A stretch of DNA of 64,000 nt from Thiomicrorhabdus cannonii (lineage in GTDB: Bacteria; Pseudomonadota; Gammaproteobacteria; Thiomicrospirales; Thiomicrospiraceae): assembly GCF_013391695.1 (NCBI RefSeq), contig NZ_JACBGH010000001.1:434001-498000 (forward strand), read 5' to 3'. Position numbers and translations under genes: made by a program. Below are positions 1 through 64,000 of this stretch, piece after piece; positions within the stretch are counted from its first letter, which is position 1, and each line of letters begins with the position of its first letter. Below the pieces are notes generated by a model, which did not search any database, was not told the DNA's origin, and saw nothing but the letters and a program-made list of their open reading frames with translations.

Positions 1-1112
1 CCGAACCTGCCGAGATTCCGCATGTTGTTCCCTCTCCACCGCAAATAGCCGGAACTTCTCACCTGCTGATCGATTTTGACAGCGGCAAAGTACTGGCGGC
101 CAAAGACCCCGATGCGCGCATCGAACCGGCCAGTTTGACCAAGATCATGACAGGTTACGTGGTTATCAACGAGTTGACCAACGGCAACATGAGCCTGGAC
201 GAAATGGTCACCATCAGCGAAAAAGCCTGGAAAATGCCCGGCTCGAAAATGTTCATTGAAGTCGGCAAACAGGTATCGGTACGCGATTTGATCAAAGGCA
301 TGGTGATCCAATCGGGTAATGACGCCAGTGTCGCTTTGGCCGAATATGTCGCCGGCAGTGAAGGGGTGTTTGCACAGCTCATGAACAAATATGCCAAAGC
401 GCTGGGCATGAACAATACCCACTTTGTAAACGCTACCGGCATGCCTGATCCCGACCATTACACCACCGCGAATGACCTGGCTATCTTGACCAAGGCGCTG
501 ATCACCAAATTCCCGGAAGAGTACAAATGGTATTCAGAGAAAAAATTCACCTACAACGGCATCACCCAATACAACCGCAATAAACTGCTGTGGCAAGACC
601 CGACGGTGGACGGTCTGAAAACCGGCCATACCGAAACCGCCGGTTACTGTCTGGTTTCCTCCGCCAAGCGCGACGACATGCGTCTGATCAGTGTGGTACT
701 GGGCACCAACAGCATGGAACAGCGCATCCAGGAAACCCAGAAACTGTTGAACTACGGTTTCCGTTTCTTTGAAACCCATCCGCTCTACAAAGCCAACCAG
801 CGTCTGAATGATGTCAAAGTGTGGGAAGGCAGCAAAGATCTGTTGGGCGTGGGGCTGCAAAACGACCTGTTTGTGACCATTCCGCGCGGCCAATATAAAA
901 ACCTGGTGATTGAAAGCACTCTGGAGCCTGAAATCGTCGCGCCGATCACAACCAATCAGCCGCTGGGCACCCTGCATGTGTCGCTGAACGGCCAGACCGT
1001 TGCCGATCAGCCGCTGGTGGCGCTTTCGGACGTGGAAGAAGGTTCGTTCTTCAAGAAACTGATCGATCAGATCAAACGCATGTTCAGTTCACTGTTCAGC
1101 TTTTTAGATTAA
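1..1112 (+). CDS. dacC: D-alanyl-D-alanine carboxypeptidase (PBP5/6 family), 5' end missing
   Basis: Removes the terminal D-Ala from peptidoglycan pentapeptides in the periplasm. The reading frame is open from base 3, so the signal peptide and true start lie before the window. All three penicilloyl-serine transferase motifs are visible: SLTK with the nucleophile Ser (bases 132-143), SGN (312-320) and KTG within DGLKTGHTE (618-626). The last 15 or so residues (FFKKLIDQIKRMFSSLF) form a basic amphipathic helix, the usual membrane anchor of PBP5-type enzymes, after a beta-rich C-terminal domain. It is followed 28 bp later by dat; dacC-dat-ybeD-lipB-lipA is a conserved gammaproteobacterial order. 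dacA and dacC cannot be told apart without the N-terminus, so the symbol is approximate. Confidence 0.93.
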   Translation, partial: EPAEIPHVVPSPPQIAGTSHLLIDFDSGKVLAAKDPDARIEPASLTKIMTGYVVINELTNGNMSLDEMVTISEKAWKMPGSKMFIEVGKQVSVRDLIKGMVIQSGNDASVALAEYVAGSEGVFAQLMNKYAKALGMNNTHFVNATGMPDPDHYTTANDLAILTKALITKFPEEYKWYSEKKFTYNGITQYNRNKLLWQDPTVDGLKTGHTETAGYCLVSSAKRDDMRLISVVLGTNSMEQRIQETQKLLNYGFRFFETHPLYKANQRLNDVKVWEGSKDLLGVGLQNDLFVTIPRGQYKNLVIESTLEPEIVAPITTNQPLGTLHVSLNGQTVADQPLVALSDVEEGSFFKKLIDQIKRMFSSLFSFLD

Positions 1113-1140
1113 TTTTTCGTGTGTTAGGAACCGCATTTAT

Positions 1141-2031
1141 ATGAGCCAAAATCTTTCCGTCGTCAGCCAACAGATCGTCTATCTGAACGGCGAATATATT
1201 CCCATGTCAGAATCGCAGATCTCCACGCAGGATCGCGGTTTTCTGTTTGGCGACGGTGTTTACGAGGTCATCCCGGTTTATCAGCAAAAACTGTTTGCCT
1301 GGGAAGAACATCTGCAACGCCTCAAGAACAGTCTGGCGGCGGTGAGCATTCCCAACCCGCTGACGGATGACGCCTGGCTCGATTTGCTCAACACCCTGAT
1401 TGCCAAACACCCCTGGCAAGACCAGTTCGTTTACCTGCAAGTGACCCGCGGCATTCAGATGCAGCGTGACCACCTGCCTGCGGACTGTCTGACGCCGACC
1501 ATCTATGCCTATACCAACCCGTTGAAACCGGTTGATGCCAAAATCCTCACGCAGGGCATTCAGGTGGTCACCCTTGAAGATATCCGCTGGCTGCGTTGCG
1601 ACATCAAAGCCATCGCCCTGCTGCCGAATGTATTGATGAAACTGGCGGCCAAACACCAAGGGGCCGACGATGCGATTTTGGTGGGCCGCGACGGCACGAT
1701 TTCCGAAGGCAGCGCCAGCAACGTCGTCATCGTTAAAAACGGCGAACTGCTCACGCCGCCTAACAGCCATAAACTGTTGCCGGGGGTCACGCGCATCGTG
1801 ATCGAACGCGTTGCCGCCTCGCATCAGCTGTCTTTTGTAGAACGCGAACTGACCCTGCAGGATTTACAAAGCGCCGATGAAATCTGGCTGACCAGCTCCA
1901 CCAAAGAGGCGTTGCCGGTCACCCTGCTGGACGGAGTGAAAGTCGGTTCCGGTGTTCCCGGCCCGGTGTGGAACAGAATGCGTGACCACTATCAGCAATA
2001 CAAGGCACAATTTGTCTCTGGGCTTGTATAA
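1141..2031 (+). CDS. dat: D-amino-acid aminotransferase (class IV PLP enzyme)
   Basis: A 296-residue fold-type IV PLP aminotransferase, most like D-alanine aminotransferases that interconvert D-Ala and D-Glu through pyruvate and 2-oxoglutarate. Family signs are the N-terminal YLNGEY and RGFLFGDGVYEVIPVY, the candidate Schiff-base lysine in the DIKAIALLPNVL stretch, and the cofactor-phosphate region EGSASNVVIVKNG. Branched-chain aminotransferase IlvE and aminodeoxychorismate lyase share this fold. The neighbouring D-Ala carboxypeptidase, in the same direction 28 bp upstream, favours D-amino-acid recycling. The ATG follows GTGTTAGGAACC, a usable ribosome site. Confidence 0.85.
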   Translation: MSQNLSVVSQQIVYLNGEYIPMSESQISTQDRGFLFGDGVYEVIPVYQQKLFAWEEHLQRLKNSLAAVSIPNPLTDDAWLDLLNTLIAKHPWQDQFVYLQVTRGIQMQRDHLPADCLTPTIYAYTNPLKPVDAKILTQGIQVVTLEDIRWLRCDIKAIALLPNVLMKLAAKHQGADDAILVGRDGTISEGSASNVVIVKNGELLTPPNSHKLLPGVTRIVIERVAASHQLSFVERELTLQDLQSADEIWLTSSTKEALPVTLLDGVKVGSGVPGPVWNRMRDHYQQYKAQFVSGLV

Positions 2032-2112
2032 ACCGCCCCGAGTCACTACTTTACGAATTTAGGCAAATTTTCGCTGATAACAGCAGTAACCGAACAAACG
2101 AGCGAGAATCGT

Positions 2113-2397
2113 ATGACAAAAGATTTACATGCCCCGGATACGGAAACGCTACTCGAGTTTCCGTGCGATTATCGTTTAAAAGCGATGGGACACAACACCC
2201 AAGAATTTATCGACCTCGTCTTTGAGGTCACCAAACGCTATGCACCGGAAGTCACCCGTGAGCACATTCAAATCAAAGGCTCCTCGGAGAAACGCTTTAT
2301 TTCCGTCAACATCACTATTTATGCCACCTGCATCGAACAGCTTCACGGCATCTACGGCGATTTGAAGAAACATCCTGAAGTGCTCTTTACGCTGTAA
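2113..2397 (+). CDS. ybeD: YbeD-like DUF493 protein
   Basis: A 94-residue protein of the YbeD/DUF493 family, a small ferredoxin-like (ACT-like) fold found next to lipB in many gammaproteobacteria. The family has been suggested to act allosterically in lipoate or related metabolism, but no biochemical role is settled. Recognisable features are [13 protein letters not shown] near the N-terminus and [17 protein letters not shown] in the middle. Its stop codon overlaps the first base of the lipB ATG (taATG), so the two are very likely translationally coupled. Confidence 0.88.
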
Positions 2398-3071
2398 TGG
2401 CGGGAACTGGCTTGTCCGTTTTAACACCGCAAATCAAATACCTTGGCCTGCAACCCTATGAAGCAACCTGGCAGGCCATGCAAACCTTCACCGACAACCG
2501 TCTTGCCGATACGCCCGACGAACTCTGGATTGTGGAGCACCCGCCGGTTTTCACCCAAGGGCTTAACGGCAAAGCCGAACACCTGCTAAAACTCGCCCCC
2601 AACATCCCACTGGTGCAGACCGACCGCGGCGGCCAGGTCACCTATCACGGCCCCGGACAACTGGTGCTCTATATCCTGATTGACCTGAAACGCGCCCATC
2701 TCGGCGTGCGTGCGTTGGTCACCGCTATGGAGCAGGCGGTCATCGGCCTGCTCGCGGAGTTTGGCATTGCCTCCCTCGCCCGCAGCGACGCCCCCGGCGT
2801 GTATGTTGACGGCGCCAAAATCGCCTCGCTCGGCCTTAAAATCCGCAAGCAGAAAAGCTATCACGGTCTGGCGCTGAATGTGAAGATGGATCTCGCCCCA
2901 TTTCAAATGATCAACCCCTGCGGCCTGCAAGGCATGCGCATGACCCAGCTATCCGACCTGCTCTCTTCTAACGACGCCGCCGACCCGGCCTGTTCAGATT
3001 TGCAAAGCCTCGGCCAACGCCTTGCCAATCTGCTGACGAAGCAGATTCACCAAGCGCAAACCACCCGCTAA
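2397..3071 (+). CDS. lipB: Octanoyltransferase
   Basis: Moves the octanoyl group from acyl carrier protein to lipoyl domains, the first step of de novo lipoylation. The 224-residue protein has the family motifs [16 protein letters not shown], the Lys-containing [18 protein letters not shown] and [13 protein letters not shown]; the PCG Cys and the SLGLK Lys are the expected catalytic residues. The start overlaps the ybeD stop by one base. The tail after residue 185 is variable and contains a copy of the recurrent ACCCGGCCTGTTCAG word (2983-3000) read as DPACSD. lipA, the next enzyme, lies downstream. Confidence 0.96.
2983..3000 (-). repeat. GGCCGGGT repeat copy inside lipB
   Basis: ACCCGGCCTGTTCAGATT, 15 of the first bases match the consensus. 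It falls in the variable lipB tail. Confidence 0.6.
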
Positions 3072-3155
3072 GCGCTTAAATCAGCAGAGTTTTTGACAAT
3101 CCTTTATAATACGCGGTTATCGAAACAAAACGGCACCTAACGCCCGATTAAGCCT

Positions 3156-4178
3156 ATGCAAAACGCACCGCAATATCAAGAAATCAAGCTGGACGACATC
3201 GGCAACCGCCAGTCGCTGAAAACGCGAAACGACGCCATGCCTAAAGGGGAATACAAAACCAAATCCCTCAAACACCGTCCCGACCCGGAAGCCGAGCGCC
3301 TGCAAAAACCGCGCTGGATCAAAGCCAAGCTGCCCAAAGCCAAAGACATCCACCGCGTTGCCGAGCTCAAGGCGATTATGCGCGAAAAAGGCCTGCACTC
3401 CGTCTGCGAAGAAGCCTCCTGCCCCAATCTGGGAGAATGCTTCGGCCACGGCACCGCCACCTTTATGATTATGGGCGACATCTGCACGCGCAAATGCCCG
3501 TTCTGCGACGTGACTCACGGCCGCCCCAAACCGCTCAATCCCAATGAACCGGCCCATCTGGCCGAAACCGTCGCCGCCATGCGCCTCAAATATGTGGTCA
3601 TCACCTCGGTGGACCGCGACGACCTGCGCGACGGCGGCGCCCAGCATTTTGTGGAATGCGTCAGCGCCCTGCGCGAACAACTGCCGGAACTCAAAATCGA
3701 AACCCTGGTGCCCGACTTCCGTGGCCGTTTGAGCGTCGCGCTGGAAACCTTAAGCGAGTGTGTGCCGGATGTATTGAACCACAATCTGGAAACCATTCCC
3801 CGCCTCTATGAAGAAGCCCGTCCAGGAGCGGATTACCAATCCTCACTCGATCTGTTGAAGCGCTTCAAACAGATGAATCCCAACGTCATCACCAAATCGG
3901 GTCTGATGGTGGGACTTGGCGAAACGCTCGACGAACTGCTGCAAGTGATGCGCGATTTGCGCGCCCATGATGTCGATATGCTCACCGTCGGCCAGTATCT
4001 GCAACCCAGCAAATTCCATCTGGCGGTCAAAAAATACTGGACGCCGGACGAGTTCCAGCAAATTGAACAGGCCGGGTACGACATGGGCTTTAGCAATGTC
4101 GCCGCCGGGCCGATGGTGCGTTCTTCGTACCATGCCGATTTGCAGGCGCATGAGCTCGCAAACTCACTGGCAAACTAA
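3156..4178 (+). CDS. lipA: Lipoyl synthase (radical SAM)
   Basis: Inserts two sulfurs into octanoyl-lipoyl domains using two [4Fe-4S] clusters. The 340-residue sequence shows the auxiliary-cluster cysteines in [15 protein letters not shown] and the radical SAM signature CTRKCPFC. The conserved C-terminal RSSYHAD supplies the serine ligand of the auxiliary cluster. The first 80 residues are a Lys-rich extension typical of proteobacterial LipA. It sits 84 bp after lipB and probably has its own promoter there (TTGACA-like at about 3093, TATAAT-like at about 3106 are close together, so only suggestive). Near the 3' end it contains a 19-base exact match to the terminator repeat at 10 kb. Confidence 0.97.
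4060..4078 (+). repeat. GGCCGGGT repeat copy inside lipA
   Basis: AAATTGAACAGGCCGGGTA is identical over 19 bases to 10023-10041. It codes for QIEQAGY in a normal-length part of LipA, so it was not an insertion. Confidence 0.6.
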
Positions 4179-4221
4179 TTTTTTTATCGTTTTTCACTGG
4201 TTAAGGCAAAGAGAACACACC

Positions 4222-5076
4222 ATGTCCAACACCGTTCAACGCTTTTTATTCAAAGAACTCAATATCCGCGGCCAGCACATTCATCTGCAGGAAAGCTGGC
4301 AGGCCATGCTCAAAGACCGTCACTACCCGCTCTCCATTATCAAACTGCTGGGCGAACTGACCGCCGTGTCGGTGTTGATGGCCAGCGGCATGAAACACCA
4401 AGGCCGCATCACACTGCAGGTTCAGGGCTCCGGCCCGGTCACGCTACTGGTGGTGGAAGTCACGCACGATCTTAAAATCCGCGGCATGGCCAAAACCGAC
4501 CGTACTATCACCACCGAAAACACACTGGATGAACTCTTGGGCGACGGCCAGATTCTGGTGACGCTGGAAAACATCCAGACCAACCATCACTTTCAGTCTT
4601 ATGTGCCGCGCCAGGGCAACAGCATCAGCGAAGCCTTTGAAGAGTTCTTGAGCCAGTCGGAACAACTTCCTTCCAAACTTTGGTTGGCGGCCGACGAACA
4701 GGCCATTGGCGGCGTCATGATTCAGAAAATGCCCGATACCGACGGTCATGATTCTGACGGCTGGGAGCGTGTCATGCACATCACCACCACGGTTCAGGAC
4801 CAGGAACTGACGCAACTGCCTACCGAAGAACTGTTGCACCGCCTCTTCCACGAAGAGTTGCTGGAGTTGTTTACCCCGTCCGAGGTGCAGTACGAATGTC
4901 CGCAAGACCGCGAGAAGGTCGATAATATGCTGCGCTCGCTGGGCGAAGAAGAGGTCCGCAAACTGCTCGAAGAGCAAGGGGAAATTGTGATTCATAACGA
5001 AATCTGCAACTTCCACCTGCGTTATGGGCAAAAAGAGGTGGATAGTCTGTTTCATGGCAAGGCTACCATTCAATAA
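4222..5076 (+). CDS. hslO: Hsp33-family redox chaperone with an incomplete zinc site
   Basis: A 284-residue homologue of Hsp33, the cytosolic holdase switched on by oxidative unfolding. The frame is open upstream, but the ATG at 4222 (MSNTVQRFLFKEL), after AAGAGAAC, matches the family start. The N-terminal domain (residues 1-180, with GRITLQVQGSGPVTLL) is normal. The C-terminal switch normally holds four cysteines, CxC then CxxC about 30 residues on. Here only one of each pair remains: YECPQD has Cys226 and Tyr in place of the first Cys, and HNEIC has Cys262 and Asn in place of the third. Two Cys could still form one disulfide, but tetrahedral Cys4 zinc binding looks lost. The fold assignment is sure; regulation is open. 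Confidence 0.9.
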   Translation: MSNTVQRFLFKELNIRGQHIHLQESWQAMLKDRHYPLSIIKLLGELTAVSVLMASGMKHQGRITLQVQGSGPVTLLVVEVTHDLKIRGMAKTDRTITTENTLDELLGDGQILVTLENIQTNHHFQSYVPRQGNSISEAFEEFLSQSEQLPSKLWLAADEQAIGGVMIQKMPDTDGHDSDGWERVMHITTTVQDQELTQLPTEELLHRLFHEELLELFTPSEVQYECPQDREKVDNMLRSLGEEEVRKLLEEQGEIVIHNEICNFHLRYGQKEVDSLFHGKATIQ

Positions 5077-5093
5077 AACTCCCCTCGCAATCA

Positions 5094-5131
5094 CATCTCA
5101 AGCCTGTTTGGCATCTAACAGGCTTGAGATG
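5094..5131. terminator. Perfect 15-bp stem-loop after hslO
   Basis: Arms CATCTCAAGCCTGTT (5094-5108) and AACAGGCTTGAGATG (5117-5131) are perfect inverted repeats around an 8-nt loop, 18 bp after the hslO stop. No T-run follows, so intrinsic termination is not proven; it may instead protect the 3' end. The word differs from the GGCCGGGT repeat found elsewhere. Confidence 0.55.
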
Positions 5132-5162
5132 CATTCCACTACAATCTCTCCAAGTTATTAAC

Positions 5163-5193
5163 TTGACAGGTGCTTATGGCGTAACAGTATAAG
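5163..5193 (+). promoter_or_regulatory. Candidate sigma-70 promoter of the prepilin-like operon
   Basis: A perfect -35 TTGACA (5163-5168) is followed by TATAAG (5188-5193) with a 19-bp spacer, longer than the optimal 17. It lies about 95 bp upstream of the first prepilin-like gene and is the only good promoter-like pair in this gap. Confidence 0.4.
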
Positions 5194-5287
5194 ATTACAT
5201 TTTCTTGCAATTAATTATAAAATCGAGCCATTAAATAACTTCAACGTGATCTGCCATAATCGTTCAGGCTTCGCTGAGACAGTCATC

Positions 5288-6250
5288 ATGAATAAAGTCA
5301 CACAACACAAGATTCCAAATCCGTCTAAACAGCGCGGATTTATCGTACTGATGACAATGATGATGTTAGCAGTCGGCACCGCCATATGGTTTGGAACTTT
5401 GGGACAAATTCGTTCCAATACCATGAAAATAGAAAGTGAGGATCGCCAACTCCTGGAATTACAGGCCATTAAGGAACGTATGCTGGCCTATGCGGTGCTC
5501 CAACCAGAAATTTTCTCCGATCAGGCGGTCATCCCCGGCGTGGGGTATTTCCCTTGTCCCGATACTAACGGCGATGGTACGGCTGACAGGCCCTGCGGCT
5601 ATGATTCAGCAACCAACCAACTGTTTGTCATCGGTCGGGTGCCCACACAGGAAACCAGCCATTTCTTCTCATTCATTGATTCTGGCATCGATCCCTCGCT
5701 TTACTGGTTTGCCGTCGATGCACGATTGGTTGACCACCATGCCTACTATGCCTATGACAATGCGTTGCGCTTTGCGCCGGTTAGTGTGCAAATGCCGGTT
5801 GAGGTGCCGGACCAATCAAACAATGATGTTCCACCGCTAACGGTAGATGGCAAAGACGAAATTGTGATGGCACTTTTTTATGCCGGCCCTGCTTTGAGTA
5901 ATCAAACACGTCCAAGCAATAGCATCAACGACTACTTGGAACAACCTACTGCAACCCTCGGTTACAGCATAAACTTTCAATCCGTTGGCGCCACGCCGGA
6001 TGTATTTAATGACTATGTCATTACCATTACCCGCAAGGAGTGGGAAGCGGCCATGTTGGCTAGAGTCAGTCAGGATATTTCGCCCCAGGATGGCGTGCCC
6101 GATTTATGTTCACTTGTTGCTGAAAATACTGCCGACTGGTTCAACGCCTGCGCCTATACCCATCCGACAAATCGCCCTGTTTACACCTGTGATGGCACAG
6201 CTGTCAACAATCTCGCCGGCCAAGACTGGCGCAGTTTGGTTTGCCCATAA
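5288..6250 (+). CDS. Prepilin-like protein 1 (PilX/PulK-like N-terminus, PCPD motif)
   Basis: A 320-residue predicted envelope or secreted protein, first of four related genes. A basic leader ending in KQRG precedes a hydrophobic helix (about residues 17-40) and then a charged helix, as in type IV prepilins. The Glu expected five residues after the cleavage Gly is absent, so it is closest to minor pilins or pseudopilins such as PilX or GspK. At about residue 95 comes FPCPDTNGDGTADRPCG: a Cys pair framing a DxNxDG loop that looks like a dockerin-type calcium loop. More Cys occur near the C-terminus. The ATG at 5288 is chosen over one 42 bp upstream because it places the leader correctly; there is no strong ribosome site. 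The next gene starts 12 bp later. Function unknown. Confidence 0.75.
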   Translation: MNKVTQHKIPNPSKQRGFIVLMTMMMLAVGTAIWFGTLGQIRSNTMKIESEDRQLLELQAIKERMLAYAVLQPEIFSDQAVIPGVGYFPCPDTNGDGTADRPCGYDSATNQLFVIGRVPTQETSHFFSFIDSGIDPSLYWFAVDARLVDHHAYYAYDNALRFAPVSVQMPVEVPDQSNNDVPPLTVDGKDEIVMALFYAGPALSNQTRPSNSINDYLEQPTATLGYSINFQSVGATPDVFNDYVITITRKEWEAAMLARVSQDISPQDGVPDLCSLVAENTADWFNACAYTHPTNRPVYTCDGTAVNNLAGQDWRSLVCP

Positions 6251-6262
6251 GGAACGCGTAAA

Positions 6263-7039
6263 ATGAAGCCCATGTCATCTTATCGCTCTTGCCATTACCA
6301 ATCTGGATTTTCACTGCTGGAAATGGCTATCGTAGCCGTCATTCTCAGCATACTCTCAATCCAACTCATCCATTCCAGAACGATCAACGAAGATTATGAC
6401 CGCCAACGTGAAAACCGCTCACTCACGCTTGAAGCCAAAACCCTTCTGATCAGTTTTGTGCAAACCAACGGTTACCTTCCCTGCCCGGATACCGACAACA
6501 ATGGCTGGGAAAATCGTACAGGTAATCAATGTACCGCAACAATAGGAAAACTGCCGCACCTGATGTTGGGGGCACCACCGGATGATGCCTGGAATGAGTC
6601 TCTCTTCTACCAGGTCAATACGCATGCCAACAGTGCCGACATAGAGGATAGCAACTCAGCAGCCAGCTACTTTTCAGCCTCATCTGCACCCTTATTCACG
6701 CTAAACACACCTCCCATAGGGGTCACAGCCGGCGCAGGCACCATGACCGTATGCTCCGAAACCGAAGCCTCTCAGTGCAATGCCTCGACTAATGGTGACG
6801 ATATTCTGGAAAAAGGTGCCATCGCCGTGATTGTCAGCTTTGGCAAAAACAGTACGCAAACCTGGAATCTGATCGACACCGCGAGTGTGAATGCTCTGTC
6901 TGCCGTTGAAAAGGAAAATGCCGATGGCGACGCTTACTTCTGGCAATCTTCCATCAATCAGGCAGACGATGCGTTGGCTTGGCTAAACGGCTATGAAGTG
7001 AAATACGCTGTTTTGAAATCCGAGCGCGGTTTAAACTGA
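6263..7039 (+). CDS. Prepilin-like protein 2 (type IV pilin leader, PCPD motif)
   Basis: A 258-residue protein with a classical class-III leader: SGFSLLEMAIVAVIL, with Gly before the cleaved bond and Glu at mature position 5, so a PilD-type peptidase should process it. After the N-terminal helix comes YLPCPDTDNNGWENR followed by a Cys, then KLPHLMLGAP and DDAWNESLFYQV, the same order of motifs as in the next two genes. The remainder is Ser/Ala/Thr-rich with two further Cys (CSETEASQC), a probable disulfide loop as in pilin C-terminal regions. An AAGGA ribosome site lies 9 bp before the ATG. It belongs to the four-gene cluster; function unknown. Confidence 0.78.
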   Translation: MKPMSSYRSCHYQSGFSLLEMAIVAVILSILSIQLIHSRTINEDYDRQRENRSLTLEAKTLLISFVQTNGYLPCPDTDNNGWENRTGNQCTATIGKLPHLMLGAPPDDAWNESLFYQVNTHANSADIEDSNSAASYFSASSAPLFTLNTPPIGVTAGAGTMTVCSETEASQCNASTNGDDILEKGAIAVIVSFGKNSTQTWNLIDTASVNALSAVEKENADGDAYFWQSSINQADDALAWLNGYEVKYAVLKSERGLN

Positions 7040-7050
7040 GGAACAAATTA

Positions 7051-8553
7051 ATGAACAATCATCCCCGTCGATCGCATCATCAAGGCTTCACCTTACTTGA
7101 ACTCGCTGTCGTTATTGCCATTGTCTCGGTACTGGGTGCCGGTTCGCTTGCGGTTTACTCGGAATTTCACGACCATGCCAAATGGCAGGAGAGTCAGGCA
7201 AAATTACAGGTCATTAAAAAGGCGATTCTCAAATTCACCGAAAAAAATAATTTCGTGCCCTGTCCCGACGCCAACCAAAATGGCTATGAATCCCGAACAA
7301 ACGCCAGCGGAAGAATTCCGGCCGTTCCGGCAACCCCCGCCATTCCAGCCGTTCCCGGAACAGAAACCAGACCGACTATTCCTGCGATTCCAGCCGTTCC
7401 GGCACAGCCTGCCATTCCTAATATTCCGGTTTCTACCTGTAGCGCTCATACCGGCACAGTGCCTTATGAAACGCTGGGATTAAGCCGCGCCTCCGTCGAG
7501 GATAGCTGGGGGAATTTAATCGTCTACGCGGTGGATCAAGGCGTGACCGATGCCGATCTGATGCTGGAATGCCCGACAGATACCTCCTGCTTTTTTAACC
7601 GCAACCCGATTCCCTCTCTCCCGGCCAACCGGGTTTTTCCGGGCAGTGCACTTCCCGCTTTTAATGACGCCACCTTACCCACCGAAACGCAATTGGGTGC
7701 AAACAATTTAAGAATCTGTGCCGATAGTGCCTGTTCAGAAATCGTTGCCAATGGTCAGGTGGTGATTTTGCTTGCCAAAAACCAAAACGGCCAGTTATCA
7801 AGCGGATTGGATGCCGACGAAGCTGACAATATAGATCTTGATCGAAACTTTGTGGTGCGCTCCTACTCCAAAAACCCATTCTATGATGACTCTTTGCTGG
7901 GAGTCAGCGCCTACGAATTGAAAAAACAAACGGAAACCGAGACTTATGAAACCGTTAATAACATCAACACCAACACCAACGTCACGCTGAAAAGCGGCGA
8001 GAACATTTTGGGCGGCGGCGCCGATAAAAGCATCGGCAATATCGGCGACAACAACCCCTATAGTCAGAATGTACAGACAGCGGTAGCCAGCCAGACGATC
8101 AGCTTTGGTGCGGAAAACGCCGGTAAAACCGTCATCATGCAGCTCGATACCAAGGCATACGGCACCTGGGATCAACCCAGCAGACGAGATTCGGGGCTTA
8201 CCAGTGACCAAGCCTTTATTGCCGCCAACGGTGAGATTTTGGAAACGCTGGCTTACGATTCCACCCAAAATGATCACGACGGTTATTACAACTACTACGA
8301 CCCCGCTCTGGGCGGTGACCCAAACACGCCCAACAGAACGGAAAAGTACTGGGAAGATTCGCATGAAGTCAGCTTTATCCTGGACGGAAACGGCGACGCT
8401 AATCTCGAATTTGCCGTGGCGACAACGGGCACGGATGAACAAGTCGACTTTACCAACATTCAGCTGATTCTCTATAGCACACCGCCATTGATGCCCGATT
8501 TTCCAAGCGTCCAACCGATTGATGGCATTTCACAGACACAGGGGTTAGAGTGA
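7051..8553 (+). CDS. Prepilin-like protein 3 with Pro/Ala repeat insert and large C-terminal domain
   Basis: A 500-residue prepilin: QGFTLLELAVVIAIVSVLG is a textbook leader and helix with Glu5. The PCPDANQNGYESR motif starts near residue 70. Between it and its partner Cys is an insert of about 40 residues built from IPAVPATPAIPAVP-like units, absent from the paralogues. Then follow the shared TVPYETLGLS and EDSWGNLIVYAV. The C-terminal 180 residues form an extra, predicted beta-rich domain with many acidic and aromatic residues (DNDHDGYYNYYDP-like and FILDGNGDANLEF stretches), reminiscent of jelly-roll or carbohydrate-binding modules, though I cannot name the family. GAGGAA serves as ribosome site. 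Its stop overlaps the next gene's start. Confidence 0.78.
   Translation: MNNHPRRSHHQGFTLLELAVVIAIVSVLGAGSLAVYSEFHDHAKWQESQAKLQVIKKAILKFTEKNNFVPCPDANQNGYESRTNASGRIPAVPATPAIPAVPGTETRPTIPAIPAVPAQPAIPNIPVSTCSAHTGTVPYETLGLSRASVEDSWGNLIVYAVDQGVTDADLMLECPTDTSCFFNRNPIPSLPANRVFPGSALPAFNDATLPTETQLGANNLRICADSACSEIVANGQVVILLAKNQNGQLSSGLDADEADNIDLDRNFVVRSYSKNPFYDDSLLGVSAYELKKQTETETYETVNNINTNTNVTLKSGENILGGGADKSIGNIGDNNPYSQNVQTAVASQTISFGAENAGKTVIMQLDTKAYGTWDQPSRRDSGLTSDQAFIAANGEILETLAYDSTQNDHDGYYNYYDPALGGDPNTPNRTEKYWEDSHEVSFILDGNGDANLEFAVATTGTDEQVDFTNIQLILYSTPPLMPDFPSVQPIDGISQTQGLE
7311..7434 (+). repeat. Pro-Ala-Ile-Val coding repeat inside prepilin-like gene 3
   Basis: The DNA repeats ATTCC(G/A)GCCGTTCC(G/C)-like units, giving tandem IPAVPA / IPNIPV peptides. 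It falls between the PCPD motif and its partner Cys, so it would form a rigid extended arm looping out of the pilin head. Confidence 0.8.
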
Positions 8554-9998
8554 TGCTTAAGAACCCTATGCCAACTCCCGCCACACTGAACAAGATGACT
8601 GGCTTCACGCTTGTCGAACTGGCCGTCGTGACGGCCATCTTGGGCATTATTCTGATTGGAGTCTCTTCCAATATCGGTTCAATTCATCATGTGCAAAAAC
8701 TCCAAGAATCTCAGCACAGCTTAAACAATATTAAGCAAGAACTTCTCAATTTCGGCCGGATTCACAAATACTTACCCTGTCCCGATTCGGACAACGATGG
8801 CCATGAAAACCGCATTTCTGTGACGGTTGGAAGCGATACTATCGAAAAATGCACGGCAAACAACGGCACCCTTCCCTATCTTGACCTGGGCCTTCAAAAA
8901 GCCGAGGTCTATGATCCTTGGAATAATCCGCTGCGTTATGCGGTGAATACAGATACGACCGATGCAGCCCAGATTTGCGACAAACGCAGTTCAGCCAGTT
9001 TTTTCTGCAATCTGGGAGCGAATGCAGTGCCTTGGTTCAGCATGACCAGTACTCCGCCCAATTCTGCCGATCGCGGCAATGGCAACTACTACGTCTGCAA
9101 TCAAAGCACTAATGCATGCAATGCTGCTACCGTGACCAACCATGCTAATCTTGCTATCCACACTGCCAGCGTGGTCTTAGTGGCTTTTAACCAGGATGGT
9201 GAAAACGCATTGAGCAACTGTGCGGGGCAAAATGCCGCATCGCAAGAGAACTGTGACACCGACCTTTATTACCATCAGGCCGCAGCAAGCAACGCGGACA
9301 ACGCCTTTTTTGACGATACCATCGTGCCTATCAGCGGTTATGAAATCAAAGCTCATGTATTGGCAAAAAACGTTAGCTGGGACAGCTTTACTTCCACCAG
9401 CACCTCAACCGGCCTCACTCCTACCTACGAAGACTTTGATATTACCGCCGATGACACCGTGCCGGTTTCAAATGATGCCGACAGCCCGGACGTGATACTG
9501 GTCAACCACAATGTCGAAACCGACATCAATCTGGGAGGTGGCGACGACTATCTGGCCATCGGCAACAACCTCACATCCGGCAGCGATATTGATACCGGTT
9601 ACGCTAACGACCAGCTCTATATCGTCGGCAATGCCCAGGGTGATGTCGATTTAAGCCGCGGTGATGATGAGTTCGTCCTCGGTGGCGATCTCTATGGCGA
9701 CATGCTCGGAGACCGTGGCGATGACAAGGTGTGGATTCAAGGCAATATCCAATCCGGTTCAGGATTGAATATGGGACGGGACGATGACGTATTGTGGATT
9801 GGTACAGCAGGCCAGGACAGCACCGGCCAAATCAACGCCTCCATTAACGGTGGTTTGGGATATGACATCCTAGTTTTGGAAAATACCAGCAAAAGCGAAT
9901 GGTTGGGCAACAGCACCTTGCGAAGCCGGGTGAGCAACTTTGAACTGGTCATTTTTGAAGCCGATTCATCCGGCAACAGAGAGTATATTGAACTCTGA
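8553..9998 (+). CDS. Prepilin-like protein 4 with C-terminal RTX-like acidic repeats
   Basis: A 481-residue protein. TGFTLVELAVVTAILGIIL is a normal prepilin leader with Glu5. YLPCPDSDNDGHENR, a later Cys, TLPYLDLGLQ and YDPWNNPLRYAV align with the paralogues. From about residue 310 there are repeated blocks around NLGGGDDYLAIGNNL, GYANDQLYIVGN, SRGDDEFVLGGDL, DRGDDKVWIQGN, MGRDDDVLWIG and GGLGYDILVLEN. These resemble GGxGxDxLx calcium-binding (RTX) nonapeptides but with a longer period of about 18-20 residues, so a variant beta-roll or solenoid is likely. The ATG at 8553 overlaps the TGA of gene 3 (tgATG); a GTG one codon earlier is possible. It is last in the operon and followed by a strong hairpin. 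Confidence 0.8.
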   Translation: MLKNPMPTPATLNKMTGFTLVELAVVTAILGIILIGVSSNIGSIHHVQKLQESQHSLNNIKQELLNFGRIHKYLPCPDSDNDGHENRISVTVGSDTIEKCTANNGTLPYLDLGLQKAEVYDPWNNPLRYAVNTDTTDAAQICDKRSSASFFCNLGANAVPWFSMTSTPPNSADRGNGNYYVCNQSTNACNAATVTNHANLAIHTASVVLVAFNQDGENALSNCAGQNAASQENCDTDLYYHQAAASNADNAFFDDTIVPISGYEIKAHVLAKNVSWDSFTSTSTSTGLTPTYEDFDITADDTVPVSNDADSPDVILVNHNVETDINLGGGDDYLAIGNNLTSGSDIDTGYANDQLYIVGNAQGDVDLSRGDDEFVLGGDLYGDMLGDRGDDKVWIQGNIQSGSGLNMGRDDDVLWIGTAGQDSTGQINASINGGLGYDILVLENTSKSEWLGNSTLRSRVSNFELVIFEADSSGNREYIEL

Positions 9999-10020
9999 GC
10001 ATTGCAAAATAATCTGTTTT

Positions 10021-10074
10021 AAAAATTGAACAGGCCGGGTAAAGACGTCACTTTACCCGGCCTGTTCAGTTTTT
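10021..10074. terminator. Bidirectional hairpin made of an inverted pair of the GGCCGGGT repeat
   Basis: Two copies of the recurrent word face each other: AAAAATTGAACAGGCCGGGT then AAAG, a 6-nt loop, and CTTT then ACCCGGCCTGTTCAGTTTTT. The stem is 24 bp with one G-T wobble. A and T runs flank it on both sides, so it can end transcription of the prepilin operon and of the converging yaaA gene. Confidence 0.85.
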
Positions 10075-10100
10075 AAACCGCCTTTTTAAGCCTGATTCAC

Positions 10101-10877
10101 TCAGTCCTCAATACGACGGGTAAACACCCAGTCGGTTTCCGAAGAGAGTTCCGGCATAAAGGCGTAGCCTTCGCAATCGAAATACTTGAGCTCCTCGGCA
10201 TTTTCGATCTGCTGGTCGGCCGCATAACGCGCCATCAGGCCGCGCGCTTTCTTCGCATAGAAGCTGATGATTTTATACTGGCCGTTTTTCCAGTCCTTGA
10301 AAATCGGCGTGACAATGCGCGCTTTCAGCAACTTGGGCTTCACCGCCTTGAAGTATTCGTTGGAAGCCAGGTTCACCAAGGTCTGGCTGCCCTGCTCCGC
10401 CAACTCCTTATTTAACTGCTCGGTTATCGCATTAGCCCAGAACGCATACAGATCCTTGCCCTTGGCATTGGCAAAGGCCGTACCCATTTCCAGACGGTAA
10501 GGCAGCATCTCGTCACAGGGTTTCAGCAGACCATACAGGCCCGACAAAATGCGCAGATGGGTTTGCAGGTAATTCACGCCTTTTTCATCCAATGAATAGG
10601 CATCCAATCCCTGATAGACATCGCCTTTAAATAGCCACGCCGCTTGCTTGGCCTGTTCGGCCGGAAACGGCAGCCGCCAGTTCTGAAAACGCTCGTAATT
10701 CAACTCCGCCAATTTGTCGCTGATATGCATGAGCTGCCCGATTTCAACCGGACCGACTTTTTGCAATTCATCAATCAGTTCGGCAGCGCGATCCAAAAAC
10801 ACACATTGCGTATGCAGACGGGTTTGTACAGGGGTGTTCTCATCCAGTGACTTAGCCGGAGAAACTAGCATTAACAT
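10101..10877 (-). CDS. yaaA: YaaA family (DUF328) peroxide-stress protein
   Basis: A 258-residue DUF328 protein. In Escherichia coli YaaA lowers free intracellular iron and limits Fenton damage during hydrogen peroxide stress and binds DNA in vitro; the exact activity is unclear. Diagnostic features are the N-terminal [35 protein letters not shown] near residue 120, [11 protein letters not shown], and [10 protein letters not shown] close to the end. AGGAAATGTC before the ATG gives a ribosome site. It stands alone, convergent with the prepilin operon and divergent from the sensor gene. Confidence 0.92.
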
Positions 10878-11064
10878 GACATTTCCTTTTCTGTTTAGTC
10901 CAACAGGCGAGGCTATTATACCTAAATTACGCCCTTCATTTTTACGGCAGTGGATGAGCCTATCGGACTTTTTGGGTAAATTAATAATTGACGCAAATAA
11001 AACTACTGTTAATATGGTTTTATATGTAATTAGCCGTATTAGAATTCATGCCATTTAGAAGACT

Positions 11065-13860
11065 ATGAAAACACTCAATCATCTCTTTTCCACACAGGCA
11101 GAACTGGATGCGTTCCTACACGACGAGATGATCACTGCCTATCAGGGTGACGTGCTGTTACAAGTGTTCAGCAGCACGCGGAATCATGCAACCATTGAAT
11201 CGATACTCCATGCCGTCATTCGCCAATGCCCTGATATACACATTATCGGTGCCAGCAGCGGCGGCGAAATCATTAACGGACACATAACCCATCAACAGAC
11301 GGTGCTGAGTTTTACCTTATTTGAAAACACCCGGGTCACCACATTCATCCATCCCGACAAGGTTCCTGCAGAGGCCAATCTACTCGCAAAAGACCACATA
11401 AAAGACACGACGCGCTGTGCTATCGTTTTTGCGGAAGCCGGTCATCCCATGGCACAGCAGTTGTTACATGATCTTGCCGCCATTGCGCCGCAGCTGGTGG
11501 TTGCCGGCGGCTACGCGGCAGACACCTCCCATTCGGCTCAAACCTATGTGATTCACCAGAACCGCCTGTATCCCCACGGGGTGGTAATCGCTTTTCTGCA
11601 TGGAGAGCAACTACGTGCGGCCAACGGTTATCTGCTCAACTGGGTCCCGCTTGGGCAGACTTTTGAGGTAACCGCAACCCGCGACAATACGATTATCTCT
11701 CTGAATCATAAGCCGGTTAAACAGGTCTATCAGGAGTATCTGGGTAAAAACGTTACCGAAAACCTGCCTGAAAACATCATCCAGTTTCCCATTATCAAAG
11801 AAACGGAAAACATTCCGGTTGCGCGCTGCGTCATCAACGCCAATAGTCAGGGAGAGTTCGTCTATGCAGGTGCATTTGAACCCGGCGACAAGGTGCGTTT
11901 TAGCACGGTGGATGACTCGACCCTGATTCATGAGGCCTATCAAAAAGCCTGCCATCTAAAATACCAGCTACAGCCGCAAAGTTTGTACGTGTACTCCTGC
12001 AGCGCGCGTAAAATGTTTCTTAAAGAGCTTATGCAGGATGAAATTGAGGCCCTGTGTGATGCCCGCGCCTGCAGCGGTTTATTTACCTATGGCGAATTTT
12101 TCCACACCGCTAGCCACAACTATATTCTCAATATCACCACCACCTATCTGGCGCTTTCCGAAGCACCGCTAAAACCGGTTTCCATTTCCGAAGCGGAGGT
12201 GATGGATTCAATCGGCGAAAACCATCAATCCACCTTGAGATCGTTGATGCATCTCGTCAACAAGACCACACATGATCTGCAAAGCCAACTCAGTCTGAAG
12301 CAGCAGTACAAACAGGTACTGGAACAAGCCTCCATAATGGTGGAAACCGATGCAAACGGCGTGATTCTGAGGGTCAACCATGCCTTTGAGAAAGTTACGG
12401 GATATTGTGCCCATGAAGTAGTCGGACACACGCACCGCATGATCAGCCACCCGGATACTCAGGACGACGTCTTTGCAGAACTCTGGCAAACCATTACGCA
12501 AGGCAATATCTGGCAGGGAGTAATCAAAAACCGCTGCAAAAACGGCAGCAGTTATTATGTGCAAACCGTCGTCGCCCCGATTTATGGAGAAGATGGCGAG
12601 CTTTTGCATTATCTGGGAATCAGTAACGACATCACCGAGCAAATCCACATACAGCGTCAAATCGAGGCGGAACGAACCGACAGCCTTACCGGCCTGCCCA
12701 GTCGCATGCAACTGATGGAGGACAAGAAACGCCTGAATGCCGACAAACTCGCCCTCATCAACCTCCAGAACTTCAAAGCCTACAATGACTTTTACGGTCT
12801 GAAAATAGGCGATAAAATCCTCATGAATTTTGCCTCTTTTCTGGAAGCGCTGGCGGCAACCGAACGCTTAATCCTTTACCGGGTCTACGGCGATCGTTTT
12901 GCCCTTTTGCCGCTTGACTCCATGCCTTTGGAAACGTTTATGATAGTGCTGCGCAAAATAATCGGCGCCGTTCACGATCATGAAATCCCCATCGAAAACA
13001 GCGTGATCGATTTGGAGATTGAAATTGGCGTAGGCTACGGCAAACAACATCTTCTGCAGCTGGCAGAAACCGCCCTGCAGAGCACCAAACAGAACAACCA
13101 GCATACGATTGCGATCGCCAGGGAAGAACCGCAGCGCGATCAAGAGCATTTACATTGGCTCAAACACATCCGCCAAGCGCTGCAAAGCGGACATATTATC
13201 AACCTCTATCAGCCGATCTTTAATCCCAAAGATCCGGGCACGCCAAAATACGAAGCCTTGGTGCGTTTAAAGTTACCGAACGGCGAAATCATTCCTCCCA
13301 GCCGTTTTCTGGAAATTGCCAAACCCACCCGCCACTACCTGCGCATCACCCAAACGGTCATGCGCAACGCCTTCCAAATGGCCGCTAAAAAAGGCCACAG
13401 CGTTTCCATCAACCTCTCTATACAAGACATTGAAAACCCCGGATTGCACGAAGAAGTCCTGCTGCATTTGGCCACACATCAGGGCGGGAAAATCATTTTT
13501 GAAATTACCGAAAGCGAATCGATATCCGATTTTGAAATCGTTAAGGAATTCATTGACGATGTGAAACGACACGGTGCTGAAGTGGCCATTGATGACTTTG
13601 GCAGCGGCTATTCCAACTTCTCCTATTTAGTCAACCTCAATGCCGACTACATCAAGATCGACGGTTCACTCGTGCAAAAAATCCTCACCGATGACAAAAC
13701 CGCCATGGTCGTGGAAGGCATCATCCAAATGGGCCGGGGCTTAGGCTTCAAGACGGTTGCCGAATTCGTCAGCGACCAACAGATTGCCGAACGTCTGCTG
13801 TTAATGGGAATCGACTTCATGCAGGGTTATTACTATGGTAAACCGCAGTATCTGGAGTAA
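11065..13860 (+). CDS. FIST-PAS-GGDEF-EAL signalling protein (probable c-di-GMP phosphodiesterase)
   Basis: A 931-residue soluble sensor with no membrane segment. Order: FIST N domain (about 25-220, with IHIIGASSGGEI), FIST C domain (about 225-370), PAS (about 414-530), GGDEF (about 535-690) and EAL (about 700-930). FIST domains are proposed small-ligand sensors, perhaps for amino acids. The GGDEF signature is replaced by YGDRF near residue 606, so diguanylate cyclase activity is unlikely. The EAL domain keeps YEALVRL, SINLS, EITES, IDDFGSGYSN, YIKIDG, the Glu of AEFVSD and QGYYYGKP, so c-di-GMP hydrolysis is expected. Target behaviour cannot be read from the neighbours. Confidence 0.93.
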   Translation: MKTLNHLFSTQAELDAFLHDEMITAYQGDVLLQVFSSTRNHATIESILHAVIRQCPDIHIIGASSGGEIINGHITHQQTVLSFTLFENTRVTTFIHPDKVPAEANLLAKDHIKDTTRCAIVFAEAGHPMAQQLLHDLAAIAPQLVVAGGYAADTSHSAQTYVIHQNRLYPHGVVIAFLHGEQLRAANGYLLNWVPLGQTFEVTATRDNTIISLNHKPVKQVYQEYLGKNVTENLPENIIQFPIIKETENIPVARCVINANSQGEFVYAGAFEPGDKVRFSTVDDSTLIHEAYQKACHLKYQLQPQSLYVYSCSARKMFLKELMQDEIEALCDARACSGLFTYGEFFHTASHNYILNITTTYLALSEAPLKPVSISEAEVMDSIGENHQSTLRSLMHLVNKTTHDLQSQLSLKQQYKQVLEQASIMVETDANGVILRVNHAFEKVTGYCAHEVVGHTHRMISHPDTQDDVFAELWQTITQGNIWQGVIKNRCKNGSSYYVQTVVAPIYGEDGELLHYLGISNDITEQIHIQRQIEAERTDSLTGLPSRMQLMEDKKRLNADKLALINLQNFKAYNDFYGLKIGDKILMNFASFLEALAATERLILYRVYGDRFALLPLDSMPLETFMIVLRKIIGAVHDHEIPIENSVIDLEIEIGVGYGKQHLLQLAETALQSTKQNNQHTIAIAREEPQRDQEHLHWLKHIRQALQSGHIINLYQPIFNPKDPGTPKYEALVRLKLPNGEIIPPSRFLEIAKPTRHYLRITQTVMRNAFQMAAKKGHSVSINLSIQDIENPGLHEEVLLHLATHQGGKIIFEITESESISDFEIVKEFIDDVKRHGAEVAIDDFGSGYSNFSYLVNLNADYIKIDGSLVQKILTDDKTAMVVEGIIQMGRGLGFKTVAEFVSDQQIAERLLLMGIDFMQGYYYGKPQYLE

Positions 13861-13967
13861 ATTTCTGCTGACAAAACAAGCCTCTATATACCACTAACCG
13901 TCAGGCGTATAATAAAACGCAAAAGGTTTCCTGCCTTTACTCAAAGATTGTGCCTAGGAGGTTCCTG

Positions 13968-14618
13968 ATGCAATGGCTTAGACTGATGGCTCTGTTTGTT
14001 GCTTTGTGTTGCTTGCATGGTGTCCATGCGGAAGAAGATTCGGCTGTTGTTCTGATCGACAAGGGAGTCCAATCCATCACCCTGCATCTGCAAGGCAAAA
14101 CCTATGTGATTGAGCGCAACCAGAACCCTGAAAACACCCTGACCGACCTGTACACCAACACCACCGTAGGAACCTTGCAGCCCTTTCACCTCGCGCCCGG
14201 CGTCGAAACAATCGGGGAGTTAGAGGTGTTGGATTACCTGCAACGCATGCAAACCGATGCCTCGATTATAGTAGTCGACACCCGCCCCCCCATCTGGTTT
14301 GAACGCCTGCGTATTCCGGGTTCGATCAATGTCCCCATGTCCACCTTCAATAACGAACTCGGCGCCATCGAAGCCCTGGAAAAATACTTTAACGTCAAAA
14401 CCAAAGCCAACGGCGAACTGGATTTCAGCCAAGCCAAAACCATCGTCGCCTACTGCAACGGCCATTACTGCGGACAAACCCCGGCGGCCGTAAAAGCCAA
14501 CCCTTTTGCACTGCTAAAACTGGGGTATCCGCCGGAAAAAATCAAATATTATCGCGGCGGCATGCAGGCCTGGACCTCGGCGGGGTTGACCGTGATCGGC
14601 AAAGAGGCGTTTAACTGA
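13968..14618 (+). CDS. Secreted rhodanese-domain protein, catalytic Cys present
   Basis: A 216-residue exported protein. The start is ATG 13968, directly behind a perfect AGGAGG; an upstream in-frame GTG at 13950 would swallow that site. A short signal peptide ends near GVHA-EE. Residues 20-95 are a beta-rich region (KTYVIERNQNPENTLTDLY) shared with the downstream paralogue. The rhodanese domain covers about 90-210, with VVDTRPPIWFERLRIPGS and the active loop YCNGHYCG, where Cys163 is the persulfide-carrying nucleophile. Probably handles periplasmic sulfane sulfur, or binds a partner; substrate unknown. A -10 TATAAT lies at 13908-13913. Confidence 0.88.
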   Translation: MQWLRLMALFVALCCLHGVHAEEDSAVVLIDKGVQSITLHLQGKTYVIERNQNPENTLTDLYTNTTVGTLQPFHLAPGVETIGELEVLDYLQRMQTDASIIVVDTRPPIWFERLRIPGSINVPMSTFNNELGAIEALEKYFNVKTKANGELDFSQAKTIVAYCNGHYCGQTPAAVKANPFALLKLGYPPEKIKYYRGGMQAWTSAGLTVIGKEAFN

Positions 14619-14629
14619 GCCTCTTTGCC
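14598..14629 (+). terminator. 11-bp stem-loop overlapping the stop of the first rhodanese gene
   Basis: GGCAAAGAGGC (14598-14608) and GCCTCTTTGCC (14619-14629) are perfect inverted repeats with the TGA in the loop. An A-run, not a T-run, follows, so it may act as an mRNA 3'-end stabiliser or weak terminator. Confidence 0.5.
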
Positions 14630-14734
14630 ATAAAAAACCGTGATAACCTGTTGAAACCCAATAACAAATTCAATTAATAATCAAACTCATTACGGTTAAA
14701 ATTAAGACATGAACCTTTCAGAAGGGAGGTCATC

Positions 14735-15403
14735 ATGTCCATCTTGACAAGGATTTTAATCCCATTCATCGGCACCAGCCTATTGATCTTTGCGTGTTCT
14801 CTGCCCGCTGCCGACACCGGGCCAGTTCAGGGCAGGGTGTTCATTGCGCCTGGCGTACTCGCCATCCCGTTGGAATTGCACGGCGAAAAATGGCTCATTC
14901 AACGCAATCAAGACCCAACCCTGACTCTCACGCCGTTGTATACCAATACCACGGTGGGATATCTGCAGCCCATCAAACTCGCTTTCGGAGTCGACACCAT
15001 CGGCGAGCTTGAACTCTTGGACTATCTGCAGAAAATGCAGCATGACGACTCGATTGCCCTGATCGACACCCGCCCTTTTCAGTCCTATGAACGCCTGCAT
15101 ATTCCGGGTGCGGTCAATATCCCGCTGTTGCTTTTCAAAAACGAATTATCGGCTATTGAAACGCTGGAACGTGAATTCAACGTCACCTCCAACGCGAACG
15201 GCGAACTGAACTTCGACAAGGCAAAAACCCTCATTGCCTATTCCAACGGTCACTTCTGCGCCATGACCCCTTATGCCCTCAAAAATGCGCGTTACGCCCT
15301 GCTCAAGCTGGGTTATCCGCCGCAAAAGATCAAATACTACCGCGGCGGTATGCAGGACTGGACATCGGTGGGTTTGACCAGCGCCGGACAGGATCACTTT
15401 TAA
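14735..15403 (+). CDS. Secreted rhodanese-like paralogue with Ser in place of the catalytic Cys
   Basis: A 222-residue paralogue of the preceding protein, colinear along its whole length (YTNTTVGYLQPIKLA, GVDTIGELELLDYLQ, IDTRPFQSYERLHIPGAVNIP, KYYRGGMQDWTS). It has a signal peptide ending near LPAADT; a Cys at LLIFACSL might instead be a lipobox, but the flanks are poor. The active loop reads YSNGHFC: codon TCC at 15242 puts Ser170 where the paralogue has Cys163. Sulfurtransfer is therefore unlikely and a binding role is more plausible. A strong AGGGAGG precedes the ATG. The pair clearly arose by tandem duplication. Confidence 0.86.
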   Translation: MSILTRILIPFIGTSLLIFACSLPAADTGPVQGRVFIAPGVLAIPLELHGEKWLIQRNQDPTLTLTPLYTNTTVGYLQPIKLAFGVDTIGELELLDYLQKMQHDDSIALIDTRPFQSYERLHIPGAVNIPLLLFKNELSAIETLEREFNVTSNANGELNFDKAKTLIAYSNGHFCAMTPYALKNARYALLKLGYPPQKIKYYRGGMQDWTSVGLTSAGQDHF

Positions 15404-15430
15404 GCTCACATCCCATAAGGCTGAAAGCCC

Positions 15431-16684
15431 CTATCGCGGAGGCAGTTGCGACTGTACTTCGTGCATTTGCCAGCAGCGCATATTACCTTTTAGCAACATG
15501 CGGAATACCAAGATGCTCACGGTGGCCAGGGTCAATCCCACCAGCATCGCTTCCAAGCCCCAAAGGGTATTCCATGTCAGATCGTATTTGGCAAACCAAC
15601 CCAGTTTTGCAGCCGTCATGGTAAACAATGCGGTCAACACATAAGTAGACACCAGCATACAGATCAAGCCCAATGTAAAGATCAATTTGCGGCTGCGATC
15701 AAACAGATGCGCCATAAAACCACTGCGCCAAAACGCCCACAACACCAACAGCAGCAACGGCCAGGTTAAAACCAGTCCCCAGGTCAGACTGTTTTTAAGC
15801 GCCAAGTCGAAGTTGCCCATTTGTTCGCTGTAATTAAGATAGTTACGGATAGTGGTAATCTGCCAGACGTTGAAGGTTGTTACCGCCGTAGCCAGATTCA
15901 TCATGTGCCCCCATTGCCGCACTTGCTCCTGACGCTCCGCCAGCCGCACTTGGCCACCCTTGATGGCCCAAGCCAATGCCTTCAAGCCGGAACCTATGGC
16001 AGCACGCTTCTCCCACACCAACGCCACCGACAGCGCAATAAACAGCATGGACGCCAGCATCGACACCGCCGATACCGTCACCTCGGCACTCAAGGCACCC
16101 GGACCGGCCAAATTCAACCCCATGAAACCGATGGCAAACGGTACCACCATGGAATAGTGTTCGGGATTATCCGCCTGTTTACGCAACGCCCGGTACCACG
16201 CCAACTGAAAAAGCGCCATCAACGCAATCGCCACATCGTAAACCAACCAAAACGGCCACAGAATATCGTCAGCCGCACTATCCAACCCCAGCAGCATAAT
16301 CACCGCAAAGCCGCTCACATTGCCAAACATCGCCAAACTCAGAGGCATCCCAAACCAACCGGCGGTTTCCATCACATTGCGATCGGACATCTGATGCGCG
16401 CCAGCGCGCAAGAACTGCACCGACTTGTAAATGAACCACACCAGCAACAGAGTACCAACCAGATACAGAACCCAAAAGAGTACCGCAGCGCCTGCAATCA
16501 CAACCGGCATCAGCCCTGCGCCGGCCGCTACCTGCTGCCACACCTGATCCATAGCGGGCAAGAAAGCCCCCTTATGAGGAACAAATACATTCAAAACAAA
16601 CACCATCATGATACTCATGCCCATCACACCCAAAGGCATGAGCCAGTGTCTGGGATACCATTTTTGCAAATGCAGCTCATTCAT
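15431..16684 (-). CDS. Polytopic membrane protein, unassigned
   Basis: A 417-residue inner-membrane protein with about ten hydrophobic segments, for example GVMGMSIMMVFVLNVFV, VLFWVLYLVGTLLLVW and TWPLLLLVLWAFW. ATG 16684 is preferred over one two codons upstream because AAGGGA then has a six-base spacing. The overall look, with short loops and paired helices, recalls transporters or heme/quinone membrane proteins, but I cannot assign a family. Aromatic WYPRHWLMPLG at the N-terminus and many Met residues are notable. It is divergent from a small secreted-protein gene, and a Fur-box-like site lies about 60 bp upstream. Confidence 0.75.
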   Translation of the reverse strand: MNELHLQKWYPRHWLMPLGVMGMSIMMVFVLNVFVPHKGAFLPAMDQVWQQVAAGAGLMPVVIAGAAVLFWVLYLVGTLLLVWFIYKSVQFLRAGAHQMSDRNVMETAGWFGMPLSLAMFGNVSGFAVIMLLGLDSAADDILWPFWLVYDVAIALMALFQLAWYRALRKQADNPEHYSMVVPFAIGFMGLNLAGPGALSAEVTVSAVSMLASMLFIALSVALVWEKRAAIGSGLKALAWAIKGGQVRLAERQEQVRQWGHMMNLATAVTTFNVWQITTIRNYLNYSEQMGNFDLALKNSLTWGLVLTWPLLLLVLWAFWRSGFMAHLFDRSRKLIFTLGLICMLVSTYVLTALFTMTAAKLGWFAKYDLTWNTLWGLEAMLVGLTLATVSILVFRMLLKGNMRCWQMHEVQSQLPPR

Positions 16685-17023
16685 AATCATTCCCTTATAT
16701 AAATTAATGAAATATACTCATAGATATTATTAATCGATAGATATGATAATGATTTCCAATTACAAAGATACGTATTTATCTTAATTCAATACTTTATCAA
16801 GCGTTTCTCAATACTTTAAAAACACATCCAAAATCAGAGCTTTATTCTTATATTTCAACATGTTAAACATACACTGTATGACAAAACCCATCCTGCGAAC
16901 ATAAAACGGGACAAACACCACTTGCAGAGAAAATATAAATAAGTAAACTCTTATATAGATTTTGATTATTTATGCATTATTTTTGTTTATTTCAATTTTA
17001 TGACCACATCCCCAGGAGTCGCC
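16685..17023. other. AT-rich intergenic region
   Basis: This 339-bp divergent gap is much richer in A+T than its surroundings. It holds promoters for both flanking genes, a Fur-box-like sequence near 16750, and no open reading frame or RNA structure that I could recognise. Confidence 0.6.
16745..16763 (-). promoter_or_regulatory. Candidate Fur box
   Basis: On the minus strand the site ends in AAATCATTATC and matches the 19-bp Fur consensus at 14 positions by hand alignment. It lies 61 bp upstream of the unassigned membrane-protein gene, which might thus respond to iron. AT-rich context makes chance matches easier. Confidence 0.35.
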
Positions 17024-17287
17024 ATGAAAACCACTTTGCACGCCTTAGCCTTCGCCGCCGCGAGCGGTGCACTTATGTTCACCTCGCAGGCCCAAGCGGA
17101 TAGCTGGACGTTTGACGGCAACGAACAAGAAATCAGCGCCCTAGTCAGCCAGGCAGAAAAAGCCCGCGCACAACAAAATTTGTATGTAGAGGTCTACCAA
17201 AACCAGATGAACTGCTGGTCGTGGGACGCTTGTGCAGACAAAGCCCGAGTGTACGGCATCGTTCGCGACAGCCACGCATTCAACTGA
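17024..17287 (+). CDS. Small secreted protein, 87 residues
   Basis: The start is ATG 17024, eight bases after CAGGAG; an in-frame ATG 24 bp upstream lacks a ribosome site. A clean signal peptide ends at QAQA-DSW. The mature part is only about 62 residues, with a charged helix (EQEISALVSQAEKARAQQ) and one probable disulfide in CWSWDAC. No family recognised. It is a single-gene unit: AT-rich promoter region before it and a good terminator after it. Confidence 0.72.
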   Translation: MKTTLHALAFAAASGALMFTSQAQADSWTFDGNEQEISALVSQAEKARAQQNLYVEVYQNQMNCWSWDACADKARVYGIVRDSHAFN

Positions 17288-17357
17288 GACAGGCGCATGG
17301 CGCAGGGAGTGTGCTCTCTGCCAAACCGCGCCTCATCAGGTTGTACTCTCCTCCGTT

Positions 17358-17393
17358 ACCTTATTTCGGCTTAGCCTGAAATAAGGTTTTTTT
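17358..17393 (+). terminator. Intrinsic terminator
   Basis: ACCTTATTTC (17358-17367) pairs with GAAATAAGGT (17378-17387), the stem is extended inside by GGC/GCC, and seven T follow. It ends the small secreted-protein transcript. Confidence 0.85.
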
Positions 17394-17487
17394 ATACGTA
17401 ACACACAGACTTTCCGTTAAAATCCGCATTCTCTAAGCGACGTCACCCCCTTTCAACGACTTCGCGCGTCACTACTACGGAGCCTGT

Positions 17488-18348
17488 ATGTCCAGCGATA
17501 TTCTCACCACTCTCATCCTGCCCGCCGCCCTGTTCCTGATCATGTTCGGCATGGGCTTGTCACTCCGTCCCGACGATTTCAAACGGGTCGCACTGGCCCC
17601 CAAAGCGGTCGGCATCGGCTTGATCGGGCAGATGCTGCTGTTGCCGCTGGTGGCTTTCGGGATTGCGGTGGCGCTGTCGTTACCCGCCGAAATCGCCGTG
17701 GGGCTGATGATTATCGCGCTGGCGCCCGGCGGCGCCACCTCCAATATGTTCACCTACCTGAGCAAAGGCGATGTGTCGCTGTCCATTACCCTCACCGCCG
17801 TGGTCAGCCTGATCACCCCTTTTACCATCCCGCTGCTGGCCGCTTGGAGCATGACCTATTTTATGGGCAGCGGCACCGAATTCAGTCTGCCACTGGTGAA
17901 AACCATCGTGCAACTGCTGGTGATTACGGTGATTCCGGTGGCGCTCGGCATGTTTGTGCTGTCACGCTGGCCGCAGGTGGCCGCCAAACTCGAAGCCTTT
18001 TTCAAATGGTTCTCGGTCGCTTTTCTGCTGCTGGTCATCATCCTGATTGTGCTTAAAAACGCCGCCAACATGGCGAGCTTTTTTGCACAGGCCGGGTTGG
18101 CAACGCTGCTGCTCAATGTCAGCGTGCTGATTCTGGGCTATCAGTTGGCCAAACGCGCCCGCCTGTCCCAGCCGCAGGCGGTTTCCGTCGGTTTTGAAGT
18201 GGGCATCCAGAACGGCACCTTGGCATTGGTGGTGGCCGGAACCTTGATCGGCAACGCCGCCATGATGATTCCCGCCGTGACTTACTCGTTGTTGATGTTT
18301 GCCAGCGGTGCGGCCTTTGCCTGGTGGGTCCAGCGCCGCACAGTCTGA
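17488..18348 (+). CDS. Bile acid:sodium symporter (BASS) family transporter
   Basis: A 286-residue membrane protein of the BASS family (PF01758), with nine or ten helices. Family signs are FGMGLSLRPDDFKRV, ALAPGGATSNMFTYLSKGDVSLS and, in the second half, FEVGIQNGTLALVV, which correspond to the sodium-site segments. Bacterial members carry organic anions such as pantoate, sulfonates or keto acids with sodium; the substrate here cannot be predicted. Ribosome site CGGAG precedes the ATG. One ACAGGCCGGGT word occurs in frame as QAG at 18087. Confidence 0.9.
   Translation: MSSDILTTLILPAALFLIMFGMGLSLRPDDFKRVALAPKAVGIGLIGQMLLLPLVAFGIAVALSLPAEIAVGLMIIALAPGGATSNMFTYLSKGDVSLSITLTAVVSLITPFTIPLLAAWSMTYFMGSGTEFSLPLVKTIVQLLVITVIPVALGMFVLSRWPQVAAKLEAFFKWFSVAFLLLVIILIVLKNAANMASFFAQAGLATLLLNVSVLILGYQLAKRARLSQPQAVSVGFEVGIQNGTLALVVAGTLIGNAAMMIPAVTYSLLMFASGAAFAWWVQRRTV
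18087..18097 (+). repeat. Core word inside the BASS gene
   Basis: ACAGGCCGGGT, core only; the flanks do not follow the longer consensus. Reads QAG. Confidence 0.35.
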
Positions 18349-18361
18349 CCCCCGGAAAGCA

Positions 18362-18386
18362 AAAAGGCCTGAAAACCAGGCCTTTT
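18362..18386. terminator. Bidirectional terminator between the BASS gene and the HicA-like gene
   Basis: AAAAGGCCTG and CAGGCCTTTT form a perfect 10-bp stem around a five-base loop, 13 bp after the BASS stop and 26 bp from the stop of the converging gene. Confidence 0.8.
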
Positions 18387-18412
18387 ACGCGAAAGAAGCG
18401 ATAACGCAAATC

Positions 18413-18679
18413 TCAGTGTGCGTGCGGTTTGACGCCCACGCTTTCCAGAAAATGACGCAACTGGCTGATCTCCGTCTTATCGGAAATTTCATGACCGTGG
18501 TGCGGCAGACTCATGACAAACTCTGCGCCGTTCAACACAATCTTGGCACGGTTGGAAGCGGTAATCTCGATTTCCGCACCGTAGTGTTCCAAAGCATGTT
18601 GAATTTTCGTCCAATCCAGGTTGGTCGAAATCGGGTGAGCATAAATTTTCTCAATCATCGCTTCGTGTTTGTGACTCAT
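18413..18679 (-). CDS. HicA-like mRNA-interferase-fold protein without an adjacent HicB
   Basis: An 88-residue protein. The start is ATG 18679, behind AAGGAAAAGCT; a longer frame reaching 18754 lacks a ribosome site. DWTKIQHALEHYGAEIEI, KIVLNGAEFVMSLPHHGHE and SQLRHFLESVGV follow the alpha-beta-beta-beta-alpha pattern of HicA (double-stranded RNA-binding-like) toxins. The usual GSH catalytic His is not at its expected place (SNRAK), and no hicB lies beside it, so it is better seen as a solitary HicA-like protein than as an active toxin. Confidence 0.7.
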   Translation of the reverse strand: MSHKHEAMIEKIYAHPISTNLDWTKIQHALEHYGAEIEITASNRAKIVLNGAEFVMSLPHHGHEISDKTEISQLRHFLESVGVKPHAH

Positions 18680-18810
18680 AGCTTTTCCTTTTGGTTTCTT
18701 GTTGTTTATTGGGTTTGATTTCATTTTAAAAACAAACCCGCCAACCTGCTCCAAAAGCGTTTTAAAAGTTATTCCAGATTAAGCAGATTATCGTCTTTAT
18801 CATGACTGAT

Positions 18811-19527
18811 CTAACTTTGAGAGTGCTGCAGACTCTCCTGCAACGTCGCCAACTCCCCATCGCTCAGATGACGCCAAGCCCCAACCGGCAAATCGCCGAG
18901 CTGCAGATGCACTATCGCCAACCGCTGCAAACGCATCACCCGGTAACCCAACGCCTTGCACATGCGCCGAATCTGCCGGTTTAGCCCTTGGGTAAGCACC
19001 AGTTCAAACACGTTTTCTTCGGTCTTGAAAATCTCGGCAGGCCGGGTCACCGTATTCAAAATCGGCACGCCTTGCGCCATCTGCTGTAGAAATTCCGGCG
19101 TGATGGCTTTATCGACCGTCACCCGATAACGCTTGGCATGGCCGTTTTCCACCCGCAAAATGCGGTTGACGATCTCGCCCTGATTGGTCAGCAGCATCAA
19201 GCCTTCGGAATCCTTATCCAAACGCCCCACGGCAAACACCCGCTCGGGAAACGCCAGCGCCTCCGCCAGATTGTTTTTCACCGTCACATCATGTGTGCAG
19301 ACCACGCCCACCGGTTTGTGATAAAGCAGATAGAGCGGTTCAACCGCTGTCCGAATGCGCTGACCGTCCAGCAAAATCGCATCGGACTCGGACACGAGCA
19401 TGCCCATCTTGGCGGTTTGGCCGTTGACCTGCACCCGACCGGCGGCAATCCAGCGGTCCGCCTGCCGGCGCGAGCAGGCCCCGGCGCGGCTGAAAAACTG
19501 GTTGATGCGGATGTTTTTTGGCGTCAC
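18811..19527 (-). CDS. rluF: 23S rRNA pseudouridine synthase, RluF type
   Basis: A 238-residue RsuA-family pseudouridine synthase. An S4 RNA-binding domain (RINQFFSRAGACSRRQADRWIAAGRV) is followed by the catalytic domain, with GRLDKDSEGLMLLTN, where Asp is the nucleophile, and TQGLNRQIRRMCKALGY. The sequence between them (ITPEFLQQMAQGVPIL) matches RluF, which modifies U2604 of 23S rRNA, better than RluB, RluE or RsuA. The GTG start at 19527 overlaps the arsB end (ATGTGA, 4 bp); another GTG at 19536 is possible. Coupled translation with arsB is likely. Confidence 0.88.
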   Translation of the reverse strand: MTPKNIRINQFFSRAGACSRRQADRWIAAGRVQVNGQTAKMGMLVSESDAILLDGQRIRTAVEPLYLLYHKPVGVVCTHDVTVKNNLAEALAFPERVFAVGRLDKDSEGLMLLTNQGEIVNRILRVENGHAKRYRVTVDKAITPEFLQQMAQGVPILNTVTRPAEIFKTEENVFELVLTQGLNRQIRRMCKALGYRVMRLQRLAIVHLQLGDLPVGAWRHLSDGELATLQESLQHSQS

Positions 19528-20804
19528 ATTGACCACGCCAGCGCCAACAAGGTTGCCAGCAATACCGGCGGTGTCAGCAACAGACCGTATGCCATATAAC
19601 GCTGCCAGCTGATCGCCACCCCTTTTTGCATCAGCACGTGCAACCAAAGCAGGGTCGCCAACGAGCCCCAAGGCGTCATCTTCGGCCCGAGATTGCTGCC
19701 GATGACATTGGCATACGCCAACGCCGTCTGCCCGGCCTGCCCGGTTTGCGCAATGGCAATATCCATCAGCATGACCGTCGGCAGATTATTCATCAAGGCG
19801 CTCAACACCGCGGAGAGAAACCCGGTGGCGACAATCTGCGCCGTCACGCCCCAAGCCGCAAAATCGCCGACGCTTTCTGCCAGCCAATCGGTCAGGCCGG
19901 CGTTTTTCAGCCCCCATACCACCACATATAGCCCGACACTGAACCACACGATCTGCCAAGGTGCGATCTTCAACGTCATCCACACCTTGCAGGTGCCAAA
20001 ATACTGCCCCATCCACAGCAACACTAGCGCCCCGCCCAAGGCGAACAGACTGATCGGCAAGCCGAACTCGTCGCCCACGCCCATGCCGATAAAAATCAGT
20101 GCCAAGACCAACAGACTCCAACGGAACATGGCGGTGTTTTTAATCGCTTTATGCGCCGGTTTAAGCTGGGAAAGGTCGATTCGTTTGGGCAGATCACGAT
20201 AAAACAGCGTCCACAACAACAGCACACTCACTGCCACGGCCACCAGATTGGGAAGCCACATGACGCTGGCGTACTCCCAAAAACCGATGTCAAAGTAATT
20301 GACGGTGACAATATTCGTCAGATTGGAGAATACAAACGGCAGACTCGCCGCATCACTGATAAAACCCGCCGCCAGCGCAAACGCCAGCAAGGCTTTAAGA
20401 TTAAGCTGCAACAGACGCATTTTGGCCAGAATAATCGGTGTCAGAATCAAGGCCGCGCCGTCATTGGCAAAAAACGCCGCCACCAACGCACCCAACAGCA
20501 ACGTATAGATAAACATCAGATGGCCGTTGCCGTTTGACCAGTGCGCCATTTTGATCGCCGCCCACTCGAAAAATCCGAGCTCGTCCAGCACCATCGAAAT
20601 GACGATAATGCCGATAAACGCCAGGGTCGCATCCCACACAATCTGCGTCACCTGCCACACATCGGCCAGGCTCACCAGCCCCAACAGCATCGCCAGGCCC
20701 GCCCCCAACACCGCCGAGGTACCGATCTGCAAGCCGCGCGGCTGCCAGATCACCAGCGCCAAGGTCGCCAAAAACACCGCGCCCGGCAACCAAAGCCCAC
20801 TCAT
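19524..20804 (-). CDS. arsB: Arsenite efflux permease ArsB
   Basis: A 426-residue inner-membrane pump that exports arsenite (and antimonite) using the proton gradient or with an ArsA ATPase. Long stretches match ArsB: LVIWQPRGLQIG, FFANDGAALILTPII, AAGFISDAASLPFVFSNL, EYASVM, APWQIVWFSVG, MNNLPTVML and ANVIGSNLGPKMTPWGSLATLLWLHVL. No arsR, arsC or arsA is nearby, so it is a stand-alone chromosomal copy. It is coupled to emrE upstream (ATGA overlap) and to rluF downstream, forming an unusual efflux-plus-rRNA modification operon. Confidence 0.92.
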   Translation of the reverse strand: MSGLWLPGAVFLATLALVIWQPRGLQIGTSAVLGAGLAMLLGLVSLADVWQVTQIVWDATLAFIGIIVISMVLDELGFFEWAAIKMAHWSNGNGHLMFIYTLLLGALVAAFFANDGAALILTPIILAKMRLLQLNLKALLAFALAAGFISDAASLPFVFSNLTNIVTVNYFDIGFWEYASVMWLPNLVAVAVSVLLLWTLFYRDLPKRIDLSQLKPAHKAIKNTAMFRWSLLVLALIFIGMGVGDEFGLPISLFALGGALVLLWMGQYFGTCKVWMTLKIAPWQIVWFSVGLYVVVWGLKNAGLTDWLAESVGDFAAWGVTAQIVATGFLSAVLSALMNNLPTVMLMDIAIAQTGQAGQTALAYANVIGSNLGPKMTPWGSLATLLWLHVLMQKGVAISWQRYMAYGLLLTPPVLLATLLALAWSM

Positions 20805-21133
20805 TGTCCGGAAACCTTAGAAAACACCTGCAACACGACCACGCCGCTTATAATCAGTGCAATGCCCAGCAGTGCTGGCCAGTCAAGTTTCTGCGCAAAT
20901 ACCAACCAGCCGATCAGCGTAATCAAGGCAATGCCCGCGCCCGACCAAATCGCATAGGCGACCCCCACCGGAATCTGCTTCAAGGTCAGTGCCAGCAGAT
21001 AAAACGCCAAGCCGTAACACAGCGCCACGACTAAAACCGGCCAGGGTTTACTGAAACCGTCGCTCAACTTAAGCGCCGTGGTGCCAATCACCTCCACCAC
21101 TATTGCCAGCCCCAATAAAAACCAGACATTCAT
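20801..21133 (-). CDS. emrE: Small multidrug resistance exporter, EmrE type
   Basis: A 110-residue four-helix SMR transporter that swaps cationic drugs or quaternary compounds for protons as an antiparallel dimer. The essential Glu is in VEVIGTTALKLSDGF (Glu14), and AIWSGAGI carries the conserved Trp near residue 63. Together these favour EmrE/Qac over the guanidinium exporter (Gdx/SugE) group. It overlaps arsB by ATGA and follows murU by 13 bp, so all belong to one leftward transcript. Confidence 0.9.
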   Translation of the reverse strand: MNVWFLLGLAIVVEVIGTTALKLSDGFSKPWPVLVVALCYGLAFYLLALTLKQIPVGVAYAIWSGAGIALITLIGWLVFAQKLDWPALLGIALIISGVVVLQVFSKVSGQ

Positions 21134-21146
21134 CTGCGGCCTCCCG

Positions 21147-21893
21147 TTAGTCTATGCTTTCGGCACAGAGCTGGGCTTGCATGGTCGTCAACCGCTCCAA
21201 GGTACCAATATCCGACCATAGACCTTCATACAGTTGCCCGCTGACTTTTCCGGTCTGCATGGCGTCGCGCAGAATCGGGGCGAGTTTGATAAAACCGGCT
21301 TGCATATTTTTGAACAGGCCGGGGTGCAGCACGCTTAAGCCCGCAAAGGTGTATTGACCCTCTGCCAAGACCCGGCCTGTTGAGTTTGTTTGAGCCGGAT
21401 TTTGCGGTAAATCATGCGCGCCATCTTGCACCAGGCCGAAATCGCCTTTGGCATTGAATTCGGGACTGGGAACGAGTACCAGATGTGCCAAACGCCCATT
21501 CTGCAGCGACCCGGCCTGTTGAATCAGTTCGGCAAAATCGAATTCGCAGTAGACATCACCGTTGATTACCAGAAACGGCGCGTCGCCAAGCAGCGGCAAG
21601 GCGTTGATAATGCCGCCGGCGGTTTCCAGCCCGCCTGCCGGCTCCGGCGAATAATGGATGGTGATGCCCCAGCGCTCCCCATTGCCAAGCGTCTGCTCGA
21701 TCTGCTCGCCGAGCCAGGCGTGATTGATAACAATCTCCTGCACCCCAGCCGCCACAAGTTTCTCGATATGATATTCAATCAGCGGTTTGCCGCACAAAGG
21801 CACCAGCGGTTTGGGAAGGGAGTCGGTCAACGGGCGCAGACGGTTGCCGCGCCCGGCGGCCAAAATCATAGCCTTGACGGTACGTTTTTGCAT
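21147..21893 (-). CDS. murU: N-acetylmuramate-alpha-1-phosphate uridylyltransferase
   Basis: Makes UDP-MurNAc from MurNAc-1-phosphate in the peptidoglycan recycling shunt that bypasses MurA and gives fosfomycin tolerance. The 248-residue nucleotidyltransferase has MILAAGRGNRLRPLTDSLPKPLVP, INHAWLGEQIE, ETAGGIINALPLLGDAPFLVINGDV and KGDFGLV. amgK, its pathway partner, starts just upstream. Between KGDFGLV and FAGLSVLHP it has a segment of about 15 extra residues compared with the Pseudomonas enzyme as I remember it, and that segment carries an exact copy of the dispersed repeat (21370-21387), read QTNSTGRV. Confidence 0.92.
   Translation of the reverse strand: MQKRTVKAMILAAGRGNRLRPLTDSLPKPLVPLCGKPLIEYHIEKLVAAGVQEIVINHAWLGEQIEQTLGNGERWGITIHYSPEPAGGLETAGGIINALPLLGDAPFLVINGDVYCEFDFAELIQQAGSLQNGRLAHLVLVPSPEFNAKGDFGLVQDGAHDLPQNPAQTNSTGRVLAEGQYTFAGLSVLHPGLFKNMQAGFIKLAPILRDAMQTGKVSGQLYEGLWSDIGTLERLTTMQAQLCAESID
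21370..21387 (-). repeat. GGCCGGGT repeat copy inside murU (extra segment)
   Basis: ACCCGGCCTGTTGAGTTT, full word, reading NSTGR in a segment that seems to be additional to the family. Confidence 0.75.
21509..21525 (-). repeat. Second repeat copy inside murU
   Basis: ACCCGGCCTGTTGAATC, core plus TGA, read IQQAGS. A third, one-base-off core (GAACAGGCCGGGG) is at 21319. Confidence 0.5.
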
Positions 21894-21895
21894 CC

Positions 21896-22951
21896 TCAGC
21901 CGACCTTCTTCTGCAAAAGCGGATGCGGCAGCATGGCGCTTTCAATCAGGTTCACCAGCCATTTCATCTCGGGATAAGCGCGACCCACCTCAACGATATA
22001 CTGCAAGGTCTGCGGAATATCGTTCAGATAGCCGTCCTTGCCGTCGCGGTGATCGAGGCGCGCGAAAATCCCCGCGGCTTTGAGGTGACGCTGAATGCCC
22101 ATATAGTCCATCGCTTTCAGAAAACCGTTCCATTCGTCCTGACACAGCAGACCGCGGGCACACAGCTGCAAAAAGTAAAAACGCTGCCACTCGCGCACCT
22201 GCTCCGCCGGCCAGGCGATATAACAGTCGCGCAGCAAGGAGACCGCGTCATAGGTCAGCGGGCCGTAAACGGCATCCTGAAAATCCAAAATGCCGGGGTT
22301 GGCTTTGGCGGTGATCATCAGGTTGCGGCTGTGATAGTCGCGGTGCACATAGGTTTTGGGCTGCGCCAAGGCGGATGCCGCCAACACTTCCTTGACCTTC
22401 TGCCAATCGTCCTGCTGCAAAGTGGAAAGCGGCTGCTCCAGATGGGTACCCAGCAACCAGTCACTGAAGAGGTTCATTTCGTTATTCAACAGGGTCGCGT
22501 CGTAAGGCGGCAGCTGCTGCGCGGCTTGCTTGCCTTTGGCCTGCAACTGCACCAGTGCATGCAGGGCATCGCGATACAAACGGTCCACTTCACTTTCTTC
22601 GGCGGAATTCAGCACCGACAGATAGGTGGTATTGCCCAGATCGGTCAGCAACAGAAAGCCCTTGCTTAAATCCTTGGCCAATACCTTCGGCACATTCAAG
22701 CCCATCTCGGCGAGTTGCGCCGACACGGCTATGAACGGCTCGCAGTTTTCGTGCGTAGGCGGCGCGTCCATAATAATAAAGGTCTGGCCGGCGCTAACCT
22801 CGGCGTGGCGCTCGGCGTCTTTAATGACCAGCCGGAAGTATCGGCGGAAGCTCGCATCGCTCGAGGCCGGCTGCGGTTCGTCATACAGACTGTCCGCCAG
22901 CATCGGCAGTTTTTGCAGCCAGTCCAACATCAGTTGAAATCTTTCATTCAT
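21896..22951 (-). CDS. amgK: Anomeric MurNAc/GlcNAc kinase
   Basis: A 351-residue aminoglycoside-phosphotransferase-fold kinase that phosphorylates MurNAc (and GlcNAc) at C1, feeding MurU. The catalytic loop YVHRDYHSRNLM and the metal-binding ILDFQDAVYGPLTYD are both intact, and ASDASFRRYFRL lies near the N-terminus. murU starts 2 bp after its stop. The pair amgK-murU divergent from lptD is the arrangement seen in pseudomonads and relatives. Confidence 0.94.
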   Translation of the reverse strand: MNERFQLMLDWLQKLPMLADSLYDEPQPASSDASFRRYFRLVIKDAERHAEVSAGQTFIIMDAPPTHENCEPFIAVSAQLAEMGLNVPKVLAKDLSKGFLLLTDLGNTTYLSVLNSAEESEVDRLYRDALHALVQLQAKGKQAAQQLPPYDATLLNNEMNLFSDWLLGTHLEQPLSTLQQDDWQKVKEVLAASALAQPKTYVHRDYHSRNLMITAKANPGILDFQDAVYGPLTYDAVSLLRDCYIAWPAEQVREWQRFYFLQLCARGLLCQDEWNGFLKAMDYMGIQRHLKAAGIFARLDHRDGKDGYLNDIPQTLQYIVEVGRAYPEMKWLVNLIESAMLPHPLLQKKVG

Positions 22952-22993
22952 CGTAAAAATACTCGGTTAAAATAGGCAATTCACGAATAATTA

Positions 22994-25414
22994 ATGATTC
23001 CACGCTTGATGTCAAACCTCAAACCCGGCTTTTATCGACTTTTTGTGGCGCGCGCGCAAAACCGCGTAAAAACTCAACAGGCCGCCCTTTTTGGGAGTGT
23101 CTTTGCGCCGCGCTTAAAATTACCGAAACTGATCGGTGCCCTGGCCTTAGCCTGCTATGGCGTTGCCGCCCAAGCCGATAACTGCCAACCGCAGTGGATC
23201 GCCGAGCCGCTCGATGTGCCGGCACTTAAAGGCGACGACCAGGCGACCCATCTGGAAGCCGACGAGCTGACCCAGCCCAACAGCAATGTGCTGCAAATGC
23301 GCGGCAATGCGCGCATCGCCCAGCCGGGCACGGTGCTGCTGGCCGACGAGGTGCAGTACCAGAAAGCCGAGCAACAGGCACACGCCTTTGGTCAGGTGCA
23401 GTTGCACCGTCCCGATGTGATGATGACCGCGACCGAAGCGCACCTTGACAATCAGGCGCAAACCGCCGAACTGCAGGAAACGCGCTACCAGATCAAGCAG
23501 AACCGCGCCCACGGCCAAGCCAAAAGCATTCAACTCGATAAACAAAGCGAAATCGCCGATCTGGACAACGCGACCCTCACTACCTGTCCGCTGGAAAACC
23601 TCAAAAACGGCATACAACCGGACGAAAAACGCAAAGTCGGCGAGCATGTTGCCTGGGAGTTGGAGTTCGACGAACTGCAGATCAACAATCACACACGCCG
23701 CGTGGTCGGCCACAACACCACGCTGTTTTTCAAAGGCGTGCCGGTGTTCTATACGCCCTACTTCGACTTTCCGCTCGACGACCGCGCCAGCGGCCTGCTG
23801 ATTCCCGAATTCGGCGGTTACAAAGCCATCACCGAAGATCGCTCAAGCTTCTATGTCAGACTGCCCTACTATTTCAATCTGGCGCCCAACTACGACGATA
23901 CGTTGAGCGTCCTCTATATGGAAAACCGCGGGCCGATTGTCGAAAACGAATTCCGTTACCTGCTCGATACGCACGGCATCCGCCACAGTGCGGAATTCAC
24001 CGTGACGCTGCTTAACGACGCCAAAACCGCCGATGAAGGTCTGGCCTATGTCGACAACAGCGGCAATATTTATTACGGCGACAAGATCGAACAGCGCTGG
24101 CGCGGCAAACTCTTGGCCAGCCAGCAGTGGAATCCCAACTTGCGCAGCGAAATCGTCTGGCACGAAACCTCCGACGAAAACTTCTTTGCCGACATTCCGG
24201 TGGAGAGCGCCTTCAAAAGTGTGACCTCCACGCCACGTTGGGCGCGCATCGACTACAACGACCAGAACTGGCAGGCCTATGCCCAGGTATACAGCTACCT
24301 GCGTCTGCGCGATGCGGCCAACAACTACGAGAAACGCCCGGAAGTCGGCCTGCGTTACCGCGAACGTTTCGGCAATCTCAATCTGAACGTCGTCACCGAA
24401 GCCACCGAATTCGACATTCCGCTGAGCGACCCGCAAAAACCCGAGGCGCTGCGCACGCGCCTGGCGCCCGAACTCAGCTACAGTCTGCGTCGCCCGTGGG
24501 GTCATCTAAAAGCCACCGCCATCGCCAATGGTTTGAACTACGCCATGCACGACAACGGCTATAACACCACCGGCGAAAATCAGATTCAGCACACCGTCAT
24601 GCAATATGCGCTGCAGGGCGGCCTGGTGTTTGAACGCGACTGGCAGTTCGGCGAGAGCCGCTATGTGCAGACCCTGGAACCGACGCTGCAGTATCTGCAT
24701 GTGCCCTATGCAAACCAGTCCAAAGCGCCGTTGTTTGACACCACCACCAAGAGTCTGGACTTTTCCAACCTGTTTGCGCTCAACCGCTTTTCCGGTTACG
24801 ACCGCATCGGCGACACCACGCAGGTTTCTGCGGCGCTGACCAGCAAACTGCTGACCGCCGACGGCGCGCCGTTTCTGGAAGCCGGTATCGGCCAGATTTA
24901 TTATCTGGCGGACCGCAAAGTGGCGCTCGGCAATGATGTACTCGACACCACGGCCGAATCGGATTACTTTGCCAAACTGGCCATGACCGGCGGCGACCTC
25001 GCTTTCAGCTCCACCAGCCAGTTCGACAAAACCGATCTCGCGCTCGTCAACACCAACAGCCGGGTGCACTGGCAGCTGTCGGATAAAAATAAGGTGTTAC
25101 TCAACTACATCTTAAGCAATAATAACACCGCCAACGAACAGGCCACGCTGGGCCTGGGCGGCACGGTGCGTCTTAACCGCAACTGGGAACTCGGCACCTA
25201 CTGGAACTACGACTTCACCCATGAGGTGCGTAATGAAGTGCAATACGCCGCACGTTACGACGACTGCTGCTGGGCGGCCGAATTCTCGCTGGAAGAAACA
25301 CAACTCGAAAATGGGCTGTATAATTACAGCGTCCAGTTTATGATTGAGTTCAAAGGCTTGAGCGCCAGCGGCCGCACCTTTAAAAACTACTTGGACAACA
25401 AACTCAACTTTTAA
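22994..25414 (+). CDS. lptD: LPS-assembly protein LptD
   Basis: An 806-residue outer-membrane barrel that inserts lipopolysaccharide into the outer leaflet with LptE. The signal peptide core (LIGALALACYGVAAQA) begins only at about residue 45, after a long basic N-region; an in-frame ATG at 23009 shortens it slightly. The N-terminal jellyroll runs from about 75 to 220 and the barrel covers the rest. Cys at DNCQPQW, near 197 (TTCPLE) and the CC pair in DDCCWAAEF fit the disulfide pattern needed for function. Codons KTQQA in the N-region match the dispersed repeat (23068-23084). It is divergent from amgK with only 42 bp between them. Confidence 0.95.
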   Translation: MIPRLMSNLKPGFYRLFVARAQNRVKTQQAALFGSVFAPRLKLPKLIGALALACYGVAAQADNCQPQWIAEPLDVPALKGDDQATHLEADELTQPNSNVLQMRGNARIAQPGTVLLADEVQYQKAEQQAHAFGQVQLHRPDVMMTATEAHLDNQAQTAELQETRYQIKQNRAHGQAKSIQLDKQSEIADLDNATLTTCPLENLKNGIQPDEKRKVGEHVAWELEFDELQINNHTRRVVGHNTTLFFKGVPVFYTPYFDFPLDDRASGLLIPEFGGYKAITEDRSSFYVRLPYYFNLAPNYDDTLSVLYMENRGPIVENEFRYLLDTHGIRHSAEFTVTLLNDAKTADEGLAYVDNSGNIYYGDKIEQRWRGKLLASQQWNPNLRSEIVWHETSDENFFADIPVESAFKSVTSTPRWARIDYNDQNWQAYAQVYSYLRLRDAANNYEKRPEVGLRYRERFGNLNLNVVTEATEFDIPLSDPQKPEALRTRLAPELSYSLRRPWGHLKATAIANGLNYAMHDNGYNTTGENQIQHTVMQYALQGGLVFERDWQFGESRYVQTLEPTLQYLHVPYANQSKAPLFDTTTKSLDFSNLFALNRFSGYDRIGDTTQVSAALTSKLLTADGAPFLEAGIGQIYYLADRKVALGNDVLDTTAESDYFAKLAMTGGDLAFSSTSQFDKTDLALVNTNSRVHWQLSDKNKVLLNYILSNNNTANEQATLGLGGTVRLNRNWELGTYWNYDFTHEVRNEVQYAARYDDCCWAAEFSLEETQLENGLYNYSVQFMIEFKGLSASGRTFKNYLDNKLNF
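23068..23084 (+). repeat. Partial repeat copy in the lptD N-region
   Basis: AAAAACTCAACAGGCCG matches the AAAACTSAACAGGCC half and then diverges. It lies in the poorly conserved stretch before the signal peptide core. Confidence 0.5.
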
Positions 25415-25435
25415 TGACTTAAAACAGGCCAACGC

Positions 25436-26734
25436 ATGACAACATCTCTTTCCAAGCGACTTTACACGCTGTTTTTCGCACTGTTTACCGCCCTGCTGGT
25501 TTACGCGCCGGCGAGTCAGGCCGACCAGCTGATCGACCGCATTGCCGCGGTGGTTGACCACCAGATCATCCTGCAAAGCGAACTGCAGCAAAAAACCATC
25601 GAAGCCGCCCAGGAGTTGCGTGCCAAACAGATTCCCATCAGCAATCCGGCCGAACTGCAAGCCCAGGTGCTTGACAATATGATTATGGAAATCCTGCAAA
25701 AACAACGCGCCGCCCAGCTTGGCCTGTCGGTATCGGACGACGAGATCAACCAGCGCCTGCTGGAGATCGCCAACCAGAACAATATGACCCTGCCGCAGCT
25801 GCGTGACCGCCTCAACAGCGAAATGAACGACGGCTTTATGAAATTCCGCGCCAAACTGCAAACCCAGCTGCTGATTCAAAAAGTGCGCGAGCAGGAGATC
25901 ATCAGCCGCACCATGGTCACCGACGATGAGATCAACAACTACCTGCAGCGCAACCGCCTGGACAGCAGCAGCACCGAATACCACCTGCGCCATATTCTGG
26001 TCACCCTGCCCGAATCAGCCACGCAGGCCGACCGCGATGCGGCGTTGCAAGAGATCAACGAGATCGCCGCACGCATCCGCAGCGGCGAGGATTTCAGCCA
26101 GATGGCGGTGCGTTATTCCAAAGGTAGCCAAGCGCTAAGCGGAGGCGACTTGGGCTGGCTTAAACAGGAGCAGATTCCAACCTTCTTCGACAAGGAACTT
26201 AAAAACTTGCAGCCCGGCCAGGTCAGCGAGGTGATTTCCAGTCCGAGCGGCTTCCACCTGATCAAGCTCGAAGAGGTGCGTGATGCGCAGCGTCAGATGA
26301 TTACCCAATACCATCTGCACCGCTTCCTGATTTTGGACGACTCTGCCCGCCAAAACCGCATTCCGTTGGAAATCCGCCAGTTGTTAGAACAGATTCGCTC
26401 ACTTGAGGAGTTCAATGCGCTGAAATCCCGCTATGCGGACATTCCGGCCGAGGTGAATGCCAATATGGATCAGGGCTGGAAAGTGGCCGACGAGCTGACA
26501 CCGGCGCTGCAGCGCGAGTTGAGCCAATTACAGCCCAACCGGATGGCCACCCCGATTGCCACCGAAAAAGGCTGGGTGTTGTATTTCACCGAAGCCGTGC
26601 GTCAGGTGGATGCCAACGAGAACAGCGAACGCCAGCAGGCGATTCAAGCCATCCGCATCCGCAAGGCCAACGAAACCTTTGAAATCTGGTTGCGCCGCCT
26701 GCGTGACGAAGCCTTTGTGGATATTAGAATTTAA
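25436..26734 (+). CDS. surA: Periplasmic chaperone and prolyl isomerase SurA
   Basis: A 432-residue chaperone for outer-membrane proteins including LptD. A signal peptide ends near ASQA-DQL, followed by the N-domain (DRIAAVVDHQIILQSEL). The first parvulin domain covers about 180-285 (YHLRHILVTLP, GGDLGWLKQEQIPTFF, GFHLIKLEEV). The second, about 290-395, is divergent but present (YHLHRFLILDD, DQGWKVADEL). The lptD-surA-pdxA-rsmA-apaH order is the classical enterobacterial superoperon. ACAGGCC-like sequence precedes it but only partly matches the repeat. Confidence 0.95.
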   Translation: MTTSLSKRLYTLFFALFTALLVYAPASQADQLIDRIAAVVDHQIILQSELQQKTIEAAQELRAKQIPISNPAELQAQVLDNMIMEILQKQRAAQLGLSVSDDEINQRLLEIANQNNMTLPQLRDRLNSEMNDGFMKFRAKLQTQLLIQKVREQEIISRTMVTDDEINNYLQRNRLDSSSTEYHLRHILVTLPESATQADRDAALQEINEIAARIRSGEDFSQMAVRYSKGSQALSGGDLGWLKQEQIPTFFDKELKNLQPGQVSEVISSPSGFHLIKLEEVRDAQRQMITQYHLHRFLILDDSARQNRIPLEIRQLLEQIRSLEEFNALKSRYADIPAEVNANMDQGWKVADELTPALQRELSQLQPNRMATPIATEKGWVLYFTEAVRQVDANENSERQQAIQAIRIRKANETFEIWLRRLRDEAFVDIRI

Positions 26735-26751
26735 CACCATTCAACATTTTC

Positions 26752-26785
26752 AACAGGCCGGGTTGACCCGGCCTGCTCACTTTTG
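26752..26785 (+). terminator. Repeat-pair hairpin between surA and pdxA
   Basis: AACAGGCCGGGT (26752-26763) faces ACCCGGCCTGCT (26766-26777), followed by CACTTTT. One pair is mismatched at the base of the stem. It lies inside what should be one operon, so it may act as an attenuator that lowers pdxA expression relative to surA. Confidence 0.65.
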
Positions 26786-26812
26786 GAAACCCCATTTTCA
26801 GGAAACCGTTTT

Positions 26813-27802
26813 ATGACTCGACGTTTAGTGATTACCTCCGGCGAACCTGCCGGCATCGGCCCCGATCTGGTGATTGCGCTGGCGCAATGCGACTGGCCGG
26901 TCGAACTGGTGGTGCTGGCCGACCGCGACGTGATTGCGCAGCGTGCCGCACAGCTGGGCGTGGCAATCGAGCTTGTCGACTACCGTGCCGAGGCCGCCGC
27001 CCAACCCAGCCGGGCCGGCAAAATGATCTTGGAACACCTTCCTGTGGCGCAAACCGTTATTCCCGGCAGACTCAATGCCGCCAACGCCGGCTTCGTCATC
27101 ACCATGCTGAAACGCGCCATTCACGGCTGCCTGAGCGGCGAATTCGCCGCCATGGTCACTGGCCCGGTGCATAAAGGCATTATCAACGAAGCCGGCCTGC
27201 CGTTCAGCGGCCACACCGAACTGCTTGCCGAAGAGAGTCGCACCGACCGCGTGGTCATGATGCTCGCCACCCCCGGCCTGCGTGTTGCCTTGGTGACCAC
27301 GCATCTGCCGCTGGCGGAGGTTCCCAAAGCGATCACCCAGCCGTTGCTGACCGAGATTCTGAGCATCACCCACCGCTCTCTCAAAGAGCAGTTCGGCATC
27401 AAGGAACCGCATATTCTGGTGGCCGGACTCAATCCGCACGCCGGCGAAAGCGGTCACATGGGGCGCGAGGAGATCGATGTCATCGAACCCGTGCTGGAAC
27501 GACTGCGCAGCAGCATGAAACTCTACGGCCCGCTGCCGGCCGACACCCTGTTCACCCCCAAATACCTTGAAAAGGCCGATGCGGTGGTGGCGATGTACCA
27601 CGACCAGGGCTTGCCGGTGTTGAAACACATGGGCTTCGGCAATGCGGTGAATGTGACCTTGGGATTGCCGTTTGTGCGCACCTCGGTCGATCACGGCACG
27701 GCGCTCGATCTGGCGGGCAGTGGCAAAGCCGATACCGGCAGCTTCCGCTACGCGATTGACGTGGCCCTGGAGATGATCGGTGCGGAGGCTGACAATGGCT
27801 AA
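26813..27802 (+). CDS. pdxA: 4-hydroxythreonine-4-phosphate dehydrogenase
   Basis: A 329-residue NAD-dependent enzyme of pyridoxal-phosphate synthesis. The ATG at 26813, preceded by CAGGAAA, gives the family N-terminus [18 protein letters not shown]. Metal-site His occur in [10 protein letters not shown], in GLNPHAGE and in [15 protein letters not shown]; the C-terminal [18 protein letters not shown] is also conserved. Its end overlaps the rsmA start by 8 bp. Confidence 0.95.
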
Positions 27803-28646
27803 ACAAGAGCGCCGTCCATCGCGCAAAAACGGTTCTTCAGGTTCGGCCAGCTCCGGCCACAAACACAAAAAACAGTTCGGCCAGAACTTCCTCAACAACC
27901 CGCAGATCATCCGCCAGATTGTCGCCTCCATCCGCCCGCAGGCCGATGACCATCTGGTCGAAATCGGCCCCGGTGAAGCCGCACTGACCGCCCCGCTGCT
28001 GGAGGTAGTGCGCAAGATGGACATTATCGAAATCGATAACGACCTGATTGGCCCGCTGACCAAAAAGTTCGGTTCCAACCCGGCCTTCCATCTGCATCAC
28101 ACCGACGCCCTGAGCTTCGACTACGCCACCCTGTTGGGCGAAAATGAAGAGACGCTGCGGGTGGTCGGCAACCTGCCCTATAACATTTCCAGCCCGCTGC
28201 TGTTCCATCTGCTGGAGTACGCCGAGCACATCAAAGACATGCACTTCATGCTGCAAAAAGAGGTGGTGGATCGCATCTGCGCCGCCCCCGGCAGCAAGAC
28301 CTTCGGCCGTCTGAGTGTGATGATGCAGTACGCCTGCGAAACCGAATACCTGTTTACCGTCGGGCCGGAAAATTTCACGCCGCCACCCAAGGTAGATTCC
28401 GCCATCGTGCGTCTGCTGCCTTACCGCCAAAAACCGTTTGTGGCGGCCAATGAAACCGATTTTGCCGAGGTGGTCAAGCAGGCCTTCAGCCAGAAACGCA
28501 AGACCCTGCGCAATACGCTGAAGGGCTGGCTGGATGGTGAGGCGATTGAAAGCCTGGGGATCGACCCGGGCGATCGCGCCGAAAGTTTGAGCGTGGCGCA
28601 GTTTGTGGCCTTAGCGAACTTGTATACACAGAAAAAAGGGCAGTAA
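27795..28646 (+). CDS. rsmA: 16S rRNA dimethyladenosine methyltransferase
   Basis: Dimethylates A1518 and A1519 of 16S rRNA during late 30S assembly. The start ATG 27795 follows GGAGG and overlaps pdxA by 8 bp. A Lys/Ser/Gly-rich tail of about 30 residues precedes the usual [14 protein letters not shown]-binding [18 protein letters not shown] and the catalytic [11 protein letters not shown] are intact. In the family the first SAM motif is usually GPGxGxLT; the Ala replacement is mild. 283 residues in all. Confidence 0.95.
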
Positions 28647-28654
28647 GGCAGGCT

Positions 28655-29524
28655 ATGGCAACCTACATTATCGGCGATCTGCAAGGCTGTTATGACGAAC
28701 TGCAAGCGCTTTTGCAGCAGATCGGCTATGCAGCGGAAACGGATGAGTTATGGTTTGTCGGCGATATTGTCAATCGCGGGCCGAAATCGCTGGAGTGTCT
28801 GCGCTTCGTCAAACAGCTCGAAGAGCAGGGGCGCGCCAAGATGGTGTTGGGTAATCACGACTTTCACCTGCTGGCGGCCTATTCCGGTCTGAAACGCTTC
28901 CAGTCCAAATCGGACACGCTCGACGACATCTTCGCCGCCCATGACGCGCCTGAACTCATCGACTGGCTGCGACGCCAGCCGCTGATGGTGAGCCATCCGC
29001 TGTACGAGGTGGTCATGGTGCATGCCGGCATTCCGCCGCAATGGAGCATTGCACAGGCACAGGCGCTGGCCAAGGAAGTGGAACCGCATCTGCGAGGCGA
29101 CAACTGGCAGACGTTTGTGACCGAACATCTGTTTGGCGGCGAACCGGATAGCTGGTGCGACTCGCTGCAAGGCTGGGACCGCATCCGCTATATCGTCAAC
29201 GCCTTTGCACGCATGCGTTACTGCAATGCCCAGGGGCAGCTGGAGTTCAAACTCAAATCGGCGCCGGGCGAACACCCTAGCGGAAATGCAGGCGCTTTCC
29301 ATCCGTGGTTTGTGCACCCCAACCGTAAAAACAAAACCCATGAGATCTTTTTCGGCCACTGGTCGACACTCGGCGCGATGGACGCCTACGGCATCCACTC
29401 CACCGACACCGGCTGCCTGTGGGGCGGCCTGCTGACGGCCTACTGTCTGGAAACCAGACGGCGTCATACCTTACAATGCATACAGAAGTGCCAACCCAAA
29501 ATCAAAAAGACAGCCAAACAATAA
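28655..29524 (+). CDS. apaH: Bis(5'-nucleosyl)-tetraphosphatase, symmetrical
   Basis: Splits Ap4A into two ADP and also decaps Np4-capped RNA. The 289-residue metallophosphatase carries GDLQGCYDEL, GDIVNRGPKSL, GNHDFHLL and, later, MVHAGIPPQWS and FGHWSTLGA, supplying the binuclear metal ligands. It starts 8 bp after rsmA, as expected for this operon. Confidence 0.95.
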   Translation: MATYIIGDLQGCYDELQALLQQIGYAAETDELWFVGDIVNRGPKSLECLRFVKQLEEQGRAKMVLGNHDFHLLAAYSGLKRFQSKSDTLDDIFAAHDAPELIDWLRRQPLMVSHPLYEVVMVHAGIPPQWSIAQAQALAKEVEPHLRGDNWQTFVTEHLFGGEPDSWCDSLQGWDRIRYIVNAFARMRYCNAQGQLEFKLKSAPGEHPSGNAGAFHPWFVHPNRKNKTHEIFFGHWSTLGAMDAYGIHSTDTGCLWGGLLTAYCLETRRRHTLQCIQKCQPKIKKTAKQ

Positions 29525-29563
29525 GGCTGCGACCCTATCACTGAGAGGCGGATTGAAGGAAGA

Positions 29564-30121
29564 ATGGAAGCGACCAACCCAAGCGAAAACAACAGCGAAA
29601 ACCCGATTCCCAGCGCGGAAACCATGCTGGCGCGCCTTGCAGCCGTGGATGTCAGCCAGTTTGATCTGGCGGCCACCGCCAATCAGCTAAAAGGCAACAA
29701 GCAGTGGATATCGATTCTGACCATTCCGGTCAGCGCCATTTTGCTGATGATTTTCACCCTGCTCGGCACCTTTCTGTTCGATGCCCCGATCGCCAGTTTT
29801 CTGATTTCCGCGGGTGTGATTTATGTGGTGGGACGCATGTTCGACCAGTATGAACAGCAATACCGGCTGCGCGCGCGTCAGCTGGTGATGCGCCGCATTG
29901 CCGAAACCGAAGGCGAGTTCGGACTGATTCCGCATTTCAAGCATTTTCTGCCGACCAAATACCGACACCTCTGGCAATCGCTGCGCAAAGGCAATTATCT
30001 GTATATTGACCAGTACATTCAGGCGGTTTCCCTGCTACAGAACAAGCTGGAACCGGCCAAATTCACCAAAATCTGGCATTTGCACCATCCCGAAATCGCG
30101 CCGCCGGAGGACGAAGAATAA
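29564..30121 (+). CDS. Hypothetical two-helix membrane protein
   Basis: A 185-residue protein, last of the lptD-apaH run (39 bp after apaH). Residues 1-45 are polar, two adjacent hydrophobic segments follow (ISILTIPVSAILLMIFTLLG and APIASFLISAGVIYVVG), and the last 100 residues are a charged cytoplasmic domain with many Tyr, Arg and His. No family recognised. The ATG follows GGAAGA. Confidence 0.7.
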   Translation: MEATNPSENNSENPIPSAETMLARLAAVDVSQFDLAATANQLKGNKQWISILTIPVSAILLMIFTLLGTFLFDAPIASFLISAGVIYVVGRMFDQYEQQYRLRARQLVMRRIAETEGEFGLIPHFKHFLPTKYRHLWQSLRKGNYLYIDQYIQAVSLLQNKLEPAKFTKIWHLHHPEIAPPEDEE

Positions 30122-30123
30122 AC

Positions 30124-30143
30124 TCAGCAGGCCGGGTAGCCCG
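30124..30143. repeat. Degenerate copy of the GGCCGGGT repeat
   Basis: CTCAGCAGGCCGGGTAG with a partial inverted GCCCGCCGG beside it, directly after the stop of the two-helix membrane protein and before the converging bolA gene. One base differs from the core. Confidence 0.5.
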
Positions 30144-30150
30144 CCGGACA

Positions 30151-30453
30151 TCAGTGACCGCCGCCGCACTTTGGCGAGGCGGGTGCCTGAGCGCCGAGCT
30201 GCTGCCACTCTTCGGGCGTATAGGTGTGCAACGCCAGCGCATGGAACTGCGGCATCAGTTCACTCAATGCCTTGTATACCGCTTGCTGGCGTTTGACTTT
30301 GGACTGGCCGCTAAAATCGTCGGATACCAGCGTCAGTTTGAAGTGCGATTCGGTCTGCGGGCCGGCGTGCATATGACTTTCGTTCAGCAGCTCGATAAAG
30401 CTGATTTGAAAATTTTGGCGAATGGCTTGTTCGATCTGGGGTTGTAGCAACAT
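30151..30453 (-). CDS. bolA: BolA family protein
   Basis: A 100-residue BolA-like protein, a KH-like fold that works with monothiol glutaredoxins in iron-sulfur trafficking and, in E. coli, affects morphology under stress. HAGPQTESHFKLTLVSDDFSG and RQQAVYKALSELMPQFHALALHTYTPEEW define the family; the His residues of this core bind the shared cluster. The acidic-poor tail PKCGGGH is unusual and could bind metal. It might be ibaG-like rather than bolA proper. Confidence 0.88.
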   Translation of the reverse strand: MLLQPQIEQAIRQNFQISFIELLNESHMHAGPQTESHFKLTLVSDDFSGQSKVKRQQAVYKALSELMPQFHALALHTYTPEEWQQLGAQAPASPKCGGGH

Positions 30454-30502
30454 TTGAAAAGTTCCTGTTTAATCGGGTACGAATCCATAAAGTATAAAAC
30501 TG

Positions 30503-30519
30503 TTGTATAGGCCATACAA
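30503..30519. promoter_or_regulatory. Small palindrome upstream of the DsrE-like gene
   Basis: TTGTAT and ATACAA flank AGGCC, a perfect 6-bp inverted repeat 79 bp before the DsrE-like gene and 50 bp from the bolA start. It may be a dimeric regulator site; no known consensus is claimed. Confidence 0.3.
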
Positions 30520-30597
30520 AACTTTTTATCAATAAAGCCGCATATGATTTATCATGTTCGATACAGAAAATAGTGAGTCAACCATAGGAGTCCAACC

Positions 30598-31119
30598 ATG
30601 AGCCGCATGAAATCCCTTCTCACCTTCGCTTTCACCCTTTACCTGGCCGCTTTCGGTTTAACGGCGCACGCTGCGGATCAGGTCGCAAGCGACTTCCGTC
30701 TGAAACCGGTGCCGGAATTGCAGGATCCGCCGAGCGGACGTTTTCCCGGTGATCCGGCCGAGCATAAGGCGCTGTATATGTGGAACAGCAATGATGCGTC
30801 CTATCAGACCAGTATCCTGAATTCGATTCAGGCGATGATCAAATACTATGGCGACAATGTCGAGATTGCCGTCGTCGCCATCGGCCCGGGCATGCATGCC
30901 TTGGCTAAAAAACCGTTACGCGAGGTCGATCCGCTGAACTATGCCCGCGTGGAAAGTTTTGCCAAGGATTACAAAGTGCGCTGGATCGCCTGCGGCAGCA
31001 CCATGAACACGGTGCATTGGACGCATTCCGACATCCGCCCTTTTGCCGAGTTTGCCGAAGTGGGTGCGGCGGCTCTGATGGAGCTGCAGGAAGAAGGCTT
31101 TAAGATGATTGTGTGGTAA
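30598..31119 (+). CDS. Secreted DsrE/DsrF-like protein
   Basis: A 173-residue exported protein, with a signal peptide ending near AHA-ADQ. The body follows the DsrE-like alpha/beta pattern: ALYMWNSNDAS, a helix (QTSILNSIQAMIKYYG), VEIAVVAIGPGMHALAKKP, and a buried Cys in RWIACGSTMNTV. DsrE-family proteins carry sulfur as Cys persulfide or assist sulfur transfer. Exported forms are common in sulfur-oxidising bacteria, which fits the rhodaneses at 14-15 kb. Single gene with GGAG ribosome site. Confidence 0.72.
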   Translation: MSRMKSLLTFAFTLYLAAFGLTAHAADQVASDFRLKPVPELQDPPSGRFPGDPAEHKALYMWNSNDASYQTSILNSIQAMIKYYGDNVEIAVVAIGPGMHALAKKPLREVDPLNYARVESFAKDYKVRWIACGSTMNTVHWTHSDIRPFAEFAEVGAAALMELQEEGFKMIVW

Positions 31120-31217
31120 TCCACCAGCGAATTCCCCACTGCCCATTTTCCTGCTTTTTCTACTTCAACACCGCGCCGGGAAAGCGTTAACAACACTGAC
31201 CCGGCGAGGCTTTCTCC

Positions 31218-32093
31218 CTAAACGCTTTTATCCTCGTTGCCCGACAGCAATGTCTGAAACGCTGCGTTTTCGTGCAGTTCGGCAAAGATCGCATCCTCCA
31301 GAATCTGCTCGCGATAGCCTTCGGAGCCCTCCAGCGCCCTGCGCAGATACTCCACCGCCTCGACAGGTTTATGCAATAACGCGTGTGCGCCGGCCAGCTG
31401 ATAAAAGGCGTGGCGGTTCTCCGGTTCAATCGCCAACGCCTGCTGGCACAGATTGATCGCCCATTGCGGTTCGTTCATCTCCAACGCCGTATCGGCCTTG
31501 TAGGTCAGCGCCTCGGCATTGTGCGGATCGAGCTTCAGAATCTGGTCATAGATCGCCAGACGGTTGCTCAAAATGGTTTCCTGAGCAGCCTTGAGCCACA
31601 GACTGTGGATATCCTGATGCTGCGCCAGATTCTGCTGCGCATGGCGGATGCCCTTGCTTTTGTGATTCAAGTCCTCTTCCAGCTTGGCCAGACGCGCCTC
31701 GTAAAGCGCCACCATCTCGTTGACCTTGCTGTCGGCCAGGTGATGCACCCTCTCCTTAATGTCGCGGATCGAGTTCCAGCCGACCAAAAGCAATACCGAA
31801 CTGATGCCGGCGATCAGATAGAAGAAATAGGTCACCGTGTCGGTGGCATAAGCGACCGCCCGCTGCGTGGCGGCAAGTTCACGGTCCACCACCTCTTTGG
31901 TGAGGGTCACGTCAAGCGCGTTCATATCAACCCGCAGCTGGCGTAATTCGTCCATCACATAGCGCTCCACAAAAGGGTTGTAGAGCGGCTCCTGCAGTTC
32001 ATCGACCTGCTGGGTCTGTTTGTCGTGGTACTGCGCGGCAATGGCGCTTCCAGACACCGACAACAAGCCGAGAATCAATATCAATGCACGCAT
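31218..32093 (-). CDS. Membrane-anchored TPR protein
   Basis: A 291-residue protein with a signal peptide (cleavage near AIAA-QYH), a periplasmic stretch, one transmembrane helix (TYFFYLIAGISSVLLLVGW, about residues 88-106), a coiled coil (about 110-160) and at least two tetratricopeptide repeats (AEALTYKADTALEMNEPQWAI and RHAFYQLAGAHALLHKPVEA). This suggests a scaffold with a cytoplasmic TPR domain. It overlaps the end of ask by 13 bp, so it is co-transcribed with the ectoine genes; whether it serves osmotic stress is unknown. Confidence 0.75.
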   Translation of the reverse strand: MRALILILGLLSVSGSAIAAQYHDKQTQQVDELQEPLYNPFVERYVMDELRQLRVDMNALDVTLTKEVVDRELAATQRAVAYATDTVTYFFYLIAGISSVLLLVGWNSIRDIKERVHHLADSKVNEMVALYEARLAKLEEDLNHKSKGIRHAQQNLAQHQDIHSLWLKAAQETILSNRLAIYDQILKLDPHNAEALTYKADTALEMNEPQWAINLCQQALAIEPENRHAFYQLAGAHALLHKPVEAVEYLRRALEGSEGYREQILEDAIFAELHENAAFQTLLSGNEDKSV

Positions 32094-33496
32094 ATCGCCT
32101 CACCGTGGTTATGAATCTCGATCAGTTCGCGATGCAGCGCCTTCACGGCGTCCGCATAATCGTCTTCGTTGACCATGAACTGCATCTCCACCTGACGCGG
32201 ATTCTGATGCACCGCCTCAATATTAATGGCTTGATCCGAAAGCGTCTGCACCGCTTTGGCCAACAGCCCCTTGAGTGCCATATCGCTGCCCATCACCGAC
32301 ACCAGCGCGATTTTGGAGGTGCTCACCTGCGCATTGGGAAACAGCGTTTCGATGCGCGCCGTCAACGCCTTGAGCTTACTGAGATTGGCACGGACATAAA
32401 GGGTGATGGTATTGGCGTTAAAATCCTTGGTGACCCATTCACAGCCCTGCAGACTATCGTGCAGACGCCGCTCGTAATCGGCCTGCTGGCCGAGCATCTC
32501 CTGATCGAAAATCTCCAACGCCACCAGGCGGGACATGCCGGCGATGATTTCGACCTGCGGCACCTGCGAAACATAGTCGTCGCTGATCAGCGTGCCGTGG
32601 TGCTGCGGCTCGAAGGTGTTCTTGATACGCAACGGGATTTGCGCCTGCCGCAACCCTTTGGCGGCGCGCGGATGGATCGCCTCCATCCCCAGATTGGCCA
32701 GCTGGTCGGCAATATCGTAATTGGTTTTGCCGATGGGCACGACCTGCGACTCCCCGACAATGCGCGGGTCGGCGCTGCTGAGATGGTACTCCTTGTGAAT
32801 CACCGCCTCGCCGGCAGCGGTCAGCACCGCAATGCGGCTGAAGGTCATTTCGCTGTAGCCGCGGTCGAAGGTGTGCATGAGGTTCTCGCTGCAATGCGCG
32901 TAACCGGTCACAATCGGCAAGGTGGTATTGAGGTCGATAGCGTCGAATGCGTCGGTAATCAAGCTATCAAGCGGTTTGATTGTGTCGTTCTGCCAACCGG
33001 TCAGATCGATGAGTTTTGCATTGACCCCTTCGGCACGCAGCAGCTCGGTCAGGTTCCAGGCGCTGTGCGCCTCCCCCAGACTGGCAAGCAGTTCGCGCAC
33101 GGTCAGCAGATGTGACTCCAGCGAGAAATGGCCGTGCCGGCAAAGGCTTTGCAAATGGCTGAGCAGTTCTTCGGTTTGCAGCAGACGCTCGGCAATAAAG
33201 GCATTGGCTCTTGCCAGCAGAAGCTCATCGTCAAACAAACCGGCATTGACCGCATGGAAGCGCTGCTGGAGCGCGTTTAGCGCGCTGCGCCAGTCCTGAC
33301 CGTCGGCAAACAGCGCAAACACCCCGGCCTGTCCGGTTTTTTTATGTTCAAGCAGTGCATCGGTAATGCCGCCATAGGCGGATACGACCAGAATACGTTG
33401 GTAAAGTGCTCCCGGATAACGCACGATGTTGTCGCGCACGGCGGCGTAATGGCTCATGGAGGTGCCGCCGATTTTTTCAACTGTTAATGTAGGCAT
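32081..33496 (-). CDS. ask: Ectoine-cluster aspartate kinase
   Basis: A 471-residue aspartokinase of the Ask_Ect type, which supplies aspartyl phosphate for ectoine without normal feedback control. VEKIGGTSMSHY is the nucleotide-binding start, and HTFDRGYSEMTFSRIAVL and KTNYDIADQLANLGMEAIHPRAAK belong to the kinase domain. Two ACT-like segments follow (SKIALVSVMGSDMALKGLLAKAV). It lies 60 bp after ectC. Confidence 0.92.
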   Translation of the reverse strand: MPTLTVEKIGGTSMSHYAAVRDNIVRYPGALYQRILVVSAYGGITDALLEHKKTGQAGVFALFADGQDWRSALNALQQRFHAVNAGLFDDELLLARANAFIAERLLQTEELLSHLQSLCRHGHFSLESHLLTVRELLASLGEAHSAWNLTELLRAEGVNAKLIDLTGWQNDTIKPLDSLITDAFDAIDLNTTLPIVTGYAHCSENLMHTFDRGYSEMTFSRIAVLTAAGEAVIHKEYHLSSADPRIVGESQVVPIGKTNYDIADQLANLGMEAIHPRAAKGLRQAQIPLRIKNTFEPQHHGTLISDDYVSQVPQVEIIAGMSRLVALEIFDQEMLGQQADYERRLHDSLQGCEWVTKDFNANTITLYVRANLSKLKALTARIETLFPNAQVSTSKIALVSVMGSDMALKGLLAKAVQTLSDQAINIEAVHQNPRQVEMQFMVNEDDYADAVKALHRELIEIHNHGEAICVH

Positions 33497-33556
33497 AATC
33501 CCTTTGTCTAATCGGTTAGAAGTCAGTGTGCTGATATGACAGCATCAAGATAAAAA

Positions 33557-33949
33557 TCATTCCGGCAACGCATAGGCGCCGTCTTTGTCATGCACCTCCC
33601 GGCCGGTGACCGGCGGGTTGAAGACACACACCATGCGCATCGCCACGCCCTTGTTGGCGCGCAGGATATGCTGGTCATGTTCATTCAATGCGTAAACCGT
33701 GCCTTCGCGGATCGGGTGAACGCTACCGTCTTTTTTCTCGACGATTTCACCCTCCCCTTCAATGCAGTAAACCGCCTCGAGATGGTGCTTGTACCACAGG
33801 TGCAGGTCCTCTCCGGCTTTGATCAGGGTATCGTGCAGCGAAAACCCCATGCCGTCCTTGGCGAGCAACAGGCGGCGGCTGTTCCATTGCGGGGTGTCCA
33901 CATCGGCGTCGGTGCCGATGACGTCGTCGTAAAGGTTTTTAACAATCAT
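33557..33949 (-). CDS. ectC: L-ectoine synthase
   Basis: Closes N-gamma-acetyl-diaminobutyrate to ectoine. The 130-residue cupin has the family pattern MIVKNLYDDVIGTDADVDTP (N-terminus), HLWYKHHLEAVYCIEGEGE (metal site) and GTVYALNEHDQHILRA. AAGGAG precedes the ATG. ectB ends 30 bp upstream. Confidence 0.96.
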   Translation of the reverse strand: MIVKNLYDDVIGTDADVDTPQWNSRRLLLAKDGMGFSLHDTLIKAGEDLHLWYKHHLEAVYCIEGEGEIVEKKDGSVHPIREGTVYALNEHDQHILRANKGVAMRMVCVFNPPVTGREVHDKDGAYALPE

Positions 33950-33979
33950 CTGTTCTCCTTAAATATCGATTTACTTGAC

Positions 33980-35248
33980 TTAAGCGGCGCTATGCTGGGC
34001 CACAGCCTCGCGCATGGCCTCCTGCAAAATGGCGTAACCTTCCTCGATCAAGGCCTCGCTGATCACCAAAGGGCCGAGAAATTTGACGACCTGCCCGTCG
34101 GAACCCGCGGTTTCAATCACCAGCCCTTTGTCAAACGCCAGCGAGCAGACCCGGCTCGCCAACGCCGAATCCTTGAACTCCATCCCCCAGATCATGCCAT
34201 AACCGCGTACATCGACAATCTGCGTCGGAAACAGCGTTTGCATCCCGTGCATTTTGGCTTCAATCAGCTGCGCCTTCTTTTTCACTTGCTCAGAAAATGA
34301 GGCATCCTGCCAGTAATAGCGAATCGCCGCATTGGACGCCACAAACGCCAGATTGTTGCCGCGGAAAGTCCCGGAATGCTCCCCCGGACTCCATTTATCG
34401 AGTTCAGGTTTGAGCAAGACCAATGACATCGGATGGCCCGCGCCGATCGACTTGGACAGGGTCACGATATCCGGCACGATACCGGCGCGCTCGAAACTGA
34501 AGAAGTCGCCGGAACGGCCATTGCCGGTCTGGATGTCATCGACAATCATCAGAATGTCGAAATCATCGCAGATCTGGCGCAGCTCTCTGAGCCATTCGGC
34601 GCCGGCCACATTGATGCCGCCTTCCGCCTGAATGGTTTCCAGCACAATCGCCGCGGGCAGTTCGGTACCGCTGGAGTCGTCCTCCAGAATCTTGCGCAGG
34701 TAGGCGATGGTATTGACCTTATCGCCCAGGTAGTTGTGAAACGGCACCTGCGTGGTATAGGCCGGCACGCCGTAGTTCTCGTCGTGGTAATAACGGTTGC
34801 CGGTAATGCTCAGGGAGCCCATCGACATGCCGTGAAAGCCATTGGTAAACGACATCACCTGGGTGCGTTTCTTGACCTTGCGGGCGATTTTCAGCGCGGT
34901 TTCCACCGCATTGGTGCCAGTTGGCCCCACAAACTGCAGTTTGTAGTCGAGGTTGCGCGGCTTGAGAATGTTGTTCACAAATCCCTCGATAAACTCGCGC
35001 TTGGCCACCGTGGCCATGTCGAGTGCGTGGCCGATGCCGTTGGCTTGCAGATAGTCGATGACGGCGTTATTGACCACCGGATTGTTGTGACCGTAGTTAA
35101 GCGCGCCGGCGCCGGCAAAAAAGTCGATATAGCGTTTGCCGTCCTCATCCCAGATCTCCGCGCCTTTGGATGTGGCGAAAGTGGTCGGGAAAGAGCGGAT
35201 ATAACCGCGCACCTCGGACTCGTATTGATTAAAAATGGATAAAGGCAT
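33980..35248 (-). CDS. ectB: Diaminobutyrate-2-oxoglutarate transaminase
   Basis: A 422-residue class III PLP aminotransferase that turns aspartate semialdehyde into L-2,4-diaminobutyrate. Features are the N-terminal FNQYESEVRGYIRSFPTTF, FVGPTGTNAVETALK, NGFHGMSMGSLSITG, IVDDIQTGNGRSGDFFSFE, and the PLP lysine in VTLSKSIGAGHPMSLVL. The ribosome site is AGAGGAAA. It follows ectA by 88 bp. Confidence 0.96.
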   Translation of the reverse strand: MPLSIFNQYESEVRGYIRSFPTTFATSKGAEIWDEDGKRYIDFFAGAGALNYGHNNPVVNNAVIDYLQANGIGHALDMATVAKREFIEGFVNNILKPRNLDYKLQFVGPTGTNAVETALKIARKVKKRTQVMSFTNGFHGMSMGSLSITGNRYYHDENYGVPAYTTQVPFHNYLGDKVNTIAYLRKILEDDSSGTELPAAIVLETIQAEGGINVAGAEWLRELRQICDDFDILMIVDDIQTGNGRSGDFFSFERAGIVPDIVTLSKSIGAGHPMSLVLLKPELDKWSPGEHSGTFRGNNLAFVASNAAIRYYWQDASFSEQVKKKAQLIEAKMHGMQTLFPTQIVDVRGYGMIWGMEFKDSALASRVCSLAFDKGLVIETAGSDGQVVKFLGPLVISEALIEEGYAILQEAMREAVAQHSAA

Positions 35249-35336
35249 AATGATTTCCTCTGAAAGTACGGTAAATAGTTAAAGCGATGCCCGGATGCAG
35301 AGTAACCGCACCTTGAGCAATGAACGTTATTTGGAA

Positions 35337-35846
35337 CTACGTAGCAGGCGTCAGGGTGTAGAGAATCTCGGCCTCGTGCCCCTCGCTGCCAAAATCCTCG
35401 GCCTGTAAATACGGGCAGGTGGCGATGTCAAAAGCGTGGCGTTTGGCAAACGATTTAAAAAGCGCTTGTGACGCCTGATTCGAGGGGCTGATGGTCGTCA
35501 GCAACCGCTTGATTCGACCCGGCGACTGGCGCGCCACAAGGGATTCGAGCAATCTAACGGCGATTCCCTGGCCTTGGGCGTGCGGATGCACCGCGACCTG
35601 CCAGATAAACAACGCATCCGCTTGGTTCGGCGGAAAATAAGACGAGACGAAACCGACGACTTTGCCGTCCTGTTCGGCCAGCATGCAGCTTGCCGCAAAA
35701 TGGTCCGCCAGCAGAAAATAGAGGTAGCGTGAATTCAGATCAAGCGGCGGGCAGGCCTTGACCAGTTCAAAAATGGCCGCCCCATCGGCGGGTGTCGGCT
35801 GTCTGAAATAAATCGGGGTTACAGGATGTAAGGGGTGATTCTCCAT
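35337..35846 (-). CDS. ectA: L-2,4-diaminobutyrate acetyltransferase
   Basis: A 169-residue GNAT enzyme that acetylates diaminobutyrate. YFRQPTPADGAAIFELV, LDLNSRYLYFLLADHF, VAVHPHAQGQGIAVRLLES (acetyl-CoA loop) and TISPSNQASQALFKSFAKR identify EctA. The ATG lacks a Shine-Dalgarno match (CTTATTTTATGG), in contrast with the leader ORF that overlaps it, so translation may depend on coupling. It is the first main gene of ectABC-ask. Confidence 0.95.
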   Translation of the reverse strand: MENHPLHPVTPIYFRQPTPADGAAIFELVKACPPLDLNSRYLYFLLADHFAASCMLAEQDGKVVGFVSSYFPPNQADALFIWQVAVHPHAQGQGIAVRLLESLVARQSPGRIKRLLTTISPSNQASQALFKSFAKRHAFDIATCPYLQAEDFGSEGHEAEILYTLTPAT

Positions 35847-35935
35847 AAAATAAGTCTGTTTCTATTAAGGGTGAAAAATTCAACCAATCGCAAAAAACGG
35901 AAGAAAAGCTGACGGCGGATAACAGATTCGGACAT
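35819..35935 (-). CDS. Candidate 38-codon leader ORF overlapping the ectA start
   Basis: ATG at 35935 stands 8 bases after AGGAGGAGG, the best ribosome site in this operon. The frame codes for a basic, Phe/Leu/Arg-rich peptide beginning MSESVIRRQLFF and runs over the ectA ATG in another frame, stopping at 35819-35821. This layout would let leader ribosomes hand over to ectA. No homologue known to me; it may be a non-coding feature of the leader. Confidence 0.4.
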   Translation of the reverse strand: MSESVIRRQLFFRFLRLVEFFTLNRNRLILWRITPYIL

Positions 35936-36132
35936 AAGGCTGCCCTCCTCCTGCCGCAATGACAGAGGCATAAAACGATGCCCTACGATTGATTCCTCAG
36001 GACGCGTCCATTGGATTAGACTCGGCCCGGAAACCTCCGGACCTAAGGCAGAAAAGCGCCTAAACGCAAATGACAGTGTAGTGACTACAACTGGATAAAA
36101 GATAATCTTAACCTTTTGGGTTATGAATTTAT
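35847..36132 (-). ncRNA. Structured 5' leader of ectABC (riboswitch-like candidate)
   Basis: From the predicted start near 36132 the leader is about 285 nt. On the minus strand it can fold GGTCCGGA/TCCGGGCC around a GGTT loop (36024-36043), GGACGCGTCC (36000-36009) and GGCAT/ATGCC around six bases (35967-35982), before the strong AGGAGGAGG site. Sodium riboswitches (DUF1646 motif) are known to precede osmotic-stress genes, so one could be here, but I could not match a consensus. The class is therefore open. Confidence 0.35.
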
Positions 36133-36141
36133 GTGCGCTAT

Positions 36142-36169
36142 ATTATAACAAAATAATATTTAAAATCAA
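36142..36169 (-). promoter_or_regulatory. Sigma-70 promoter of ectABC with a flanking inverted repeat
   Basis: Reading leftward: TTGATT (36164-36169), 16-bp spacer, perfect TATAAT (36142-36147). An inverted repeat, TTATAACA (36143-36150) and TGTTATAA (36172-36179), brackets it, so a repressor, for instance of the MarR type EctR found near other ect operons, could bind across the promoter. No ectR gene is in the window. Confidence 0.6.
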
Positions 36170-36179
36170 CATGTTATAA

Positions 36180-36388
36180 ATTGCATCCAGCTTACTTCCG
36201 GACTTTAAGCCCTGTAACCTCTTGAAAAATGGAGCATTATCCAAACAGACAAAAACACCCAAAAACCTCAGCCGGCCAATAAAACAAGCGGTAAATTTTA
36301 TGCACCTTAACTGCGAGCCTCACGGCTAAAATTGGTAAAATGCTGGGAGTTTGATTTTAAAAAACATTCAATAGTTGGGAACTAAAAC
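36180..36388. other. Rest of the ectA-ferredoxin divergent gap
   Basis: No gene seen. A TAAAAT -10-like sequence near 36344 may serve the ferredoxin gene. The segment is AT-rich and lacks recognisable repeats. Confidence 0.4.
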
Positions 36389-36640
36389 ATGACAAAAATT
36401 GTGGTAAAAGGACAGGGAGAGTGTGAATTTGACGGTCAGTTTTCAATGCTCGAAGCGCTCGACGAAAACGGTTTTGATATGCCTTACAGCTGCCGTGGCG
36501 GAAATTGCGGTGCCTGTGCGGTGCGCCTAATTTCCGGCGAAGTCGAAGAGATTCAGAGTCCGGCTTACGAAGCGCGCAAAGGCGAGATTCTGACCTGCAG
36601 CGTGATTCCGTTGACCGATGTGGAAATCGAAATCATCTAA
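36389..36640 (+). CDS. [2Fe-2S] ferredoxin, plant type
   Basis: An 83-residue one-domain ferredoxin. The cluster cysteines are in SCRGGNCGACAVRL and in ILTCSV, giving the CX4CX2CX(n)C pattern of plant-type ferredoxins. Such small proteins resemble YfaE, which maintains the class I ribonucleotide reductase radical, but no nrd gene lies here, so the partner is unknown. Single gene; the repeat at 36660 follows its stop. Confidence 0.92.
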   Translation: MTKIVVKGQGECEFDGQFSMLEALDENGFDMPYSCRGGNCGACAVRLISGEVEEIQSPAYEARKGEILTCSVIPLTDVEIEII

Positions 36641-36659
36641 GATTCGATTCACCTCCGTT

Positions 36660-36678
36660 ACCCGGCCTGTTGAGTTTT
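36660..36678 (-). repeat. Single copy of the GGCCGGGT repeat
   Basis: ACCCGGCCTGTTGAGTTTT, the full 19-base word, 20 bp after the ferredoxin stop. It is unpaired, so it is not a terminator by itself. Confidence 0.85.
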
Positions 36679-36701
36679 GAAACGGCCGAAATCCGCAAAA
36701 C

Positions 36702-36724
36702 AAAAACCCCGCCAAGGCGGGGTT
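36702..36724 (-). terminator. Intrinsic terminator of pstS
   Basis: On the minus strand AACCCCGCC, two bases and GGCGGGGTT are followed by TTT. It lies 31 bp after the pstS stop and may also stop ferredoxin transcription from the other side. Confidence 0.8.
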
Positions 36725-36754
36725 CGACTGGGAAAAACCGAAACTTTTAGGAGA

Positions 36755-37717
36755 TTATTTCAATTTAGCCAGTTCTTTGGCAGCCACTTTAGCCGGAAGC
36801 GCGATATAACCGTCTTTCTCGACCACTTGCTGACCTTCTTTAGACAACACCAGCTTGAAGAACTCGCCGACAACCGGATCAACCGCTTTGTTAGGCGCCT
36901 TGTTCACATAAACGTACAACAGACGCGACAACGGGTAAGTGCCGTTCAAGGCGTTTTCAGTGGTAGCGGGAACCATTTCGCCGCCTTCTTTCTTAGACAA
37001 TGCCAGAGCTTTTACGCCAGCCGTCTTGTAACCGATACCTGAGTAACCGATACCGTTGATAGACGCAGAAACCGACTGAACCACAGACGCAGAACCAGGC
37101 TGTTCGTTTACAGAGTTCTTGAAGTCACCTTTACACAGAGCGTGTTTTTTGTAGTAACCGTAAGTACCGGAAACTGAGTTACGGCCGTAAATCTGGATCG
37201 TTTTAGAAGCCAGATCACCGCTCGCACCCGCATCACCCCAAGTGGCGATATCCGCTTTGGCTCCGCACTTGCGCGTTGAAGAGAAAATCGCGTCAACTTG
37301 TGGGATGCTCAAGCCATTGATTGGGTTGTCTTTGTTGACGTAAACCGCCAAAGCATCGATGGCTACCGCAACAGGCGTTGGCTTATAGCCCCACTTCTGT
37401 TCGAATGCGGTTTCTTCTTTGTCCTTCATTTTACGGCTCATAGGACCGACGTTTGAAGTGCCTTCAGTCAACGCCGGTGGAGCAGTAGAAGAACCCGCTG
37501 CCTGGATCTGGATATTGACGTTAGGGTAAGCGCGCTTGAACTCTTCCGCCCACAAAGTCATCAGGTTAGCCAACGTATCCGAACCCACCGAGTTCAGGTT
37601 GCCCGAAATACCGGACACTTTCTGATAAGAAGGCAGGGCCGCGTCCACAGCGGAATACGCTGTCTGAGAAGCAAAAGCCGTTGCCAGGCCCATTGCTAAA
37701 AGAAGTTGACGTTTCAT
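36755..37717 (-). CDS. pstS: Phosphate-binding protein PstS
   Basis: A 320-residue periplasmic receptor of the high-affinity phosphate ABC transporter. The start is ATG 37717 ([10 protein letters not shown]), behind CGGAGAA; the longer open frame upstream has no leader. The signal peptide ends near AYSA-VDA. Ligand-site elements are [35 protein letters not shown], and [14 protein letters not shown]. Unusually it is apart from pstCAB, which lie 6-9 kb away in the same direction, and instead sits beside pit. A Pho box precedes it. Confidence 0.94.
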
Positions 37718-37804
37718 CGTGTGTATTCTCCGAATAAGGAATGAAAAATTAAATCCAACGGAGCAGATTATAGGAAGCCTTAATAACAGTATTTTTAAGG
37801 AAAT

Positions 37805-37822
37805 GTGACAAGTGTGTGACAC
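37805..37822 (-). promoter_or_regulatory. Pho box upstream of pstS
   Basis: Minus strand GTGTCACACACTTGTCAC: two TGTCAC repeats spaced 11 bp, as in the CTGTCAT-N4-CTGTCAT consensus for PhoB. Its distance to pstS is 88 bp. phoB and phoR are in the same window, so phosphate-starvation control is very likely. Confidence 0.75.
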
Positions 37823-37846
37823 CGAACCCAAAAGCGCCTAAAATAA

Positions 37847-37860
37847 GCCGGCCTGTTCAG
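37847..37860 (-). repeat. Partial copy of the GGCCGGGT repeat
   Basis: GCCGGCCTGTTCAG keeps nine bases of the core plus CAG, between the Pho box and pit. The GGGT end is altered. Confidence 0.5.
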
Positions 37861-37952
37861 ATCAACCAAAAGTTGGCCTGGACAAAGATCGCAAACGGCC
37901 CGTTGCAAACAGAGCAAACCGGCTGACGATTGACCCCAAAAGAGATGCAACT

Positions 37953-39524
37953 ATGGAATTTCGTGACCTAAACGACATCGAACACGCCACCCAACGCAGC
38001 CGCAAAGAGATGTTCCGCTTTGGAACCGCTTTACTGTTCATCATTATCATCATGCTGTTCACCGCCAACCTGCAAACCGGCACCGGTGTCGTCAGTATCG
38101 AACTGGTCATTGCCGCCATGATCGGCGGCTATATGGCGCTGAATATCGGCGCCAACGACGTCGCCAACAACGTCGGTCCGGCCGTCGGCTCCAAAGCGCT
38201 GACCCTGACCGGTGCCATCATCATCGCCGCCATCTTTGAATCGGCCGGCGCATTGATTGCCGGCGGCGAAGTTATCAGCACCATCAGCAAAGGCATCATC
38301 AACCCCGACAATATCGGTGACAGTGAAACCTTTATCTGGCTGATGATTGCCGCGCTCCTGGCCGGTGCGCTCTGGCTCAACGTGGCCACCGCACTGGGCG
38401 CGCCGGTGTCCACCACCCACTCCATTGTGGGCGGGGTTCTGGGTGCGGGCATTGCCGCCGCCGGCTGGGAGATCGCCAACTGGGACAAAATGGGCTCGAT
38501 TGCGGCCAGCTGGGTCATCTCGCCAGTCATCGGCGGTTTGATTGCGGCGCTGTTCCTGATGTGGATCAAACGCAGCATCACCTACAAAGATGACATGCTC
38601 GAAGCCGCCAGAAAGATGCTGCCGGTGCTGATTGCGCTGATGGCCTGGGCCTTCTCGACCTACCTGATTATGAAAGGGCTGAAACATATCTGGAAGGCCT
38701 CCTTTATCGAAGCCCTGCTGATCGGCCTGGCATTTGGTGTGGTGATCTACCTGCTTGTCAAACCGTTGATTTCCCGTCAGGCCGCCGGATTGCAAAACGG
38801 CAAAGCCGGCGTGAATGCCCTGTTTACCATTCCGTTGATTTTCGCCGCCGCACTCCTGAGCTTTGCGCACGGCGCCAACGACGTCGCCAACGCGGTCGGC
38901 CCGCTGGCGGCGATTAACGACGCCATTCACACGCACGGCATTTCCACTAAAGCCGAAATTCCGTTGTGGGTCATGCTGATCGGTGCCGTCGGTATCAGCT
39001 TGGGCTTGCTGCTGTTCGGCCCTAAACTGATCCGCACGGTCGGCAGTGAAATCACCGAACTGGATCAGATGCGCGCCTACTCCATCGCCATGGCCGCAGC
39101 CATTACGGTGATCGTCGCTTCACAGCTGGGGCTGCCGGTCAGCTCGACCCATATCGCCGTCGGCGGTGTCTTCGGGGTGGGCTTCCTGCGCGAATACCTG
39201 AAGCGCAACTATGCCAAAACCCTGCAAGAGATCAAAGACCATCACCACGGCCAGGATCAGGCAGAATTCGAGCGCTTTGTGAAAAAGTTCGAGAAGGCCT
39301 CGCTGATCGAAAAGAAAGCCATGCTGGCGCAGCTTAAGGCCAAACAGGCGGAAGTGGAATTGAGCAAGAAAGAACGCAAGACCCTGAACAAGGTTTACCA
39401 GAAAGAGCTGGTGAAACGTTCCGCCTTCCTGAAAATCGTGGCGGCCTGGGTCATTACCGTACCGGCCTCCGCACTAATGGCGGCGATCATCTACTTCACC
39501 ATTCGCGGCATGATGCTGCCCTAA
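37953..39524 (+). CDS. pit: Low-affinity inorganic phosphate transporter (PiT family)
   Basis: A 523-residue membrane protein that imports phosphate with H+ or Na+. Two inverted PHO4 signatures are present: GANDVANNVGPAVGSKALT (about residue 66) and GANDVANAVGPLAAI (about 307). STTHSIVGG and SSTHIAVGG follow each. A charged cytoplasmic insert of about 70 residues (EIKDHHHGQDQAEFERFVKKF) with a coiled-coil look separates the last helices. It ends with its own terminator. Confidence 0.93.
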   Translation: MEFRDLNDIEHATQRSRKEMFRFGTALLFIIIIMLFTANLQTGTGVVSIELVIAAMIGGYMALNIGANDVANNVGPAVGSKALTLTGAIIIAAIFESAGALIAGGEVISTISKGIINPDNIGDSETFIWLMIAALLAGALWLNVATALGAPVSTTHSIVGGVLGAGIAAAGWEIANWDKMGSIAASWVISPVIGGLIAALFLMWIKRSITYKDDMLEAARKMLPVLIALMAWAFSTYLIMKGLKHIWKASFIEALLIGLAFGVVIYLLVKPLISRQAAGLQNGKAGVNALFTIPLIFAAALLSFAHGANDVANAVGPLAAINDAIHTHGISTKAEIPLWVMLIGAVGISLGLLLFGPKLIRTVGSEITELDQMRAYSIAMAAAITVIVASQLGLPVSSTHIAVGGVFGVGFLREYLKRNYAKTLQEIKDHHHGQDQAEFERFVKKFEKASLIEKKAMLAQLKAKQAEVELSKKERKTLNKVYQKELVKRSAFLKIVAAWVITVPASALMAAIIYFTIRGMMLP

Positions 39525-39551
39525 AACGAATACGGGCCAATCATCACCTAT

Positions 39552-39582
39552 AAAAAAAGGGGCTTCATGCCCCTTTTATTTT
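39552..39582. terminator. Bidirectional terminator between pit and phoR
   Basis: AAAAAAAGGGGC, TTCAT loop, GCCCCTTTTATTTT; the last base before phoR's stop is only a few bases away, so it can serve both convergent genes. Confidence 0.85.
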
Positions 39583-39587
39583 AGCGG

Positions 39588-40901
39588 TTAGTCGTCATCA
39601 TCAGCCGACTCGCTGACCTGCACCCTTTGCAGCGCAAAGTCGCAGCGGAAGGTCGAGCCCTTGCCGATCAGACTGTCGACATGCAATTTGGCGTTATAGC
39701 GCTCCAGAATATGTTTGACGATCGCCAATCCCAGCCCGGTGCCGCCGGTGGCGCGCGAGCGCGCGGTGTCCACCCGGTAGAAACGTTCCGTCAAACGCGG
39801 GATATGCTCCTTGGCGATGCCGATGCCGGTATCCGTGACCGCAAAATGGGCGCCTTTGGCGTCGTGGTACCAACGCACGCTGATTTTGCCGCCGGCGGGC
39901 GTATAACGCACCGCATTGGAGACCAGATTCATGAACACGCTTTTGAGCGGCTCCGCGTGGCCGCGAATCAACAGCGAGTCATCCACCGCAAACTCAAAAT
40001 CATGCTGCCCTTGGCTGAGCTGTTCGGCTTCGGTATGCAGTTTTTTCAGAATGGTCGGCACATCCACCATGACCTCTTTGGCGGTAATGGTTTCCGACTC
40101 CATTTTAGACAGGGTCAGCAAGTCCTCCAGAATGGCCTGCATGCGTTCGGACTGGTTCTCCATATTCTGCAAGGCCGGCAACCACATCTCCTGATGCGGG
40201 CCGGGGGTATCGATCATCGCTTCCAGATAGCCCTTCAGCACCGTTAAGGGGGTGCGCAACTCGTGCGACGCATTGGCGATAAAGTCGCGGCGAATCTGCG
40301 CCATATTGTAAAGGTCGGTAATATCCCTGACGATCAGCAGCTTATGGTTATCGAAATAGGGAATGATCTTGATGCGGAACGTGCGCTGTACGCCTTGCAA
40401 CGAATGAATCGTCAAGGATTTCTGATAGGATTGCGCTTTGAGATATTCGATAAACTGCGGCTGGCGGATCAGGCCTTCGATCTTGCGGCCTACGTCCTGG
40501 CGGCGCAGTTCGAGGATTTTTTCGGAGGTGGCGTTAAACCATTCGATGTGATTCTGCTGATCCAACGACACGATCGCATCCGGAATCAGCATGGAAGCGG
40601 CTTTGAACTGTTCCGACTTGTAGAACTGCAGGTCGGCGTGTTTTTCCAGCGCGCGCTGCTTGCGCGACACCAGATAGGTCAACTCGCTCCATAACCCCGA
40701 TGCCGGCGGGAATGCGGCCTGGGTGCCGCCCTCCATCCACTTCTCGAACTTGCGCATGCTCCATAACTGGCGCGCAATATAAAAAAGCAGATAGAAAACG
40801 AAGCCCTCTATCCACCAATCGGTGACCCAGCAAAAAAACAGCAGCGCCCACAGCGTGGTGACGATCCACGTAAGTTCCCGCTTGATCCCGCTGGAAAACA
40901 C
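39588..40901 (-). CDS. phoR: Phosphate regulon sensor kinase PhoR
   Basis: A 437-residue histidine kinase. Two N-terminal helices (WIVTTLWALLFFCWVTDWW and GFVFYLLFYIARQLW) anchor it, a PAS domain follows (about 95-205, PDAIVSLDQQNHIEWFN), then HisKA with NASHELRTPLTVLKGY (His about 217) and the ATPase domain (NLVSNAVRYTP, DTGIGI, GTGLGLAIVKHIL). There is no large periplasmic sensor, as usual for PhoR, which reads the PstSCAB-PhoU state. The GTG start is 2 bp after the phoB stop. Confidence 0.95.
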   Translation of the reverse strand: MFSSGIKRELTWIVTTLWALLFFCWVTDWWIEGFVFYLLFYIARQLWSMRKFEKWMEGGTQAAFPPASGLWSELTYLVSRKQRALEKHADLQFYKSEQFKAASMLIPDAIVSLDQQNHIEWFNATSEKILELRRQDVGRKIEGLIRQPQFIEYLKAQSYQKSLTIHSLQGVQRTFRIKIIPYFDNHKLLIVRDITDLYNMAQIRRDFIANASHELRTPLTVLKGYLEAMIDTPGPHQEMWLPALQNMENQSERMQAILEDLLTLSKMESETITAKEVMVDVPTILKKLHTEAEQLSQGQHDFEFAVDDSLLIRGHAEPLKSVFMNLVSNAVRYTPAGGKISVRWYHDAKGAHFAVTDTGIGIAKEHIPRLTERFYRVDTARSRATGGTGLGLAIVKHILERYNAKLHVDSLIGKGSTFRCDFALQRVQVSESADDDD

Positions 40902-40903
40902 CT

Positions 40904-41602
40904 TCAGGCCTCAATCACCGAGAAACGGTAACCGGAACCCCGAATGGTTTGAATATAGTCGGCCACGCCGGCCGGTTCGAGAATCTTGCGCAGACGGCGG
41001 ATATGCACATCCACAGTGCGCTCTTCCACCACCACATTCTCGCCCCAGACATAGTCCAGCAGCTGCATGCGCGAATAGACGCGGTTGGGATGCGTCATGA
41101 AAAAGTGGATCAACTTGAATTCGGTCGGCCCGAGTTTGATCTCTTCGTTATCGACGCTAAAACGGTGGCTGCTCAAATCCAGCGCCATTTTACCGGCCTG
41201 CAAGCGCTCTTCGCCGCCCGGCTCCACGTCCTGACGGCGCAATAGCGCTTTGATGCGCGCCACCAGCGCGCGCGGCGAAAACGGCTTGACCACATAATCG
41301 TCGGCACCGGCTTCGAAACCCTGCACCTGATCATCCTCTTCGCACTTGGCGGTGAGCATGATGATCGGAATCGCGCGGGTTTTGTCCTGCTGGCGGATGC
41401 GCTGCGCCAACGAAACGCCGCTGACGCCCGGCAACATCCAGTCCAATAGAATCAGGTCGGGCATGGCCTCGTTGGTCACCTGCCAGCCTTGCTCCGCATT
41501 GGGCGCTTCCAACACGCTAAAATCGGCCGAGCTCAAGGTAAATTTGAGCATATCGCGGATGGCCGCTTCGTCTTCGACAATCAAGATGGTCTGTTTACTC
41601 AT
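40904..41602 (-). CDS. phoB: Phosphate regulon response regulator PhoB
   Basis: A 232-residue OmpR-type regulator. ATG 41602 with CGGAG upstream is chosen; the open frame continues further but has no family match. The receiver (ILIVEDEAAIRDML, phospho-Asp in LILLDWMLPG, Lys in VKPFSPRAL) is followed by the winged-helix domain (LGPTEFKLIHFFMTHPNRVYSR, VDVHIRRLRKIL, TIRGSGYRF). Binds Pho boxes such as the one before pstS. Confidence 0.96.
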   Translation of the reverse strand: MSKQTILIVEDEAAIRDMLKFTLSSADFSVLEAPNAEQGWQVTNEAMPDLILLDWMLPGVSGVSLAQRIRQQDKTRAIPIIMLTAKCEEDDQVQGFEAGADDYVVKPFSPRALVARIKALLRRQDVEPGGEERLQAGKMALDLSSHRFSVDNEEIKLGPTEFKLIHFFMTHPNRVYSRMQLLDYVWGENVVVEERTVDVHIRRLRKILEPAGVADYIQTIRGSGYRFSVIEA

Positions 41603-41637
41603 AAACTCCGGTCGCCTGTGGCTTTGCAATGAACATC

Positions 41638-42366
41638 CTATTTTAGGTTGTTTAGGAACGCCGTCAACTTCTCCGGGTCGATATTGCGAATATCGCGCCC
41701 TTCCACCAGATAAACCACGCTTTCGGCGATATTCGCGGCGTGATCGGTGACACGCTCGCTCGCCTTGAGTGCATAGACCATCTCCAGCAGACATTCCGGA
41801 TCGATCTGTGCGGCGTGAAAACCGTCCACCACTTTGGCAATCGCCACCTTAAGCAGTCGATCCATGCGTTCCTCTTCGTCCAGAATCTGGATGACTTCGG
41901 ACAAGTCCAGACGCGCAAACGCATTCAACACCTGCTTCAACATGGCATTGGCGGTATTGGAAATCTCCAGCAGTTCGGCGTAACCCGGCAAATCCGGACA
42001 GGCCACCCCTTTGTCGGACAGTTTGACCACCAGTTTGGCGGTTTTGGTGACTTCGTCGCCCATGCGCTCCAAATCCACCGCGATGCGGATCGCCATGATA
42101 ATCAGGCGCAGATCCGAGGCGGTCGGTTGCTGGCGCGCCAGGACGCTGGCACACAAACGGTCGATCTCGACCTCTTCCTTGTTGATCAGGCGGTCGATCA
42201 CCAAGACCTCTTTGGCCAGTTCCACGTCTCCATTGGACAGCGCCTTGACGGCATTTTCCAACTGCCGTTCGACCAGACCGCCCATTTCCAGAACCAGATT
42301 AAACAGGTCTTCGAGGTTACGGTTAAGCTGTTCTGAAATATGTGTTTTAAATTCCGTTCTTTCCAT
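41638..42366 (-). CDS. phoU: Phosphate uptake regulator PhoU
   Basis: A 242-residue all-helical protein of two PhoU repeats that represses PhoR signalling when phosphate is plentiful. E(R/K)xxDR-type metal motifs are visible (EIDRLCASVLARQQP, RIAVDLERMGDEVTKTAKL, and ASERVTDHAANIAESVVYLVEG). Lies 16 bp after pstB and 35 bp before phoB. Confidence 0.95.
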   Translation of the reverse strand: MERTEFKTHISEQLNRNLEDLFNLVLEMGGLVERQLENAVKALSNGDVELAKEVLVIDRLINKEEVEIDRLCASVLARQQPTASDLRLIIMAIRIAVDLERMGDEVTKTAKLVVKLSDKGVACPDLPGYAELLEISNTANAMLKQVLNAFARLDLSEVIQILDEEERMDRLLKVAIAKVVDGFHAAQIDPECLLEMVYALKASERVTDHAANIAESVVYLVEGRDIRNIDPEKLTAFLNNLK

Positions 42367-42382
42367 GACTCACTCCTCTGGC

Positions 42383-43201
42383 TTAGCCGTAACGTCCGGT
42401 AATGTAATCTTCTGTACGCTTCATCTGCGGATTGGTGAAGAGCGTATCGGTGTCGGTGTACTCAATCAGTTCGCCCATATACATAAAGGCGGTGTAATCG
42501 GAAACACGCGCCGCCTGCTGCATATTGTGGGTGACGATCAGAATCGTAAATTCCTTTTTCAACTCGAAAATCAGCTCCTCGATCGCCAGCGTGGAGATCG
42601 GGTCGAGCGCCGAGGTCGGCTCGTCCAACAACAGCACTTCCGGTTTGATGGCGATGGCGCGCGCAATGCACAGACGCTGCTGCTGCCCGCCCGACATGCC
42701 CAGAGCGTTTTCGTTCAGACGGTCCTTGACCTCATCCCACAAGCCCGCACCTTTCAACGCCCACTCCACGGTTTCGTCGAGCGTCGTCTTGTCGTTGATG
42801 CCCTGCAGACGCAGACCGTAGGCCACGTTCTCGTAAATCGATTTAGGAAACGGGTTGGGCTTTTGGAACACCATGCCGACGCGACGGCGCAGCGAGGCGA
42901 CATTCATCTCTTTGGCGTACATATCGTCGCCATGCAAAGTCATGCAGCCTTTGACATTGACGATGTCGATCAGGTCGTTCATGCGGTTGAAACAGCGCAG
43001 CAAGGTCGACTTGCCGCATCCTGACGGACCGATAAACGCCGTCACGCGGTTTTCGGGCACGACCATATTGATGCTTTTCAATGCCTGCTTGGAACCGTAG
43101 TACAGATTCCAATCCTTGACCTCGATGGCGACCTTCTCATCTGCCAATGACAGCCCTCGAATATCGCGATCCAATGCCACACTGATATTTTGTTCACTCA
43201 T
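42383..43201 (-). CDS. pstB: Phosphate ABC transporter ATPase PstB
   Basis: A 272-residue ABC ATPase that drives phosphate import. Walker [10 protein letters not shown], signature [14 protein letters not shown], Walker [13 protein letters not shown] and switch His VTHNMQQA are intact. The first 20 residues (to about [10 protein letters not shown]) are an extra polar tail. A repeat element separates it from pstA. Confidence 0.96.
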
Positions 43202-43218
43202 CTCTCTATTCCTCTCTG

Positions 43219-43246
43219 ACCCGGCCTGTTGAGTTTTTGGCCGGGT
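43219..43246 (-). repeat. GGCCGGGT repeat with a short inverted partner, inside the pst operon
   Basis: ACCCGGCC (43219-43226) continues as TGTTGAGTTTTT and meets GGCCGGGT (43239-43246), giving an 8-bp stem with the word's own tail in the loop. Located between pstA and pstB, it may trim or attenuate the transcript. Confidence 0.7.
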
Positions 43247-43283
43247 TAAAAATTCGATTTTTCTTAGTCGCTAAATCTAATGT

Positions 43284-44936
43284 TTAATGATCCAGCGACT
43301 TATATTTTTCGCGCAGGCGGTTACGAATCGTAATCGCCCCCAGATTCAATCCGAGGATAATCAGCACCAGCAACAGCGAGGTCGCATAGACCAGCGGCTG
43401 CGAGGCTTCCACGTTAGGGCTTTGGAAACCGACATCGTAAATATGGAAGCCCAGGTGCATGAACTTGCGGTCCAGATGGACAAACGGCGCCACCATATCC
43501 AGCGGCAACTCCGGCGCCAACTTGACCACGCCCACCAGCATCAAGGGAGCCACTTCGCCCGCCGCGCGGGCGATCGCCAGAATCAGACCGGTCATAATCG
43601 CCGGCATCGTCATCGGCAGCACAATGCGCATAATGGTTTCCGACTTGGTGGCGCCCAGCGCCAGCCCGCCTTCACGCAGGGCGCGCGGCACACGCGACAA
43701 ACCTTCCTGGGTGGATACAATCACCACCGGCAGGGTCAGCAGCGCCATCGTCAGCGACGCCCACAGCAGGCCGGGCGTGCCGAACGTCGGGCTTGGCAAG
43801 GCATAGCTGTAGAACAGTTCGTCGATCGACGATCCCAGAATATAGACAAAGAAGCCCAGACCGAAGATACCAAAGACAATCGAAGGCACCCCGGCGAGGT
43901 TATTGATGGAGATGCGCACCATGCGCAGCAACACACCTTCTTTGGCATACTCGCTCATATAGATCGCGGCGATGACCCCCATCGGCGTCACAAAAATCGC
44001 CATCAGCATCACCATCGTCACCGTACCGATAATCGCCGGGAAAACCCCGCCCTCGGTGTTGGCTTCGCGCGGTTCGTCCCACATGAACTTGCCGATGTTG
44101 CTAAAGAAGAAACCGATCGACTCCGCCGTCGTCATATTATTAGGCTGCCAGAAGCTGACGATTTTATTCACCGGCACGTTCAAGGTACGCTCACCGGCAA
44201 TGCGCAGCGTCACCTCACCCGTAGACTCGGCCTGTTGATACAGCACCTGAACGGCTTGATGCAGGGTATCGAACTCCTTTTGCAGTTCGGCACGTTCCGC
44301 CGCCAGACGCGCTTCGGCTTTGGCGTCGAAATCGTTGTTGGCGCGCAGGCGTTTCTCCTCCAGACGCAGGCCTTCTATCTTGTAGTTGATCGCACCGATC
44401 TCGATTTTTTCCAGATGATGGATCTCGCTGTGTAAAGCGGAGCCCTTTTCAACCTGCTCGGCCAACATCTCCAGTGCCTTATGTGGATTGTATTCGACCT
44501 GTCCGTTGAGCTTGACCGACTCGATATGGCCGTAGACGTTGCCGTACTCGTAACGCTCGATGACCACCACATCTTTTTCGAGACGCTCGACACCGCCCAC
44601 CATGTCCTCACTACTGACCCAGCGGAAATCGATACCGTAGACATCACGGTTGCCGATTTTAAACAGATATTGCGGCACCTCTCGACTACCGTGCGGCGCC
44701 GTGTTGTCCTCAACCTGCTTCATTTTGGTGTCGTGCAGCTCACCGACAATCACTTCCTGCTGCCCGCTTTGATGCTGCACCTCAATGTGATACACGGCGT
44801 GCGGCCAGAAATGGATCAGGCCCTTCCACGCAATCATGCCCAGTAGACCGAACACCAGCACCACACTGATACTGACGGTTGAAGCGCTGAACCAGATCCA
44901 ATGTTCGCCTTTTTTAAACCACTCTTTCACAATCAA
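43284..44936 (-). CDS. pstA: Phosphate ABC transporter permease PstA, long form
   Basis: A 550-residue permease, about twice the usual PstA length. Residues 20-40 are the first helix, 45-270 a periplasmic insert with a coiled-coil stretch (IEGLRLEEKRLRANNDFDAKAEARL), and the typical permease domain starts near 310 (GGVFPAIIGTVTMVMLMAIFVTPMGVIAAIYMSEYA split here). The EAA loop is at ALREGGLALGATKSETIMRIVLP. Long PstA/PstC pairs are known in marine gammaproteobacteria; the role of the insert is unknown. pstC ends 17 bp upstream. Confidence 0.93.
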   Translation of the reverse strand: MIVKEWFKKGEHWIWFSASTVSISVVLVFGLLGMIAWKGLIHFWPHAVYHIEVQHQSGQQEVIVGELHDTKMKQVEDNTAPHGSREVPQYLFKIGNRDVYGIDFRWVSSEDMVGGVERLEKDVVVIERYEYGNVYGHIESVKLNGQVEYNPHKALEMLAEQVEKGSALHSEIHHLEKIEIGAINYKIEGLRLEEKRLRANNDFDAKAEARLAAERAELQKEFDTLHQAVQVLYQQAESTGEVTLRIAGERTLNVPVNKIVSFWQPNNMTTAESIGFFFSNIGKFMWDEPREANTEGGVFPAIIGTVTMVMLMAIFVTPMGVIAAIYMSEYAKEGVLLRMVRISINNLAGVPSIVFGIFGLGFFVYILGSSIDELFYSYALPSPTFGTPGLLWASLTMALLTLPVVIVSTQEGLSRVPRALREGGLALGATKSETIMRIVLPMTMPAIMTGLILAIARAAGEVAPLMLVGVVKLAPELPLDMVAPFVHLDRKFMHLGFHIYDVGFQSPNVEASQPLVYATSLLLVLIILGLNLGAITIRNRLREKYKSLDH

Positions 44937-44953
44937 ACTCCTTACCAGCGAAC

Positions 44954-47224
44954 TTATAGCGAACCGTATTTGCGGCGCATGCGTTGACGCACCACTTCGG
45001 CCAGGGTGTTGAACACAAAGGTGAAGATAAACAGCACCAGCCCCGACAGGAACAAGACGCGGTAGTGTGAACTGTCCACCGCCGCTTCCGGCATTTCCAC
45101 CGCGAGGTTGGCCGCCAGCGTGCGCATCCCTTCAAACAGGTTGGCTTCCATCAGCGGCGTGTTACCCGACGCCATCAACACAATCATGGTTTCACCGACA
45201 CCGCGCCCGAAACCAAGCATAATCGCCGAGAAAATCCCCGGACTGGCCGTCGGCAGCACGACACCCACCAGTGTCTGCCAGCCGCTGGCACCCAGCGCCA
45301 AGGAACCGTTGATCAAATAGCTCGGGACGTTATAGATGGCGTCTTCGGTGACCGAGAAGATGGTCGGAATCAGCGCAAAGCCCATCGCAAACCCGATGAC
45401 CATCGCATTGCGCTGGTCAAAGTCGATGCCGGCACTGTAGGTCAGCCAATGACGCATATCGCCGTCAAAGAAGGTGTTTTCCAGCGGATCGCTCATCTGC
45501 AACGCCAACCAGCCCAGAATAATCACCACCGGAATCATCAGGATGGCGCGCTTGCCTACCGGCACCAGCAAACGGATTTTTTCCGGCAGATGCGCCCACA
45601 TCAGGCCGAAAGCCACAATCCCCAACGGAACCACGATCAGCAACGAAAAGAAGCCGGGCAGATGCGCTTCCATATAAGGCGCCAGCCAAAGCCCCGCCAG
45701 AAAACCGAGGATAACCGTCGGTAGCGCTTCAATCAGCTCAACAGACGGCTTAACCCACTGACGTGTTTTCTTGTCCATAAAGAAAGCCGTGAAAATCGCC
45801 GCCAACACCGCGATCGGCACCGCAAACAGCATCGAATAGAGCGCCGCCTTCAAGGTACCGAACGTCAGCGGCGTCATCGAGAACTTGGGTTCAAAATCGG
45901 AACTGGCCGAAGAGGACTGCCAGACATAATCCGGCTCGCTGTAACCTTCGTACCAGACCTTGCCCCACAGGCTCGACACCGACACATCCGGATGATGGTT
46001 CTCGATCTGGTAGTGCACCAGCTCGCCATCGGCCGTTTCCACCAGCGCGCCGTCGCCACGGCTCGCCAAGGTCACAAACACCGCCGGCTGCTGACTCACC
46101 TGACTTTCATTCAGGTGGCGCTCCGCGGTGGAGTGAAACAGGTTGAAGGCGCCGGCATCATCGGTTGTTGCAAAGCCTTTACGCCCTTTTTCGATGGCAA
46201 TCGCACTGATCGGTGACTCGCCGACCTTGAAGCTGCGAATCGACTGCAACGCAAATTCGTTGTGCTGGTTGCGCACCGGGAACCACTGGTACACCACCCC
46301 CTTGTCGCTTCCCAGCATCAGCGAGTAATCGCCCAGCAGGAAACGCGCGACCGTCAACTGCTCGCCGGCCGGCAACAGATTCAGATGCTGCACCAAACGC
46401 GGATTCTCCAAATCGCTCAGGTCAAAGTAATCCGCCACACCCGACTTGCCGATCAGGTAGAGGTTGCGCATACTGCCGTCCAGCAGCAGCCAGTCGACAT
46501 TACCATTGGCGTTGACACTGCTTGCATAGCCCTCTTCGAGAATCAAATTATCCGACAGCATCGATTCGATTTTGCCGAACTGCTTGACTTGCAGCTGACT
46601 GGAACCGGCCTGTTGATAAACAAACACAATATCCGACTCGTTCTGTTTCACCGCCAGCTTGACGATCTTGCTGTTTGCCAGCGCAATGATGTCCTCGCCA
46701 AACGGAAATTCGACCTTAGGCGTGATGGTACGCACATCGTTTGGATAGGAGACGCTGTAACCGTATTTAGCCAATAGCACCCCGCCGCCGCTCAAGCCAA
46801 ACGCCAGCAGATTGTCCGCTTCGGACACCACCGTAAAAGCGGTGATGCTTTCGCCGTTCAACGGCAGACGCTCGGCCGAAATCTGCTGGCCGTCCGCCAC
46901 CTTGAAACCCACCATCTCACCACTCTCGGTAAAACGCAGCGCGGTTTCCTGATACTCATCCATACCGTAGTACAGCGTGTGCTGCGCCTTGCTGCCAGGT
47001 ACAATAAACTCCGATTTCTTATCCACGCTGGCGGGCACAAACAACGGCAATACCACATACAGCAAGAAAAACATGATCAGCAAGACCGCCATAATGACGC
47101 CGACACCGCCGATACTGATCCCAAAAGCAGAAGCCGAATCCTTGAGATTGCGTCGTTTCACGCGACGTTCAAACTCCGGCCCTTTCAGCGCTTGCTCGAG
47201 CGCCTGCTGTGTTTGACTATTCAT
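44954..47224 (-). CDS. pstC: Phosphate ABC transporter permease PstC, long form
   Basis: A 756-residue permease, against about 320 in E. coli. After a first helix (VGVIMAVLLIMFFLLYVVLPLF region, about 37-60) comes a periplasmic domain of about 380 residues that looks like a beta-propeller (VYQWFPVRNQHNEFAL, FATTDDAGAFNLF). The permease part starts near 470 (GTLKAALYSMLFAVPIAVLAA) and has the EAA loop INGSLALGASGWQTLVGVVLP. It is the first gene of pstC-pstA-pstB-phoU-phoB-phoR; there is no pstS in front of it. Confidence 0.92.
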   Translation of the reverse strand: MNSQTQQALEQALKGPEFERRVKRRNLKDSASAFGISIGGVGVIMAVLLIMFFLLYVVLPLFVPASVDKKSEFIVPGSKAQHTLYYGMDEYQETALRFTESGEMVGFKVADGQQISAERLPLNGESITAFTVVSEADNLLAFGLSGGGVLLAKYGYSVSYPNDVRTITPKVEFPFGEDIIALANSKIVKLAVKQNESDIVFVYQQAGSSQLQVKQFGKIESMLSDNLILEEGYASSVNANGNVDWLLLDGSMRNLYLIGKSGVADYFDLSDLENPRLVQHLNLLPAGEQLTVARFLLGDYSLMLGSDKGVVYQWFPVRNQHNEFALQSIRSFKVGESPISAIAIEKGRKGFATTDDAGAFNLFHSTAERHLNESQVSQQPAVFVTLASRGDGALVETADGELVHYQIENHHPDVSVSSLWGKVWYEGYSEPDYVWQSSSASSDFEPKFSMTPLTFGTLKAALYSMLFAVPIAVLAAIFTAFFMDKKTRQWVKPSVELIEALPTVILGFLAGLWLAPYMEAHLPGFFSLLIVVPLGIVAFGLMWAHLPEKIRLLVPVGKRAILMIPVVIILGWLALQMSDPLENTFFDGDMRHWLTYSAGIDFDQRNAMVIGFAMGFALIPTIFSVTEDAIYNVPSYLINGSLALGASGWQTLVGVVLPTASPGIFSAIMLGFGRGVGETMIVLMASGNTPLMEANLFEGMRTLAANLAVEMPEAAVDSSHYRVLFLSGLVLFIFTFVFNTLAEVVRQRMRRKYGSL

Positions 47225-47602
47225 AAAATTTAGACCTGTAATAATCGAATGGGGTATGGTTAAAATATCAATTTGGCGCTAATATACTTCGCTAATATGA
47301 CAAACAGATTGCAATGCATAATCACTCTGTAAAAAAATGCGATTAGGTCAAAATCGGGGCGTGGAACAACGCGCTCCGCGACGAATCGAAAGCCGGTGAA
47401 AATGCACCAAAAAAAAACCAGAGCACCATAAAAGATCATGATCCGCCTGTTTTTTCAGCATTAATGTCAACCTCATAATTCCCGTTTATACTTTCAAATC
47501 AACCACTTGAAATATAAATAAGAAAAATTGGATTTTTGGCACGGTTCAAGCTAATATCCACAACGTTTATTTAAATAACCCTCCTACAAAGGACACAGCA
47601 AT
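47225..47602. other. pstC-glnA divergent regulatory region
   Basis: 378 bp without a gene. It must hold the pst operon promoter and that of glnA. A TTTGTCAT half Pho-box lies at about 47297-47304 on the minus strand but its partner repeat is poor. TGCACC (47404) and AGCACC (47424) are half-sites resembling NtrC boxes. The sigma-54 element near glnA is listed separately. Confidence 0.5.
47536..47552 (+). promoter_or_regulatory. Sigma-54 promoter of glnA
   Basis: TTGGCACGGTTCAAGCT has the -24 GG and -12 GC exactly ten bases apart and a full TGGCAC. It stands 51 bp before the glnA ATG, the expected place. NtrC-dependent nitrogen control follows by analogy. Confidence 0.7.
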
Positions 47603-49009
47603 ATGCCACAAGCGATCTTAGATTTAATCAAAGAAAACGATGTGAAATGGGTTGACCTGCGTTTCACCGACACAATCGGTAAAGAACAGCACGTAACCAT
47701 TCCTGCGTCAAAAGTTGACGAAGATTTCTTTACTGACGGCCAATCTTTCGACGGTTCTTCAGTCCGCGGCTGGAAAGGTATCCACAACTCTGACATGGTT
47801 CTGATGCCACAAACTGACGGCTATGTAATGGATCCTTTCACTAACGACCCTACTCTGATTATCCGTTGTATGATCGTTGAACCTTCCACTATGGAAGCTT
47901 ACGAAAAAGATCCTCGTGGTATCGCTAAACGCGCTGAAGCTTACCTGAAGTCTACCGGCGTTGCTGACTCTGCCTTCTTCGGTCCAGAACCAGAATTCTT
48001 CATCTTCGACGACGTTCGTTGGGGTGCGGACATGACGGGTTGTTTCGTTAAGATCGACTCTAACGAAGCGGCATGGAACTCTGAAAAAGTATTCGAAGGC
48101 GGTAACATGGGTCACCGTCCAAAAGTCAAAGGCGGTTACTTCCCGGTTCCTCCTGTTGACCAATTGCACGAAGTGCGCGCTGACATCTGCGCCATGGCTG
48201 AAGCAATGGGTCTGAAGCTGGAAGCTCACCACCACGAAGTGGCTAACGGCGGCCAGTGTGAATTGGCAGTTGGCGGTAACACTTTGACTGCGAAGGCGGA
48301 CGAAGTACAAATCCTGAAGTATGCCGTTCACAACACGTGCCAAGCGTTGGGCAAAACAGCCACGTTCATGGCTAAGCCAATCGTGGGTGACAACGGTTCT
48401 GGTATGCACATCAACATGTCGCTGTCCAAAAACGGCAAAAACATTTTCGCCGGTGATGTTTACTCGGGTCTTTCACAAGAAGCGATCTGGTACATCGGTG
48501 GTTTGATGAAGCACGCGCGCGCGTTGAACGCTTTCACCAACCCAGGTACTAACTCTTACAAGCGTTTGGTTCCAGGTTTCGAAGCACCAATCCTATTGGC
48601 TTACTCTGGTAAAAACCGTTCAGCGTCTATCCGTATCCCATACGCTCCTTCTGAGCGTGCACGTCGTGTAGAGTTGCGCTTCCCTGACCCAACAGCTAAC
48701 CCATACCTGGCGTTTGCGGCCTCTATGATGGCGGGCCTTGACGGCATCCTGAACAAGATCGATCCAGGCGCGCCTGCTGAAAAAGACTTGTATGACTTGG
48801 AGCCGGAAGAAGAAGCAACCTTCAACACCGTGTGTTCTTCTTTGGATCAAGCGTTGGAAGCATTGGATGCAGACCGCGAATTCCTTAAAATGGGCGGCGT
48901 GTTCACTGACGAAGTCATCGATGCTTACATCAAGCTGAAGATGGAAGACGTCACTCGTTTCCGTGCCACTACGCACCCAATCGAGTTCGACATGTACTAC
49001 TCAGCTTAA
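47603..49009 (+). CDS. glnA: Glutamine synthetase, type I
   Basis: Makes glutamine from glutamate, ammonia and ATP as a dodecamer. The 468 residues include [25 protein letters not shown], the metal-site [23 protein letters not shown] (ATP), [10 protein letters not shown] and the adenylylation Tyr in [11 protein letters not shown], so GlnE can control it. The codon mix is visibly different from neighbours (many GGT, ACT, GTT, TCT codons), in line with very high expression. GGACAC lies before the ATG, behind CCTCCTACAAAGGA with a clear AAGGA. Confidence 0.97.
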
Positions 49010-49031
49010 TCAACAAGCTGCCTAGTCAAAC

Positions 49032-49057
49032 AAAAAGCCCGCTTTCGCGGGCTTTTT
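49032..49057 (+). terminator. Intrinsic terminator of glnA
   Basis: AAAAAGCCCGC, TTTC loop, GCGGGCTTTTT; 22 bp after the stop. A second, repeat-based hairpin follows at once. Confidence 0.9.
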
Positions 49058-49073
49058 GCTTTTTAGGCTTTTG

Positions 49074-49122
49074 AAAACTGAACAGGCCGGGTCAAGTTAT
49101 AACACCCGGCCTGTTCAGTTTT
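49074..49122. terminator. Perfect inverted pair of the GGCCGGGT repeat
   Basis: AAAACTGAACAGGCCGGGT (49074-49092) and its exact complement (49104-49122) form a 19-bp stem with an 11-base loop. A-run before and T-run after make it a bidirectional terminator between glnA and glnE. It defines the repeat's consensus best. Confidence 0.9.
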
Positions 49123-49134
49123 GTGGCTTGATTT

Positions 49135-51873
49135 TTAAGCGCCCATCAACTGCTGCCAAATCGCCTTGACCGCTTCGCGCTGCGGCAGATAACAGGTGCT
49201 TTCCACCAACGGCTTCTGGTTTTGCAACGCCACACGATGGTATTTGGAGCGGTAGGTTTTATAGGCATCCACCAACTGCGCCACCTGCTCGCCACTCAGC
49301 AACCCGGCCTGCTCAATCGCTTCCAACATGCGGATATTGTCGCTATAAACCGCCAATCCAGGATGCTGATGCGCAAACGCCAGCACCAGATACTGCACCA
49401 TAAACTCGATATCGACGATCCCGCCCACGCCGTGCTTGAGGTCAAACACCTCATCGGTGGATTTATCCAGCGAATCGCGCATTTTCTGACGCATCTCCGC
49501 GACCTCAGAACACACCTTGTCGGCATCGCGCGACTGGCACAGGAAACGGCGTCTGAATTCATCAAACGCCGCCCGGCTTTGGCTATCTCCCACCACCGCA
49601 CGTGCGCGGGTAAACGCCTGATGCTCCCAGTTCCACGCCTTGTTTTCGATATACGCCTTGTAGGCCTCGAAATCGACCACCATCAACCCGGACGCCCCGT
49701 TGGGACGCAAACGGGTATCGATCTCATACAAAATGCCGGCCGGCATCAAGGTGGTGATCAACGAAATGACTTTCTGCCCCATGCGCACAAAATAGAGCGA
49801 ATTTTCCAGTTCACGGCCGCTGTCGCTTTTGGCCAGATCACTCGGACTGACACCTTCGTACAGCATCACCACGTCCAGATCGGAACCGTAACCCAACTCG
49901 ATGCCGCCGAGTTTGCCGTAACCCAGCACCAGAAACGGATTACGTACCTGCTCGGCGGCCAGACCGCCAGGCAGCCCGGTGCGACGCTGCATAAAACGCC
50001 AGGCAAACTCCACCACGCCATTCAAGGTCGCCTCGGCAATCCACGTCAGATAGTCGCTGACCTTCATAATCGGCACGCTGCCGGTCACATCGGCCGCCGC
50101 CACCTTAAAGACCTGGGCATGACGCCACTGACGAATCTGCTCCATAAACTGCTCCTCGTCATCACCCACCTCTTGCAGCAGATGGCCGACCTCGCGGTTC
50201 AACGCATCCAATTCCAGCGGCGCATAGAGTGAGCGTTCATCCAATAACTGATCCATCAACGCCGGATAACGCGCCAACATATCACTGAGCCACGGACTGA
50301 CACGGCACAGCTCCACCAGATGTTTCAAAGCGACCGGATTCTCCTTGAGCAGCACCAGATAGACACTGCGTTGCACCACGCTTTCCACCACCTTGAGCAC
50401 GCGCTGCAAGGTTTCAGGCTCAAACGTTTGTAGCAACAGGCGTTGCAGCAACAGCGGCATAAAGGCGTTCAAACGCTCCACCCCCTCTTTGCTCAAACGC
50501 CCGACCGAACGGGACTCTTTAAAATCGCGCATCAGTTTCAAAAACACTTCCGCCTGCTCGATCTCCAGGCCGTGCAAATCCTCTTCCGTCTGCAAATCAC
50601 TCAACCAGATATTGCTGAAAGGCTGCACCTCCTGTGTCGCCGCCTCCTGCGCAAAGACTGCATTGAATTGCGCCTGCACAAAGTCGCGGTGACGGTTCAG
50701 CTCAACCATAAAGGCCGCATAATCCGCAAACCCCATCGATTCGGCCAAAGCCTGCTGCTGTTCAGGCTGCGTCGGCAACGCATGGGTCTGCTGATCCATC
50801 CACATCTGCAGCCGGTTTTCCGCACGGCGCAGGAAGATATAAGCGGCGCGCAGCCCGTCATGCGCCTCCTGATCGATATACTCACGCTCCAACAACAACG
50901 CCAAGGTCGGCAACAGCGAGCGACCCTGCAAGGCTTTGTCGCGCCCGCCATGCACCAACTGGAACGCCTGCACAATAAATTCCACTTCGCGGATGCCGCC
51001 CGGCCCAAGCTTGACGTTTTCCTGCATGCCTTTTTTGGCGACTTCCGCCGCAATCATCTGCTTGAGTTCGCGCAAGGATTCCATTGCGCTGAAATCGACA
51101 TAACGACGGAACACAAACGGCCGCAAAATACTGAAAAGATATTCGGCTTCACGCTTATCGCCCGCCATCGCCCGCGCCTTGACCAAGGCATAACGCTCCC
51201 AGGCGCGGCCGTGCACTTCATAATAATGCTCAATTCCGGCAAAGCTCACCGCCAGCGGCCCAGCATCGCCAAACGGGCGCAAGCGCATATCCACCCGATA
51301 CACAAAACCGTCTTCGGTCATCTCCACCAGAGACTTGTTGAGCGCCTGCCCCAGGCGGATAAAAAACTGGTCGTTTGACGTGCTACGCGCCGCACCCTGC
51401 GTTTCGCCGCCTTCGGGGAAGACAAAGATCAGATCGATGTCCGAGGAGAAATTGAGTTCCTGACCGCCCAATTTGCCCATCCCCAGCACAATCATCTTTT
51501 GCGGCTCGCCCGATTCGTTGCCAATCGGCGTGCCGTAGCGCTCGCAATGTCTTTCGTAATGCCAGTCCAAAGCGCTGGCCACCAGCGCATCGGCCAAGTC
51601 GGACACCTCGCGGATCGACTCCTCCAGTTCCGCCAACCCTTTCAGATCGCGGATGGCGATACGCGCCATCAGTTTATTGCGCTGCTGGCGCAGATGGCGT
51701 TTCAGTTCGTTTTCATCCGCCGAAGCGCGTACCAGCGCGTAAACCTCGCGATATAGCTGCCCCGGTGCATTTTGTGTTTGCCAAAAAGTCTCATCCATGA
51801 CTTCAGGGTAGCGTCGCGCCATATTCTCCACAAAACGACTCCACGACTGCACCTGTTCAAGACTATAGCCCAT
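49135..51873 (-). CDS. glnE: Glutamine synthetase adenylyltransferase/deadenylylase
   Basis: A 912-residue enzyme that adds or removes AMP on the GlnA Tyr under PII control. Two nucleotidyltransferase domains are visible: N-terminal GMGKLGGQELNFSSDIDLIFVF (about residue 120) and C-terminal GYGKLGGIELGYGSDLDVVMLYE (about 650), each followed by its helical domain. Lies convergent with its substrate gene glnA, an arrangement that is neat but not universal. Slightly shorter than the E. coli protein (946) at the N-terminus. Confidence 0.96.
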   Translation of the reverse strand: MGYSLEQVQSWSRFVENMARRYPEVMDETFWQTQNAPGQLYREVYALVRASADENELKRHLRQQRNKLMARIAIRDLKGLAELEESIREVSDLADALVASALDWHYERHCERYGTPIGNESGEPQKMIVLGMGKLGGQELNFSSDIDLIFVFPEGGETQGAARSTSNDQFFIRLGQALNKSLVEMTEDGFVYRVDMRLRPFGDAGPLAVSFAGIEHYYEVHGRAWERYALVKARAMAGDKREAEYLFSILRPFVFRRYVDFSAMESLRELKQMIAAEVAKKGMQENVKLGPGGIREVEFIVQAFQLVHGGRDKALQGRSLLPTLALLLEREYIDQEAHDGLRAAYIFLRRAENRLQMWMDQQTHALPTQPEQQQALAESMGFADYAAFMVELNRHRDFVQAQFNAVFAQEAATQEVQPFSNIWLSDLQTEEDLHGLEIEQAEVFLKLMRDFKESRSVGRLSKEGVERLNAFMPLLLQRLLLQTFEPETLQRVLKVVESVVQRSVYLVLLKENPVALKHLVELCRVSPWLSDMLARYPALMDQLLDERSLYAPLELDALNREVGHLLQEVGDDEEQFMEQIRQWRHAQVFKVAAADVTGSVPIMKVSDYLTWIAEATLNGVVEFAWRFMQRRTGLPGGLAAEQVRNPFLVLGYGKLGGIELGYGSDLDVVMLYEGVSPSDLAKSDSGRELENSLYFVRMGQKVISLITTLMPAGILYEIDTRLRPNGASGLMVVDFEAYKAYIENKAWNWEHQAFTRARAVVGDSQSRAAFDEFRRRFLCQSRDADKVCSEVAEMRQKMRDSLDKSTDEVFDLKHGVGGIVDIEFMVQYLVLAFAHQHPGLAVYSDNIRMLEAIEQAGLLSGEQVAQLVDAYKTYRSKYHRVALQNQKPLVESTCYLPQREAVKAIWQQLMGA

Positions 51874-52025
51874 TGCCTCTCCTTAACTTAATTGACACCG
51901 CACCATGCCTGCGGATAACTGCACTCTATTCGGTTGAATGTAGCATGAAAACGCCCTTGCAGCTGCCTTTAAATGCCGCCGGAAGGCGCTTTCATTCAGA
52001 AATTTGATGCAAGACAAACTTGCCT

Positions 52026-52044
52026 ACCCGGCCTGTTGACTTTT
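52026..52044 (-). repeat. Single copy of the GGCCGGGT repeat
   Basis: ACCCGGCCTGTTGACTTTT; one base (C for G) differs from the consensus outside the core. It lies between glnE and the methyltransferase gene, unpaired. Confidence 0.8.
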
Positions 52045-52091
52045 TTCGCCCGATTTTCGCCGAAGTTTTTTTGCGGGCACAACACACCATC

Positions 52092-52901
52092 CTAATCGTC
52101 GGCGAAGTCACCAAGCGGAATTACCGGACGCTCGCTTATCTCATACAGATACAGACGCGTCTGGCGGCGATCGCTAAGCTCCCAAACCTGCGACGGCGCA
52201 ACATCGGGCACGGCAAAACTATTGCTCACAAACACACTCCCCGCGCGCATCTCCGCCTGCACCTTCTGCCACAATTTCGGCATCGGCTCGGGCGACAAAA
52301 AGGCGTACACCATGTCAAAGCCGCTCAAATCGACTTTCCATAAATCCTGGGCATGGATCTCACCGCCCCGCCACCAAGCCTGCAGACGCGAGATAAAATA
52401 GGGCAAAGGCGCGGTTTCCACCCCCAAAGCCCGTTCGATTTGCGGCAAGCGACTCATAAAGCAGACATTGCCCCCTAAACCGCATCCCAAATCAATAAAG
52501 CGCTGCATCCGGCCTTGCTGCGCCGCCCGTTCTTCGGCCAACACCCTCAAGGCCTGCCGCGTTACCGAGTTGGTCAAATACAACGGTACCCGCTCCTTAT
52601 TGACGTTGGCAAACACCAGCCAGAGCACCACAAAAACCGACAAACTCCACCATGGATCCATTTGGATTATCCAGGCGCCGTACAGCCCGAGCGGCAATAA
52701 AAACTGAATCCAGCGCCACCACACCGGCAGGCGCCAACTCAGCAGCGCCGCCAAGCCTCCTTGCATCAACACCAACCCCCAGACGGGATAGGGAGGGGTG
52801 AAAACATGGCGCGCCATATAGACACCCACCGCCAAAATAGCTAACGCCACAAACTGCAGCAACAACGCCCGCAACAGCTTACCCACACCGCCCTCAAACA
52901 A
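52092..52901 (-). CDS. Membrane-anchored class I SAM-dependent methyltransferase-like protein
   Basis: A 269-residue fusion of four N-terminal transmembrane helices (to about residue 100; for example LLQFVALAILAVGVYMA and LSVFVVLWLVFANV) and a Rossmann domain. RFIDLGCGLGGNVCFMSRL matches SAM-binding motif I, ALGVETAPLPYFIS motif II, and YAFLSPEPMPKLWQKV lies at motif IV. Bacterial membrane methyltransferases of this build may act on lipids, quinones or prenyl groups; the substrate is unknown. It is transcribed alone. Confidence 0.75.
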   Translation of the reverse strand: MFEGGVGKLLRALLLQFVALAILAVGVYMARHVFTPPYPVWGLVLMQGGLAALLSWRLPVWWRWIQFLLPLGLYGAWIIQMDPWWSLSVFVVLWLVFANVNKERVPLYLTNSVTRQALRVLAEERAAQQGRMQRFIDLGCGLGGNVCFMSRLPQIERALGVETAPLPYFISRLQAWWRGGEIHAQDLWKVDLSGFDMVYAFLSPEPMPKLWQKVQAEMRAGSVFVSNSFAVPDVAPSQVWELSDRRQTRLYLYEISERPVIPLGDFADD

Positions 52902-53027
52902 AATGCACCACCTTAATGCAATAAAGCACCACTTGGTTCCAAAATTGGTTTTTTAATAAAAAATAATGCCAGGAAATACAAACAGAAAATCCACATATAT
53001 ATGATTTTAAATGGTATTTATTAAAAC

Positions 53028-53042
53028 TGGCACATTAAATGT
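53028..53042 (+). promoter_or_regulatory. Candidate sigma-54 promoter of glnK-amtB
   Basis: TGGCACATTAAATGT has a perfect -24 TGGCAC; the -12 dinucleotide is GT instead of GC at the right ten-base distance. It is 47 bp before glnK. AGCACCACTTGGTTCC near 52928 resembles an NtrC palindrome one base short. Confidence 0.5.
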
Positions 53043-53052
53043 TTTAGGTTAA

Positions 53053-53427
<375 letters not shown>

Positions 53428-53462
53428 GGTCGCACTAAAAAGAGAAATGTGAGGAAATAATT

Positions 53463-54707
53463 ATGGAACAAATAACGCATCTCAGCTATGCAATGGACAC
53501 CTTCTACTTCTTGATGTCCGGCGCTCTGGTCATGTGGATGGCAGCAGGTTTTGCCATGTTGGAGGCCGGCCTGGTCCGCGCCAAAAACACCACGGAAATT
53601 CTGGCTAAAAACGTCGGCTTGTTTGCCATCGCTTCAATCATGTACATGTTGGTGGGTTACAACATCATGTACGGCGACAGCATTAACAGCTACATCCCGG
53701 GCATCAGCTTCCTGCTAGGTGGCGACAATGCCGTGGCAGATGTTCTTGCCAGCAACGGTGAGACTTACTATTCAAGTATGTCTGACTTCTTCTTCCAGGT
53801 TGTGTTCGTAGCGACCGCCATGTCGGTGGTATCCGGTGCTGTGGCTGAACGTATGAAGCTGATGTCGTTCTTCGTCTTCGCGATTGTGATGACAGGCTTT
53901 ATCTATCCGGTTGAAGGCTTCTGGAAATGGGGCGGCGGGTTCCTTGACGAACTGGGCTTCTTGGACTTCGCAGGTTCAGGTATCGTTCACATGACAGGTG
54001 CCGCTGCTGCTTTGGCCGGTGTTATGGTACTGGGTGCTCGTAAAGGCAAATACGGTCCTAACGGTGAAGTACGCGCGATTCCGGGTGCCAATATGCCTCT
54101 GGCTGCACTGGGTACCTTCATCCTGTGGTTGGGTTGGTTCGGTTTTAACGGTGGTTCTGAGCTTAAAATCTCTAACATCGAAGAAGCCAATGCGGTCGCC
54201 ATGATCTTCGTGAACACCAACATGGCTGCGGCCGGCGGTGTCATCGGTGCCCTGTTGATCTCTAAAATCCTGTTCGGCAAAGTTGACTTGTCAATGATCC
54301 TGAACGGCGCTTTGGCTGGTCTGGTTGCCATCACTGCCGAGCCTTTGACTCCAACACCATTGGCTGCAACGCTGATTGGTCTGGTAGGCGGTATCATCGT
54401 AGTGTTTGCCATCCTGGCAATGGATAACAAACTGAAAATCGACGACCCGGTAGGTGCGATCTCTGTTCACGGTATCGTCGGTATCTGGGGTCTGATTGCG
54501 GTAACCTTCACCAATGCGGATGCTTCTTTGAGCTCACAGCTAATCGGTACTGCAGTGATCTTCGCTTGGGTATTCATCACTAGCTACATCGTCTGGAGCA
54601 TTATCAAAGCGGTTATGGGCGTACGTGTTAGCGAAGAAGAAGAGTATGCCGGTGTGGACAAATCAGAATGTGGTATGGAAGCTTACCCAGAGTTCACCAA
54701 CAAATAA
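53463..54707 (+). CDS. amtB: Ammonium transporter AmtB
   Basis: A 414-residue, 11-helix trimeric ammonium channel. MWMAAGFAMLEAGLVRAKNTTEI, DFAGSGIVHMTGAAAALAGVMVLGARKGKYG (first pore His in VHMTG), GWFGFNGGSEL and ISVHGIVGIWGLIA (second pore His) are family hallmarks. It has no cleavable leader; the first helix acts as signal. Pairs with GlnK. Like glnA it uses T-ending codons often, a sign of high expression. Confidence 0.96.
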   Translation: MEQITHLSYAMDTFYFLMSGALVMWMAAGFAMLEAGLVRAKNTTEILAKNVGLFAIASIMYMLVGYNIMYGDSINSYIPGISFLLGGDNAVADVLASNGETYYSSMSDFFFQVVFVATAMSVVSGAVAERMKLMSFFVFAIVMTGFIYPVEGFWKWGGGFLDELGFLDFAGSGIVHMTGAAAALAGVMVLGARKGKYGPNGEVRAIPGANMPLAALGTFILWLGWFGFNGGSELKISNIEEANAVAMIFVNTNMAAAGGVIGALLISKILFGKVDLSMILNGALAGLVAITAEPLTPTPLAATLIGLVGGIIVVFAILAMDNKLKIDDPVGAISVHGIVGIWGLIAVTFTNADASLSSQLIGTAVIFAWVFITSYIVWSIIKAVMGVRVSEEEEYAGVDKSECGMEAYPEFTNK

Positions 54708-54747
54708 TCCTTTCTTAGTCTGAATTACTCCTCGGTAATCAAAGCTT

Positions 54748-54771
54748 GGCCCCGTTTACGGGGCTTTTTTT
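54748..54771 (+). terminator. Intrinsic terminator of amtB
   Basis: GCCCC, GTTTAC loop, GGGGC and seven T; 41 bp after the amtB stop. Confidence 0.9.
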
Positions 54772-54784
54772 ATCTACAAAAGCA

Positions 54785-55213
54785 TCACAAATTGCGCATC
54801 TTGTACAAAAAGCGCAGCCAGTAATCCTTTAAGGTCAATTTGGGCTCAAGCGGATGCGAAAACACCAACAGCACCGACGTTGTTTGCGGATTGAACAACG
54901 GATGCTTGGACCAATCCATCAAATCCTCGTAAGCCACCCCCGAATCCATCGCAATCAACTGCCAAGGAAAATTCCTGCTGTCAGCTATTACGCGCGGCCC
55001 GTCAAGGGTAAATTCCAAACGGAGTTTCTCTTCCAAAATGACCGTTTTGGTTTCACCCGACTCCATCCAGATGCGAATCACCTCCCCGGCTTCCAGCAAG
55101 GTCCCGTAGGGCAAAAACTGATAATTGGCGTTCAAACTCGTCACCGGATTATCCACCAACGGCGGACCTTCCGGAAACTTAAACTGACAATAACCTCCTG
55201 AACAACAAGACAT
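54785..55213 (-). CDS. Hypothetical protein with an N-terminal CCxxxxC cluster
   Basis: A 142-residue soluble protein starting MSCCSGGYCQF. Three Cys within the first nine residues suggest metal or cluster binding or a thiol switch; no other Cys was seen. The rest is predicted beta-rich (EVIRIWMESGETKTVILEEKLRLEFTL) with a C-terminal helix. No family recognised. It is transcribed alone, convergent with amtB and divergent from the flagellin gene. Confidence 0.68.
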   Translation of the reverse strand: MSCCSGGYCQFKFPEGPPLVDNPVTSLNANYQFLPYGTLLEAGEVIRIWMESGETKTVILEEKLRLEFTLDGPRVIADSRNFPWQLIAMDSGVAYEDLMDWSKHPLFNPQTTSVLLVFSHPLEPKLTLKDYWLRFLYKMRNL

Positions 55214-55287
55214 TTTTAGCTTTCCTCAACACTCAAAAAATCGTAATATATTCAATAACGAATGCATTTTAGAAGCGGAGCAAGATC

Positions 55288-56076
55288 ATGGCAATTCAAT
55301 CCTACGGCTCTATCACATCCAACAGCTACATTCCCAATGTTACCCCAAGCAGCAGCCTGGCAACGGGAAGCCGCATCAATCAGGCAGCAGACGATCCGGC
55401 CGGCTTGGCGGTGACCGCCTCTTTGACGACACAGGTTAACGCGCAGGACATGGCTGTGCAAAATGCCAATAACGGCATCGCCCTCTTGCAAACGGCCGAC
55501 GGCGGCAGTCAATCGATTACCCAAAGCGTATTGCGCATGAACGAACTGGCGCTGCAAGCGCAGAACGGCACTCTGTCTGACCAGCAACGCTCTATGCTGA
55601 ATGTCGAGTTTCAGCAGAACCTGGAAAACATTAACAACATTGCCAACAACACCAGTTACAACGGCATCAACTTGCTAAACGCTGATACCTCAAACGTCAA
55701 TATCGCACTGAATGACAGCAATAACGCGCTGAACCTGCCGAATTTCACAACCGATTCATTGGGACTAAGCGGCTTGGACATCAGCAACTCCGCCAATGCC
55801 GCACTGGCACTGCAAGGCCTAAGCACGGCAACGGAACAGCTCAGCAACGGCCGCGCGCAATTCGGCGCCCAGCAAAACGGCCTGATTTCAAGCGTGAACA
55901 ATTTGAACTCGCAAAACGTCAACACCCTGGCCAGCCGCAGCACCATCAGCGATGCCGACATGGCACGTGTTGCCACTGAACAAACCCGCCAATCGATTTT
56001 GAATGAAGCCTCAATGGCGATGCAAGCGCAAGGCAACCAGTCTCGCGCCAGCGTCTTACAACTTCTAGGTAGCTAA
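55288..56076 (+). CDS. Atypical, solitary flagellin
   Basis: A 262-residue flagellin-like protein. The N-terminal domain begins ATGSRINQAADDPAGLAV, the counterpart of SSGLRINSAADDAAGLAI, but the 31 residues before it (Gly/Ser/Pro-rich) replace the canonical D0 helix. Next comes SVLRMNELALQAQNGTLSDQQR, a short variable centre of about 60 residues, and the C-terminal domain with ISDADMARVATEQTRQSIL and ending VLQLLGS. No other flagellar gene is near and no clear sigma-28 promoter is seen. It may be a minor flagellin, or a filament protein with altered assembly. Confidence 0.85.
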   Translation: MAIQSYGSITSNSYIPNVTPSSSLATGSRINQAADDPAGLAVTASLTTQVNAQDMAVQNANNGIALLQTADGGSQSITQSVLRMNELALQAQNGTLSDQQRSMLNVEFQQNLENINNIANNTSYNGINLLNADTSNVNIALNDSNNALNLPNFTTDSLGLSGLDISNSANAALALQGLSTATEQLSNGRAQFGAQQNGLISSVNNLNSQNVNTLASRSTISDADMARVATEQTRQSILNEASMAMQAQGNQSRASVLQLLGS

Positions 56077-56127
56077 GGACGCACAAAACGTCCCCTTTAA
56101 ATTTGTCTTCCTCCTAGAAGCACCTCA

Positions 56128-56166
56128 TCGGCCACCGACATTTTCTCATGGTGGCCGAATTTTTTC
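56128..56166 (+). terminator. Intrinsic terminator of the flagellin gene
   Basis: TCGGCCACC (56128-56136), 13-base loop, GGTGGCCGA (56150-56158), then A and six T. Confidence 0.88.
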
Positions 56167-56251
56167 CTTTTTTCTCCCCCTAACACCCACCAAGCCCATG
56201 CGCTCTTTGCTATAATTTTGGGCTTATTACATTTAAGAAAACAAAAGACCG

Positions 56252-59023
56252 ATGGAAAAGCATTTCGACCCCAATACAATTGAATCCAAGTGGTACCAAC
56301 TCTGGGAAAACAAAGGGTATTTCAAACCGCAAAATAACGACGCGGCTCCCTACTCCATTATGATCCCGCCGCCAAACGTCACCGGCAGTCTGCACATGGG
56401 CCACGCGTTTCAGGATACGATTATGGACACCCTGATCCGCTACCATCGCATGCAAGGCAACGACACCCTGTGGCAACCGGGTACCGACCATGCCGGGATC
56501 GCCACCCAGATGGTCGTCGAAAGACAGCTGGCCGCCAAAGGTTTGAGCCGCCACGATCTGGGACGAGATGCATTTATCGACAAAATCTGGGAATGGAAAG
56601 AAGAGTCCGGCGGCACCATCACCAAACAGTTGCGCCGCCTGGGTGCGTCACCTGACTGGTCGCGCGAACGCTTCACTATGGACGATGGTCTGTCGAATGC
56701 AGTCAAAGAAGTCTTTGTACGCCTCTATGAGGAAGGCCTGATCTATCGCGGCAAACGCCTGGTGAACTGGGATCCGATCCTGCACACCGCGGTATCCGAC
56801 CTGGAAGTCATCTCCGAAGAGGAACAGGGCAATCTATGGCACATGCGTTATCCATTGTCCGACGGCTCCGGCCATCTGGTGGTCGCCACCACCCGTCCTG
56901 AAACCATGCTCGGCGACCAGGCGGTCGCGGTCAACCCGGAAGACGAACGTTACAAGCACCTGATCGGCAAAACCATCACCCTGCCGTTGGTGGATCGAGA
57001 AATCCCGATTATCGCCGACGACTACGTCGATCTGGAGTTCGGAACCGGCTGTGTCAAAATCACCCCGGCGCACGACTTCAACGACTACGAAATGGGCAAA
57101 CGTCACAATTTGCCGATGCTCAACATCTTCACCATCGATGCCGCCATCAACGACGAAGCGCCGGAAAAATACCGCGGCCTGGACCGTTACGAGGCGCGCA
57201 AACAGATCATTGCCGACCTGGAAGCCCTGGGGCTGATGGAAGACATCAAACCGCACACTTTGATGGTACCGCGTGGCGACCGCTCGCATGCCGTCATCGA
57301 ACCTCTGCTGACCGACCAATGGTATGTTGCGGTGGAATCGCTTGCCAAACCGGCCATCGACGCCGTCAAAAACGGCGACATCGAATTTGTGCCTAAAAAT
57401 TGGGAAAACACCTATTTTGAATGGATGAACAATATCCAGGACTGGTGTATCTCGCGTCAGATCTGGTGGGGGCATCGCATCCCGGCCTGGTACGACGAAG
57501 CCGGCAATGTCTACGTCGGTCGCGATGAAACGGAAGTGCGCGGAAAACACAATCTCGCCGCAGATGTCAGCCTGCGCCAGGATGATGATGTTCTGGACAC
57601 CTGGTTCAGCTCTGCACTCTGGACCTTCTCAACCCTGGGCTGGCCGGAACAGACTCCGGAACTGGCTAAATTCCACCCGACTTCAGTATTGGTCACCGGT
57701 TTCGACATCATCTTCTTCTGGGTTGCACGCATGATTATGATGACCTTGAAGTTTACCGGCCAGGTACCTTTCAAACAGGTCTACGTGCACGGTTTGGTAC
57801 GTGACGGCGAAGGTCAGAAGATGTCCAAGTCCAAAGGCAACGTGCTCGACCCGATCGACCTGATCGACGGTATCGATTTGGAAAGCCTGGTGCAAAAACG
57901 CACTTACGGCATGATGCAACCGGAAAAGGCGGCCAAAATTGAACAGGCCACCCGCAAACAGTTTGCCGACGGCATTCCTGCCTATGGCACGGATGCACTG
58001 CGCTTCACTTTTGCGTCGCTCGCCTCGACCGGACGCGATATCCGCTTTGACCTGAACCGCGCCGAAGGTTACCGCAATTTCTGCAACAAGCTGTGGAACG
58101 CCACGCGTTACGTGCTGATGAACACCGAAGGTTACGACACCGGTGTGGACGCCTCCCAGCCGGTGGAACTCTCTCTGGCGGACCGCTGGATTGTTTCGCG
58201 CCTGCAGCAGATTGAAGAGGAAGTCGCCAAGCATTTTGACAACTACCGCTTTGACCTGGCGTCGAACGCGCTGTACGAGTTCACTTGGAACGAATACTGC
58301 GACTGGTATCTGGAGCTTGCCAAACCGATATTGAATAGCGCCGACAGCAGTGACGCCGCCAAACGCGGTACACGTCGCACGCTGGTGCGTGTACTGGAAG
58401 CCTTGTTGCGTCTGCTGCATCCGGTCATTCCGTTCATCACAGAGGAAGCCTGGCAGGCGGTAGCGCCTTTGGCCGGGAAAGACGGCGCCACCATTATGTT
58501 GCAACCCTATCCGCAAGCGGAAGCCGATAAAATCGACAGCGCCGCCATGGCCGAACTGGAGTGGGTTAAACAGTTCATTATGGGCGTGCGCCGCATTCGT
58601 TCCGAAATGGACATCGCACCTAGCAAAGCTCTGCCGGTACTGTTAGCCAGCCTGAATGACACCGATGCAGCCTGGCTGGAAAACAACCGTCTGTTCTTGC
58701 AGTCTTTGGCCAAGCTGGACAGCATCACGGTCTTGCAAAACGAAGCCGACGCACCGGAATCCGCCGTGAGCCTGGTCGGCGAAATGAAGGTGCTGATCCC
58801 TATGGCCGGTCTGATCGACAAGGACGCCGAACTGGCGCGCCTAGCCAAAGAGATTGGTAAACTGGAAGGCGAAATCAAGCGTTTGTCAGGAAAACTCGGC
58901 AATGAGAGTTTTGTGGCCAAGGCCCCTGCAGACGTGGTGGCGAATGAACGTCAGAAACTCAGCGACAATGAAACCGCACTGAATAACTTGAAGGTTCAAT
59001 ATGAAAAAATTCAGCAACTTTAA
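56252..59023 (+). CDS. valS: Valyl-tRNA synthetase
   Basis: A 923-residue class I synthetase. The HIGH motif appears as [20 protein letters not shown] as [20 protein letters not shown], and the editing domain (about 200-340) has [17 protein letters not shown]. The C-terminal coiled-coil arm ([23 protein letters not shown]) is present. Its last 23 bp overlap the next gene. Confidence 0.97.
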
Positions 59024-59696
59024 AACGCTCGCGCCGGCCATCCTCCTTGGTCTGAGCATTCTGAGCCAGCCTGTACAGGCGGTCGAATCCGCGGCAGGCG
59101 GCGTGCGCTACATCACCGACTCGTTTGAAGTCCCGATGCGCAGCGGCGCCAGCCACAAGCACCGCATCAAACGCATGGTCAAATCGGGCAGTGAAGTCAA
59201 ACTGCTGGAGGTCAACGAAGAAGGCTGGGCCAAAGTCAGTTATGCGGGCACAGAAGGCTGGATGCCGGCAATGATGCTCGAAAACCAGCCGATTGCCCGT
59301 GACCGTCTGGATGCCCAAATGGCCAAAACCACTGCGGTGGAGGCTAAACTCAACGACTTGAAACAGGAATTGAGCACCCTGCAAATCCGCTATGACGAAA
59401 CCAGCAACGAACTCAAAACCGTCAAGCAGGAGAAGTTTGAAATCACGCAGGAACTGAACCGCCTGAAAGAGGTTTCCAGCGGTGCGGTTGAACTGGACAA
59501 GCAAAACCAGGAGATGAAAGCCCGTCTGTCCCGCCTGGAAGACGACAACGCGATTATGCGCGAACAGATCGACCAGTCTGACGATGCCATCAAACGCCAA
59601 TGGTTCCTGACAGGCGGCGGCGTGCTCCTGCTGGGTCTATTGCTGGGTCGTTTCTTCAGAGTGCCTAAAAAACGCCAGAAATGGGGTGAACTTTAA
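59001..59696 (+). CDS. SH3-domain protein with coiled coil and C-terminal anchor (YgiM-like)
   Basis: A 231-residue protein of the TIGR04211 type. Signal peptide (to about VQA-VES), a bacterial SH3 domain (about 33-95; [17 protein letters not shown] and [17 protein letters not shown]), a long coiled coil (about 105-200), one transmembrane helix ([19 protein letters not shown]) and a basic tail. It probably sits in the inner membrane with the SH3 domain facing peptidoglycan. Overlap with valS suggests coupling; function unknown. Confidence 0.85.
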
Positions 59697-59718
59697 AAGC
59701 CAACTCTGCTAAAAACGC

Positions 59719-59745
59719 AAAACGCCCTCTTATGAGGGCGTTTTT
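59719..59745. terminator. Bidirectional terminator between the SH3 gene and dsbC
   Basis: AAAACGCCCTC, TTAT loop, GAGGGCGTTTTT; usable for both convergent genes. Confidence 0.88.
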
Positions 59746-59764
59746 GTTGATAACAACCGTGCGC

Positions 59765-60496
59765 TTAATGCTTTTGCTGCAACATCTGCACCAACTCTTT
59801 GGCCGGCACATACCCCGGAATCATGTCGCCGTTCTCAAGAATGATGTTCGGCGTGCCATTCACGCCAAATATCTGTGCCTGTTGCATATGCGCCAGAACC
59901 GGATTGTCGCAGCTTTTGGAAGCCACCTGTTCGCCGGCCATCAGCTTGTCCATTGCTTCATTACGATTTTCCGAACACCAGGCTGTTACCCCCTTCTGAT
60001 AGGCCGGTGATCCGGCGCCGGCACGCGGATAAGACAAGTAACGCACCGTGACCCCCGCTTCGTTCAAAGCCGGAATCTCTTTATGCAACTTATGGCAATA
60101 CGGGCAGTCGATATCGGTGAATACCGTCACCACATGCTTTGCTTGGCCTTTTGCTGGGTAGGTAATCATGCTATCGGCAGGAATTTTGGCCAATGCGGCT
60201 TTGCGGGCGTTGGCCTTGGTGCGTTCCGTCAGGTTTTCACGGGTATGCAGATCGATCAAACTGCCGTTCAAAACGTATTTGGCATCGCCCGTCATGTAAA
60301 TCACCATCGGCCCCACCGAAACCTCATACAGCCCCGGAAGTACGCTGGGGGTGATGTTTGCGTCAGGCGCATCCGGAATAATGTTTTTCAACTGCTGCTG
60401 AATCGCTTGCTTATCACTTGCCATATCGGCATTTACCGCCGAGAAAGGCAGCGCTCCCAAACTCAACGCCAAAACTGTTTTTTTCAAAATATGCAT
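59765..60496 (-). CDS. dsbC: Periplasmic disulfide isomerase DsbC
   Basis: A 243-residue thiol-disulfide protein. Signal peptide ending SAVNA, N-terminal dimerisation domain (about 25-85) and thioredoxin domain with VVTVFTDIDCPYCHKLHKE. The active site is CPYC, not the E. coli CGYC. The cis-Pro segment GVNGTPNIIL and a second Cys pair (AWCSE...SKSCDN) are present. xerD lies about 100 bp upstream in the same direction. Confidence 0.93.
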   Translation of the reverse strand: MHILKKTVLALSLGALPFSAVNADMASDKQAIQQQLKNIIPDAPDANITPSVLPGLYEVSVGPMVIYMTGDAKYVLNGSLIDLHTRENLTERTKANARKAALAKIPADSMITYPAKGQAKHVVTVFTDIDCPYCHKLHKEIPALNEAGVTVRYLSYPRAGAGSPAYQKGVTAWCSENRNEAMDKLMAGEQVASKSCDNPVLAHMQQAQIFGVNGTPNIILENGDMIPGYVPAKELVQMLQQKH

Positions 60497-60599
60497 CGTT
60501 AAACCATCTGTTGCTTTATAAAGTGCATGGGACTATAGCACAGTTTTAACCCGCTTCCCAATGCTCGAATATGGATAAAATCTGACGATAGACCCCCGC

Positions 60600-61517
60600 T
60601 CATCCGCGCGGATGATGCTGCTGGTGAATGCGGTGCAGTCGCTCTTTGGCAACGTGTGTATAGATTTGTGTGGTGGAGAGATCGCTGTGCCCCAGCAACA
60701 GCTGCACGGTTCGCAGATCTGCCCCGTGATTGAGCAGATGCGTGGCAAAGGCATGGCGCAGACCATGCGGAGAGAGCTTGCCGTAAATGCCTGCAGCAAA
60801 GGCGAGTTGGTGTACCCTGTGCCATAGAGTCTGGCGCGTCATCGGCCGTCCGATGCGTGACACGAATAGCGTCGGCACCCATTTCTGCCCGACCAGCTGC
60901 GGACGGGCATCACGCACGTAGCGTCCTATCCACTCTATGGCCATCTCGCCCATCGGCACAATACGCTCCTTGGAACCCTTGCCCGTCACCTGCACCAGTC
61001 CGGCACTTAAATTGACCTGTTCAAACGGCAGCTCCACCACTTCGGACACGCGCAAGCCGGACGCATACATCAACTCTAAAATCGCGCGGTCACGCAACCC
61101 CAAAGGCGTCATGACATCAGGGGCATTCAATAGCGCGTCAACCTGCTTTTCACTGATGACCGACGGGATTTCGCGCGGGATTTTGACGGCTTTGAGCAAG
61201 GCCGTCGGGTCGGAAGCAATTCGCTCGTTGAGCGCCAACCACTGATAAAAGCGCTTTAAGGTAGAAAGCAAACGTGCATTGCTCTTGGCTTTGCGCCCCT
61301 GATCCTGCATGGATAACAGAAAATCTTCGATATGCTGCTTTTCAGCCTGCTGAATTGCCAGCGGCAGGCTTTGCAATTCCCACCAGGCCAGGTAGAGCTG
61401 CAGATCTTTGCGGTAGGCCGCGAGAGTATTGGCGCTCAGCCCTTCGACAAAGGCGAGCTGATTGAGAAACTCCTCGCAAATTGCGGGCAACGGAATGGAG
61501 AATGGGGCACGCTTCAT
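60600..61517 (-). CDS. xerD: Tyrosine recombinase XerD
   Basis: A 305-residue site-specific recombinase that, with XerC, resolves chromosome dimers at dif. The SAM-like N-domain (FLNQLAFVEGLSANTLAAYRKDL) is followed by the catalytic domain with Arg in SGLRVSEVVELP, Lys in VTGKGSKERIVPMG, HGLRHAFATHLLNHGADLR, His in LLGHSDLSTTQIYTHV and the nucleophile Tyr there. The xerD-dsbC order is conserved in gammaproteobacteria, which argues for XerD over XerC. Confidence 0.93.
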   Translation of the reverse strand: MKRAPFSIPLPAICEEFLNQLAFVEGLSANTLAAYRKDLQLYLAWWELQSLPLAIQQAEKQHIEDFLLSMQDQGRKAKSNARLLSTLKRFYQWLALNERIASDPTALLKAVKIPREIPSVISEKQVDALLNAPDVMTPLGLRDRAILELMYASGLRVSEVVELPFEQVNLSAGLVQVTGKGSKERIVPMGEMAIEWIGRYVRDARPQLVGQKWVPTLFVSRIGRPMTRQTLWHRVHQLAFAAGIYGKLSPHGLRHAFATHLLNHGADLRTVQLLLGHSDLSTTQIYTHVAKERLHRIHQQHHPRG

Positions 61518-61582
61518 TAGACAGCTTTAAAGGGATTAACTGAAATCCATTATACGGCAAGCGGCTTAAAATGCCTGAATAC

Positions 61583-61618
61583 AAAAACGCCCCAGATCGA
61601 GACCGATCCGGGGCGTTT
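61583..61618 (-). terminator. Terminator of the rpsP-rimM-trmD-rplS operon
   Basis: AAAAACGCCCC and GGGGCGTTT flank a partly paired inner part (AGATCG/CGATCC-like). On the minus strand the T-run follows the stem, 47 bp after the rplS stop. Confidence 0.85.
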
Positions 61619-61664
61619 CATCTGTCTGACAGCCAATCCATTGCTGGATGGATGCATCAAGAAA

Positions 61665-62009
61665 TTATACTTTTTCTTTGATACGTGCTGCTTTACCAGA
61701 CAAGTCGCGCAGGTAGTACAATTTAGCACGACGTACGTCACCGCGGCGTTTCACTTCAATGCTTTCAACCAGTGGGCTGTAAGTTTGGAATGTACGCTCA
61801 ACGCCAACACCGTGAGAAATCTTGCGAACGATGAAGTTAGAGTTCAATCCACGGTTTTTCTTAGCGATAACAACACCTTCATAAGCCTGAAGACGTTCGT
61901 TTTTACCTTCGATAACCTTAACTTTAACAACAACTGTGTCACCTGGAGCAAATGAAGGAATTTCTTTGTTCATTTGTTCCGCTTCAATACGCTTGATGAT
62001 ATCGCTCAT
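61665..62009 (-). CDS. rplS: 50S ribosomal protein L19
   Basis: A 114-residue ribosomal protein at the 30S-50S interface. The start at 62009 ([13 protein letters not shown]) fits the family, five codons inside the open frame, with GGAG upstream. [28 protein letters not shown] and [23 protein letters not shown] are conserved. Last gene of the operon, 137 bp after trmD. Confidence 0.97.
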
Positions 62010-62146
62010 CTTTAAGCACTCCATTTTTTGTTTAAAGCCGCCTTGAATGTATCGGTCTTTAAACGTGAAAACGCACCTTTATGCGGTTGACGTTTTCAAC
62101 TGCATTCATCCAACATTCGCCGGGCTTGCCGACCAGAGGTTGAACC

Positions 62147-62848
62147 CTAATTGTCACCTTCACTGACCAGTTTGGTCAGAAGGTCGGGGCGCCGCTGCTG
62201 CGTACGCTCCCGTTTTTGCGCCTGTCGCCAGGCTTCAATTTTTGCGTGATTACCTTCAACCAGCACACTCGGCACCGCCATGCCGTCCACCACTTCGGGA
62301 CGCGTATAGTGCGGACAATCCAGCAGGCCGTCGGAAAACGAGTCCTGCTCGGCCGACTGGTTATGCCCCAAGGCGCCCGGCAGGAGACGAATCATCGCAT
62401 CCATCAACATCATGGCCGGCAGCTCACCGCCACTGACCACAAAATCGCCGATACTGATTTCCTCGTCCACTTGCGATTGCAGCAAACGCTCATCCACCCC
62501 TTCGTAACGGCCGCATAACAGGGTTACGCAATCGTACTGCAACAGGGATTGCACCTTCGCCTGCGTGAGCGGTTCGCCCTGCGGAGAAAGATACACTACG
62601 TGCGGCTTGACGGACACTTCGCTGCGAATGGCATCAATAGTATCCTTGAGCGGCTGGTACAGCATCACCATCCCCGGACCGCCGCCATAAGGCCGGTCAT
62701 CGACCGTCTTATGTCTGTCAGTCGTGAACTGACGCGGATTCCAGGTTTTTAATTCATATAGACCGGTTTGCAGTGCGCGACGGCTCACGCCGGACTCCGT
62801 CAATGCGCTGAACATTTCCGGAAACAGGGTGATAATGTCGAACCTCAC
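62147..62848 (-). CDS. trmD: tRNA (guanine-N1)-methyltransferase
   Basis: Methylates G37 of tRNAs to prevent frameshifting. The 233-residue SPOUT enzyme has [48 protein letters not shown] and [14 protein letters not shown], the trefoil-knot SAM site. Its ATG overlaps the rimM stop by 4 bp. Confidence 0.97.
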
Positions 62849-63381
62849 TGGTCTTCTTCCAAATCCCAGTTAACCACAATCAGTTTGTGTTCGATATCGA
62901 CGGAGAGAATAAATTGATCCATGACAAATGGAATCAAATCCGGATGTTCGCCTTCAACACGCAGCACGTCATGCGCGCCGGTTTCGACCAACCCGGTGAC
63001 CTCTCCGAGCAGTACGCCGTCCTGATTTTTGACCTGACAACCGATCAGATCAATCCAGTACATCTCCTCCGCCGGATTTTCCAGCTGAGAGCGGTTGATC
63101 GCGATTTCGCATCCCATGTACTCACGGGCGATATCACGATTCTCCACCTCTTCCAGCAAAGCCACCAAGGCTTTTCCGCCTTGTTGTACTTTGCCTTCCA
63201 AGAGCGTAACGGCTTGCCATTCACCTTTATGTGAACCGCTTGGGCAGCGCACCCACCAGGGTGAATAGCTGAAAATATTTTCACGCGGGTCGGTATGGGA
63301 AAAAATCTTCACCCAGCCTTTTACCCCGAAAACACCGCTAATCTGGCCGACAATGAGTTTTTCTTCAGAAGCTTCCGACAT
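62845..63381 (-). CDS. rimM: Ribosome maturation factor RimM
   Basis: A 178-residue 30S assembly factor binding S19. [21 protein letters not shown] in the N-domain and [11 protein letters not shown] plus [18 protein letters not shown] in the PRC-barrel domain identify it. The end of the gene ([14 protein letters not shown]) is typical. It lies 29 bp after rpsP. Confidence 0.96.
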
Positions 63382-63410
63382 CGTTTGACAGCCCGATTGC
63401 GTTATTCAGA

Positions 63411-63647
63411 TTAAGCGTTTTTAAGGATGCTTTTTACGCGATCGCTCATTTGAGCGCCTTGAGCGATCCAGTGATCAACACGCGCCTGATCTACACGGAC
63501 TTTTTCTTCGTTGCCACGTGCAACCGGGTTAAAGAAACCAACTTGCTCGATGAAACGGCCAGTTGCTTTGTAACGCTGATCAGCTACAACCATTTTGTAG
63601 AAAGGACGCTTTTTAGAACCACCACGGGCTAAACGGATAACAACCAT
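63411..63647 (-). CDS. rpsP: 30S ribosomal protein S16
   Basis: A 78-residue ribosomal protein, complete, with [25 protein letters not shown] and [11 protein letters not shown] typical of S16. GGAGAAATATA precedes the ATG. First gene of the rpsP-rimM-trmD-rplS operon; the long AT-rich stretch to 63850 is its likely promoter region. Confidence 0.97.
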
Positions 63648-63857
63648 TATATTTCTCCAATTAATAAATCAGGCGATGGGAAGGAATCTCCCCAACAAAT
63701 TCTTCTAACCTTTCCCACTATCCGGGAAAAGCGGAATTATACATAAGAACAACACGCGGTTCAACCGCCTTATTGCGATGATTTATTGAAAGTTTTCAAC
63801 TTTTTAACGCGACTGCCAACCTAACAAACCGCGCAGAATTCACGCGATTACAAAACA

Positions 63858-63900
63858 AACAGGCCGGGTATGCATCCACACCCGGCCTGTTCAGTTTTTT
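63858..63900. terminator. Inverted pair of the GGCCGGGT repeat after ffh
   Basis: AACAGGCCGGGT (63858-63869), 10-base loop, ACCCGGCCTGTT (63880-63891), then CAG and a run of T. Located 24 bp beyond the ffh stop, before the rpsP promoter region. Confidence 0.85.
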
Positions 63901-63923
63901 TAAACACATTTTTTAAGCGGCGA

Positions 63924-64000
63924 TTAACGCATTCCCGGCGGCAGCCCCATGCCGCCCAATCCAGGCGGCAACTTGCCTGCCAAGCCGCGCATCATATTCT
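63924..64000 (-). CDS. ffh: Signal recognition particle protein Ffh, C-terminal end only
   Basis: Only the last 25 codons are in the window: NMMRGLAGKLPPGLGG followed by MGLPPGMR and stop. This Met/Gly/Pro-rich tail is characteristic of Ffh, and ffh upstream of rpsP is the standard order. Too short for any statement on the rest. Confidence 0.85.
   Translation of the reverse strand, partial: NMMRGLAGKLPPGLGGMGLPPGMR

Follow-up and report, generated by a model that had tools for sequence, protein, structure and literature searches.

A putative AUC-started reading frame overlaid on a conserved RNA core precedes the ectoine operon of Thiomicrorhabdus cannonii and its relatives

The ectoine operon in the 64,000-nucleotide stretch of Thiomicrorhabdus cannonii DNA analysed here (the window) is preceded by a leader that probably contains an AUC-started open reading frame, which would be coupled to ectA and share its sequence with a structured RNA. 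As we picture it, the ectABC-ask messenger would begin with a leader of about 290 nucleotides, folded as a structured RNA and at the same time read by ribosomes. Ribosomes would initiate at the near-cognate codon AUC, read about 94 codons across a conserved core and terminate close to the ectA AUG, at most a few codons away, and the terminating ribosomes, or the space cleared by them, would permit the start of ectA without a Shine-Dalgarno sequence. The peptide would be irrelevant, and the unbroken frame together with the RNA of the core would be what matters. In this scheme, we infer initiation at AUC, the dependence of ectA on ribosomes from the leader and the tuning by the core RNA.

Promoter, leader and ectoine operon

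The leader and ectA are encoded on the minus strand of the window, with the following features.

36142..36169, minus strand: promoter of the sigma-70 type (TTGATT-16 nt-TATAAT, extended TG), matching the consensus at 10 of 12 positions
35337..35846, minus strand: ectA (TIGR02406)
35944..35952, minus strand: AGGAGGAGG, inside the leader reading frame, not conserved

The promoter named in a preliminary description of this DNA is present at 36169-36142, with a TG preceding its second hexamer, and its place is conserved in 24 aligned upstream regions. All 24 contain a -35/-10-like pattern TTGA...TTTGTTA...TA at the same position, which is kept regardless of the genes further upstream, as these differ among the regions. 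Promoter-like sites in the region numbered 5, as compared with 1.5 +/- 1.3 in shuffled sequences. Transcription of the leader is predicted to start at about 36135, and the distance from the promoter to the ectA ATG (35846) amounts to about 290 nucleotides, in line with the earlier estimate of about 285.

The leader is followed by ectA, ectB, ectC and an aspartate kinase gene (TIGR02406, TIGR02407, NF009806 and NF006614, respectively). No Shine-Dalgarno sequence was found at ectA, and the ribosome site of this operon is weak at ectA and strong at ectB. Likewise, Halomonas elongata has a weak ectA and a strong ectB ribosome site, and the accessible part of the respective study reports no translated leader (PMC5924526). 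A 2Fe-2S ferredoxin-like gene (named by eye) at window positions 36389-36640 on the plus strand is divergent to the ectoine operon; such a neighbour is present in the window, in the sister locus L002 and partly in L004, and other relatives have other neighbours.

According to the preliminary description, the leader ends in AGGAGGAGG. This motif is actually found at 35952-35944, about 97 nucleotides upstream of the ectA ATG, within the leader reading frame, and it is present in only 2 of 28 leaders, namely those of the window and L002. Thus, it is not the ribosome site of ectA. An internal reading frame following the motif (MSESVIRR...) was rejected: all differences between the window and L002 change amino acids, and the frame is absent as such elsewhere. 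Judged from the sequence, it represents no more than the end of the longer leader frame.

Distribution and structure of the conserved core

Within the genus, ectA was found in 23 of 32 genomes. The core of the leader was aligned at the nucleotide level from 18 genomes to yield the covariance model R1, which matches the window as follows.

35979..36093, minus strand (G000:C1:469979-470093): conserved RNA core, as matched by covariance model R1

R1 matched 20 of the 32 genomes of the genus (E up to 0.1) and 28 of 62 genomes of the order (E up to 0.01), the latter falling into 2 of 7 genera (g1 and g3). In the class sample 2 of 369 genomes matched, both of g1, and in the phylum sample 1 of 398, which is the window's own genome; the class and phylum searches covered samples of genomes with stricter filters than those applied within the order. 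Neither sample (369 and 398 genomes) contained a match outside the family, which we take to be that of Thiomicrospira, Thiomicrorhabdus and Hydrogenovibrio. Likewise, R1 did not match any of 13 regions upstream of ectB in other families of the class with the filters off, the core (a 115-nucleotide query, 35974-36088) was not found among 72,556 plasmid records, and a pattern derived from part of the core was not found in viral contigs.

Each matching genome contains a single copy, and in 28 of 28 cases it is located directly before ectA. In 27 of these loci, R1 is followed by a frame of 140 codons or more that begins with ATG; at the 28th (L011, genome G014) an ectA match follows whose start codon is not ATG. 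EctB was used to search 60 genomes of the order; a close EctB type (at least 73 percent identity) is encoded in 33 of them, and six of these 33 gave no R1 match. Weak remnants of R1 were observed in G001 (E 0.0034) and G029 (E 0.043), G037 and G040 have retained the 5′-end of the leader alone with the core gone, and G020 and G061 show no trace of R1. A TAA is located inside the EctB match of G061 (G061:C1:1626417-1627673). Elsewhere in many genomes of the order, there is another gene for an EctB-like aminotransferase, whose product is more distant (46-50 percent identity).

The comparison of the leaders suggests the following structural elements.

36110..36122, minus strand: P0, hairpin AACC/GGUU that holds AAGG before the leader reading frame (by eye)
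36074..36093, minus strand: P1, hairpin of variable sequence, 87 percent of cells paired
36056..36067, minus strand: P2, nearly invariant hairpin GCGU-UUAG-GCGC (alignment)
36024..36043, minus strand: P3, stem, both sides changed in 2 of 3 pairs
36000..36009, minus strand: P4, hairpin GGA-xxxx-UCC (alignment)
35985..35994, minus strand: P5, 5′-strand AAUCAAUCGU, 10 pairs, 92.1 percent of cells paired
35882..35891, minus strand: P5, 3′-strand GCGAUUGGUU, partner about 100 nucleotides away
35870..35885, minus strand: P8, weak hairpin sharing part of its sequence with the P5 3′-strand (folding energy against shuffles)

By eye, P0 is shared by the group to which the window belongs and by most members of g3, and is absent from the other groups. 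An invariant AGUCUA and a nearly invariant UCC are located 3′ of P3. Over 28 leaders, 92.1 percent of the cells of P1 to P5 are paired, and in a control with the partners slid along the sequence, pairing falls to 30-43 percent. Moreover, changes on both sides of a pair were observed in 13 cells of P1-P5 versus 4.9 in shuffles, and none of 500 shuffles reached 13. Most of this covariation is carried by P5, in which 4 of the 10 pairs changed on both sides; in P3, a double change from A-U to G-C is found in the window and L002. The excess appears only in the longer alignment that includes P5: the core alone, in the 18-sequence alignment, showed no excess of double changes (2 cells; 124 of 500 shuffles were as good). 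Covariation among aligned relatives, which the preliminary description had proposed as a check, is hence present but modest, the independent double changes being few (A-U to G-C in the group L016-L022, U-A to C-G in L052).

The compact folding ascribed earlier to the single leader was not borne out (z -0.86; 36 of 200 shuffles were equally good), and over 22 leaders the mean folding z was only -1.44 against mononucleotide shuffles. As single-sequence folds are unremarkable, the case for an RNA structure rests on comparison. Identity to the window among 26 relatives ranges from 0.57 to 0.86 in the core, from 0.52 to 0.60 in ectA and from 0.27 to 0.47 in the P5 loop; the sister L002 reaches 0.97 in the core and 0.91 in ectA, and the EctA proteins, L002 aside, share about 42-54 percent identity with that of the window. 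The notion of an ordinary long leader, in which the pattern arose by chance or shared descent, is almost certainly wrong. It would be compatible with the unremarkable folding of single sequences; however, it accounts neither for the higher identity of the core as compared with ectA and the P5 loop nor for the frame statistics given below.

In the 23 leaders with a well-formed P5, its 3′-strand starts 42-58 nucleotides before the ATG; in L005, L009, L011, L053 and L054 this strand was not recovered at the expected place. P5 and P8 are mutually exclusive by eye, given their shared strand. P8 beats nearly all shuffles in L008, L012, L013, L016-L022, L050-L052, L056 and L057. It is weak or absent in L003, L004, L006, L007, L015, others and the window, where it amounts to -2.8 kcal/mol and 67 of 300 shuffles were as good.

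Further candidate pairings were rejected. The energy of P6, which adjoins P5 and looked promising by eye, was unconvincing (-8.4 for the own sequence versus -7.8 for other leaders and -7.5 for shuffles), an extension of P3 by UUAG/CUAA is interrupted by C-A cells, and pairing of the leader 5′-end (AAGG) with the tail adjacent to ectA gave -3.7 kcal/mol within and -4.1 kcal/mol between species. The predicted folds showed no special occlusion of the start regions. The seven leaders L016-L022 contain a conserved ACGTCT.TTGT.TTT.TCAAA in the P5 loop (columns ~270-292) that is absent from the others, and L055-L057 have lost the P1-P2 hairpins, with unrelated sequence in their place and the frame and the rest of the core kept.

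The preliminary description had also raised the possibility of an RNA switch before ectABC, with the sodium riboswitch as its model. An RNA-level element is indeed indicated by the nucleotide conservation and the covariation of P5, and the sodium riboswitch found no support in the Rfam search. At gathering score no Rfam family matched within the whole window, and at relaxed E-values the leader in the window and in 16 of the 28 relatives' loci gave chance-level matches only; these (ATPC, CAESAR, MIR1520, BASRCI337 and others) were far below gathering scores and were rejected. The Rfam covariance models, including Na+-I (DUF1646), thus yielded no credible match in the leader of the window or in the 16 relatives' loci. 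The leader shares with the Na+-I riboswitch the idea of RNA control of osmotic-stress genes and differs from it in having no match to the Na+-I covariance model; the terms "ectoine" and "ectA" are absent from the main text of the Na+-I paper (PMC9337991).

A riboswitch of a new class, responding to Na+, K+, ectoine or a precursor, appears unlikely to us. P2-P5 would then constitute the aptamer and the alternative of P5 and P8 the platform, and the reading frame would be accessory or a side effect. Such a switch would fit the long invariant unpaired run (AGUCUA and its neighbours), the single copy that always precedes ectA, the covariation of P5 and the reuse of the P5 strand by P8 in several unrelated sequence versions. 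However, the open frame, the indels by multiples of three and the position of the stop near ectA would be left unexplained; moreover, the P8 of the window is weak, the leader is not followed by an intrinsic terminator, and Rfam offers no match.

The leader reading frame and its proposed start codon

The leader, taken as untranslated in the preliminary description, is open in one frame almost throughout (36103-35819).

36101..36103, minus strand: proposed AUC start codon, ATC in 26 of 27 leaders
35819..36103, minus strand: leader reading frame, 94 codons from ATC, stop TAA

This frame, defined by GCG TTT AGG CGC, can be read without interruption into ectA, and any switch here would therefore act through, or together with, translation of the leader. 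In the window it overlaps the ectA start in another frame, and its stop ends at +28. Stops were counted in all 27 leaders with a located ATC or ATT, broken ones included, so that the count is not circular: 16 stops were found in 2430 codons of the leader frame versus 147 and 138 in the other frames, and 20 of the 27 leaders are free of stops up to 6 nucleotides before ectA in the leader frame versus 0 and 0. Within the P5 loop, with one leader taken per lineage (21 lineages), 8 stops were observed versus 37 and 26, the expectation being 35.8.

The lengths of the elements point in the same direction as the stops. The length of the P5 loop is divisible by three in 22 of 28 leaders (9 lengths between 93 and 165 occur), and that of the core is 1 modulo 3 in 25 of 28 (8 lengths); in L020, two out-of-frame length changes cancel each other. 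In 22 of the 28 leaders, referred to as intact, the stop of the leader frame ends between -6 and +28 nucleotides from the ectA ATG. The frame is broken in the remaining six (L005, L006, L009, L011, L053 and L054), with stops at -173 to -46. Five of these six are also without a recovered P5, and in L006 P5 is kept and the frame is broken.

Two loci devoid of an R1 match (L058 in G040 and L059 in G037) contain a 74-codon frame that runs from an ATT in the place of the ATC to a stop 4 nucleotides before the ectA ATG; the case is weaker than it seems, as a second frame is also open and TTG codons are located inside. An antisense gene was rejected, since the antisense frames contain 64 to 156 stops versus 2 in the sense frame; the latter figure (2 stops in 1680 codons, both being the terminal stops of L003 and L015) is partly circular, as the 22 leaders were chosen beforehand as intact. 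A frameshift fusion to EctA was rejected as well, because the frame relation of leader and ectA varies between leaders.

An open frame of this kind might also act on transcription. Ribosomes on the leader would protect the RNA from Rho, or would select P5 or P8 on stalling, and translation of the leader would thereby decide the passage of RNA polymerase to ectA. We consider this unlikely, though a serious rival. It would explain selection for an open frame without selection for a peptide as well as the long variable loop, and there is a precedent in the copper-sensing uORF CruR with its Rho-dependent termination, which, as far as described in the accessible part of that report, is among the nearest known systems (PMC9426467). 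However, the tie between the stop position and the ectA ATG is better suited to translational coupling.

Regarding the start of the frame, ATC is found at a constant position upstream of P1 in 26 of 27 leaders and ATT in the remaining one (L008); L005 could not be placed and was left out of the count. The start was sought as ATC, or else ATT, 5-16 nucleotides before P1, which entails a small chance of a lucky pick, and in L055-L057 it was placed at the first ATC past an in-frame stop. Two codons before the ATC, the frame is closed by a stop in 13 leaders (11 intact), and the start can therefore not lie further upstream in these. Between ATC and core, the 22 intact leaders contain 0 stops versus 32 and 43 in the other frames, and the unrelated sequence of L055-L057 is still open in this stretch. 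From 33 nucleotides before the ATC to the core, no in-frame ATG, GTG or TTG was found in 14 of the 22 intact leaders, including that of the window. In 8 of the 22 an in-frame TTG is present before the core, which could be the start in these leaders. The Shine-Dalgarno match before the ATC has a mean of -1.9 kcal/mol and is lacking in several groups; AAAGG or AGG is located 5-7 nucleotides before the ATC in 11 of the 22 intact leaders, including the window, and most others have little or none.

The gene infC, encoding IF3, offers a comparison within the same clade. In 25 genomes of the order (a 26th was without a locus) its start place reads GGAG...AUC in 23 and AUA in 2, as assigned by pattern, and no ATG was found there (L083-L107). 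Thus, infC seems to use AUC in 23 of the 25 genomes, and bacteria of this clade appear able to initiate translation at this codon. In E. coli infC starts at AUU, and in Streptomyces at AUC (PMC5472188).

Seven pairs of close relatives, used for both regions, gave a pN/pS of 0.92 in the leader frame and 0.19 in ectA. The leader contains 15 columns in which one residue accounts for at least 90 percent, encoded by 1.30 effective codons and in 7 of the 15 by a single codon, as compared with 55 such columns, 2.45 effective codons and none with a single codon in ectA. Moreover, nucleotides of the core are conserved even at third codon positions that are free to vary. The pN/pS of 0.92 and the near-single codons at conserved residues thus argue that the RNA, and not the peptide, is under selection. 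On this comparative evidence, selection is on RNA and translatability, and the peptide itself is not conserved as a peptide. That the leader frame encodes a small functional protein or an arrest peptide is very improbable. The conserved residues LSFAFRR, SSLIQR, SIV and RLV would speak for it; however, the pN/pS values and the codon usage stand against it, as do the searches, in which four leader peptides gave no Pfam match and the leader peptide of the window no NCBIfam match.

Proposed coupling to ectA and comparison with known systems

The preferred reading, an AUC-started leader frame coupled to ectA, has to accommodate counter-evidence, namely the broken frames in 6 of 28 leaders, the TTG in 8 of 22 intact leaders and the weak Shine-Dalgarno match before the ATC. 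The missing Shine-Dalgarno sequence of ectA was rejected as a sign of coupling, the values being -1.0 kcal/mol with and -0.9 kcal/mol without the leader (p = 0.48).

In the coupled scheme, the RNA of the core (P2 to P5, perhaps with the competing P8) would have to be unwound by the translating ribosome and may regulate ribosome flow, and the weak AUC start would represent a low, tunable gate on the operon. IF3 discriminates against codons like AUC. The operon could thus be kept low and be freed by changed initiation fidelity or by the leader RNA. We consider it conceivable, though doubtful, that initiation fidelity itself gates the ectoine operon, by way of an AUC-started leader frame that would be read via the IF3-sensitive route of infC and be overlaid with a new RNA sensor for salt or ectoine; P2-P5 with P8 would then set the number of ribosomes reaching ectA according to salt or ectoine.

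Control of the ectoine genes is usually discussed at the promoter level, and for ectABC it is known via the promoter and EctR. No RNA switch or translated leader at ectoine genes is reported in the accessible portion of the open-access literature searched, and two surveys of bacterial RNA candidates mention, in their accessible parts, neither ectA nor this bacterial group. The putative translated leader would resemble the B12 riboswitch/uORF-ppe2 system, where a structured leader is translated as well and the stop of the uORF and the start of a gene lacking a Shine-Dalgarno sequence overlap; the translation of ppe2 depends on its uORF (PMC11260477). However, the ppe2 uORF, as described in the part available, has an AUG with its own Shine-Dalgarno sequence and a known aptamer class, whereas AUC is the presumed start here and no family is matched (PMC11260477).

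A conserved non-canonical start, as proposed here, is likewise found in the IF3-repressed genes infC (AUU/AUC) and Streptomyces sigR (GTC), and infC of this clade appears to share the AUC proposed for the leader. Those starts serve functional proteins, whereas the putative start described here belongs to a leader frame with a non-conserved peptide (PMC5472188). The proX motif, an osmolyte-related riboswitch candidate of Spiribacter, also precedes an osmoprotectant gene of a saltwater bacterium; it differs in gene and host and in its translational control via a conserved ribosome site that is absent here, a comparison made by its description and the Rfam scan (PMC8632094). What appears to be new here is a coupled leader frame, with AUC as its presumed start, over conserved RNA before an osmolyte operon.

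If the doubtful reading with an overlaid salt or ectoine sensor were true, the leader would be a translated riboswitch in which the frame is kept open solely for the passage of ribosomes and not for a peptide. The translatable leader, the free peptide and the conserved RNA core underneath suggest control by ribosome traffic from a non-canonical start, and leaders called untranslated for want of ATG, GTG or TTG may be translated. Protection against salt may thus be gated in these bacteria at the start of translation and not by a known riboswitch.
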